IMG/VR virus record: IMGVR_UViG_3300042534_000516
Coordinates: 1 to 45,095 of that record
DNA: 45,095 bases
From: a virus
Strand: one strand, 5' to 3'
The position numbers and the translations under genes were made by a program. Positions 1-45,095 of the stretch are shown piece after piece. The notes under the pieces were generated by a model. It did no database searches. It was given only the letters and a program-made list of their open reading frames with translations, and was not told the DNA's origin. Each line of letters begins with the position of its first letter. Within the stretch, counting starts at the first letter, position 1.

Positions 1-127
1 ACATTTCAAGAAACAATAACAGCTTTAGCAGTAAATAATGAAGCTTTATTTTATTTTACAAAAAATTCAATAAGTGTTACAGGTATTTCAGACATACAAG
101 ATATATGAGGTTCTATTAATTATACAA
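1..127. repeat. Terminal direct repeat, copy 1 (circular join)
   Basis: The first 127 bases are identical to the last 127 bases (44969-45095). The repeat lies inside an open gene that reads through in frame. An exact odd length of 127 matches a common assembler k-mer overlap, so it most likely marks a circular or circularly permuted molecule rather than a biological terminal repeat. Confidence 0.95.
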
Positions 128-990
128 CTAGAGCATTACAAGCTAAAGAATGAGCAGTAAATTTTGCTTCAACAATAAGTGCTGGTAATAATATTTATGC
201 TATTACACCAAGTAATAAGATAATAAGAGTTACTAGAGGAGCAAATATTGATGGTTTTGAGACATTTGAATTAAGTGAGAGAAAATATGCTTGAATAAGT
301 AAATTAATGAGTACATTAGATTTAGACCAATCAGATTGTTTTTGATATTTCTTACCTAAAGATAATTTAATTAAATGGTTTTTTAAATCTAAGAATGCTA
401 CATTTAATGACATATGTATAGTTTATGATATAACAAAAGATGCTTTTCTAGTAGATAGTAATAAGTATTTTTATGGTTGAGTTGATTTTAAATGAAATAA
501 CTATACAATAAGTAATATAGAACCTAAAGTATATCAAGATGAATACGGACAAGATGATGAAGACCAATCAATAAGTTTTATATATCATACTAAAGAGTTT
601 GATTTATGAATGCCCACAAGGAAGAAGGAGCTTTGGGAAGAGAGAACATATGTAGCTATAAATAGTCTAGCTTCATTAGAACAATGTATATATATGGATT
701 GAAACGAAATAGATTGTAAAACTATAGACAATGATAATATACCGATAACTACAGGTTGATTATGAACTTGAGCGGTATGAACATTCCCAATATGAACAGG
801 AGGATGATTTACTTGAACTGATACGATGTATAACGTAGACATAATAAGAACTAAATGAGCTTTACAAGTAAAAGGTAAAAAGATAAGATTAGTATTTAAA
901 AATAATACTGTATGAGGTAGAGTAAGATTAGAAAATATAGAAATGTTAGTAGAGATACTACCATCAATTACAAATAATTTAACAATTTAA
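1..990 (+). CDS. Tail protein, beta-propeller-like (3' part; 5' part at 44384)
   Basis: Frame 1 is open from the first base to TAA at 988-990 when TGA is Gly. It continues in frame the gene that starts at 44384, giving 524 aa after circularisation. The sequence is rich in short beta-strand repeats (for example ALFYFTKNSISVTG), then has DLGMPTRKKELWEE and a Gly-rich stretch almost wholly in TGA codons near 760-815. Repeated beta blades of this type are known in phage tail-hub or nozzle proteins. That role is inferred from fold-like features and from position before a tail fibre gene. Confidence 0.7.
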
Positions 991-1000
991 CTATAAACAC

Positions 1001-2650
1001 ATGGCATTCGTTAGTTGAAAAATAATAAAACTTACAGCAAAATGTAATCCAGCTGATACAACATTATACGCTGATACAGATGTATGAATCACAGCAGGTA
1101 GATTATATTTTTCTAGTGATTTACAAGAAGAATGGATAGAGTTTACTTGAGTAGCTGCAAGTTGAACAGCTTTTGCTTATTCAGGACTTACAAGATGATT
1201 AAGTCAAACAGCAGACCCTGCAACAGCTTGAACAGGTAAAACGTGGATAGCCTGAAATAGTGGTACAGTAGTCGCTATGCACGACCAAATAATAGATAAA
1301 GCACTAAATAATACTTTTTGATGAATCCAAACATTCACAGATTTAGATTTCACTTGAACAACAACAGGTGGTTTAAAAGTAAAAAGTTTAACAACAGCAC
1401 AAAGAACAGCTATAACAAATGCTGCTAACTGATTAATTGTTTATGATACTGATTTATGAGAAAACTATCAATATATATGATGAGCTTGGAATGCTATTAG
1501 TGCAGGTAGTACACAACCTAATGCTAGTACAACAGTTGCTGGTAAAACAGAAATAGGTACACAAACAGAAGTAGATGCTCCAACAGATACAGGATGAAGT
1601 TGAGCTACTAATGTAGTTATTCCTTCTACTTTTCAACAATGAATAACTAATAGAATATCTACTACTGTAGAAGCATTAGAACAAACAAATGATACAACAT
1701 TAATAACTCCATTAAAATTAGCTGATAGTTTTTTACCTTTTTGAGATGGTAGCGATTGAGATGTAACTATTACAACTACAGTTACTTTAACAAATACAAT
1801 GTATTATAATAATCTTACAATTACAAGTCCTTGAATATTAATTCCAGATGGATATAAAGTTTATGTAAGATGAACATTATCTTGAGATGGTATAATTAGA
1901 AGACCATGAAATACTTGAACAAATTGAACAAATGGGTCTACTAGTGCTTGATGAGCTGGTTGAGCATGATGAGTTGCGTTAAATACTTGAGTTCTTGGAT
2001 GAGAGATTTGAGGTTCGGCTTGATGAGCTTGATGAACTTCAGCTGTTTGAGTTGTTTGAGTTGTTTGAACATCAACAAATCCTTCATATTCTACTATAAA
2101 TTGAGCTGCTTGATGAGCTTGATGAACTTGAAATAGTGCTTGATGAGCATGATGAGCTGCTTGAACAAGTACAAGATGAACTTTATATAATATTGTTTTA
2201 TCAACATTTGCAAAATTTACTGATTATTTTTCTAATCCTGCTTCATTTATATTAAATGGGACTCAATATAAATGAATAGCTTGAAGTGGAGGTTGAGGTT
2301 GATGAGGTTGAACTTATTGAGGTTGATGAGGTTGAGCTGGTTGAAATTGAGGTTTAATATGGATAAGTGCATATATAATAAATTTTTCAGGGACTATTTT
2401 ATCTACTGGTTGAGCATGATGAGCTTGATGAAATGCAACAGACACAAATGATACATCTTGAGGTTGATGAGGTTGAGGTTGAGGTAATGGATGAGTATTA
2501 TATTTAATATATAGAACTTTAACTTTATTATCTACAACTACAGTTACTGGTTGAGCATGATGAGCTGCTTGAACTGGTTCGGCTTGATGAGCCACTTGAA
2601 CAGCTTGAACAATATGAAATGACTGAGTAGTAATACAAATAACTATATAA
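1001..2650 (+). CDS. Tail fibre with C-terminal glycine-rich domain
   Basis: 549 aa with TGA as Gly. The middle has a motif common in phage tail fibres, AITNAANGLIVYDTD followed by GGAWNAI (about residues 130-170). A beta-rich segment follows (about 250-305), and the last 240 residues are a glycine-rich domain with GGAGGAGG-type runs. Polyglycine domains of this kind form packed helices in some phage adhesins, so the C-terminus is a plausible receptor-binding tip (inference). Most of these glycines are TGA codons, many in tandem pairs, so the domain could not be made under the standard code. The start ATG follows TAA of the previous gene by 10 bases; no Shine-Dalgarno is seen. Confidence 0.75.
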
Positions 2651-2664
2651 TTAATTAACTCACT

Positions 2665-5610
2665 ATGGCAATAACATTAAATACTAAAACTAAAAAGAGT
2701 CTACAAGCTTGAATTGATACTCTTTGAATGGATGAAGCAAAGAAAAGACTTAGCGAGGGCTGAGTTCTTTCTTGACTTCAAGAACAAGCAAAAACTCAAA
2801 AAGCTGAATGAACAACTTGAATTAAGCCAGTTTCTCCTGTTTCTTCTCCAGTAGTTAAAGATAATATATGATGAGCTGATAAAAGCTGACTTGAAAAAGC
2901 TACAGGTTATGAATCAAGCCAAGTCTGAATAGAATGAGTGAATCTATTTAAAAAACCACCTGTTATTTGATGAGGGACAACTGACACTACTTGAGCGTGA
3001 ATTTGACCAGATTCTAATATGTGATGAGTAGAATGATGAAAAGGTTTACCAAAAATAGATGATACTATTACTTCTTGAACTCAATGAGAATGAACTACTT
3101 GAATAACTTGAGAAACAGGTTATGAAGATAGAAATAAAGATTGAGTAATAGGAGCAGATGAATTATCTTGAGATTATAAAGCTTTTTATGATACTTTAAG
3201 TGATACTGAAAAGAAACTATTTCTAGCTACTTGAGAAAATGCAATGAAGAATAATCTTGATATAGCAGAAACATATGCTAATTATATGAGGGATTATGAA
3301 ACTACTAAAAAAAGAACTCAAGAAGATGAAGCTTATAGATTACAACAACAAGGTATTAGTTGAGAAGCTACAGATATTCAAGATAGTGCAACATTAAGAA
3401 GAGCAACTGCGTCAGTAGACAAACTAAAACAAAGTATAGCTTATATGGGTAGTATGTGAATGCCTTGAAAATCATCTCAAAGAGTTGTATCAATAGAAAA
3501 TCAAGTTACAGAAGCTACTAAAAGTTTAAATGAATTAAGAAAACTACAAGAATTAGCTAAATCATCAAGAGAATTATGAGAGATTAAATCAGCTCAACAG
3601 TATGAAAGACAAATGGAAGATATCACTACTAAATTAAATGATGATATTGATAAATCAATTCAAGATGCTTTTAATTCATTTACTGCTGCGGATAATGGAT
3701 GACAATTAGATACAGTAGAATGATTAACTGCCTTTAGAGATAAAATGTATGCTGATTTAGATATGAGTATTACAGGTTTTTCTGATGCTAGTATATCACA
3801 AATGAAATTCTTAGTATGAGAAGTAGATAAAGCTAGAAAAGAAGCAGTTGCCTACGAACAGAATGCAAACACAGTAAATTCAGAAATGAGTGCAGTAAAA
3901 GGATATTATGTAAATAGTAATTGAGCTCCTATTTATTGAGCTGATTGAGCTACAATTAAAATACCTAAATCTATTCCAGAAGGATTTGAGCCTTTTGTTA
4001 ATAATGGTAAATTCTTTTCTCCTAAAATGGATGCTAATTGAGAATTAATACTAGATGAAAATGGAAGTCCTATATTTAATAGTACACAATTAGAAGATAC
4101 AGTAAGTGTTACTGCTCAATTATCAAATGCTTATATAGATATGGTTAGTAAAGGTGTTATGTCAGCAGAGGACGCTATTAAGGCAGTTCCATGACTAGCT
4201 ACAAATGAAGCGTTTATTAAATGAGTTGAGAAACCAACAGATGAAGTTGATGGTAATTATAAAGAAGATTCTAAATGAAGATTATATAATTCAAAAACAG
4301 GTAAATATTTAGATGATGTATGAGAAAAAGATTCTAATATATCTAAAGAAGATGCAGTTATTTGACAATATACATTAGCTGACTGAACTACTATTACAGC
4401 TAGTAAATGAACAATAGACTGATTAAATAAAGTAATGGCTATTAATCCTGATATTCAGTTTGATTTGAATAATTTATATAGAACACAAGAAGACCAATAT
4501 AGATTATATGGACAAGGTAGAACAGCAGAAGAATTAACAGCTGAATGAATACCTGCAGAATATGCACAACCTGAATTACCACAAGTTAGTTGGACAACAA
4601 AAAGCTCACACATGACAGGTAACGCAGTTGATGTAGTAGTTCCTGAATGACAAGATGCACAAACTTATTTAAGTTGAGTTGAAGAAGAAATGAATAAAAA
4701 TTGATTCTTTAGACCTGAAGGAACTATGGCTAAATGAGATTATGGACATTTTGAATATCAAGGAGTAGTTAAAGAAGAAAAGTGAATAATAGGAGCATTA
4801 TGAGTACCAATAGCTTATGAAAGACAAATTAAACAAATGGTTCCTACTCAATTAATGAATAGTGAAATAGAATTAGAAGCACTAAATGATACTATTAAAA
4901 GAATGTGAGAAGCTGGAATACCTGTAGAAGATGCTGTATTAACTTATTTATGATTTGATATAACAGTTGATAATAAAGAAAAGGCAACTGAGTATGTTAA
5001 TGTAGGTAAAAACCTATGAGAAGACTTACCAACAAATTATTTTGCAACAGTTTCAAATCATTTAGCTAAATGAGACCTGAAAGCAGCTGATAAATATGTA
5101 TCAAATATAGTAGAAGATAAAGTAAAAACTAGGTATTGAGAAGATGCAATTATGACTGCTAGTATAAATCAAACAATGAAAGATACTAGAAATTTATCTA
5201 ATTTAATTGCAAAAAATCCAGATAAAATAGGTCAATTTGATTGAAGAGTCAATGATATAATGAGAAAATTCAAAGATTACCCAGAAATGACTGAGTTAAA
5301 TACATTATTAACAATGACTCAAGCACAAACTAGGAAACATTTTGCTTGAAGTGCTGTTACTCCATCAGAAATGGAAGCATTACAAGATTTTATCTGATGA
5401 AATACTAAAATGACTCCTAATAATCTATTAACTATGCTTAATACGATTAAAGATAGAACTGAGAGTCAATTCTTATTACAAAGAAAACAATTTTGATATA
5501 CTCCTTCATTAAAAGGTAAGGAATGAAATATAATTAAAGATACTGCAGAAAATGACCCACTAGATTTATGAATAGATACAGCAAATAATGACCCTTTAGG
5601 AATTAATTAA
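2665..5610 (+). CDS. Large virion protein with M15-type peptidase domain
   Basis: 981 aa. The N-terminal 150 residues are Gly-rich and low complexity; residues 170-400 are charged and helical. A peptidase domain of the M15/VanY/L-Ala-D-Glu endolysin type lies at about 640-700: SSH with H649, D656 in GNAVDVVV (H-x6-D spacing), then D692-x-x-H695 in GDYGHFEY, which are the expected zinc ligands and catalytic acid. The rest, to 981, is helical. The gene sits between a tail fibre and the ADP-ribosyltransferase-like protein, upstream of the large terminase. This suggests a virion-associated wall hydrolase, like internal or tail lysins of short-tailed phages, rather than the lysis enzyme at 25758. 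The peptidase call is good; the virion role is inferred. Confidence 0.75.
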
Positions 5611-5616
5611 TTAATT

Positions 5617-8268
5617 ATGCAAACTAAACAAGAGTTTATACAAAAGATAAAAACTAAGTATCCAACTTATAATAGTATGGATGATAATATTTTGTATGAT
5701 AAAATAATCGCAAAACATCCTGTATATGAGAATCAGATTCAGAAAGATGAAGCTCCTACTCAAGAAATACCAGCTGATACTGGTATAGTTTGAAGTATGA
5801 AAAAAGCTATAACTCCATTAAAAGAAACTTTCACAGAAACAATTCCTCAAATATGATGAGCTATTGCAGAATGAGCTAAATGAGCTATTAAAGATATTGC
5901 TTATCTAAAAGAATGAGTAAAACAAGAAGACCCCTCTTTTATATGAAGAACTGCTGAAAAAATACAAGATGTATGAGCAGGAATAAAAGAAGCTAAAACA
6001 GCAGAAGTGATGTGAGAACAATCTCCTACTAAATCTCTTTTACAATCTATGTGATTCATAGCATGATGAGTATCTGAAACTATCTGAGATGCTTTTATTT
6101 CGTGATTAAAAACTATTGCTCCTGAAGATGTAGAAATACAAGTTAAAGAATGAATACAAACTGCTATGCAAACAAAATGAGGACAAGCAGTTACTCAAGA
6201 AATACAAGAAGCTTTAGATTGATATAATTATTTAAAAGAAACTAATCCTGAAAAGGCAAGAGATTATAAGGCGTTCTTTTGAGCTTTAGAATTAGCAGCA
6301 GATGCTACATGAATTGCTACTGTTTGAAAAGTTTGAGCTAAAGAAACTTGAAAACAAGTAATTAAGGAGGCTTGAAAAGATGTTATTACTCCTCCTATCA
6401 CTCCAATAGTACCTAAACCTTGACAATGAATAGTTCAAGGTAGTAAAATAGAAGCTATAACACAACCATTCATTAAACCTATTGAAAAGGCTAAAGAAGC
6501 ATTTAAATGAGCTGAGACTAGATTACAAGCTTGACCTCAAGAATTTAAATGAGTAGTTTGACAAAAACCAGTTATTTCTCCTATAAAACCTTTACCTAAA
6601 CCAAAAATAGAAAACGGAATAGATATAGCTAAATCAGATGATTTAATAAGAAGATGATTAAAACCTAGTGCTGCTTGAAAAACAACTTTGCACGCTTATG
6701 AAAAAACAACTTGAGATTTAAGAAAAGGTATCGAATATGTATCTAAATCTAAATGAATTGCAGATGATTGAATGGATGCATTTAGGAAAACATCAGATAG
6801 AAAGAAAGAAATATATAAAACTATCGAAAATAATAATGAATTAGTTAAAATCAAAACTTCTATTGATGATATAGAAACAAACTTAAATAAATATTTTGAA
6901 ACTGATGAATGAAAAGCTTTCGTATGAGCTAACCCATGAATTAAGAGTAGAATTAAAAAACAAGCTGATAATTGGAGAGATACATATTGAGATAATATTG
7001 TTCAATCTGATTTACAAAGATTAAAGGTTGATTATAATAAAAAATTACCAGCATCAGATTTTGCTAAAATGTTACAAGGCTCAAATCCATGAGCAATTGC
7101 AGATGCTAAGATAGCACAAACTCTAGGTAATATCTTAGATGATAATGTAATGAAAGTTTTATGACAAACTAATAAAGCTTTAAATAAAGAATACTGAGCT
7201 GTTAGAACATTAGAAAAAGCTTTAGCTAAAAGAATGTGAGTATTTAGTAGAAACACTAAATGATGAATAGGATGACTACTAGATACTTTCAATGCCTGAG
7301 ATATAGTAATGTGAGTATTAACTTGAGATGTAAAACAAGCTGGGGGATGACTTATTAGAAAAGTTGCTCTAGCTACTGTTAAAAGAGGAGAAAATCCTAA
7401 TATAATCATTAAAGATTTATTCAAACTACATTGAACTAAACAACCTACACTTTGAGGTAAGATTCAAACTATTACTTGATTAGAAGATAAAGCTTTTAAA
7501 TGAACACCAAAAGCTATTACTAAACCTAAACCTATTCAATCCAAAGCAAAACCAACTCCTAAAGTAACTACAGAACCAACAGTAAAGAAAGTAGAAGCTA
7601 AGGTAATTAAAGAGCCTACTAAAAAATCTCCTGTAAAAACAGAAAAAGCTATCTCAAATAAGAAAGGTTTTATAGCACCTAGAAAGATAGGAGAGAGTAT
7701 TTGAATTAAATCTAGTAATTATAATAAATCAAATCTTGACTCTCTTATTAAAAAGGCTAAAGATACTTGAAAAATGCCTTTAAACGAAGATATAGCTAAA
7801 GGATTTATGACTAAACCTACTTTATTACAAAGAAAGGCTGAGATAGATAAAATTAAGGCTATTATTAAAAAAGAAGCTAATATAAAAGAGTTTGTAAAAA
7901 CTCCTAAAATAGTTAGAAAACCTATAATAAAAAAAGACTCTAATATATTAGATAATCTTAATCCAACAGGTTGATTATATGTAGAATATAACCCATCTAA
8001 GATAGCTAAAATGAAACTGGCTAAGAATATAACTACACTAGATAAAACAGCTTGAAAGAGTCCTAGTGATATTGTTACTATATATAGATGAACAGTTAAA
8101 TCACAAAAAGATATAGTACCTTGAGATTTTATAACAACTAATTATGATTTAGCTAAGTCATACGCTTGAGAATGAAAAGTAATTACTAAGAAGGTAAAAT
8201 ACTCAACTGTATTAGATGATATAAAAGAACCTTTATGAGAAGAATATATTTATAGACCAATTAAATAA
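5617..8268 (+). CDS. Large virion-associated protein with ADP-ribosyltransferase-like C-terminus
   Basis: 883 aa, Lys- and Ala-rich, largely helical. The N-terminus (FIQKIKTKYPTYNSMDD) resembles the short N-terminal segment of many phage internal proteins. At 820-880 the order IYRG (R824), PGDFITTNYDLAKSYA (836-851) and EEYIYRP (E875/E876) matches the R, S/T-T and E pattern of ADP-ribosyltransferase-like domains in phage polyvalent or head-associated proteins. The position just before the large terminase and portal suggests it is packaged and perhaps ejected into the host (inference). The substrate cannot be read from sequence. It follows the previous gene by 6 bases. Confidence 0.6.
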
Positions 8269-8277
8269 ATCCCCACT

Positions 8278-9939
8278 ATGGAATACTTACAAGACTTAGA
8301 AAATAACATAAGAGAGCGTGTGAAGCTCTTAAATGAGTGCGATAAGAATGATGACATTAAAAAATCTATAATGTCTATTTGTAAACGTGACCCTATCTAT
8401 TTCTTTAAGTATTTTGTTTATACAGATAGAAACCCTTCAATGATACCTGAGAAGTTTGGTAATGCTGTACCTTTTATGTTATTTCCTTATCAAGAAGACT
8501 TTGTAGAAGATTGTTGGGATGCTATAAAAATGGGGCAATTACCAGTTAATGAAAGAACAAGTCCAACAGATGTATTTTCAGAGAAGTCAAGGCAAATGGG
8601 GTTCTCTTGGACTTTTGCAGGGATTCAACTATACGCTTTTATATTTCATAATGTAAAGAGTTTATATATAAGTAAGAAAGCAGAAGAAGTTGATAAGAAC
8701 TGAGATATTAAATCACACTTTGAAAAGATTAGATTTATGATTAGGAATTTACCTAATTGGATGTTACCTGAATGACTAAGTAAAGATAGTTGAACAGACC
8801 ATAATAAATTTATGAATATATCAAGAGCTGATTGAACTGGTAATATAGTTTGAGAAAGTGCTAATCCTAACGCTGGTCGTTGAGGTACTTTTTGATTTGT
8901 TATATTTGATGAAATGGCTTTTATGCAATATGCACAAGCTATTAATATGAGTATATCAAGTGCTACTCCATGTAGATTTTTTAATTCTACTCCAAACTGA
9001 GAAGGTAATGAGTATTATAGAATGAGAAAACTAGCTTTAAATGTAGATGAGTTTGGAAGAGAAGTAGAACAAAAAGTAAGATATCATAGATGTCATTGGT
9101 CAGAACATCCATTATATACTCAAGAATGGTATGATTGGAAAACTAAATGAATGACTAAAGAACAAATAGCACAAGAACTAGAAATAGATTATAATGTAGC
9201 TATTAAAGGTAGAGTATATCCTTGATTTAAAGGTTATACAGAAAAGGTTGATTATAATCCTACTAAACCATTATTTATAATACTAGATAACTCTCATTGA
9301 TGAACTGACCCTCATGCAGTTATAATAGCACAATCTAATTTTGATAGTCATTATTGGGATATTATAGATAGTATTGAAATGAACTGTCAAATACCTGAAA
9401 TGGCTAACTTTATGGCTTGAGCTCCTAAGATGGCTTTAAATGATAATGAGATGGCTTTCCTTGAAAGATATAAGAATTATGATTGGAGAAATGCTACATT
9501 TATCTCTGACCCCTATGATACACATAGTAATCTAAAGAATATACATAGTCCTGATGGTATAGTTATATTTAATGAATATCAAAAAGTTTGAATCCATTTG
9601 AATACTCCAAATACTAGAGATAATCCTAAAACTACTCAAATAATAAAAACTAATTCTAATATTCATAGAATTAGAGTTAATGAAAGATGTATGGATTTTA
9701 TAAGTTCTATACAAAATGCAAAGTACCCAGAAGTAAAAGAATGAGCTATACAAAGAAGACCATCTAATGAACCTATACATGACTGGACATCTCATTACAG
9801 AACAGCCTTAGAATACTTTACTATATATATGTTAGATAACTTTGTAGAGACACAAAAGAAAGCAGAACCTGAAAGAATTATAACAGAAGTTAAAGATGCT
9901 GTAACTTGAGAAATAAAATATGTTTACAATTTTGCATAA
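8278..9939 (+). CDS. terL: Terminase large subunit
   Basis: 553 aa, usual length for the family. It has an ATPase Walker A-like segment SRQMGFSW (104-111) and Walker B VIFDEMAF (D211, E212). A C-terminal RNase H-like nuclease follows, with D337 in IILDNSHGGTDP and D411/D414 in ISDPYDTH. It cuts and pumps phage DNA into the prohead together with the portal, encoded next. The first 141 codons have no TGA, so only this N-terminal part is visible under the standard code. The start is preceded by AATCCCCACT rather than a Shine-Dalgarno. Confidence 0.93.
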
Positions 9940-9974
9940 ATAAATATACTAGCTTATATACATAATTAAATAAT

Positions 9975-11900
9975 ATGGAAGTACAAAACACAAGTAAAAA
10001 TACAGAACAATCTGTTGAACAAATTAAAGACATACAGAATCCTATTACTAAATGAATTATTCAAACTAAAGATGAAGAAGCAATAGTTTGATATATCAAG
10101 GAAAGGAAGACTGCTATGGCTGCTAAAAGAGCAACTATTGATAAATATTGGAAACAATTTGTAAAACAATACGAGGCTTTATTTGTCCCATATACTGATT
10201 GACGTTCTTCTAGTAATGTACCGCTAGAAAGAGCTATTATTGAATTATTTGTTGCAGAGGCAATAAAAAGACCTACTAACTTTTCTTTTAGTGGAGGTGT
10301 TTGATATGATTTTCAAGCTAGAATATTTGAGAAATTATGGAAATATGATTGGAGTATAAATAATAGAGATTCAGAAATACTTAATAATGAATATTTAACA
10401 GCTATATTTTGAACATCTGTTATATATACTTGATATGAAAAGAAATATAGAGTTATAGAAGACTTTGACTGAGAGGATGAGAATGGAGTAGTAAAATTTC
10501 AAAGAAAACTACAAACAAAAGCTGATATATTAATGAAAAATATTGATATAAGAGATTTTTGGGTAGATGAGAGAGCTAAAACTGTTGATACTGCAGTTGA
10601 TTGTATTTATGAGACTTATATAACTTATGAAGAGTTTTTAACATATTATTTAGATAAAGGATATGATAAAACTAAACTAGAATCTATCGCACCTGAGAAA
10701 TCAAGAGATAATGAATATAGACCTTTTTTAATGCAAGAAGAAAGAGCAGAATGAGAATCAAAATTTGTTAAAATAACTAAATACTGGAATGTTGCTCTTG
10801 ATAGATATCGGGAAGTAGCTAATGATTCTACTTTAATTAAAGAACATCCTATTTTAAATGCTAGCCATAGCTTACCTTTTGTAACTAGACAATATGGTAA
10901 AAATCTATTCTCTATATATGGTTATTGATTATGTGAAGCTTTAGTTACTTTTAAATCAGATATAAATAAACTGAGAGAAATGTTAATGGAATCTATTAAA
11001 AAATCTAATCAAGAAGTAATAGCTTTATGAAATGGATTAAGTTTTGATTGAAACCAATTTGCATACAATAACCAGTTTATGAAGTTTAAAGGTAATTTAC
11101 AATGAAACTTCCAACAATTAAGCTGAACACCACCAAATCAATCAATATTTACATATCTACAAGAACTATTTAGACAAATAGCTATCTTTGTAGGTATAGA
11201 TATAATGAATATACTTTGAGAAGCACAACAAACTGCTTATCAAACTGCTGTACAAAAAGAATCTAGTTTACAAAGAGTAAATGTAGTATTAAAAAACAGA
11301 GATGAAGCTTTTGAAAGATTAGCTAATTTAATGAAAGATAACTACCAAATGTTTTATCCTATTAAATTAGTAAGACAATTAATCAAGATAAATAAGGAAA
11401 ATAAACCAATGGAAAAAGTTGAAAAGACTTATCCAGAAATAGAAGTACCAAAAATGAAAGGTAAAAAGTTTTGAAAGACTAAAGAAAAACAAATCTTTGA
11501 AGTTAAGCCAGAGGATATAAGATGAAATATTAAGATAGAAGTAAGTACAGATTTAAATGCTTCAACTATTGCAGAAGTAGAAAAAGAACAAAAGATGGAC
11601 TTTTATAGAAGAGTATGAGAAGTAAATATGACTTATAAAAATGACCCTACATTAGAACAAATAATCCCTAAGAAAAAAGCAATTATGGATTTAGCAAAAC
11701 TTAATAATATAGACACTGAACAAGCTGATGATATGGAAGTAACTCAAATGAAGAAAGATATAATGAATGAATTACAAACAGCTATGAAATGACAAAGAAC
11801 ACCTGCAGAATCTCCTGATTTAACTACATTATGACAACCTAATGCGGAAATATCACAAGAAGGACAACCTGCTCCTGTTCCAAATGCACCTAAAATTTAA
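9975..11900 (+). CDS. Portal protein
   Basis: 641 aa, directly after the large terminase. Near residues 75-100 it has the pattern SSNVPLERAIIELFVAEAI-KRP seen in portal proteins of short-tailed phages. Long charged helices follow, then a Gln/Pro-rich tail. The family call rests on length, this N-terminal pattern and position between terminase and scaffold/capsid genes. The portal forms the dodecameric DNA entry ring at the prohead vertex. Confidence 0.8.
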
Positions 11901-11911
11901 CCCCACTAATT

Positions 11912-12211
11912 ATGAAGTACGTATTAATAGATGAAGCAACATTAAAAGATAATTGAATAAGTAAAGAACATACTTTAAATGCTTGAGAATTAGCAATAAT
12001 TTCTGCACATAAAGAACTTCTGAGTAAGTTTATTTTACAGAAAGGATATAATATACAGACTGAGTTATGACAATGAGTATGGAAAGGAAGAGAAGAACTA
12101 TGATATGAAACTATGAAGCAATTAGCAGAAATAGCACAAGATATTAGAGATAGTGAAGATGTTCTACTTCAATATCAAGAAGAAATAAAAGCAAAAGAAA
12201 GTTTGAAATAA
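11912..12211 (+). CDS. Small hypothetical protein after portal
   Basis: 99 aa, acidic and helical (for example ISKEHTLNAGELAIISAHKELL). Not recognised. It is the last gene of the terminase-portal run, and its final codons overlap the -35 box of the promoter for the scaffold-capsid operon. Confidence 0.75.
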
Positions 12212-12229
12212 TCTAAAAATGTTTATACT
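12203..12229 (+). promoter_or_regulatory. Promoter for scaffold-capsid operon
   Basis: TTGAAA (12203-12208), 15 bp, TATACT (12224-12229). Read as TTTGAA from 12202, the spacer is 16, as in the other promoters of this genome. Transcription would start near 12236 and carry the pseudoknotted leader. Confidence 0.6.
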
Positions 12230-12230
12230 A

Positions 12231-12322
12231 TAAGTAAGTTTAAATCCCCCACATTTAATTGCTTACTTAATAGCGATGAGACCGTGGGGGTTTCTTCGTT
12301 ATTAAGTAGATAATTAATCTAC
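12231..12322 (+). ncRNA. Structured 5' leader with competing stems and pseudoknot
   Basis: CCCCCAC (12246-12252) can pair with GTGGGGG (12284-12290). The 12-nt TACTTAATAGCG (12264-12275) pairs with CGTTATTAAGTA (12297-12308), one G-U pair. These two helices cross, so together they make a pseudoknot. An 8-nt element at 12231-12238 competes for 12262-12269. A further hairpin, GTAGAT/ATCTAC (12306-12322), competes with the second stem. The C-G stem followed by TTTCTT could also act as a terminator. No ORF is present. It probably controls the scaffold-capsid operon (inference). Confidence 0.6.
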
Positions 12323-12346
12323 ATTTATTTACTAAAATAGACCCCT

Positions 12347-13078
12347 ATGGAAGAAGAAATCATCGTAAATGATGAAGAAACTAAAGTGGACAACTCTATT
12401 GACACTAGTAATGATGAGACCTCTAAAAAAGACAACTCTCAAGAAAATGACAATGAGGAAGAAACTTACAAACAACGTTATTCTGCCTCAAGTCGTGAGT
12501 CAAAACGTATTATGCAAGTACATAAAGCATACAGAAGTGTTTTGAAAGATAACAATAAATTGTTAGACTTAGATAGTAAAACGGCAGAAGAAGTAGTAGC
12601 TCAGCTTTTCGAAGACTGATATTCTGAGACTGATTCTCTTGAAGAATTAATCGCAAGTATTAAATGAGAAACTACTAATGATAAGCCACTAGATAAAGAT
12701 GCTTTAACTAAAGAGATTAGAGCTAAAATTCTTGAGGAACAAAATCAAGAAGAAGCACAAAAGATTATAGATGATTCTTTAAGCACATTTGATACAAAAA
12801 CTAAAAACTTGTTTTTAGAAGAGTTCAAAGAAATTGTAGGAGATAGGAAACTAACACCAGCATTTGCTAAAAAAGAAATAGATAAAATTATAGTTTACTA
12901 TAATAGAGACCAAGCTAAAAAAGATAGAGAAGATGAAGTTTTAAGTAACTTAGCATCTAATTGACTTTGAAGTGGTAAATCTATATCTAAAACTCCTATG
13001 GACTTAAAAAAGTTAGAATCACTTTGAATCCCTAAAGCGGAACAAAAGAAACTTTATCCTGAATTATTTACTAAATAA
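12347..13078 (+). CDS. Scaffold protein (putative)
   Basis: 243 aa. The first 60 residues are very acidic and disordered (EEEIIVNDEETKVDNSID), followed by long charged helices and a short basic C-terminus. This composition and the place between portal and capsid genes are typical of phage scaffolds, which shape the prohead and then leave. No TGA appears in the first 90 codons. Assignment is by composition and synteny only. Confidence 0.6.
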
Positions 13079-13084
13079 GAAACT

Positions 13085-13759
13085 ATGAAAATAACTAACG
13101 ATTTAACTGTAAAAGAGTTAAAAGAAAAAGCAGACGAACAAGGTGTTACATATAATAAAAACGCTACTGCTGCTCAAATGCAAGAATTACTTGCAGATAA
13201 AATTGAAACTCCAGAACTTCCAAAAAACACTAAAGATATTGATATAAATGCAATATTAAAAAGAATGCAAGAACAAGATGATGTGATAAAAAACTTAACA
13301 AATCTTGTAAGAAATACTTGAGACACTAATAAGATTAAAGATTTTGATAAAAGCAAAGAAGAACTTAATAGATTTTCATACTCTGTTAAATTATTACCTA
13401 CTAAAGATTACGATTGTCCAGTTATAGATTGGGTAATGATAAGTAATTTTGTTGATTTAAGCGAAGATAAAATCAAAGCTGACCAAATAGTAGAAATAAC
13501 TTATTTAACAAAAGAATGAAATAAAGAAAAGAAACAAATCGGTTTAAATCAATTTGCTACATTCTTAAAAAGAAGTGAAAAAATCATTGCTAAAACTATC
13601 AAAAACTTAGATGGAACAGATGTATATATCTCTAAAAAAGTAAATCCTGACACGAAATTAGAATATTATACAATGAATCCAACTGAACAAACTTATGAAG
13701 TAACTCTTGAAGTAAGCTGACAAGAAATAACTATTTTATCTACTTATCTAAACGCATAA
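13085..13759 (+). CDS. HeH/SAP-like domain virion protein
   Basis: 224 aa. Residues 4-40 (LTVKELKEKADEQGVTYN, then ATAAQMQELLADKI) resemble the HeH or SAP helix-extended-loop-helix domain, common at the start of phage head-tail proteins. The rest is alpha/beta and unassigned. It sits 6 bases after the scaffold gene and 1 base before the next gene, so it is likely co-translated with the head operon. Confidence 0.6.
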
Positions 13760-13760
13760 T

Positions 13761-14126
13761 ATGTATATTTGAGAAAAAGAAATCAAAAAAATTAACGGAG
13801 AGGTTGTTACCTTTACCGATAAAACTACAGCTGAATACTCAGAAGATTATATTAAATATCTATCTACTGAAGAAAAGCAAACACCTGATAAATTATATAT
13901 AAATAAATTATTGAAAATTAAATCGGATATATTAAAGATATTTATTAATGCATCGGCTTCAAGGTCAGAACTAGAAAAGGCATTACAAGAGGTATGATGA
14001 GATATAGTAAGACACGAAAATAATATTTTATGTGATTTAACTGGTGTAAACAATTATTTTGATATAAATTTTAGAGAATTAAATAAATTAGCTCTAAAAG
14101 TTCAAGATAAAGATTTTACTAATTAA
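13761..14126 (+). CDS. Hypothetical head-operon protein
   Basis: 121 aa, charged, mostly helical, in the head operon between the HeH protein and the decoration-like gene. Not recognised. It could be a head-completion or assembly factor by position only. Confidence 0.7.
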
Positions 14127-14138
14127 CATTTAAAAAAA

Positions 14139-14606
14139 ATGGCAAATCCTACTGATAGCGTTAATAACGTTTCTAACTTTGTTAGAGTTAAATGAAAAAC
14201 AGTAGTAAGAGAAGTACTATTTGTTGCTTCTGTTGCTGCTGAAGAAGGTGGATTGGTTTACCCAAATCCAGGTTCTGCTGGGACTTATACTGTTGCTGAT
14301 TCAACTGCTGGTGGTAATATGGGTGTTATAAGACAAACTATTGCTACAACTGATGATGATTATGCTTCTACTAAATTAGTAAAAGTTGAATTTCCTGTTG
14401 AACCAACTGTTGAATGGGAGTTTACTGCTGGTGGAGCATTAGCACAAACTCATGAAGGTACATATATAGACTTAACTGACTATATTACAGCTAATGAATG
14501 AGCATCTTCTAAAGATGTAATCTTTGTTACTAAATATATTTCTGCTACAAGAGGTAGAGGAGTATTAGCTGGTGCAGGTTTACAATGAATGAATGCAACT
14601 ACATAA
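14139..14606 (+). CDS. Head decoration-like protein
   Basis: 155 aa. Small, Ala/Gly/Val-rich and beta-like (for example GLVYPNPGSAGTYTVAD), directly upstream of the major capsid gene, where phages often encode a decoration or stabilising protein. Trp is TGG and Gly is mixed GGN and TGA. The role is inferred from size, composition and position. Confidence 0.55.
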
Positions 14607-14629
14607 TCTTATAATTTAACTTTAAAACA

Positions 14630-15637
14630 ATGGCTACTTTAAGCACAGCGTTTACAGATGCGGTTGACCTAGTTTCTAGACAATTTGACGCATGAAAAAT
14701 GAGCCCAATTAATAACGCAATGAAAGATTCAGGGTTCGTAACAGTTACTACTATCCCTATGGGTACTGGTAATACAAGAAGACATAAAGAAATCCCAGTT
14801 GGAGAACAATATGCTTCTTACAAAGTAGAATGAGGAGCTAGTTCAAAAACTACTGTTCAACAAGGTTATTACAAAGATACTACTTCAAGAAGTTTTTCTA
14901 AAGCTATTGATGTAACTATCGAAATGAGAAAACTTGATAAAACAGCAGTATATAACGCAACTAAATTCGTTATTGATACTTTACCAAGAAGAGAAGACTT
15001 AAACTTATCTATGTTCTTATCTTACGGTACTGCTACTACATATACAGACCAAGATGGGGCAACTGTTGATATTTCAACTTGAGATACTTTAGCTCCTTGG
15101 TCTACAGTTCATACTTTAACTGGTTCTGCTACTACATTTAGAGCAAGAGTTGCTAACAACCCTGCTTTTTCTGAAGGAGCTTTAGAACTATCTGAAGATG
15201 GATTAAGAACTAATACATTTGATAACTTATGAGGTGTTACTGGATGTACTCCTGACACTATTGTTACTACTGATTACCCAACTTTAATTAATTCGGTAAG
15301 AAGAGTAATACAATCATCAGCTCAAATTTCTGCTCCTAATGAAGGTGTAGTTAATGTATATCAAGGTAGATATAAACATGTTATTCTTCCAAGATTAGAC
15401 TTTAACGCTTCAGGTGCTAGAGATTCTACAAAAAAGAATTACTGGATTTTACTAGATTCTAAAATATCTTCTTTCTTCCACGATATTTATTCTCCTGCTG
15501 AGTTATTTAATCCTACTACTGGAGACGGTGTAGATATTGATACACTTAACTGGACTTGGAATACAATAGCTATGCATGATTCATGTATAGTATCTGCTAG
15601 ATGAATGATGTTTTCTAGTTGAGATGGTGCTGCATAA
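14630..15637 (+). CDS. Major capsid protein
   Basis: 335 aa, usual for an HK97-fold capsid. The N-terminus ATLSTAFTDAVDLVSRQFDA and internal segments such as RRHKEIPVGEQYASYKVE suit capsid subunits. It follows scaffold and decoration genes and is closed by a hairpin at 15641. It uses GGT more than TGA for Gly and more C-ending codons than neighbours, as expected for high expression. The fold is inferred; no diagnostic short motif exists. Confidence 0.75.
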
Positions 15638-15640
15638 TAG

Positions 15641-15684
15641 ATAGGCTTTCATTAGCCTATTCTATTTATTCTTAAATAAAGAAT
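15641..15684 (+). terminator. Hairpin pair after major capsid gene
   Basis: ATAGGCT (15641-15647), a 6-nt loop and AGCCTAT (15654-15660), then T-rich DNA. A second weaker hairpin, ATTCTT/AAGAAT, lies at 15668-15684. It may be a partial terminator or a 3' stabiliser of the capsid message. Confidence 0.5.
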
Positions 15685-15725
15685 GGTAGGGAGGTGGTAA
15701 AACTTTATTAAATAATTTTAAAACT

Positions 15726-16622
15726 ATGTTAAATCAAAATTCTTGATATGGACAAGCATTACTATGAGCTATTACAGCTCCTACTGCATGAAAAACTTTT
15801 ATAGTTGCAGATAGTGATAATTCAAATATCAATTTCTTAAATCTTTTCTTTACTCCTGATGAATGAGTACAAAGAAGATATTCAACTATAACTGCTGCAT
15901 TAGCTGCATGTACTGCAAATAATGGAGATGTTATATTAGTTGCTCCTTGACATACTGAAACAGTTGCTACAGCTTCTGCTCTTACAATTAGTAAAGCAGG
16001 TGTAACAATAAAAGGATTATGAGAAGGGTCACTTAGACCAAATATTACTATTAATGGTGTTATTTGAGCTAGTGTTCTTGTAAGTGGTGCTAATGTTACA
16101 ATTGAAAATGTAATATTTACTGCTGGACTTGATGCTATAACTGCAATGATTAATGTAACTGGTGCATATGTATCATTCGTTAATTGTGAAGTTGTAACTA
16201 ATACTGCTACTCTTTGAGTAGTACTTTGAATCTTAACTGCTGCAACTGCAACAGGATTAAGAGTAGAAGGTTGTAGATTCTTAGGAACTGCTGCTAATAC
16301 AGGTACTACTACTACAGCACAAATCAAACACGAAGTTTGAGTAGATTATGTTATTAAAAACAATTATTTTACTTGAAAAATGACACAAGCAATTTTAAAT
16401 GCTACTGCTGTTTTAAGAGGATTAATTGATAATAATAGATTCGTTGTTGCTACTGGAACAGTTGCTATAACAATGCACTCTTCTTCAACTCCATTTATTA
16501 GTAATAATAGAATAAATGTACCTTCTGGTACTGCTCCTATTGTTGCTGCTGCTGGTTTTGTTGCTGGTAATGTATACTCAGCTGCTGCTGGTGTTACAGC
16601 TTGAACTGCAAGTACAATCTAA
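15726..16622 (+). CDS. Parallel beta-helix virion protein
   Basis: 298 aa. The segment YSTITAALAACTANNGDVIL, then VAPGHTETV and GVTIKGLGEGSLRP, is the typical first rung of a right-handed parallel beta-helix. Repeating V/I/N-rich rungs follow (SFVNCEV, VEGCRF, IKNNYF, IDNNRF). Such proteins form spikes or decorate capsids. Position right after the capsid gene suggests decoration or a fibre (inference). A purine-rich GGGAGGTGG lies 28 or more bases upstream, too far for a normal ribosome site. Confidence 0.75.
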
Positions 16623-16632
16623 TAGGTTAATA

Positions 16633-16666
16633 GAGATTCTAACTTCGGTTAGAGTTTCTCTTTAAT
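16633..16666 (+). terminator. Terminator with UUCG loop
   Basis: GAGATTCTAAC (16633-16643), loop TTCG, GTTAGAGTTTCTC (16648-16660), with a two-base bulge, followed by TTTAATTT. Confidence 0.7.
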
Positions 16667-16687
16667 TTATTAATTAATTAAAAAACT

Positions 16688-17092
16688 ATGTGAATAAGAA
16701 ACAGTGTTGAATATACAGTATTAGATGCTAAATGAGCTACTTGAGTTTGAAATACTTTAACTGTTCAAGATTTTAGTAATTGTGTTTTTTCTTATGCTAC
16801 TGATGGTGGATGAGATGCTGCTTTAACAGTAAAATTTCAAGGTAGTATATCAGAAACTGCTCCTAATTTTGCTGCTGCACAAAGTGTAACTAATATGTGG
16901 GATTATATAGAAGTTATTGATTTAAACACAGGTAGTGCGATAGATTGAGATACTTGAGTTGCTGTAGCTACTGCAGATGACTATAGATTATTTGAAGCAA
17001 ATATAAATGGTTTAAAATGGATGAATGCAGTTGTTACTGCAAGAACAGCTTGAGAAATTACAATTAAAGCAAAATTATTTGATAACGATTAA
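16688..17092 (+). CDS. Conserved phage virion decoration-like protein
   Basis: 134 aa, beta-rich. ALTVKFQGSISETAPNF, then AAQSVTNMWDYIEVIDL and TADDYRLFEANINGL-KW resemble a small beta-sandwich family found next to capsid genes in many environmental phages. The second codon is TGA (MGIRNS). Function unproven; surface decoration is inferred. Confidence 0.6.
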
Positions 17093-17097
17093 ATCAA

Positions 17098-17940
17098 ATG
17101 TGAAGAAAAACCATAAATAGAGTAGAAGATAAATCTAAAATAAAACTTAGACAGCAAGAAATATCTAGGAGTGTTAATCAATTAGAATCCACTAGTCAAA
17201 AACTAATAAGTAATAATCTTCTTTTATTAGAAGAATTACATAAAAAAGAAAAACAACAAATTATTATTGATGAAAAAAGAGCTGAATTAATAGTATTAAA
17301 AGAAAATGCTGAAAAAGAATATTTAGAATCTAAAAATAAATTAGATATTTTAAATGTATCTATAAAAAATTTAGAAACTAATAATACATCAAAATTAAAA
17401 GAACAAGCAATTAAAGAACAAGCAATTAAAGAAAAACAAGATAAACTTGAAAAAGAGTTTATTAAGCAAGAAAAAACTTATTCAAAACAAATAGATAATT
17501 TAAATAATGAATGTATTTTATTATGATTAGATAAAAATCAGTTAAAAAGTGATAAAAATGATTTACAATTATCTATAACTTCTTTATCAAAAATAGAAAT
17601 AGATAAATCAAAAAATATAAAAGAACAAGAGAAAATACTTAAATCTTTAAAAAATGAAATAGAAAAAAATGAAGATGTTTATTTCTCATCTAATTTACAA
17701 AAACAAATCATAGAAACAGAAATATTAGATTTAAAAGACAATAAAAAAATAGCATTAAAAGAGTTTAATAAAACTAAATCTGAATTATCAGAAGTACAAG
17801 ATACACTAGCACAAGAAAAAGAAGAACTTAAAAAAACTAAAGAAATAAATTTAGTTTTAATTAAGAGAGAAGAAATATTAAATTCAAGAGAAACATATAT
17901 TAAAGAATATTATAGAAAAGCCTGATTACCATTTAATTAA
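17098..17940 (+). CDS. Coiled-coil protein
   Basis: 280 aa, almost entirely a Glu/Lys/Leu/Ile-rich coiled coil. It includes a short tandem repeat encoding KEQAI KEQAI near residues 101-110. The second codon is TGA. It lies among virion genes, so it may be a fibre shaft or an assembly chaperone. Not otherwise recognised. Confidence 0.75.
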
Positions 17941-17945
17941 GAATT

Positions 17946-18833
17946 ATGTCTGATAGAGCAAGTAATATAAAATTATCCGATACAAACGATTTAGAAATAA
18001 ATCCAGCTACAAGTGATAAGCAAATAAATTGAGACCAAATAGCTCAAGCTAGGCTTTATGATGCAGCGTGAAATTCTATTGAAAGTTTTGGTTGAGCTTT
18101 AAATGTTCACGATGCAGATGTACATAATGTTCCATTTAATGAGTATTTTCATAGACATACTGGAGTATCAACTACAATAGCAGTAGCAAGTTTAGCAAAT
18201 GCAACCTCAATAACAGTAGCAAGTTCAACTTGAATTGTTGTAGGCTCAGTATTACAAATATCAGATTGAGTAATTGAAGGTACATTTCCAATAGTAACAA
18301 TAGTTGTTTGAAATGTATTAACTTTAGATAGACCTTTAAATAATGCTTTTGAAATAGGAGATACAGTAGAGGTTATTGTTACTAATATGAGAAATGAAAT
18401 TTGAACATTAACTGCTCCAATATCTTATAAACTTATTCCAAATGGTAATCAAACAGTTCATATAGTAAGATTTCTATTTTCAATGACTCACTCAACTGCT
18501 TGAGATTTAGGTTTATTTTGAAATATTACTAAATTAATAAATTGAGTAACTTTAAGAAGATATGATTGAACTACTTGAACATATTGAACTTTTACACACT
18601 GGAACTCAAACTCTGATATAAAAGATGATATGTATGATGTTGAATTTGATACCCGTTCATCTGGTGGTGGTACATTTGGTACTAGTGGTAGATGAAGTAT
18701 AAAAATATGAACTTGAGCTGTACCAGTATTAGATTGAAGTAAATGAGATTATATAGAAGTCTTAATTCAAGATAATATACAGTGATTAATAAGTTACACA
18801 CTTAAATGACAATGACACGTTGCGAATCTTTAA
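17946..18833 (+). CDS. Beta-rich virion protein (fibre or baseplate-like)
   Basis: 295 aa. HDADVHNVPFNEYFHRHTG, then repeated TIAVASLANATSITV/SVLQISDG segments and LDRPLNNAFEIGDTVEVI match a beta-rich family common in phage fibre clusters. Position between a coiled-coil protein and a fibre protein supports a virion appendage role (inference). Confidence 0.6.
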
Positions 18834-18853
18834 TAAATTTTAATTAAAAACCT

Positions 18854-19807
18854 ATGTGAAGAACTACAGCTACTGAGACAGATACAGTTCAGTTAAAAAC
18901 TACAAGTGTTACAGACCCTAGTTCAAACACTATTTGAACTACATCAATACTTGATGTTTATTCAGGTGTTCTTATTACTACGACTACAACCTGAGTAGCA
19001 CAAACACTTTGAACACCTTCAAATACTACTGAGGTAAAAAGATTTAATGTTATAAATAATGACACATCGACCGATAGTATTTCCATAAACTGAGTAATTC
19101 TATGAGTTTGAGAAGCTACATCATTTATTTGGGATAAGACTGCGTGGACAACTTCTGAGATATGATGAGTATGAGATGTAGTATGACCTGCTTCTGCAGT
19201 AGACAGTAACTTTGCTAGTTTTGATACAACTACTGGTAAACTTATTAAAGATAGTTGAAGTAAAGCTAGTGATTTTGCTGCAGAAACAACTACTACAATC
19301 TGAACACTAATTAACTGAGCTGATGCAAAAACAACTCCTGTAGATACTGATTTAGTACCTATTAGAGATGTAACAGGTTGATTATTAGAAAAAGTTACTT
19401 GGGCTAATATTAAAGCTACATTAAAAACTTATTTTGATACATTATATCTAAAACCTACTGAATCATTAGTTATAGCTATCTCAGATGAAACTACTGCAAT
19501 AACTACTTGAACTGCAAAAGCAACTTTTAGAATGCCTTATGCTTTCACTTTAACAGATGTAAGAGCTTCGCTATGAACTGCATCATCTAGTTGATTACCA
19601 ACATTTGATATTAATGAATGAGGAGTATCAATATTATCTACAAAGATTACAATAGATGCTACTGAAAAGACTTCTACAACTGCTGTTACAGCTCCAGTAA
19701 TAAGTGATAGTACCTTAGCTGATGATGCTGAAATAACAATAGATATTGATGTAGCTTGAACAGGTGCTGCTTGAGCAAAAATATATTTAATTGGTAACAG
19801 AACTTAA
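18854..19807 (+). CDS. Tail fibre-like protein
   Basis: 317 aa, Thr/Ser/Gly-rich beta repeats. An internal segment TTTGKLIKDSGSKASDF resembles fibre linkers of phage tails. The C-terminal 120 residues are a jelly-roll-like beta domain (TLADDAEITIDIDVAGTGAA). Most Gly are TGA. Starts MGRTT with TGA as codon 2. Confidence 0.6.
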
Positions 19808-19809
19808 TT

Positions 19810-20499
19810 ATGTGATTTTTAATAAATTCTTATAGATATTCTGCTTGAGTTTCTAATTGACTTCTAAATAATTTAGTATCATACTACAAATGTGATACTA
19901 GTGGTTCTTTTCCTGATGCTCATTGAAGTAATGATTGAACTATTAATGGTGCTACATATACAGCTAGTTGAAAGATTAATTGAGCTTATGATTATGATTG
20001 AATAAATGATTTTGTATCAGTTGCAGATGATAATACATTAGATATTACTTGAGATATGACATTTAATTTTTGGTATAGACCAGATGTTTTATCAATAAAC
20101 CCTGTATTTATGTGTAAATTTGCCACTCCAATACAAGCATATAATTTCTATTATGATGTAAGTACACAAAAATTAGCATATTATTCAACTGCTTGACAAG
20201 GTGCTGTACAATGAGATGTTATAGCTCTTTCTACTTGAACGACTTATATGATTACTTATGTCCGTACTGGTACTACAGTTAAATTTTATGTAAATGGTAC
20301 TCAATATTGAAGTAATACAATTACAAGTCCTCAACAATCTAATGCAGGAGCAATAACTATATGAACTTGTGCTTCAGCTAATTATGTTAATTGATTATTA
20401 GATGAACTAGCTATATATAATTGAGCATTAGACCAAACTAAGATAGATAGTTTATACAATTCTTGAGCTTGATTATCTTATGATAGCTTTACTTCTTAA
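19810..20499 (+). CDS. LamG/concanavalin A-like domain protein
   Basis: 229 aa. Residues 45-215 form a LamG-like jelly roll: GAYDYDGINDFVSVADDN, then LDITGDMTFNFWYRP, YVRTGTTVKFYVNGTQYGS, and LLDELAIYNGALDQTKIDSL. This order is diagnostic of LamG_3-type glycan-binding domains, so it is a good candidate for a carbohydrate-binding appendage. Start overlaps closely with the previous stop (2 bases apart). Confidence 0.8.
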
Positions 20500-20508
20500 T
20501 AAATAATT

Positions 20509-20847
20509 ATGCCTAATATACAAAGATATGTAACTTGGAAAAGAAAAATGGTGGATACTTGTTGTTATAAAGACCCTAATACAGATGATAGGGTTTTTAG
20601 TGAAACTAATTGAGGAACTACTTTTATAGAGACTCCTTACCAAATAGCTGATTGAAGATTTATTAGTTTAGTAGAATATCCTGATACTTGTACACAACAA
20701 GAAATAGATTATTTTAAAACATTAGACCCTGCTTTTGAATTTACATTTATAGATGAAACAACTGCTAATACACTTTTATCTGAATTATGAGATGTAACAG
20801 TAACTAACTGAGTATTCAGTGATAATAGACCTGTAACTTTACCATAA
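20509..20847 (+). CDS. Hypothetical protein
   Basis: 112 aa, with a vicinal Cys pair (DTCCYKD) near residue 23 and an acidic C-terminal half. It lies at the end of the fibre cluster. Its TAA overlaps the next ATG as TAATG, so translation is likely coupled. Confidence 0.7.
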
Positions 20848-21269
20848 TGAAATATATAGAATATATAAGTGAATCTAAATATTGATTTTTATGAATAAAA
20901 CATAGTATAGTAACTGATGGTAAAAATATTCTTAGTTATGAAATGAAAAAACCTTTATGAAAATGAAGATTTATTATATATACTTATAAAGAATGGTTAA
21001 AAGAACCTAAATATATTACATTTATTAAAGAAATTCCAAACTTTAACTTATTAAGTTATAAATGAATAGAATTAGATGGCTACACTTGCTTTGAAGCTCT
21101 TAATACTATACAACCTATGCCTACTATAAAACAGAGAACTAAAACTATCTTTATATGGATACTAATACTATCTATATATTGATTAGCAATGTTTACATTC
21201 TGATATTATTGATTTACAATGTCAGAAGAAGAATTTTTACAATATAAACAAGAATTATGCCTAGAATAA
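20847..21269 (+). CDS. Membrane protein
   Basis: 140 aa. One hydrophobic segment near residues 105-128 (FIWILILSIYGLAMFTFGYY), followed by a charged tail. Not recognised. It starts at a TAATG overlap with the previous gene. Confidence 0.7.
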
Positions 21270-21334
21270 GAAAATCATTACCAAAAAGAATTAAAATATC
21301 TACGGTTAGAAAATATATACCTAAGAAAAAATAA
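21257..21334 (+). CDS. Small basic peptide
   Basis: 25 aa (MPRIRKSLPKRIKISTVRKY, then IPKKK), overlapping the end of the previous gene by 13 bases in another frame. Composition resembles the 34-aa basic peptide at 22380. Could bind nucleic acid or membrane; unproven. Confidence 0.45.
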   Translation: MPRIRKSLPKRIKISTVRKYIPKKK

Positions 21335-21336
21335 TT

Positions 21337-21765
21337 ATGAAAACAGATAAACAATCATTATTAAGAGAAAAGAAACTAAGGAAAACTCCATATACAGAAA
21401 TGACTCCTAATGATATTAAGTTCTTAGAAGAACAAGGTATTATAAATGGAGTCTGACCTGAAAGATATGGTAAGTTTCTTAGACTTTTAATGACTTGGTT
21501 GTTTTGTTTTATAGATTATAAAAGACACGATATAAATTTTTGGCAACAAAACTGATTTTATCAAGCTAACTGGGGACTTCTTAAATATTCTTTTATATCA
21601 ATAGCTGATAATTATAGAGAAATATGTCTTGATAAATGGTATAAAAAGCTATATAGAATCCCTAAATATTATATTACACTACCGTTTAAAGCCTGGATTA
21701 TATCACTAGCTTATAACGCTGTAGAATCTGATAAATGATTAGAGGCTTATAATTCTATAAAATAA
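21337..21765 (+). CDS. Conserved hypothetical phage protein
   Basis: 142 aa, rich in Tyr/Trp/Lys (KFLRLLMTWLFCFIDYKR, QANWGLLKYSFISIADNYRE). Reads like a compact helical protein. No family recalled with certainty. Confidence 0.7.
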
Positions 21766-21825
21766 TTTTACAAATCTCTAAAAATAACTATATTTATAAT
21801 AAAGGATAATCACTAATTTACATTT

Positions 21826-22176
21826 ATGTCGGAAAAAGAATATGTAACACATAAAGACCTTATGAATTTTTACGAAAAAATTTCAAAAGAAGCTAAAGAT
21901 GATAGGCATTATGTAGCTAATCAAATACAAAGCTTTATAGCTATTATTGATGGTAAATTTGATGAGCTTAAAGATAATTTTCCAAATATAGCAGTTATAC
22001 AAGAAAAAGTAAAAGAATTATCTTTATGACACAAGGATTTAAAAAAAGATATAGCTCATGTAGAAGTTAGAATAACAAAAAATGAAAATAAATTACTTGT
22101 AGCTGGTACAGTAATATGTATAGTTGGTTCAATAGGTTGATTCTTAGTTCAAATATTTATATCTAAATTTTTATAA
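21826..22176 (+). CDS. XhlA-like holin accessory protein
   Basis: 116 aa. A coiled coil of about 85 residues is followed by one C-terminal membrane helix (LLVAGTVICIVGSIGGFLV). This layout matches haemolysin XhlA-type proteins that act with holins in phage lysis. The next gene, also membrane bound, starts at a TAATG overlap. Upstream, TATATT/TATAAT-like DNA at 21795-21815 may be a promoter. Confidence 0.6.
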
Positions 22177-22370
22177 TGGACACAATAAGAGCAAATAAAG
22201 TAATGTTACTATGTTTACTATGATTAGTAGCCTATTTTTCTATTATATGTACTTGATTATGAGTATATGTTGTAGTTAAAACTGAGAAAGAAGAGACTCT
22301 TTTAAAAGAGATTTCAATTACTCTAAAAGAGATACAATGAGAACCAGTAGAAGTAGAAGTTAATTATTAA
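22176..22370 (+). CDS. Small membrane protein, possible holin
   Basis: 64 aa, one membrane helix (about residues 10-34, VMLLCLLGLVAYFSIICTGL) and a charged C-terminus. Coupled to the XhlA-like gene by a 1-base overlap, so a holin role is plausible. Confidence 0.55.
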
Positions 22371-22379
22371 TAAAATATT

Positions 22380-22484
22380 ATGGCTAAAATTAAAGTAAAA
22401 ATTCCAAGTAAATTAAAAAGAAAAGTAATACTAGTTCCACCATCTAAAAGATATAAATTAAAAGAAGGACAAAAAGTAACTTAA
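22380..22484 (+). CDS. Small basic peptide
   Basis: 34 aa, Lys/Arg-rich with a short C-terminal stretch (KRYKLKEGQKVT). Tight packing with neighbours supports translation. Function unknown. Confidence 0.5.
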   Translation: MAKIKVKIPSKLKRKVILVPPSKRYKLKEGQKVT

Positions 22485-22489
22485 TTATT

Positions 22490-22576
22490 ATGTCAGATAA
22501 AACTTTAATATTAATATGTCAAATAGTATGCGTAATTGTTATACTATGATGTATTTATTTTTTTATAAAAAACTAA
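22490..22576 (+). CDS. Single-helix membrane peptide
   Basis: 28 aa, almost one membrane helix (LILICQIVCVIVILGCIYFF). Its TAA overlaps the next ATG (TAATG). Likely part of the lysis set. Confidence 0.5.
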
Positions 22577-23253
22577 TGAGATTTAAAAGAGCTAAATTAT
22601 ATGAACAAGGTAAAAATGAATGTACACTTGTAACACTTAAAAATATAGTAAGAACACAATGGGGTATTATTATGAATGATACACTATGAGCTAAACTAAT
22701 AATAGCTGCTGAAAATACTTGACTATGGACAAGAGATTGAGGAGCTGTATTTAGATTCATTTATAACTGGTTTACTGGTTGGTTTTATAAGACTTATAAT
22801 ACTGAAATAGAAGTCTACTGAGTAGATATAATGTCAGATGAATTTGAAAGGCTGGTAAAAGAATGAAAATCATTTTGACTATGATTAATGTTTGCTTCAG
22901 ATTGGTATAGACAAGTAAGAGCTGATTGAGAAATAACACTAGAAGAAGTAAAAACTTTTGATGTAACTCAAAATAGAAGATACTGACATAACAATACATA
23001 TAAACTAGAGTATATTATAGAAAGTTTAGCTAGTGCAGATGATAAGACTATTAAATTTAGTTTAGAAGCTATTAGAGAGGCAGTTAATAGATGAATATAT
23101 TGGTCTATGGCTAGGACTCTTAATCTAAAAGATGAATTATTAGAGTATTACCTTTTTGAATTGAACAAGTGAACGGTTTTTAATAATATTGAAACTTTAA
23201 ATCAAGAACATAGAAAAGCTTTAGATAGAGCTTTAGAACTTAGGATAGTTTAA
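22576..23253 (+). CDS. Hypothetical protein, possible cysteine peptidase-like fold
   Basis: 225 aa. An early Cys in YEQGKNECTLVTLKN (C16) and a later His in RRYGHNNTYKLEY could form the Cys-His pair of a C39/papain-like protein, but no full motif is visible. It is the last gene before a strong terminator and lies next to lysis-like membrane genes. Alternative: a virion or host-interaction protein of unknown fold. Confidence 0.6.
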
Positions 23254-23270
23254 TTACTATCTTTTTTTTA
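23244..23270 (+). terminator. Terminator ending the virion-lysis block
   Basis: GATAGT (23244-23249), loop TTAATT, ACTATC (23256-23261), then eight T. The stem includes the stop codon of the preceding gene. Confidence 0.85.
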
Positions 23271-23291
23271 TCTTTTCTTTGACAAGTTAAT

Positions 23292-23319
23292 TTGACAAAC
23301 TAAATTAAAAGAATATAAT
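23292..23319 (+). promoter_or_regulatory. Promoter
   Basis: TTGACA (23292-23297), 16 bp, TATAAT (23314-23319): a near-perfect sigma-70-type promoter. It drives the block starting at 23350, just after the terminator. Confidence 0.85.
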
Positions 23320-23349
23320 GGGAGTACTTTAATATTTAATTATAATAAT

Positions 23350-23559
23350 ATGACTAGAGAACAACTACTAAAAGATACAATACAGGATTTTATTGATGAT
23401 TGTAAACAAGCATCTAAATTATGATATAGACCTTGATGTTGAAAAAAACTAAAAGAGTTATTATGAGAAGACCCAGCTAATATACATAACTTTTTAAAAT
23501 GAAAGAGAAAGCTATCTTCTGAAAAAATTGAAAGTTTACTTACTAAATGTTGAATATAA
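23350..23559 (+). CDS. Small hypothetical protein
   Basis: 69 aa, basic, with Cys residues (DDCKQASKLGYRPGCGKK). First gene after a strong promoter, so likely early. Not recognised. Confidence 0.7.
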
Positions 23560-23561
23560 TA

Positions 23562-23912
23562 ATGGCACAAACAGAAGAGGAAAAATTAAAATATCAAAAA
23601 GAATATTATAAAAAGAATAAAGAACAACTAAAGATATATCAAAAACAATATAGACTAAAGAATAAAGAAAAGTTTAAAATCTATCAGGACACTTGGAATA
23701 GTAAATGGATTAAACAAAATAAAGATACATATAAATATAAAAGATATTATCAATCAAATAAACATATTTTAAAATATGTAAGACAGTCTAAAACAGAATC
23801 TTTTAAGAATTGAATAATAAATTGATTCAAATGAAGATTCTTTAAAGAAGAAACATTTACTAAATCAGATTTAAGATATATTAAAAAAATGAATAAACTT
23901 ATTAACAATTAA
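23562..23912 (+). CDS. Lys/Tyr-rich protein of HNH-associated type
   Basis: 116 aa. Repeated EYYKKNKEQLKIYQKQYR-like units are the kind found upstream of HNH nucleases in phages. The ATG at 23562 is preferred over an in-frame ATG at 23547, which lies inside the previous gene. No nuclease motif is present. Confidence 0.7.
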
Positions 23913-23929
23913 CAAACAACTTTTTAACA

Positions 23930-24049
23930 ATGATACAATATAATCCTGAAAATACCCTAATTGCTTCTGATTGAAGTAAAATAATACATAGAAGTAATAA
24001 AAAAGAATATCAATACTTATTAAAAACACCTTATTTATGACTAAAATAA
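23930..24049 (+). CDS. Small hypothetical protein
   Basis: 39 aa (starts MIQYNPENTLIASDGSK). Ends in a TAATG overlap with the HNH-type gene, so probably translated with it. Confidence 0.55.
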
Positions 24050-24504
24050 TGAAAGAAATATATAAAGACATTAAAGATTATGAATGATATTATCAAATAA
24101 GTAATTTTGGTAATATCAGAAGTTTATGAAGAGAAGTAGGTGTTTGATGATGAGGGTATAGATATAAGAAGCCTAGTATTTTAAATCCATTTATAACTTG
24201 AAAGGCTAATAATAAGTATTTATCAGTAGAATTAAGAGTAGAATGAGATATAAAGAAGTGTCAATTATGAAGGTTAGTTTATAAACACTTTGGTAAAACA
24301 AGATTACAAGAAACTGAATTTGTAGAATATAAAGACTGAAACTTTGAAAATTGTAACATTAATAATTTATCCACAAAACCATTTGAGAGATTAACAATAG
24401 AAAAAATAACTACTTATAAAGAAAGATTATTAACAAAATTTGAAAATAGAGTATTAGAATTAAAAGATGAATTAAAAGAATTATATTTACTATCTAATAA
24501 ATAA
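24049..24504 (+). CDS. NUMOD4/HNH-type homing endonuclease, probably degenerate
   Basis: 151 aa. NUMOD4 signature at residues 2-26: IYKDIKDYEGYYQISNFGNI-RSLG. The HNH region shows LVYKHFGKT then VEYKDGNFENCNINNLSTKP, where the usual H of (V/N)HKDG is Tyr. Lack of this His suggests an inactive or altered nuclease. A C-terminal coiled coil follows. Confidence 0.75.
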
Positions 24505-24512
24505 AAACAATT

Positions 24513-24659
24513 ATGAACACATATATAAAAATGTTAAAAGATTATAGAAATTCACACCCAAAAGCGAGTGATGAATATGAAAAAGGATTTATGGCTTGAA
24601 TAAATGAAGCTATAGCTCAAATTAAAATATCTGATAAAATAGAAAAAGAAAATGACTAA
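24513..24659 (+). CDS. Small hypothetical protein
   Basis: 48 aa, helical and charged (SDEYEKGFMAGINEAIAQIK). The end overlaps the next gene by 8 bases. Not recognised. Confidence 0.6.
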
Positions 24660-24768
24660 AATAGAAGATAACAAGCTATATGAAAAATTAAAATATACTG
24701 GGAAAGAGGAAGAATTAGATGAACTAGATGTATTCATTGCTGAGGAGATTTTAAAACTTAAAAAATAA
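24652..24768 (+). CDS. Small hypothetical protein
   Basis: 38 aa, acidic helix (YTGKEEELDELDVFIAEEIL). Starts in the ATGACTAA overlap and is followed closely by the methyltransferase. Confidence 0.55.
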   Translation: MTKIEDNKLYEKLKYTGKEEELDELDVFIAEEILKLKK

Positions 24769-24770
24769 AT

Positions 24771-25706
24771 ATGCTTATAAATTGAGAATGTTTAGAAGAA
24801 ATGGATAAATTAATAGAGCAATGAGTAAAAGTTGATGCTATCATTACAGACCCTCCATATTGAACTGTAAAATGACTATGATGAGATATAGAAAAATACA
24901 AAAGACTAAGTAATTCTACTTGGGATACTAAAATCCCTTTAAAAGAATTATTAGAAAGATGTAATAAACTTTTAAGAATGAATTGAAGTTTAATTTTATT
25001 TTCACAAGAACCTTATACTTCAGAGATTATAACAAATGCACATTGAAATATCCCATTTAATTATAGATTACTTTGGAATAAGTTACATTTTGCAAATTGT
25101 TTAATAGCCAAAAAAGCTCCTGTTAATTATTTTGAAGATATTTGTGTATTTACAAAAGAATATGATACAGAATTTACACACTCTTTAAGAGAATATAGTA
25201 GAAGTATCTTAGAATATATTTGAAAAACTATGAAAGAAGTAAATAAAGATTTATGACATAGAAAATCTGAGCATTTCTTTTATTGGAACACATTACAATT
25301 CTGATTATGTACTGAGAAAACATACAATGAATTAATAGAAATATATTCAATAGATAAAATAGATTGATTTAAGGAATATAAAGAATTAGAAGATATTAAT
25401 AAGAGATTTAATAAGATATTTAATCTTCCTGAGTGAAGAAAATTTAAATCAAACATATTAGAGTATAAAAAAGATTATACTTGATTTCACCCAACACAAA
25501 AGCCAGTTGCTTTAATGGAGGATTTAATTAAAACCTACACTAATGAATGAGAAACAGTTTTAGACTTTACAATGTGAAGTTGAAGTACTCTTGTTGCAGC
25601 AAAAAATACCAATAGAAAGGCAATATGAATAGAATTAGACAAAGATTATTATGAAATTGCAAAAAAAAGGCTCTCAGATTTGACAGAACAAAGTAAATTA
25701 TGCTAA
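24771..25706 (+). CDS. DNA methyltransferase, N4/N6 type, beta class
   Basis: 311 aa. Catalytic DPPYG at D27-G31 precedes the SAM-binding DFTMGSGS at 265-272, which is the beta-class order. HPTQKPVALMEDLI lies just before the SAM motif. Gly31, Gly269 and Gly271 are all TGA codons, strong internal proof that UGA is Gly. A middle insert (about 120-220) probably holds target recognition. No partner restriction gene is seen, so it likely protects phage DNA from host restriction (inference). Confidence 0.92.
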
Positions 25707-25757
25707 ACTTAATTTAGTAAGAGATTATCTTACATTTATATTAATAATAAAACTACT

Positions 25758-26405
25758 ATGAAATACGAAATACCAGTCCATTTTAATAATGGCGAATTAG
25801 AAAATCAATCTAATATAGCTAAAAGAATAAAAGCTAAGAAAGATAAAGAATTATTACAACTAGCTAAATTTATGTTTATAAGCATTGTAACGATTTTAAT
25901 AATGGTTGGCTTATGGAATACTCCAAAAACTAATGCGAGTTATGAGAACGCAGAATATGCCTATTATGGAGTAGATAACTACAAAGATTATTCAAGAACT
26001 TTAAGAAAAGAAACTTGTTACAGAGCATGAACTCAAATATTATGAGAAGTTACTGAAGAACAAGTTAACCATTGTGCTACATCTATGACACTTATAAATG
26101 CTTATGAAAGTGGTTTTGGTACATCTAATAGATGTATTAATAACAACAACTGTATGGGGCTAAAATGATGGTCTAATTGAAGTTATTGATTTTTAACTTT
26201 CAACTCAAGATATGAATGAAACTTATACTTTGCTGAAAAATGGTTTACATATCATTATAAGAAAAGTTTACATACTTTAATATACTGATTTAGACAAGCA
26301 GGTTGAGAATATAGATATTGATGGAGCTATACAGACCAAGAAACTTACTATGTATTTCTTAAAAATAACTACTATAGAGTTAAATGAGAAATAGAAAAAC
26401 TATAA
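25758..26405 (+). CDS. Membrane-anchored endolysin, glucosaminidase/lysozyme-like
   Basis: 215 aa. A basic N-terminus and a hydrophobic segment at 36-53 (KFMFISIVTILIMVGLW) suggest a signal anchor. The catalytic domain shows INAYESGFGTS (E117), then NNNNCMGLKG and YFAEKWFTYHYKKSLHTL, typical of glucosaminidase-type muralytic enzymes (E-S-x-x-G, then N-N-x-x-G). It would cut the glycan of peptidoglycan at lysis. Cys pairs may form disulphides outside the membrane. It stands alone between a methyltransferase and the noncoding RNA region. Confidence 0.8.
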
Positions 26406-26409
26406 AAAC

Positions 26410-26437
26410 TTGCATTATAACAATATATAACTATAAT
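26410..26437 (+). promoter_or_regulatory. Promoter reading into a terminator
   Basis: TTGCAT (26410-26415), 16 bp, TATAAT (26432-26437). The DNA from -10 upstream resembles the promoter at 42026 (shared TATAACTATAATAGATAC). It is followed after about 35 bases by a terminator, so it yields a very short RNA or an attenuated transcript. Confidence 0.7.
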
Positions 26438-26470
26438 AGATACTGTTATAAATAAACCAAACCCATTACA

Positions 26471-26495
26471 AAAAAAGTCCTTAAGGATTTTTTTT
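26471..26495 (+). terminator. Terminator
   Basis: AAAAAAGTCC, loop TTAA, GGATTTTTTTT. Closes the endolysin transcript and the short transcript from 26410. Confidence 0.85.
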
Positions 26496-26496
26496 G

Positions 26497-26523
26497 TTGA
26501 CTTAAAATAAAAATTATTATAAT
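26497..26523 (+). promoter_or_regulatory. Promoter for ncRNA 1
   Basis: TTGACT (26497-26502), 15 bp, TATAAT (26518-26523). Lies directly between the terminator and the structured RNA. Confidence 0.75.
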
Positions 26524-26529
26524 AAACCT

Positions 26530-26752
26530 ATTAGTCACTTGGACTGTAGCTAGTTTTCAAGTAAGACTTGATTAGCAAGTAAAGACCCAAGCCCAATGCT
26601 AATGACTTCAAGTGAAACTCTTGAAAGGCTAAAATACTTATACAATAGTTAGCTACAACCCGTATGAGTAGGGATTATAAAAAAGATAACCACCTTGTGA
26701 AATCCAGTATAACAGGGAATATTAGACTCGTAATCAGATGCTGGTCTTTTTT
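26530..26752 (+). ncRNA. Structured noncoding RNA 1 (about 220 nt)
   Basis: No ORF in any + frame. Helices seen: P1 TGTAGCTA 26545-26552 with TAGCTACA 26650-26657; P2 TCAAGT/ACTTGA 26557-26571; P3 TTAGCA 26572-26577 with TGCTAA 26597-26602; P4 TTCAAG/CTTGAA 26607-26625; P5 CCC/GGG 26659-26673. The P5 loop GTATGAGTA (26662-26670) pairs with TACTTATAC (26635-26643), a 9-bp pseudoknot with one G-U. CTTGG 26538-26542 may pair with CCAAG in the P3 loop. Own promoter upstream and terminator downstream. It is not a tRNA, tmRNA or RNase P RNA that I recognise. Confidence 0.8.
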
Positions 26753-26756
26753 CTTT
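26704..26756 (+). terminator. Terminator of ncRNA 1
   Basis: CCAGTAT (26704-26710) pairs with ATGCTGG (26738-26744), one G-U, followed by TCTTTTTTCTTT. The loop is long (27 nt). Confidence 0.6.
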
Positions 26757-26792
26757 ATTAAAAGCCAAAGTAACAATAATTAAAAAAAAGAT

Positions 26793-26820
26793 TTGCATTA
26801 ATTTTGTTTTGTTATATAAT
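26793..26820 (+). promoter_or_regulatory. Promoter for ncRNA 2
   Basis: TTGCAT (26793-26798), 16 bp, TATAAT (26815-26820), then ACTTGTGTCTT, the same initial sequence as at the 32124 promoter. Confidence 0.8.
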
Positions 26821-26826
26821 ACTTGT

Positions 26827-26970
26827 GTCTTTATGACTGCTCTTTTTATAAACTGATGTTTCTAGTGCCTTTACTTGATGACTGGGGAGTCTTTATGAAG
26901 TAAGTGCATTAGCGAAAAAGAACATAAAACCACTTAAGCCAGACTCCCATTTAGCTTAAGTGGTTTTTTA
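26827..26970 (+). ncRNA. Structured noncoding RNA 2 (about 140 nt) with terminator pseudoknot
   Basis: Helix CTAGTGC 26862-26868 with GCATTAG 26906-26912 (one G-U), inner TTACTT/AAGTAA. The 3' end is a 13-bp terminator stem, AAACCACTTAAGC 26927-26939 with GCTTAAGTGGTTT 26954-26966. Its loop AGACTCCC (26941-26948) is complementary over 8 bases to GGGAGTCT (26885-26892). The latter can instead form a local GACT-GGGG-AGTC hairpin. Own promoter, no ORF, ends before the replication initiator gene. Confidence 0.75.
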
Positions 26971-26987
26971 TTTGCTAAAAATAGACT

Positions 26988-27662
26988 ATGAGAACAAATA
27001 GTTGAGCAATATTGCTATCTCGTAGTATTTACGATTCAGATATATGGCATAAACCAAGCGACTGGCTTAAAATATGGATTTATATATTATGAAGAGTAAA
27101 TTTTTGAGATACTAATCAATTTAAAAGATGAGAAAATTACTTTAAATATGAAGTAATAGCTCTTGAATGTAACACTACTTATAAAGTGGTTGTAAGTTGT
27201 ATAAAATTCTTAAAAGAGGGAAAGCAGGTGGTAACACATAAAACCACTAGAGGTAACATAATAGAGGTACTTAACTATGAAAAATATCAAGATTTAGATA
27301 ATTATGGAAAAGCACAAGGTAAAGCAGATGTCAAAGCAAAAGTAAAAGCAGATGTCATCACTATAAAAGAAGAAGGGAAAGAATGAAAAGAAATTTTATC
27401 TAACGATAAAACTATTGAGCTTGAAAAATTTATAGAACATTGGAATAGTATTTTTTGAGAGAGTAGAAAAGTAACTCCTCCATTATTAAAAGAATATTTA
27501 AGAATTAGAAAAGAATATTCTTATGATGATTTTAAAAAATGATACAATGCTTATAAAAATAAAAAGTTAGAAACTAAAAAAGAGATGTGAACTTTTAAAT
27601 ACTTATTATCTCCATTAGCTTTTTTAAAAAATAATACGAATTGATTTGTTAGTTATTTATAA
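26988..27662 (+). CDS. Replication initiator / replisome organiser
   Basis: 224 aa. The N-terminal winged-helix-like part (LLSRSIYDSDIWHKPSDWLK, KRGENYFKYE, then IIEVLNYEKYQD) matches phage replisome-organiser proteins. The C-terminal part (LEKFIEHWNSIF, FLKNNTNGF) resembles the helicase-loading tail. It is followed 9 bases later by a DnaB-like helicase, so it probably binds the origin and loads the helicase. The noncoding RNA region just upstream may contain the origin (inference). Confidence 0.75.
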
Positions 27663-27671
27663 AATAATATT

Positions 27672-28880
27672 ATGTACACATACAATGAACAAATAGAACA
27701 AGCTTTTTTATGAAGTGTTATGTTTGATAATTTTATTATAAAAGAAACAACACTTACTGAATCTGATTTTACTAATAATAAACATTGAACTATTTTTAGA
27801 ATGTTTAAAGCATTAGTAGAAAATTGAAAAGAAATAACACCTCTTACATTTAAAGCATTTTTAGATAAAAAAGATTTAATAAAAGAAATATGATATAATG
27901 TTATATTTGATATATGAGAAAGTTATGAGTTATGAACTCATTATAAAACTTATGAAGATATTATAAAATGAAATAGTAGTGATAAAAAAATAAGTAATAT
28001 TAAAGCTAATATAACAAAAGATAATTTACAAGAGAGTATTAAGCTATTAAATAGTTTAGAAGAAAAGAAAGAAAAGTGAAATAATATAATTGATTTAGCT
28101 AATAGTTTTGAAGATTTTAGAGATGATTTTAAAAAACAAGGTGGATTATGATTTCCTTGACCTTATAAACTTATAGATAAATATACTTGATGAATTATAT
28201 CTTGAAAAGTATATTGTATAGTTGCTTATTCTTGAGTTGGTAAATCTAATTTTAGTTATTCATATATAACAGATGCACTAAAAAAATGAAAGAAAGTAGT
28301 TTGTTTTAGTTTAGAGGTACAAAAAGAAATGTTATTTAATAATTTACTTAAAAGTTATTATAATGTAAATCAAACACAAATACTAAAAGAAGATTTTGTT
28401 TATGATTTATGAGATTTTGAAAATTTAATTGTTTATGATAATATATATAAGTTACAAGAAATAAAACAAACAACAAAACAAGATAAGCCTGATATTATAG
28501 TAATTGATTTTATACAAAATGTACAAGTACAATGAAATAGTGAATATGAAAAAATGACAACTGTAGCACAAGAATTACAACAATTAGCTATTGAAACTAA
28601 TATTACTATATTTAATATATCACAAGCTAATAATGAAAGTAGATTTAAAGATAGTTGATATATACAACCTAAATGAAGTTGAGCTATATTTGCTTCTAGT
28701 GATATTATATTTGCACTAAGTAGAGATTGACAAAATTTACAATTAAACTTATTAAAAAATAAATACTGACCATCTGATAAAAACTTTATTGTAATACCTG
28801 AATTTAGAAATATACAATTTAATATATCAGCAGAATTACAAAGTGATGAAATAAAACAAGACCAAACAGATTTTAGTTAA
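27672..28880 (+). CDS. dnaB: DnaB-like replicative helicase
   Basis: 402 aa. Helicase core: Walker A AYSGVGKSN (G188-V-G-K191-S192, with G188 a TGA codon), FSLEVQKEM, Walker B IIVIDFIQNVQ, and ISQANNES near the C-terminus. The N-terminal domain is present but short. It unwinds DNA at the phage fork with the host polymerase, since no phage polymerase is seen. Confidence 0.9.
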
Positions 28881-28892
28881 TAATATAAACCT

Positions 28893-29231
28893 ATGTGGAT
28901 AAAAGATATAATGAAAACAAATAATAAATACTTATATGTAGAATATGTAAATTATAGACAAAGCAATGAATTGGAATTTGTTAATTATAATCAATATGTA
29001 AGTAAGTTAAAAACAATGACTCCTGATAAAATCAAATTAGATAGATATGGTAGTGGTTGAGAAATGAAATGAAAAGACATAAAAAGAAAATTAACTAAAG
29101 AAGAAATTGAAACTGCTAAAACTCAAGTTATAAATTGAAAAGAAATAAAAGAAGTATGTAAAAACTTTTGAGTTAGTAACTGATATTTATACTATCATTG
29201 AATAAAGAAAGATTTAAAGAATGTGAAATAG
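28893..29231 (+). CDS. Hypothetical protein with C-terminal HTH-like segment
   Basis: 112 aa. KEIKEVCKNFGVSNGYLYYH near the end reads as a helix-turn-helix. Ends in TAG. It lies after the helicase. The downstream leader repeat begins inside its last codons. Confidence 0.6.
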
Positions 29232-29263
29232 TTGTATACTTTATTATTAACAAAGAGATTATG
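29219..29263 (+). repeat. Cassette leader repeat, copy 1
   Basis: GAATGTGAAAT, an 8-base insert, then ACTTTATTATTAACAAAG and AGATTATGAAA. A near-identical leader without the insert is at 37050-37089. Both sit directly before a small gene. Confidence 0.8.
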
Positions 29264-29506
29264 AAAAAATTAGAAACATTAATGCAAATAGAAAAAATTA
29301 TAAATGATTTACATGAACAAAGAAAACAATCATTAAATATGACAATTGATAATATGCTAATTGGTAATGCTTTTATAAAAGTATGATATGAACTTAAAAA
29401 ATATGAAAAAGATAGATTAAAAGAAAATATAAATGATATTGCAAAATGATATTATGAATCTCATATAGAACAAGCAGCAGAAATTAAAAAATATTTTAAT
29501 CTATAG
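29261..29506 (+). CDS. Small helical protein (cassette gene 1)
   Basis: 81 aa, helical and charged. ATG at 29261 is chosen because the conserved leader ends there; an in-frame ATG at 29198 lies inside the previous gene. Flanked by the same leader and trailer repeats as the unrelated gene at 37084. Ends in TAG. Confidence 0.65.
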
Positions 29507-29527
29507 AATACACTTAATAAATAACTA
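29505..29527 (+). repeat. Cassette trailer repeat, copy 1
   Basis: 23 bases identical to 37361-37383 (AGAATACACTTAATAAATAA then CTA). Follows the cassette gene directly. Confidence 0.85.
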
Positions 29528-29548
29528 TAAATATTAACCAAAGAAGAT

Positions 29549-29833
29549 ATGAGAATAAAAGAAAAAGAAATAGAGGCAGAAAAATTTAGAGAAATATGTC
29601 ATAAGATAATATATACTATTTGAGTAGAATTTGCTGAGTATGAAGCATATTGATATTTTGAAAATATAAGAGAATTGATATTTAAACCTGATTTTATGGA
29701 TAAATTAGCTAAGTATTATTGTAATGAAAAAAAACAAATGTATATTGAATGAGGAAGACCTATGAAGATACAAAATATAATGCACCATTTAGATAACCCA
29801 GTAGATTATATACATAAATTAATCATAAAATAA
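29549..29833 (+). CDS. Small protein, paralogue of the gene at 38990
   Basis: 94 aa. The C-terminal HHLDNPVDYIHKLIIK resembles QNLDNPVDYLYKLIK of the 94-aa protein at 38990, and FMDKLAKYY matches FMDKYFMAGY. A duplicated pair of unknown function. Confidence 0.65.
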
Positions 29834-29894
29834 CCACATACTAAAACTATTTAGCTTGAATATATAAAGATTTAATTAATAACTGAAAGAAAAA

Positions 29895-29999
29895 ATGAAA
29901 TGACCAATTTGTATAGAATGTGAACAAGAAATATCAGCTGTTGATAATTTTGGAACAGATGAAAACCCTATGTGTTATGGGTGTTATATTGATGAATAA
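29895..29999 (+). CDS. Small zinc-ribbon peptide
   Basis: 34 aa with CIEC and CYGC (C6, C9, C28, C31), a likely structural zinc site. Function unknown. An AT-rich gap without genes precedes it. Confidence 0.55.
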
Positions 30000-30039
30000 T
30001 AACCTATTATAATAAAGACTATAACTAACTAAAATAAAT

Positions 30040-30174
30040 ATGCCATTAATAAAATGACCTATATGAGATATAGATGTACATTATCAATGTTGAATAAAAC
30101 ATAAAAGAATAATGTGAACAGATAGAAACTGAAAACCTATATTAATTGATAAGCCTACAAGGCAAACAATGTAA
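30040..30174 (+). CDS. Small hypothetical protein
   Basis: 44 aa with one Cys and two His (HYQCGIKHKRIM), possibly metal binding. Not recognised. Confidence 0.5.
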
Positions 30175-30177
30175 TAT

Positions 30178-30351
30178 ATGAAACTACTATGTAAGACTTG
30201 TAATAAATACAAGCACGATACTAATTTTAACTTTAAAAAGTGATTTTGGAATTTTGGATTAGATACAAGTAAATGCCAAGACTGTATTAATCCACAGATG
30301 CGGGACGAAGTAAAAGAACACTTTAATAAATTAATAAATGAAAAACACTAA
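30178..30351 (+). CDS. Small zinc-ribbon protein
   Basis: 57 aa. Two Cys pairs, LCKTCNKYKH and SKCQDC, fit a zinc ribbon. Overlaps the HNH gene start by 14 bases. Confidence 0.6.
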
Positions 30352-30601
30352 AGCTAAATTTAGCTTAAAAACTAAAGAACAAATTGCAGACAGAGATAAT
30401 TGATTATGTATATTATGCTGAAAACCTTGAACTGTAGTGCATCATTGCTATTTTTGATTAAAAGCTAATAGATGACCTAATAGAAATAATATAGACCAAT
30501 GATGTATATTAGATTTTGACTGTCATCATTTAGTTCATAATGGAAACTGAAAAGAATTAGCTCAAAAATGTATTAATTATTTAAAAAACTATGCAAACTA
30601 G
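30338..30601 (+). CDS. HNH endonuclease
   Basis: 87 aa. RDNGLCILCGKPGTVVHHCY gives the first Cys pair and HH. DFDCHHLVHNG gives the second Cys and the HNH His/Asn. Compact enough to be a free-standing nuclease for recombination or packaging. Ends in TAG, overlapping the next gene by 11 bases. Confidence 0.85.
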
Positions 30602-30794
30602 ATTACAAAGTTTAATAGAATCGTTTATAAACATACTGATAGGCTATCTAGTAGCTGTAATATCTCAGTTACTAATATTTCCACTATTTAATATACATAT
30701 ACCTTTAAAAGATAATTTACTAATATGACTATACTTTACTTTAATTAGTTTAGCTAGGAGTTATATAATAAGAAGATATTTTAATAACAAATAA
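30591..30794 (+). CDS. Membrane protein, DUF7220-like
   Basis: 67 aa. SLIESFINILIGYLVAVISQ, LLIFPLFNIHIPL and LARSYIIRRYFN match a conserved two-helix phage membrane family. The function of the family is unknown. Confidence 0.7.
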
Positions 30795-30797
30795 ATT

Positions 30798-31475
30798 ATG
30801 CAAGAATACCTGAATAAAATAATCTGTTGAGATTCACTTGAAATAATGAAAAAGCTACCTGATAATAGTATTGACCTAATTCTCACTGACCCTCCTTATT
30901 GAATGTCTTTTGTTTCTTCACATAGGAAAGAAAAACATATTAAAATAGAAAATGATGATAATTTAGAATGGTTAGAAGATTATATAAAAGAAATATCAAG
31001 AGTGGTAAAAAAAGAATGACATAGTTATATATTTTGTAGTATGCATTTCGTAGATACTTTTGTACAAATAATAAAAAAACATCTACCTTATAAAAATATA
31101 CTTATATGGGAAAAGAATAATACTTGAATGTGAGATTTAGAATGAGATTATGCACCTAAATATGAATTTTGTATTTACTGTAGCAATTGAGAAACTAAAT
31201 TAAATTGAAGAAGAGATGCAAATATTATGAAATGGAGTAAAACTTGAAATGATTTACACCCAACACAAAAACCAGTAGAAATGTTTAATTATCTAATTGA
31301 AAAATCTACTAAACCATGACAAATAGTATTAGATTGTTTTTGATGAAGCTGTACAACTGCTGTAGCAGCAATAGAAACTTGAAGAAACTACATAGTAATA
31401 GAAAAAGAACCTAAATACTGTGCTATATGAGAAAAGAGGGTAAAGAATACAACACCACCATTATTTACAATGTAA
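30798..31475 (+). CDS. DNA methyltransferase 2, N4/N6 type, beta class
   Basis: 225 aa. DPPYG at D31-G35, HPTQKPVEMF, then DCFGGSCTTAVAA from D179, and RNYIVIEKEPKYCAI. Gly35, Gly182 and Gly183 are TGA. Much shorter than the first methyltransferase because the middle insert is missing, so the target is probably different. No restriction partner nearby. Confidence 0.9.
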
Positions 31476-31479
31476 AACT

Positions 31480-31869
31480 ATGCCTAAAGAAGAATACATA
31501 TCAATAACCTTACCAAAACCACCAAGTCTCAATTGATTATTTGCAGGAAAAGCTAAAAGATTTAAAAGCAAAGAATATAAGCAATGGTTGGCTCTAGCTG
31601 AATTAGAAATGAGAAAACAAGCAAAGTATACATTAACTGGTAATGAGTGGCTTAGAATTGATTTAAACTACTTTATGCCTCTATATTATAAGAATTGAAA
31701 ACATAAGAAAGAGGACTTAGATAATTTATTTAAAGCACTATTAGATTTCTTATGAGATAATATAGAATGATTTGAAGATAGTAATATAAAGATAATAAAT
31801 GCAGAAAAGCACGATTCAGAATTAAATATTGTAAAGATTTTAATAAAAGAATATGAAAAAAGTAATTAA
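31480..31869 (+). CDS. rusA: RusA-family Holliday junction resolvase
   Basis: 129 aa. LPKPPSLNGLFAGKAKR at the start, KEDLDNLFKALLDFL (D79, D81, D89) and GFEDSNIKIINAEK (D100) match the RusA acidic active site and dimer family. Resolves branched DNA before packaging. Confidence 0.88.
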
Positions 31870-32071
31870 CTGACAAAAGATAGAAATAACCCTAGAGAAA
31901 TGAAAGATATTTAACCCTAAGTTTTCTGAATATATAGAATACTGATTATCTCTATGATATAAAGGAGTTAAATTTTATGATTCAAAATGACAATTAGTAT
32001 GAATATGGAAAATAAACAACGAAATAGATAAATATTTATTTATGATGACTAATTTTTATATAAGTGAATAG
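31853..32071 (+). CDS. Small hypothetical protein
   Basis: 72 aa, Trp/Lys/Tyr-rich, overlapping the end of the RusA gene by 17 bases. Ends in TAG, which touches the terminator stem. Not recognised. Confidence 0.6.
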
Positions 32072-32093
32072 AGCAATAAACAGCTCTTTTTTA
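32070..32093 (+). terminator. Terminator
   Basis: AGAGC, loop AATAAACA, GCTCT, then TTTTTT. Confidence 0.8.
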
Positions 32094-32123
32094 TTAAAAT
32101 AGATACTTTTTTATACAAAAGAT

Positions 32124-32151
32124 TTGACAAAATAATAGAAAAGAATATAAT
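32124..32151 (+). promoter_or_regulatory. Promoter
   Basis: TTGACA (32124-32129), 16 bp, TATAAT (32146-32151), then ACTTGTGTCTT as at the ncRNA 2 promoter. The 5' leader to 32241 can fold by TTAAGAT near 32161 with ATCTTAA near 32204. Confidence 0.85.
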
Positions 32152-32241
32152 ACTTGTGTCTTAAGATAACAGAAACCAAACATATTGTTTAACATCTGCT
32201 ACATCTTAAACTAAAAAACATTAATTCTTAATTATATAATT

Positions 32242-32391
32242 ATGAAAACACTAGACCAATTTAGAGAATATCTATTACTAAGAGAGAAAGAGATAAGAGA
32301 TAGAGAAGTTAAATGAGAGAATGTAAAGAATGAATTAATAGAAATATTACAAGCTGAGGTATATTTGAATAATTTTATAAAAAATGACTAA
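32242..32391 (+). CDS. Small charged helical protein
   Basis: 49 aa (FREYLLLREKEIRDREVKGE). First gene after the promoter. Overlaps the next gene by 8 bases with ATGACTAA, as does the pair at 24652. Confidence 0.6.
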
Positions 32392-32716
32392 AATAGAAAA
32401 CTATAAAAGAGAACATAATAAGGAAATAATATCTAATATAGAACATAATAAGAAAATAATAAGATTATATATTAGTGCTACTGAATATTCTCAACAATAT
32501 AGTGAAAAGATATTTTGGTTATTAAAAGAAAATATAGAATTATATAAACTTTTACATAAGAAAGTAAAACACATACCAAAAAGAAACATAGAAATTAAGA
32601 AGATAGAAAAAAAAGAATATAAAGAGCCTGAATTTGATGAATACGATAATACACAAAATGATTTGAGAATACAAGAATATGATAATGAGGGAGAACTAAG
32701 TTATAGATTAATTTAA
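32384..32716 (+). CDS. Charged helical protein
   Basis: 110 aa, rich in Lys/Glu/Ile; one of the very few genes here with no TGA codon, so it is intact under either code. Not recognised. Confidence 0.65.
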   Translation: MTKIENYKREHNKEIISNIEHNKKIIRLYISATEYSQQYSEKIFWLLKENIELYKLLHKKVKHIPKRNIEIKKIEKKEYKEPEFDEYDNTQNDLRIQEYDNEGELSYRLI

Positions 32717-32730
32717 TAATATAAGAAACA

Positions 32731-33261
32731 ATGGATTTAAAAAAACTTACAAAGCCTTTAGAAATAAAAGATATAGACTTTAGAGTACAATCTATTAATA
32801 AAGGTTGATATGCAACTATACTAGCATATAAAGACGCTAGAGTAGATATGAATAGATTAGATGAAGTTGTTTGACCTGAATACTGGAAAAGAGAACATTC
32901 AGACAATAATGCTAATTGTAAAGTATCTATTTATAACAAAGAAATTAAGGAATGGATAGTAAAAGAAGATGTAGGAACTAAAAGTGCTACAGAAGCTGAA
33001 AAAGGACTTGCTAGCGATTCATTCAAAAGAGCTTGTTTCAACTGGGGAATTGGTAGAGAACTATATGATTATCCAGTAATACAAATAAAACTAAATTCTA
33101 ATGAATTTACTCTTGTATGAGATAAAGCAAAAGCCACTTGGGATTTAAAATTAAAAGAATGGAAATGGGCAAGTCAATTTACTGAATCAGGGGAATTATC
33201 TTGATTAGCTTGTAAAGATGAGAAATGAAATAAAAGATTTTGATTCTGAATATGGAATTAA
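32731..33261 (+). CDS. Rad52/22-like single-strand annealing protein
   Basis: 176 aa. ARVDMNRLDEVVGPEYWKRE, VSIYNKEIKEWIVKED, then EAEKGLASDSFKRACFNWGI and GRELYDYP are the hallmarks of the phage Rad52/22 family. With the RusA resolvase and HNH proteins it gives an annealing-type recombination set. Confidence 0.88.
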
Positions 33262-33285
33262 TTTATAATATAACAATAAGAGAAT

Positions 33286-33705
33286 ATGGAAAAGATAGAA
33301 AAGAATTTACAAAAAGCTAAAGATATACTAATTCAATATGAAAAAGAAACTGAATTAACAGCTATACTAGAGCTATATAAGAAACTTTCTCTATATTCTG
33401 TATTCTTATGAGAAAACCTATCAGACTTAAAAAAACAATACAATACAAGTTATTATACTCGTAAAATAGAGGTTAGTAAATCATATCTTCATAATAAAAA
33501 AGAAAAGATAACTGATAGACAATCTTTAGAGTTAGCAACTACTGAAAACGAAGAATTATTTAAACAAGAATGAGAATTAGAATCTCTAGCAATGAGATTA
33601 GATATATTTTTAAAACAGATTAATAGAGTTCTACAAGCTATGTCTAGTGATGTAAGCTATTTAAAATGAGAAGCTAATAGAACTAATAGAAATGATATTA
33701 TTTAA
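33286..33705 (+). CDS. Coiled-coil hypothetical protein
   Basis: 139 aa, helical, reading from the annealing protein. Contains NTSYYTRKIEVSKSYLHNK. May be a recombination accessory protein by position only. Confidence 0.65.
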
Positions 33706-33716
33706 CCTAACTAATT

Positions 33717-34025
33717 ATGATTACTACAATTAGCCCAAAGATAAAAAGATTTTTAAAAAGAAACCAAAAACTAGATAATAGAACATTATATATAGAATAC
33801 TTACTAGATATGTGTGAAACAGAGCAAGAAAAAAAAGTAATAGAAAAAATTTTAAATAATTCTATCCAAAATAATAGTTTAATAAGATTAAGAAATTTCT
33901 TAATAAAAGAATGAGAAATAGCTCCTTATAGTAAGGACAGAAATAAAAAATATAGGGAAGTAAGAGAGCAATTCTCGCCGATTAACGGATTAATTAGTGG
34001 ATTCAGAAGATATTTTAACTTTTAA
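33717..34025 (+). CDS. Small basic protein
   Basis: 102 aa, basic (PKIKRFLKRNQKLDNRTLYI; RNKKYREVREQFSPINGLIS). Likely nucleic-acid binding. Not recognised. Confidence 0.65.
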
Positions 34026-34035
34026 AACTAACATT

Positions 34036-34239
34036 ATGACAGCAATAATTATAACAATTAGTATATGTATAGTATTAATAATATTAATCTTATATGTACT
34101 ATGAAATAATATTAAAAAACAAAATGAAACTATTAGTAGATTATTTAAAAAACAAGACTTAGATAGAGAAGTTATAAATAATTTATGATGAATAATAGAA
34201 TCACAAGAAGCATATAATGCAAAATTAAAAAAGAAATAA
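34036..34239 (+). CDS. Small membrane protein with coiled coil
   Basis: 67 aa. N-terminal membrane helix (AIIITISICIVLIILILYVL) then a charged helix. Layout resembles small spanin- or holin-like proteins but is not diagnostic. Confidence 0.6.
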
Positions 34240-34263
34240 TATTTAAAACTTAAAAAATAAACT

Positions 34264-34947
34264 ATGACTAATACAAATACTGGGAACTGAAATACTGGGA
34301 ACAGAAATACTGGGGACTGGAATACTGGGAACTGAAATACTGGGAACAGAAATACTGGGGACTGAAATACTGGGTACAGAAATACTGGGGACTGGAATAC
34401 TGGGAACTGAAATACTGGGAACAGAAATACTGGGGACTGAAATACTGGGTACAGAAATACTGGGGACTGGAATACTGGGGACTGAAATACTGGGTACAGA
34501 AATACTGGGGACTGGAATACTGGGAACTGGAATACTGGGTATTTTAATATAGATGAACCAAAGGTAAGAATATTTTGAAAAGAAACAGATATAAAAAGAG
34601 AAGATATAAGTTTCCCATCATTTCTATATTTTAATCTAACTGAATGGATAAGTGAAAGTGATATGACAGAAGAAGAAAAAAAAGCTGATGAAAACGAATA
34701 TTATAAAACTACTGGAGGATATTTAAAAAGTTATGAATATCAAGAGGCTTTTAAAAACAGTTATAATAAACTATCAGAAGAGGAAAGAAAAAAACAAGTA
34801 GAGCAACTAAGAGCTTTACCAAACTTTGATAAAGATATGTTTAAACAAATTTCTTGAATAGATATTGAAGAAGAAAAAACAGTTAAAGAATATACAATAG
34901 CTGAATTACAAGAAAAACTATGAGAAACTTTTAAAATTATTAAATAA
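34264..34947 (+). CDS. Pentapeptide-repeat protein with conserved C-terminal domain
   Basis: 227 aa. About 18 NTG(N/D/Y)(G/R/W) pentapeptides form the N-terminal half. The rest has SFLYFNLTEWISES, TTGGYLKSYEYQEAFKNS and LRALPNFDKDMFKQISGIDI, a C-terminal region seen in a phage pentapeptide-repeat family. The fifth repeat position alternates TGA (Gly), AGA (Arg) and TGG (Trp). Related proteins have Trp or Arg there, so Gly here marks mutation of TGG to TGA. Pentapeptide solenoids may mimic DNA or bind proteins; the target is unknown. Confidence 0.8.
34270..34544 (+). repeat. 15-bp tandem repeat array encoding the pentapeptides
   Basis: About 18 copies of AATACTGGGNACNGR, highly uniform at DNA level, which suggests recent expansion. 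It is in frame and coding, not a CRISPR. Confidence 0.9.
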
Positions 34948-34954
34948 ATATAAA

Positions 34955-35197
34955 ATGACAACAATAGAACAATTCTTAGAAAAAGAAAAAAGAGAAACAG
35001 AATTAAGAAAAGAATTAAAACAAAAGATATTAAAACTAATAACTAGATATAATCAAAAAGATATAGCTAAACTATTAAAAGTAGATAATACTATAATAAC
35101 AAGAATAAAACATGATTATAAATTCAAAATAAGTACAATAAAACATTATTTAAAATGAGTTAATGAGATTATAAAACATATAAATAAACTTAATTAA
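34955..35197 (+). CDS. Small HTH DNA-binding protein
   Basis: 80 aa. NQKDIAKLLKVDNTIITRIK is a helix-turn-helix. Candidate regulator for the palindromic operators at 38185 and 38948, by size and location only. Confidence 0.7.
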
Positions 35198-35224
35198 TTT
35201 AATTACTAATACAATAAAGAAAAT

Positions 35225-35383
35225 ATGGAAAATAATCAATTAGAGCAATTATTAGACTCAATATGAAATGAATTTAATTGCAATATTCCAAGTTGATGAC
35301 TTAAAGTAATACTTAACAATGTTTTAAAAGAAATAGAATTAAGTTCTATTGAGGAATATTTAGAATATAGAAAAACTAATTAA
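35225..35383 (+). CDS. Small acidic protein
   Basis: 52 aa, Leu/Glu-rich, one Cys-containing turn (EFNCNIPSGGLKVIL). Not recognised. Confidence 0.55.
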
Positions 35384-35430
35384 CCCCCTATTTACTAGCC
35401 TAGACTAGTGTAATTAATAAATAAAGAATT

Positions 35431-36093
35431 ATGAGAAAATTTTTTTACAACAAAAAATGAGAAAGTATAGCTATTGAAATATGTAAATGATTAAATTCAT
35501 TGTGACTTTACTACGAAATAGGAGGATATGATGATGATAAAACTTTATTTATATGACTTATATTTTTTAGATTATGGATTTCTTGGGGACAAACTAATGT
35601 AGAGAAAAAATATTGATTTGATATTAGTAATCATAATATTCAATTATGGTATTGAAAAAATGATTATTTTGATGAAGAAGAATGAAATAAAAAATTCAGT
35701 TTTTGGTGGCATAAAATTCCAGATTTCTTCTTATGAAAAGAAAAAAGATTTAGAGACGATGAAAAATATCTTTGAGTATTTGATTTAAAAATGGAGCAAT
35801 GAGATGAATATAAAGTTAAAGTTACTTGAAGTCAATTATACTGATGGAGACCTAGATGGTTTGGTAAAAAATATTGGTTTTCTTATAAAGTAACTCCAGA
35901 TAGAACTATTCCATATCAATGAAAATGAGAGAACTCGTGGGATTGTGGCGATAATGGTACTTCTTCAATGAGTACTTGAAATGCACAAACTCCACAAGAA
36001 GCAGTAGAACAACTTAAAAAATCTTGTGAAAGAAGTAGAAAAAAATACGGTATTATAAAAAATATACAAATGAAACCTATTTTAAAAAACTAA
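35431..36093 (+). CDS. Conserved hypothetical phage protein
   Basis: 220 aa, very Trp-rich (FSFWWHKIPDFFL; YGWRPRWFGKKYWFSYKV), ending in GNAQTPQEAVEQLKKSCERS. Resembles uncharacterised phage proteins. Not a recognised enzyme. Confidence 0.65.
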
Positions 36094-36136
36094 CTTACTT
36101 TACTAAATAGCATATATTATATAACTTATAGAGATT

Positions 36137-36376
36137 ATGAAACACACACTAAAAATCCAAGATAGATTTTATAAACAAATACTTACCTGAGAAAAGACTT
36201 TTGAAATAAGAAAGAATGATAGAGATTTTAAAGTATGAGATGTTATTGAGTTTAAAAGGATAGTGGAATGATTATCAATTGAATGAGATATAACACTAGA
36301 AATAAAAAATGTATTTCAAGAGAAGTGATTTTGATTAGAAGAATGATTTTGTATTTTGAGTTTCAGTATTATCTAA
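36137..36376 (+). CDS. ASCH/DUF3850-like protein
   Basis: 79 aa. HTLKIQDRFYKQILTGEKTF, then EIRKNDRDFKVGDVIEFKR is the DUF3850/ASCH pattern, a small PUA-like fold linked to RNA binding. The end (GFCILSFSII) is typical. Confidence 0.85.
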
Positions 36377-36407
36377 ATAACTAATATACTTTACTAATAA
36401 AAGAGAG

Positions 36408-36560
36408 ATGACAACTTTAGAAAATCAAATGAGATTAGATAATATTAAATCTTCAAGGGTATTATGAATAATAACTCTTGATGAATCAATAAAACTATTT
36501 AGAGAATATATTAAAAATCAAAGTTTAGAAATAACTAAAAATTTAAAATGAAAAAAATAG
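36408..36560 (+). CDS. Small hypothetical protein
   Basis: 50 aa, helical. AAAGAGAG directly before ATG is the closest to a Shine-Dalgarno in this block. Ends in TAG, overlapping the next gene by 13 bases. Confidence 0.5.
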
Positions 36561-36913
36561 AACAATATATACAATTTGCTATTGATAATGGATTATTTAA
36601 AAGACCTAAGTGATATAATTGATATTATGAAAACAAATTTCATTTAACAAATTATTGAGAGGTAGCTTTTAGAAATACTATTATTGTAATAAAATCTAAA
36701 TTAAACAAAAGAGATGAATATATTTATGAAGAATATAATTTAATTGCATTAATAACTAGCGGTATTTTTATAGAAGCAATAGCTAGAGGAGTAACTAAAG
36801 AATGGTTATTAAATGCAGAATATGATATTACAACTCAACAAGCAATAGCTATTAGAGATAATAAGCTACCTGAATTTATTACTAATTTATGAATATGAAA
36901 ACAGAACACCTAA
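36548..36913 (+). CDS. Hypothetical protein
   Basis: 121 aa, mixed alpha/beta, with a C-terminal segment GIFIEAIARGVTKEWLLNAE. Not recognised. The end overlaps the next gene. Confidence 0.65.
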
Positions 36914-37050
36914 TAAACTATACTAATTCAAAAGCCGAACATTTACTAGAAGAGATGAATAAAACTAGTGAATGAAAAGAATGTGCAAAAAAGATACAAA
37001 CTATAATTGATAATTATAAATTAATAATAGAACAAATTAGTGCAGTTTAG
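36895..37050 (+). CDS. Small helical protein
   Basis: 51 aa (HLINYTNSKAEHLLEEMNKT). Ends in TAG at the start of the second leader repeat. Confidence 0.55.
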
Positions 37051-37089
37051 AATGTGAAATACTTTATTATTAACAAATAGATTATGAAA
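37050..37089 (+). repeat. Cassette leader repeat, copy 2
   Basis: GAATGTGAAATACTTTATTA, then TTAACAAATAGATTATGAAA; matches 29219-29263 apart from an 8-base deletion and one substitution. Confidence 0.8.
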
Positions 37090-37359
37090 GAAATACTAGA
37101 ATATTTAACAAATCCAAAAGAGAACTGAAAGAGACTAGTTATTAATTGAAAAGATTATTGAGCTAAAGTAGAATTTTCAGAAGAAGAATTATCTAAAATG
37201 ATAACAAATTTAAGTAAATATGAACTAGCAAAAACAATTAATGCTGTTTCTACTGTATGTGAACAATGGTCTTCAATGAGAGTAGCTCCAAATAATGATA
37301 TATGAGCAGTTGCAAGATTTCAAGTATGTAGAGATTTAATAAATAACATAAACAAATAA
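37084..37359 (+). CDS. Small hypothetical protein (cassette gene 2)
   Basis: 91 aa, unrelated to the gene at 29261 that has the same leader and trailer. Contains KTINAVSTVCEQWSSMRV. Not recognised. Confidence 0.65.
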
Positions 37360-37360
37360 C

Positions 37361-37383
37361 AGAATACACTTAATAAATAACTA
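37361..37383 (+). repeat. Cassette trailer repeat, copy 2
   Basis: 23 bases identical to 29505-29527. Confidence 0.85.
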
Positions 37384-37391
37384 ATAAGATT

Positions 37392-37796
37392 ATGGGATAC
37401 CAAATATACGAAGTATGAAATAGATGGGGAGGATATTGAGTTCCTGCTATATGTGAACACCCTGATTGTAATAAAAAAATAGATAGATGAATGAGTTATG
37501 CTTGTTGATGAGAACCTTTTTCAGAATACTGATGTGATAGATATTTTTGTGAAGAACATACTAAATTTGTAGATTTTGATAATGTAAATTGATGAGTTGT
37601 AAAAGAAGAAGATTATAATGAAGAAAGAGAAGATGAATATGAATATAAACAAGTATGTTTTAGATGTGCTGAATGAAAAGAACCTTTTCCTTATAAACCT
37701 GAAACTAAAGAATGGGTAAATCACTTATTAAATGATAAAAGTTGGAAAGTATGGAGAGAAAAAAATCCTAAAAAAGTTAAAGAACTTACTTTATAA
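37392..37796 (+). CDS. Cys-rich zinc-binding protein
   Basis: 134 aa. ICEHPDCNKKIDRGMSYACG, then YGCDRYFCEEH and VCFRCAEGK give several Cys/His pairs typical of a phage zinc-finger family. Acidic centre. Likely a nucleic-acid or protein-binding factor. Confidence 0.7.
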
Positions 37797-37813
37797 ACTA
37801 ATACAATATAAGA

Positions 37814-38014
37814 ATGAAACAAAAACTAATAGAAATATCTCCTGATAATACTAAGACAGGATATGAATGTCAGAAAGTATGAACTAATGAATGGGAAAAG
37901 ATAAATCATATATGTTTAATAAAAGATAAGTGTGGAGAGCAAGTACATAATATACTCCTAAAAAATATGCACTATATTTGAGAGTGTGAATGACAATGTT
38001 TATTTGATAAATAA
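37814..38014 (+). CDS. Small Cys-containing protein
   Basis: 66 aa with five Cys spread through the chain (YECQK, HICLI, DKCGE, ECEGQCLF). Not recognised. Confidence 0.55.
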
Positions 38015-38020
38015 TAGATT

Positions 38021-38158
38021 ATGAAAGAGATAACCGTATTTTATATTTATATAGTAATGATGATTATATTGTTATGATTTACAATATATTTATATATATA
38101 TTTACAGAATATACCCCTTGTGTATTTATTGATTGAAAAAGCACTTGATATTGTTTAA
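38021..38158 (+). CDS. Small membrane protein
   Basis: 45 aa, one hydrophobic helix (VFYIYIVMMIILLGFTIYLY). Last gene before the first operator-promoter. Confidence 0.5.
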
Positions 38159-38181
38159 TAAATGCTTTTAATTAAAACACT

Positions 38182-38211
38182 TTCACATATACTTAGTATG
38201 TGTACTATAAT
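38182..38211 (+). promoter_or_regulatory. Operator-promoter, copy 1
   Basis: ACATATAC-TTA-GTATGTGT (38185-38203), an 8-3-8 palindrome with one mismatch, lies two bases before TATAAT (38206-38211). It covers the -35/-10 spacer; a possible -35 is TTCACA (38182). A binding protein here would block polymerase. Confidence 0.7.
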
Positions 38212-38226
38212 TTAAAAATAAATCCT

Positions 38227-38439
38227 ATGACAGAACACGAAAAGATAGTATGAAAATACAGGCAATTATGAAAAGATATACTTATACAAGAAATCATTAA
38301 AGATTGTTTTAAGGAAGAATATAAATGTGAAAAATGTAATAATACAATAACTTGAACTTGTTGCAGACATTGTGGATATGTAAAAAGTGAATGAAAAAAT
38401 ATTAATGAAATGAGAGTATGGGATAATCAAACTATATAA
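38227..38439 (+). CDS. Small zinc-finger protein
   Basis: 70 aa. YKCEKCNNTITGTCCRHCGY holds two Cys pairs. Begins MTEHEKIV, similar to MNEHEKLK of the other operator-controlled gene at 38990. Confidence 0.65.
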
Positions 38440-38537
38440 ATCAAATAAAAGATAGAATGGAAAAAATAATTAACACTACTAACAAGTAATAAGTTAGTAA
38501 TGTATTAGTAATATAATTAAATAACCCTAAAGAGATT
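38440..38537 (+). other. Intergenic segment with hairpin and tiny ORF
   Basis: A 10-codon ORF starts at 38457. ACTAAC and GTTAGT (near 38474-38495) form a hairpin without a T run. No clear promoter. Confidence 0.35.
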
Positions 38538-38939
38538 ATGAAAAACTATATAGAAGAATATTTTAAAAATCCTGATAATGTAATGAATGAGTATGTTCTT
38601 TATTGAGATGCTTATGAAAAAGTTACACCATTACAATTTTTTGAATGAATAGAACCTGAACAAAAAAACTCAAGTATTATATTTAAACGTATTATTTGTA
38701 AAGATTGATTTACTATGAGTGTACAAGCTAGTTATTGACATTATTGTGAACCAAGAATAACACGTTATTCAGAACATACATTTATTTATGATAGTATGGA
38801 AGTGTGATACCCAAGTGAAAGGGTAGAAGAATTAATGGAATACTCTGCTAATGAAGAATGAGTATGGGAAGGAGTTTATGGACAAGTTCCAGTAAAATTA
38901 TTAAATGAAATAATTGAAAAACATTGAGGTATAATATAA
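38538..38939 (+). CDS. Conserved hypothetical phage protein
   Basis: 133 aa. VQASYGHYCEPRITRYSEHT, then YDSMEVGYPSERVEELMEYS and VYGQVPVKLLNEIIEKHGG belong to a small conserved phage family of unknown function. Confidence 0.65.
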
Positions 38940-38944
38940 AACAC

Positions 38945-38974
38945 TTCACATATACTTAGTATATGTACTATAAT
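38945..38974 (+). promoter_or_regulatory. Operator-promoter, copy 2
   Basis: ACATATAC-TTA-GTATATGT (38948-38966), a perfect 19-bp palindrome, two bases before TATAAT (38969-38974). The same arrangement and about 40 bp of shared sequence as at 38182. Confidence 0.75.
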
Positions 38975-38989
38975 TTAAAAAGAAAACCT

Positions 38990-39274
38990 ATGAATGAACA
39001 CGAAAAACTAAAAAAAATTATAGATACAATAGGATTAAAATTACCTAAAAAATATATCTATACAGAGAATAATCAATATATGTTTAGATATTCTGAAACT
39101 TGAAGAGTCAGATGTGGCGTACAAGAAATAATATTTACACAAGAGTTTATGGATAAGTATTTTATGGCTTGATATAATAAATGATTAAAACAAGAAAGGT
39201 TAGAGAAATTACATACAGATATATTGCAAAACCTAGATAATCCAGTAGACTATCTTTATAAATTAATTAAATAA
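38990..39274 (+). CDS. Small protein, paralogue of the gene at 29549
   Basis: 94 aa, same length as its paralogue, conserved at the C-terminus (LDNPVDYLYKLIK). First gene after the perfect operator, so it is probably repressor-controlled. Confidence 0.65.
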
Positions 39275-39279
39275 AACCT

Positions 39280-39411
39280 ATGTTGTACTTATGAATAATA
39301 GCAATATTATTAATGATAATACTTATAATAATTACTATATACTGAACTTATATTGATTATAAAAAATCAAATGAAATACAAACATACCACACTTGGTATA
39401 CTGATGAATAA
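39280..39411 (+). CDS. Small membrane protein
   Basis: 43 aa, one membrane helix (LYLGIIAILLMIILIIITIY) with a short charged tail. Start context AAAACCTATG. Confidence 0.55.
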
Positions 39412-39432
39412 TATTATTTATAAATAAAACCT

Positions 39433-39636
39433 ATGAACAATTTTAGAGAAATACTTAAAATAAATTGATTTACTTATAAGTGAAGAGAATATAATAGAGA
39501 TGATTGAATACAAATTAATTCTTTAGATAATATGTATGAAATAGTTTTTTGAGATTGAACAGTAATTAATGCAGATAATAAAGAACAATTAATCTGAACA
39601 TTAGCGATACATAATATAATAAATAGATTATTTTAA
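39433..39636 (+). CDS. Small hypothetical protein
   Basis: 67 aa, beta-like centre (IQINSLDNMYEIVFGDGTVI). Start context AAAACCTATG. Confidence 0.55.
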
Positions 39637-39652
39637 AACTTAAATAAAATCT

Positions 39653-39826
39653 ATGAAAACATTAAAAGAAATAAAAAATAAGTTTTGAATAGAACATCAG
39701 GAAAGTAAAGCATATTATGAATGATACAAAGATGCTATTGAATGAATATTTAACGATATAGTAAACTCACAAGCTACATCAGTTGAAACAATAGAAAAAT
39801 ATTTACAAGATTTACTTACTAAATAA
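39653..39826 (+). CDS. Small helical protein
   Basis: 57 aa (KTLKEIKNKFGIEHQESKAY). Not recognised. Start context AAAATCTATG. Confidence 0.55.
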
Positions 39827-39831
39827 AACCT

Positions 39832-40239
39832 ATGAATAAAACAAGAAAAGCTATAATAGAAATTATAGAGTCTTATATGGCAAAAGATTTAAGTGAGGGG
39901 TGTTTAATAAGAGAATGGGAATATTCAAAATATGCTAAATATCTATGAAAAAGAGATGATACAAAATATCATAAATATTGGTTATTTGATGAACAATTAG
40001 CTTTTGAAACAGATAAAATAGAAGATTTTAAAATCATCTGACACTATGATATAACTAGCTTAATTAAATATATAGCAGATAAATGAGAAATAGAATTAGA
40101 TTGAGAATGATTTTGGACTATATATAATCATACTTGAGAACAATATCTATGAAAAATACCCAATATCCCTTTAAATCTATATAATGATGAGCAAGAAAAA
40201 ACTACATTAAACTTGCTTTTAAAACTAGAATCCATATAA
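39832..40239 (+). CDS. Hypothetical protein upstream of the homing endonuclease
   Basis: 135 aa. The C-terminus (DEQEKTTLNLLLKLESI) resembles the 25-aa fragment at 40907 (AEEKELLQLLLKLK). This suggests that a related gene was broken on the far side of the endonuclease insertion. Confidence 0.6.
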
Positions 40240-40346
40240 TAATAACACTACAACAATATTTTACATAGGCAAAAAAGAATTTTTAAGGACTTGTTGTAGT
40301 AAACAAATACATTTATGTAAACCTTGAAAGTTCTTTTTTGTTGTAA
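40240..40346 (+). ncRNA. Bistable structured RNA segment
   Basis: ACTACAACAA (40247-40256) is a perfect complement of TTGTTGTAGT (40291-40300). Its last eight bases can instead pair with TTGTTGTA (40338-40345). CAAAAAAGAA (40270-40279) pairs with TTCTTTTTTG (40331-40340), and TTTACATA (40260-40267) with TATGTAAA (40314-40321). The helices cross, so they cannot all form as simple hairpins. No ORF. It lies directly before a homing endonuclease gene. Confidence 0.6.
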
Positions 40347-40358
40347 AAATTAAAGATT

Positions 40359-40922
40359 ATGGAAATATGGAGAGATATAAAATTTTATGAATGATTATAT
40401 CAAATAAGTGATTTAGCAAGAATAAAAAGCTTATGAACAGGTAAATCAAATAATTCTAAACCTATTATAATGAAAATAGGAAAAAGAAGACAATATTGAA
40501 AGATAATGTTATATAATAATTGAATAGGTAAAGAATTTAGTGTTCATAGGTTAGTTTGACAAGCATTTCTTTGATTAGATATAAATAATCCTAAACAATT
40601 ATGCTTACATAAGTATGAAGAACTAGATAGTAGATGAATGTTAAATAATTCAAAAGACAATCTATTCTTAGGAACACATAAAGACAATTCTCAAGATATG
40701 CTTTCAAAATGAAGACATAAACCAGCTTGGAAATGAAAGTTTTGAAAAGAACATAATATAACAAATACAATTAAGCAATATACAATAAATTGAGGATTTA
40801 TAAAAAATTGGAATTGAGGATATGAAATACAAAGGGAATTATGATTTTATCCTTCAAATATTAATAAGGTATGTAATTGAAAAAGAAAAACGGCATATTG
40901 ATTTATATGGAGGTTTGGATAA
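40359..40922 (+). CDS. NUMOD4-HNH-NUMOD1 homing endonuclease
   Basis: 187 aa. NUMOD4 start IWRDIKFYEGLYQISDLARI-KSLG. HNH core VHRLVGQAFLG, LCLHKYEELDSRG, LNNSKDNLFLGT. C-terminal NUMOD1-like DNA-binding unit (YEIQRELGFYPSNINKVCNG then KRKTAYGFIWRFG). Unlike the gene at 24049 the HNH His is present. Probably mobile; its insertion may have broken a neighbour. Confidence 0.88.
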
Positions 40923-40984
40923 TTCACTTATATATAGAAGCTGAAGAAAAAGAATTATTACAATTACTTTTAAAACTTAAATAA
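40907..40984 (+). pseudogene. Gene fragment after the endonuclease
   Basis: 25 codons (ATG at 40907, TAA at 40982) overlap the end of the endonuclease. The last 15 residues resemble the C-terminus of the gene at 39832. A remnant rather than a full gene is likely. Confidence 0.4.
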
Positions 40985-40989
40985 AATCT

Positions 40990-41244
40990 ATGAATAAAAA
41001 AACTAGCGTAATAGCTTATGTAAGAAATGATTGACTAATTGATGAAGCCCAAGCAAATGACCTCCCTCCAGCTTGTATTCAAATATCAGAAATAAAGAGA
41101 CTTGTATCAGTACTTATGACTATGGAACAATGGGAAGAATATATGAGTAAGAAGTGAAATGATAAAACTCTTTATTTAAGAGAAAGAACAAAGGAAGCTA
41201 TACAAACTCATTGATGAGAAATAAATAAAATTATTAATAATTAA
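40990..41244 (+). CDS. Small hypothetical protein
   Basis: 84 aa (DLPPACIQISEIKRLVSVLM). Helical, start context AAAATCTATG. Not recognised. Confidence 0.6.
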
Positions 41245-41248
41245 AACT

Positions 41249-41428
41249 ATGAATAATAAAAAAGAAATCATAGAGAAAGCAAGAGAATTAGCTTGATATA
41301 AAACTAAGCAAACTAGAGAACTCTCATCTTTAATTAAAACTTATGATAATAAAGTAGAGAGTTGAAACAAAGATGTTAAGCATTTGGTAAATCAAATGAA
41401 AGACAGGATTTTAAAATTAACTAAATAA
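41249..41428 (+). CDS. Small basic helical protein
   Basis: 59 aa, Lys-rich. Tightly packed with its neighbours (TAA, 4 bases, ATG). Not recognised. Confidence 0.6.
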
Positions 41429-41429
41429 A

Positions 41430-41594
41430 ATGAGAATATTAGAACTTATACAGGAATTAGAAAAGATAAATTCTGAAAATTGAAATATTGAAGTTGCAGT
41501 TCAATATAGAGATAGTTGATGAGATTATAAAGGATATGATGAGGATTTATATTTAACTATAAAACCTATTTGAGATTGAAAATTATTATTATAA
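41430..41594 (+). CDS. Small hypothetical protein
   Basis: 54 aa; IEVAVQYRDSGGDYKGYDED, beta-like. Starts 1 base after the previous stop. Not recognised. Confidence 0.6.
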
Positions 41595-41729
41595 AAATAA
41601 CAATGACTAAAAAAGAATTTTAAGAGATATTATTCGTAGGTTCCCTCCTATAAAGCCTATGAGTTATATGACTACTCTAATGTAGTTAAAACTTGTAATG
41701 ATATATTTAACTTAATAAAATAAGAAACT
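41595..41729 (+). other. Noncoding segment with hairpins
   Basis: Contains only a six-codon ORF at 41603. Two hairpins: TAGG-TTCCCT-CCTA (41637-41650) and ACTAC-TCTAAT-GTAGT (41671-41686). The first loop holds CCTCC, which resembles an anti-Shine-Dalgarno. Possible small RNA or leader; no strong promoter seen. Confidence 0.4.
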
Positions 41730-41852
41730 ATGACTAGAATATATTGAAAAAGTGAATTAGATATAAATGAGAAAAAGATTAAACAAGCAAGACAAATTAA
41801 GTCTGCATATATAGATAAAATTGCAAAGGAAATAAATAATACTTTAATTTAA
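41730..41852 (+). CDS. Small basic protein
   Basis: 40 aa (INEKKIKQARQIKSAYIDKI). Possibly nucleic-acid binding. Not recognised. Confidence 0.55.
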
Positions 41853-41864
41853 TAAGAAACAACT

Positions 41865-42023
41865 ATGGAATTAAAAACTAAAGTAGAATGCAAAATAAGA
41901 TATGAATGAAACACACACTTATTTGAAGAAGTTAAGTTAGAAGAAGAAGAAAATATATGTCCAAATTGTGAATTTAACACTAGAGAAGACTTATATTGCT
42001 ATAATTGTGGATTCTTTAAATAA
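41865..42023 (+). CDS. Small zinc-ribbon protein
   Basis: 52 aa. ICPNCEFNTREDLYCYNCGF gives two CxxC pairs of a zinc ribbon. Last gene before the packaging promoter. Confidence 0.65.
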
Positions 42024-42025
42024 AC

Positions 42026-42053
42026 TTGTAATATAAACTTATATAACTATAAT
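42026..42053 (+). promoter_or_regulatory. Promoter for packaging genes
   Basis: TTGTAA (42026-42031), 16 bp, TATAAT (42048-42053). The -10 region and following GATAC match the promoter at 26410. Confidence 0.8.
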
Positions 42054-42092
42054 AGATACATATAGACCCTTTAATATTAAGATAACTCTATT

Positions 42093-42524
42093 ATGATAGA
42101 AAAGAAAAATAAAAGAACAAAGGATGAAATAATTGCAAAAGTTGTAGAACTTAAAATTAATAGCCCTGAACTATCCGCAAAAGAAATTGCTGAAATGGCT
42201 TGAAGTAGCGAAAGAACAGCTAGTAGAATAATAAAAGAACAGATGGCGAAAATAGGCGATAAGAGTACTAGGGTAGCCAATTTAATAGACTCTAACGATA
42301 GCTTAATTAACTTGTGTGATGCTGAATTAATAAAAAGGATAACAACTACACCATGAGAGCTAAGACCTCTTGAATTGAATACAATTAAGGATTCTAGTTT
42401 TAAACAAAATCAATTATTAACTTGAAAAGAAACAGAAATCATTAAACTAGATAGTAAAGAAATAGATAATACTCCTTTAGAGGAATTAAAAGATTCTATT
42501 CAATTATTAATTAATAGAAAATAA
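42093..42524 (+). CDS. Terminase small subunit-like HTH protein
   Basis: 143 aa. A helix-turn-helix at about 29-51 (LSAKEIAEMAGSSERTASRI) is followed by a helical region and a C-terminal tail. It begins the virion block, as small terminase genes do, and its stop overlaps the next ATG (TAATG). A transcriptional regulator is the main alternative. Confidence 0.6.
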
Positions 42525-43450
42525 TGGCTAATTTAAAAACACTTTCAGATAATAGAAATATATATTATGCACTTCTAAAAGAAGACCAAGATTCATCAGC
42601 TTATCCTTATGTACTAGCTGACGCACTATTTAACAATATTCAACAAGATATATGTTCAGGAGTTATAACTGACTTAACTAGTGGTAGACTAGACCAATTA
42701 GAGAAATGACCTCTACCTTTTCTTTATTCAGATAAATATTATACAACAGTTGCAGATATTTACTTAGATACACTTGCAGTAATATGATGAACAACTCTAT
42801 CAGCTCCTGATACAAGCAATTATGCTACATCAGGTTATTTATGGATTAATGAAGATATTATAGCTTATACTTGAAATACATGAACAGGATTCACTTGAGT
42901 TACTTGAATAGAGTTTGCACATAAATCAGGTGCTAAAGTATCACAATTATTTGAATTACCAACTGATTATGCAACAGCTAACAGAGTTATCTATAATAAT
43001 CAAACAACTCTTAAATCTAAAGATTATAGGGATTTATACCAACAATTAAACAATTATAAAGCACACAACTATATTCCTAATAGTAATGCAGTAGATAGAT
43101 TTGAATGATTAGCTCCTTTCTATACAATTATAAACTGAACATACCTACTCCCTTTTCAAATAAACAATACAGGTTATATGTTACATATGATATATGAGAA
43201 GAAAGCAACTACACTAACAGCCTGAACTGATTTAAATACTATTCCTGATAATTATAGTCAAGTTACTATACCTATTCTAGCTGCAGCAGATACATTGTAC
43301 AACAGATGAGAAGAGAATCGTGCTTTACAACTACATAGATTTGGATTAGGTAAAGTTAAAAGTATGTACTCATATTATTCTAATGAATGAAATGAGAGTT
43401 TACATAATCAAAGGATTTCAACTTGAAAGGATGAAATATTGAATATATAA
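42524..43450 (+). CDS. Virion neck or tail-tube-like protein
   Basis: 308 aa. It mixes helices (YVLADALFNNIQQDICSGVI), a Gly/Thr-rich beta part (GNTGTGFTGVTGIEFAHKSG) and FYTIINGTYLLPFQINNTGY. No TGA in the first 61 codons. Position between small terminase and tail genes suggests a head-tail connector. The family is not recognised. Confidence 0.6.
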
Positions 43451-43469
43451 GAGCTTCGGCTCTTTTTTT
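43450..43469 (+). terminator. Terminator with UUCG loop
   Basis: AGAGC-TTCG-GCTCT with seven T. It overlaps the stop region of the previous gene. Confidence 0.9.
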
Positions 43470-43480
43470 ATTAAAAAGAT

Positions 43481-43508
43481 TTGCAAAGTCAACTTTTATG
43501 AATATACT
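43481..43508 (+). promoter_or_regulatory. Promoter
   Basis: TTGCAA (43481-43486), 16 bp, TATACT (43503-43508), before the GIY-YIG gene. Confidence 0.75.
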
Positions 43509-43540
43509 TTAACATTAAGTTTACTTATCACTATAGATTA

Positions 43541-44128
43541 ATGAATAAAGATAATATAAAGAAAAGTGCAATATATGAATATATATCTAAAGAAACAGGG
43601 CAGTCCACTAATACTATTAAAACAATGTTTTCTAGATATAAGTGGGATGTGCTAGATAGTAAGTGTGTATCTGACTATATAAACAGAAAGAAGTTTAAAT
43701 ATCAGTACAAGTGATGTTGAATTTACTCTATTATAAATAAAGTAAATAAGAGAGAATACATATGACAAACAAATAGTTTAAGTAATAGGTCAGCAACACA
43801 TATAACTAACTTAATGCAAAACAAACATCATAATAAAGAATTACAGTCAGATTTTAATAAATACTGAGCAAATAACTTTGAATTTTATGTTTTAATAAAA
43901 ACAGATAAAGATGATAAAGAATGATTATTGATACTAGAAAGACAAGAAATTATAAAAAGGAAAAATACATATAACTTAACAGATACAAATAATATAATAA
44001 CATTTACTTGAATATGTATAAAACATAAAGATATTATAAGAGAATTTTTAATTGAAAAATGAATATTACTAGAAAACCATATGATAAACGAGAATTATAA
44101 TAAGATAGAATGTGAAGTGAAAAGCTAG
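43541..44128 (+). CDS. GIY-YIG endonuclease
   Basis: 195 aa. GIY at 60-62 and YIG at 73-75 (EYIGQTNSLSNR, with R83 and H87), then HHNKELQSDFNKYGANNFEF and LLILERQEIIK. Both signature glycines are TGA. An N-terminal helical part (about 1-50) could bind DNA. It stands alone with its own promoter inside the virion block, so it is probably a mobile homing-type gene. Ends in TAG. Confidence 0.88.
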
Positions 44129-44178
44129 ATATAATTGAAGTACCAAAGGGAGCTAAGTTTATTTGATTAAAACTATAA
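44110..44178 (+). CDS. Tiny ORF overlapping the GIY-YIG gene end
   Basis: 22 aa (MGSEKLDIIEVPKGAKFIGL then KL). Could be a real small gene or the end of a gene interrupted by the GIY-YIG insertion. Confidence 0.35.
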
Positions 44179-44180
44179 GT

Positions 44181-44300
44181 ATGAACATATTCTTTTTAAT
44201 CCTATTATGGATACTATTAACTATCTGAGCATTTATGATTCATCCATTAATTTGAATGATTTGGATAGTATGATGGATAGTATTTTGGACTAGTAATTAA
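44181..44300 (+). CDS. Small membrane protein
   Basis: 39 aa, almost one hydrophobic Trp-rich helix (IFFLILLWILLTIGAFMIHP; MIWIVGWIVFW). Its stop lies inside the terminator stem. Confidence 0.55.
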
Positions 44301-44313
44301 CTAGTCTTTTTTT
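44288..44313 (+). terminator. Terminator
   Basis: GACTAGT-AATTA-ACTAGTC followed by seven T. Confidence 0.9.
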
Positions 44314-44315
44314 AT

Positions 44316-44343
44316 TTGCAATAATACTTAAAAGGATTATACT
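44316..44343 (+). promoter_or_regulatory. Promoter for the tail-terminase operon
   Basis: TTGCAA (44316-44321), 16 bp, TATACT (44338-44343). The leader begins with AAATCCCCCCAC, like the scaffold-capsid leader at 12242. Confidence 0.8.
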
Positions 44344-44383
44344 AAGATAAATCCCCCCACGCATTAGTTTCTAACTAGTTGCA

Positions 44384-45095
44384 ATGAGCTATGATTCAGC
44401 AAAGCCAGTAGAGTTAAAAGATGTATTTTCAGGTGGTTTTGTAGATAATACACCAGAACACACACTTTCAGATAAATTTAGCCCATATCTAAGAAATGCA
44501 AGATTAGATGGTATGGCTATTATTAATAGACCGTGACATTCATTACTATCTACACTAACAGCTTGAGATTATCCTAGAGGTATCTGAAGCTATTTAAGAA
44601 CAGTAGCATCTAACGATAGATTAATTGTTAGGCATAATACTGATTGAACACATAAACTATATACAATTACAGAAGCCTGAGTAGCTACAAGTATTGTTAC
44701 AGGAGCAAATATAGCTAGTGATAATAGAATGAGCTTTCAAAATGTAGCAGATGTAGTATATTGTATGAATGGTAGCGATGACTTCTGAAAACTAAGTGCT
44801 ACTACATATACATTACCAACAACAGGGATAACAAACTTTGCCCCTGCTTTTTCTGTTGTATTTAATGGTAGTCATTGGGCTAGTGGTTGGGCTACAAATC
44901 CTAATAAGGTTTATAAATCAGTATGAGATAATTACGAAGACTTTAATTCAGCTGGTGCAGATACATTTACATTTCAAGAAACAATAACAGCTTTAGCAGT
45001 AAATAATGAAGCTTTATTTTATTTTACAAAAAATTCAATAAGTGTTACAGGTATTTCAGACATACAAGATATATGAGGTTCTATTAATTATACAA
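44384..45095 (+). CDS. Tail protein, beta-propeller-like (5' part; continues at 1)
   Basis: ATG at 44384 opens a frame that reaches the window end and continues at base 1 to 990 (base 44969 and base 1 are both codon starts). Total 524 aa. The N-terminus (KPVELKDVFSGGFVDNTPEH, then LDGMAIINRPGHSLLSTL) is typical of phage tail-hub proteins that start each blade with a hydrophobic strand. Assignment is inferred. Confidence 0.7.
44969..45095. repeat. Terminal direct repeat, copy 2 (circular join)
   Basis: Identical to bases 1-127; see copy 1. The non-redundant genome is 44,968 bp. Confidence 0.95.

Follow-up and report, generated by a model that had tools for sequence, protein, structure and literature searches.

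A candidate pseudoknotted leader RNA upstream of the replication genes of a TGA-recoded phage, and terminator leaders in its relatives

The replication locus of phage W and its transcription signals

The window analysed was the whole 45,095-nt sequence of phage W (IMG/VR record IMGVR_UViG_3300042534_000516), the first 20 bases of which are repeated at 44968, as fits a complete, terminally redundant contig. TGA is read as an amino acid in W, long frames being unbroken only when it is read in this way, and the same reading is used by Absconditabacteria and Gracilibacteria. No tRNA or tmRNA gene was detected in the window with ARAGORN. A gene at 34264-34947 contains a long NTGN/NTGD repeat, and comparable Gly-rich repeat genes are present in other phages described below (G5, G11 and L075).

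The longest uncoded stretch of W (26406-26987) houses the RNA under study, RNA1. On its left this stretch borders a gene that weakly matches endolysins; on its right, on the plus strand, come a gene for a DnaD-like helicase loader (26988-27662; PHROG 2514, E = 1.3e-11, TGA translated as an amino acid) and a gene for a DnaB-like replicative helicase (27672-28880; Pfam DnaB and DnaB_C). The initial annotation had placed the RNA in the only large noncoding region, just before the replication initiator. The stretch is indeed the longest that is uncoded, but "just before" leaves out another promoter with its leader (26793-26975) in between, and the gene is that of the DnaD-like loader.

A transcript from CCTATTA to the U-run (26527-26757, plus strand) is proposed for RNA1 from a promoter-like sequence, a terminator-like hairpin and the counterpart in the related phage G1. 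The promoter-like sequence (26497-26523, plus strand) consists of TTGACT and TATAAT (26518-26523) separated by 15 nt, a sub-optimal spacing, and the terminator-like hairpin (26704-26752, plus strand) of a 7-bp stem, CCAGTAT/ATGCTGG, with a 27-nt loop, followed by TCTTTTTTC. The annotated promoter and terminator of RNA1 are both plausible, but the former is not ideal, the latter is weak, and neither was listed by the consensus scan (loop limit for terminators, 8). Downstream of RNA1 comes a new promoter, not a gene, and there is no ATG near the terminator. A strong antisense promoter-like match lies inside RNA1 at 26674-26701 (minus strand; TTCACA / 16 nt / TATAAT, 11/12), the background of the scan being about three weaker matches per region; it would drive leftward transcription over the pseudoknot.

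The second leader, RNA2 (26821-26975, plus strand), is placed between RNA1 and the replication operon. Its promoter-like sequence, TTGCAT / 16 nt / TATAAT (26793-26820, plus strand), was listed by the scan in the shifted form TTTGCA / 17 nt / TATAAT. A terminator hairpin of 17 bp followed by a T-run is predicted from the sequence at 26926-26967 (plus strand), and the ATG of the loader gene is 20 nt 3' of the stem. The upstream strand X (GGGAGTCT, 26885-26892) pairs with the terminator loop (AGACTCCC, 26941-26948), with p = 0.005, the floor of 200 shuffles, in the scan and p = 0.006 in the single-leader test. The 17-mer TATAATACTTGTGTCTT at the RNA2 promoter (26815-26831) is repeated at about 32143-32160, 3' of a TTGACA at 32124 and ahead of another uncoded leader.

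Pseudoknot and fold of RNA1 and its counterpart in phage G1

RNA1 was searched with a detector for short hairpins whose loop pairs over at least 8 bp with upstream sequence, and one such pairing was obtained. Strand c (TACTTATAC, 26635-26643, plus strand) is exactly complementary over 9 nt, including one G-U pair, to c' (26662-26670), the loop of hairpin d (26659-26673, plus strand; CCC-GTATGAGTA-GGG). Of the dinucleotide shuffles of RNA1, 1.1% contained a 9-bp case and 4.1% one of 8 bp, and the 9-bp pseudoknot of the initial annotation is borne out. For the loop of hairpin d, a further pairing of 7 bp is possible, its TATGAGT (26663-26669) matching ACTCGTA (26726-26732) in the terminator loop. 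The second loop contact that had been suggested can form in this way, but it is not significant; with only 7 bp, below the scan threshold, the terminator loop of RNA1 was rejected as an address.

Outside c-c', the fold of RNA1 is indistinguishable from chance, since its nested minimum free energy was not better than that of shuffles (z = -0.31) and the strength of its strongest helix was reached by some helix in 21% of shuffles. This strongest helix, b, joins 26545-26555 (TGTAGCTAGTT, plus strand) to 26647-26657 over 11 bp. Helix a joins 26535-26543 (TCACTTGGA, plus strand) to 26607-26615, and like the whole 5' domain (26530-26634) it is known from a single sequence, without covariation support. 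The earlier count of at least five helices is not supported for the 5' domain.

When the whole window was compared with Rfam 15, no family matched at the gathering threshold; matches below it were at chance level and no riboswitch was above it, in agreement with the earlier statement that the RNA matches no familiar class. With TGA read through, the longest ORFs in RNA1 are of 39 codons on the plus strand and 49 on the minus strand, none plausible as a gene, and the annotated absence of an ORF stands under the code of the phage. An 18-codon ORF at 26596-26652 ends in the pseudoknot, and a leader peptide, of unremarkable length, is possible there. A group I intron or other splicing element was rejected by inspection, RNA1 lying between two complete genes and interrupting none; intron models were covered through Rfam.

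Relatives were sought by searches with the terminase, DnaB, portal and capsid proteins, and G1, G5, G7, G11-G17 and fragments were obtained, all of them TGA-recoded. G1 (43 kb) has a terminase 78% identical to that of W (tblastn) and a DnaB 59% identical (alignment); DnaB as bait retrieved G1 and otherwise distant helicases. G7 is a contig from a genome bin assigned to Dependentiae. The TGA-recoded contig RXKB01000065.1 (L037-L039; 43.7 kb) is in a bin labelled Candidatus Dependentiae and is probably misbinned. Genes for tRNA-Ala, tRNA-Glu and tRNA-Gln were found in G5 and G12 (L020 9-81, L021 154-230 and L061 8046-8132).

RNA1 is recognisably kept in G1 alone among the relatives. It had no meaningful blastn match in the relatives or in 50,697 phage records, an exact 18-mer from its core was absent from IMG/VR, and the motif detector, run on the other relatives, turned up no further clear homologue. 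Ahead of the equivalent operon in G1, a promoter-like TTGACA/TACTAT is followed in order by CCTATTA, the strand ATTCAAAA, a hairpin whose loop is ATTTTGAATG, the sequence ATTATAAA and a terminator; another promoter with its leader comes next, and the order common to both phages is promoter, RNA1, terminator, promoter, RNA2, replication gene and DnaB. The counterpart was spotted by eye at the expected place and tested afterwards, its pairing having a chance level of 1.3%.

For alignment, the pieces of W and G1 were cut so that the c strands begin together. All eight shared c-c' pairs are kept, three being changed on both sides and one on one side, with none broken, and 15-45% were still paired when the partners were slid by 1-3 columns; with two sequences, the letter-shuffle control of this covariation is weak (58/500). 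Of the two outcomes named in the initial annotation as refuting it, an Rfam hit was not obtained, and a lack of covariation in homologues is not what is seen in the sole relative that has the region: in both phages the short hairpin that comes next after c has a loop complementary to it, with compensatory change between the two. By sequence analysis of two genomes, W and G1, the 3' core of RNA1 (26635-26757) is supported as an unrecognised structured RNA with a pseudoknot, and this core is probably real; the initial annotation as a whole is upheld in part.

Leaders with loop addresses in W and its relatives

Every hairpin with a following T-run in W and its relatives was scored for pairing of its loop with upstream sequence, an ATG being counted when it opened a frame of 50 codons or more. 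Pairing at p ≤ 0.01 was found for 14 of the 54 hairpins within about 30 nt of an ATG (0.5 expected), compared with 5 of the 344 remaining hairpins (Fisher, 1e-9). The 14 of 54 serves as a guide, since the design of the detector had been guided by the earliest examples and some of the 14 (e.g. G1r 25325 and L044 2731) are inside genes and may be chance pairings.

Fifteen leaders from six recoded phages were picked by hand and tested singly against shuffles of their own 5' segment. The best single address pairing had p = 0.001-0.018, and the crossed pairing, X then Y, had p ≤ 0.025 in 13 of the 14 leaders having one, the order X-Y-T-X'-Y'-T' being present in many. Most of the leaders lie just before an ATG, and the genes that follow encode HNH, NUMOD4 or MUG113 endonucleases or belong to the replication operon, apart from a few without an assignment. 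The third leader of W (40247-40345, plus strand), for example, is ahead of a NUMOD4 endonuclease gene (40359-40922) and comprises X (40247-40254), Y (40260-40267), terminator arms at about 40269-40288 and 40322-40341, and the loop strands X' (40293-40300) and Y' (40314-40321), with p = 0.003 for the crossed pairing. Equivalent leaders are ahead of the replication gene, which encodes a DUF6291 protein, in G1, G5, G11 (where the match is below the Pfam cut-off) and G7, in which two small genes intervene; in G12 one is ahead of an HNH gene that is itself just before a putative replication gene.

Compensatory changes were examined in two pairs of leaders. In the alignable paralogues G7_6543 and G7_9947, 93.9% of cells are paired, with six double-sided changes spread across X, Y and T, and in G1_38460 and L075_635, 97.2% are paired, with five double-sided changes, one in X and four in T. 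L075, a fragment of a phage whose terminase is a different one, was retrieved from IMG/VR with the stem common to W_40285 and G1_38460. Its three leaders (592-713, 3297-3395 and 5955-6040) lie before one clear NUMOD4/HNH gene and two genes whose matches to endonuclease types are weak, which suggests that leader and endonuclease move together. For six leaders of G7, the energy of address pairing is -7.7 to -14.5 kcal/mol with the loop of the same leader and -7.6 kcal/mol or weaker with the loops of the other five. Architecture, position, compensatory change and the self-specific addresses of G7 can all be read directly from the sequences.

Two leaders of W clearly belong to this set, the one at 40247-40345 and RNA2, the terminator loop of RNA2 being an address (p = 0.005-0.006) with an ATG 20 nt away. 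RNA1 is a looser relative, akin in architecture and not a member, because its terminator loop pairs over only 7 bp; what follows it is another promoter, with no ATG of a gene within about 30 nt of the terminator. Nevertheless RNA1 is probably not a stand-alone oddity, its architecture and place being common to the leaders of related phages. That the leaders constitute an undescribed class of cis-regulatory RNA, terminators tied by one or two address helices in the crossed order X-Y-T-X'-Y'-T', with copy-specific addresses that do not cross-pair, spreading along with homing-endonuclease cassettes and also used in replication control, with RNA1 as an enlarged variant, is a proposal that we hold to be evenly balanced. 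The wider set is a more interesting result than RNA1 itself.

Possible working of the leaders, alternative readings and known systems

From the arrangement of promoter, 5' address strand or strands, hairpin with the complementary address in its loop, U-run and then ATG, we infer transcription, termination and switching of the leaders as follows. The address-bearing hairpin is usually the terminator itself, and most of the leaders, RNA2 included but RNA1 excepted, have the ATG close by. Transcripts from the leader promoter would mostly end at the terminator. Address pairing would be possible while the 3' arm of the terminator has yet to be synthesised, and the pairing that wins during transcription would set the fraction of polymerases reaching the gene. 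A 5' strand about 4 nt from a 20-bp stem, as in G7, could hardly coexist with the full stem and would favour read-through, and one at 20-35 nt could coexist with the stem and may stabilise it. In RNA1, c could alternatively pair with the 5' arm of the terminator (TTATAC/GTATAA, 6 bp), and c-c' pairing would free the terminator.

In G7, Y is about 4 nt from the 20-bp stem, the spacing of X and Y is down to 4 nt, and X' overlaps Y'. By helix dimensions, X-X', Y-Y' and the full T stem could therefore hardly all be present together, and simultaneous X-X' and Y-Y' pairing in one molecule was judged unlikely. This suggests a choice between pairings and not a single static structure, while X by itself could span the stem.

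For RNA1, the reading as a cis-acting leader, the first of two putative tandem attenuators before the genes of the DnaD-like loader and DnaB, is held with middling confidence. Against it are the lack of an adjoining ATG, the weak terminator, the location of the pseudoknot in a separate small hairpin and the number of sequences (two). Its own promoter-like and terminator-like signals, the new promoter in place of a gene downstream, and a size larger than that of most leaders would also suit an independent, trans-acting small RNA that targets mRNA of the host or the phage, or binds a protein, with the pseudoknot as a stable fold and RNA2 alone regulating the operon. However, the search for antisense targets of RNA1 within the phage genome gave none beyond chance (longest match, 12 nt; shuffle mean, 12.1), and c and c' are conserved in pairing and not in sequence, a misfit with a sequence-specific antisense role for these strands. 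Action in trans is considered possible but unlikely.

Random complementarity in an AT-rich intergenic stretch, in W and G1 alike, would be compatible with the z of -0.31 for the nested fold, with the non-significant strongest helix and with covariation from only two sequences, but it would have to produce two motifs, each at about the 1% level, in equivalent places with similar spacing and flanking strings, and is regarded as improbable. Quite improbable, too, is a worn or lineage-specific leader whose former gene, for instance that of an endonuclease cassette, has been lost, leaving an extra terminator before RNA2. Leaders do travel with endonuclease genes and occur in a phage with a different terminase, and RNA1 has a weak terminator and lacks the downstream gene of most leaders; the same tandem arrangement and the kept pseudoknot in G1 are, however, unexpected of a decaying relic.

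Attenuators and pseudoknotted transcriptional riboswitches of the preQ1-I type combine a leader with a terminator, a pseudoknot, co-transcriptional alternative pairings and a gene directly 3'. The leaders resemble them in architecture and, on the proposed working, in the alternative pairings, but they show no apparent conserved ligand-binding core, the paired strands varying freely between copies, and in most of them the partner strand pairs with the terminator loop, not the 5' arm. C4/CI-type antisense immunity RNAs of phages P1 and P4 are short RNAs with two blocks complementary to the same leader region, which cause premature termination and act in trans after processing. Paired complementary blocks in a short phage RNA are a common feature, but in the leaders both partners are inside one short transcript, and no Rfam match to the C4 family was obtained.

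Expression of T4-type homing endonucleases (I-TevI, segB, mobE) is held down by RNA structures and terminators, namely a hairpin over the ribosome-binding site that is bypassed by late promoters, or a weak terminator within the coding region (mobE, segF) (PMC2988022). The leaders likewise tie RNA structures and terminators to phage homing endonucleases, but their loop-address terminator sits before the ATG and behind its own promoter. The 5' end of tnpA, the mobile gene of IS200, is likewise highly structured and also occurs as a small RNA, and the abstract of PMC12594629 describes no loop-address pairing; the downstream genes that were searched included no IS200/IS605 transposase. Such leaders were not described in the full texts searched on phages of these hosts, terminator-loop pseudoknots or endonuclease leaders, an absence that is no proof of novelty, and a main paper on phages of Absconditabacteria and Gracilibacteria mentions no non-coding RNA, terminators or riboswitches (PMC10746230). 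If recurring, the leaders would offer a naturally occurring example of RNA switches that co-vary and are self-specific, with free but self-matched addresses, and, if the proposed working is true, selfish endonuclease genes would be kept in check without a protein repressor. The leaders are short and directly testable by in-vitro transcription.

Further crossed elements were noted in two relatives. G5 has two elements of the order a-b-c-a'-b'-c' (L020 8240-8366, plus strand, and L021 about 32460-32620, minus strand), and behind each come a terminator of its own and the start of one member of a pair of similar genes (ATG); the member that was searched has no Pfam or PHROG match. G1 has another structured leader (L017 about 25267-25412, minus strand; G1r 17980-18125), with a long crossed pairing, a terminator and a gene start.
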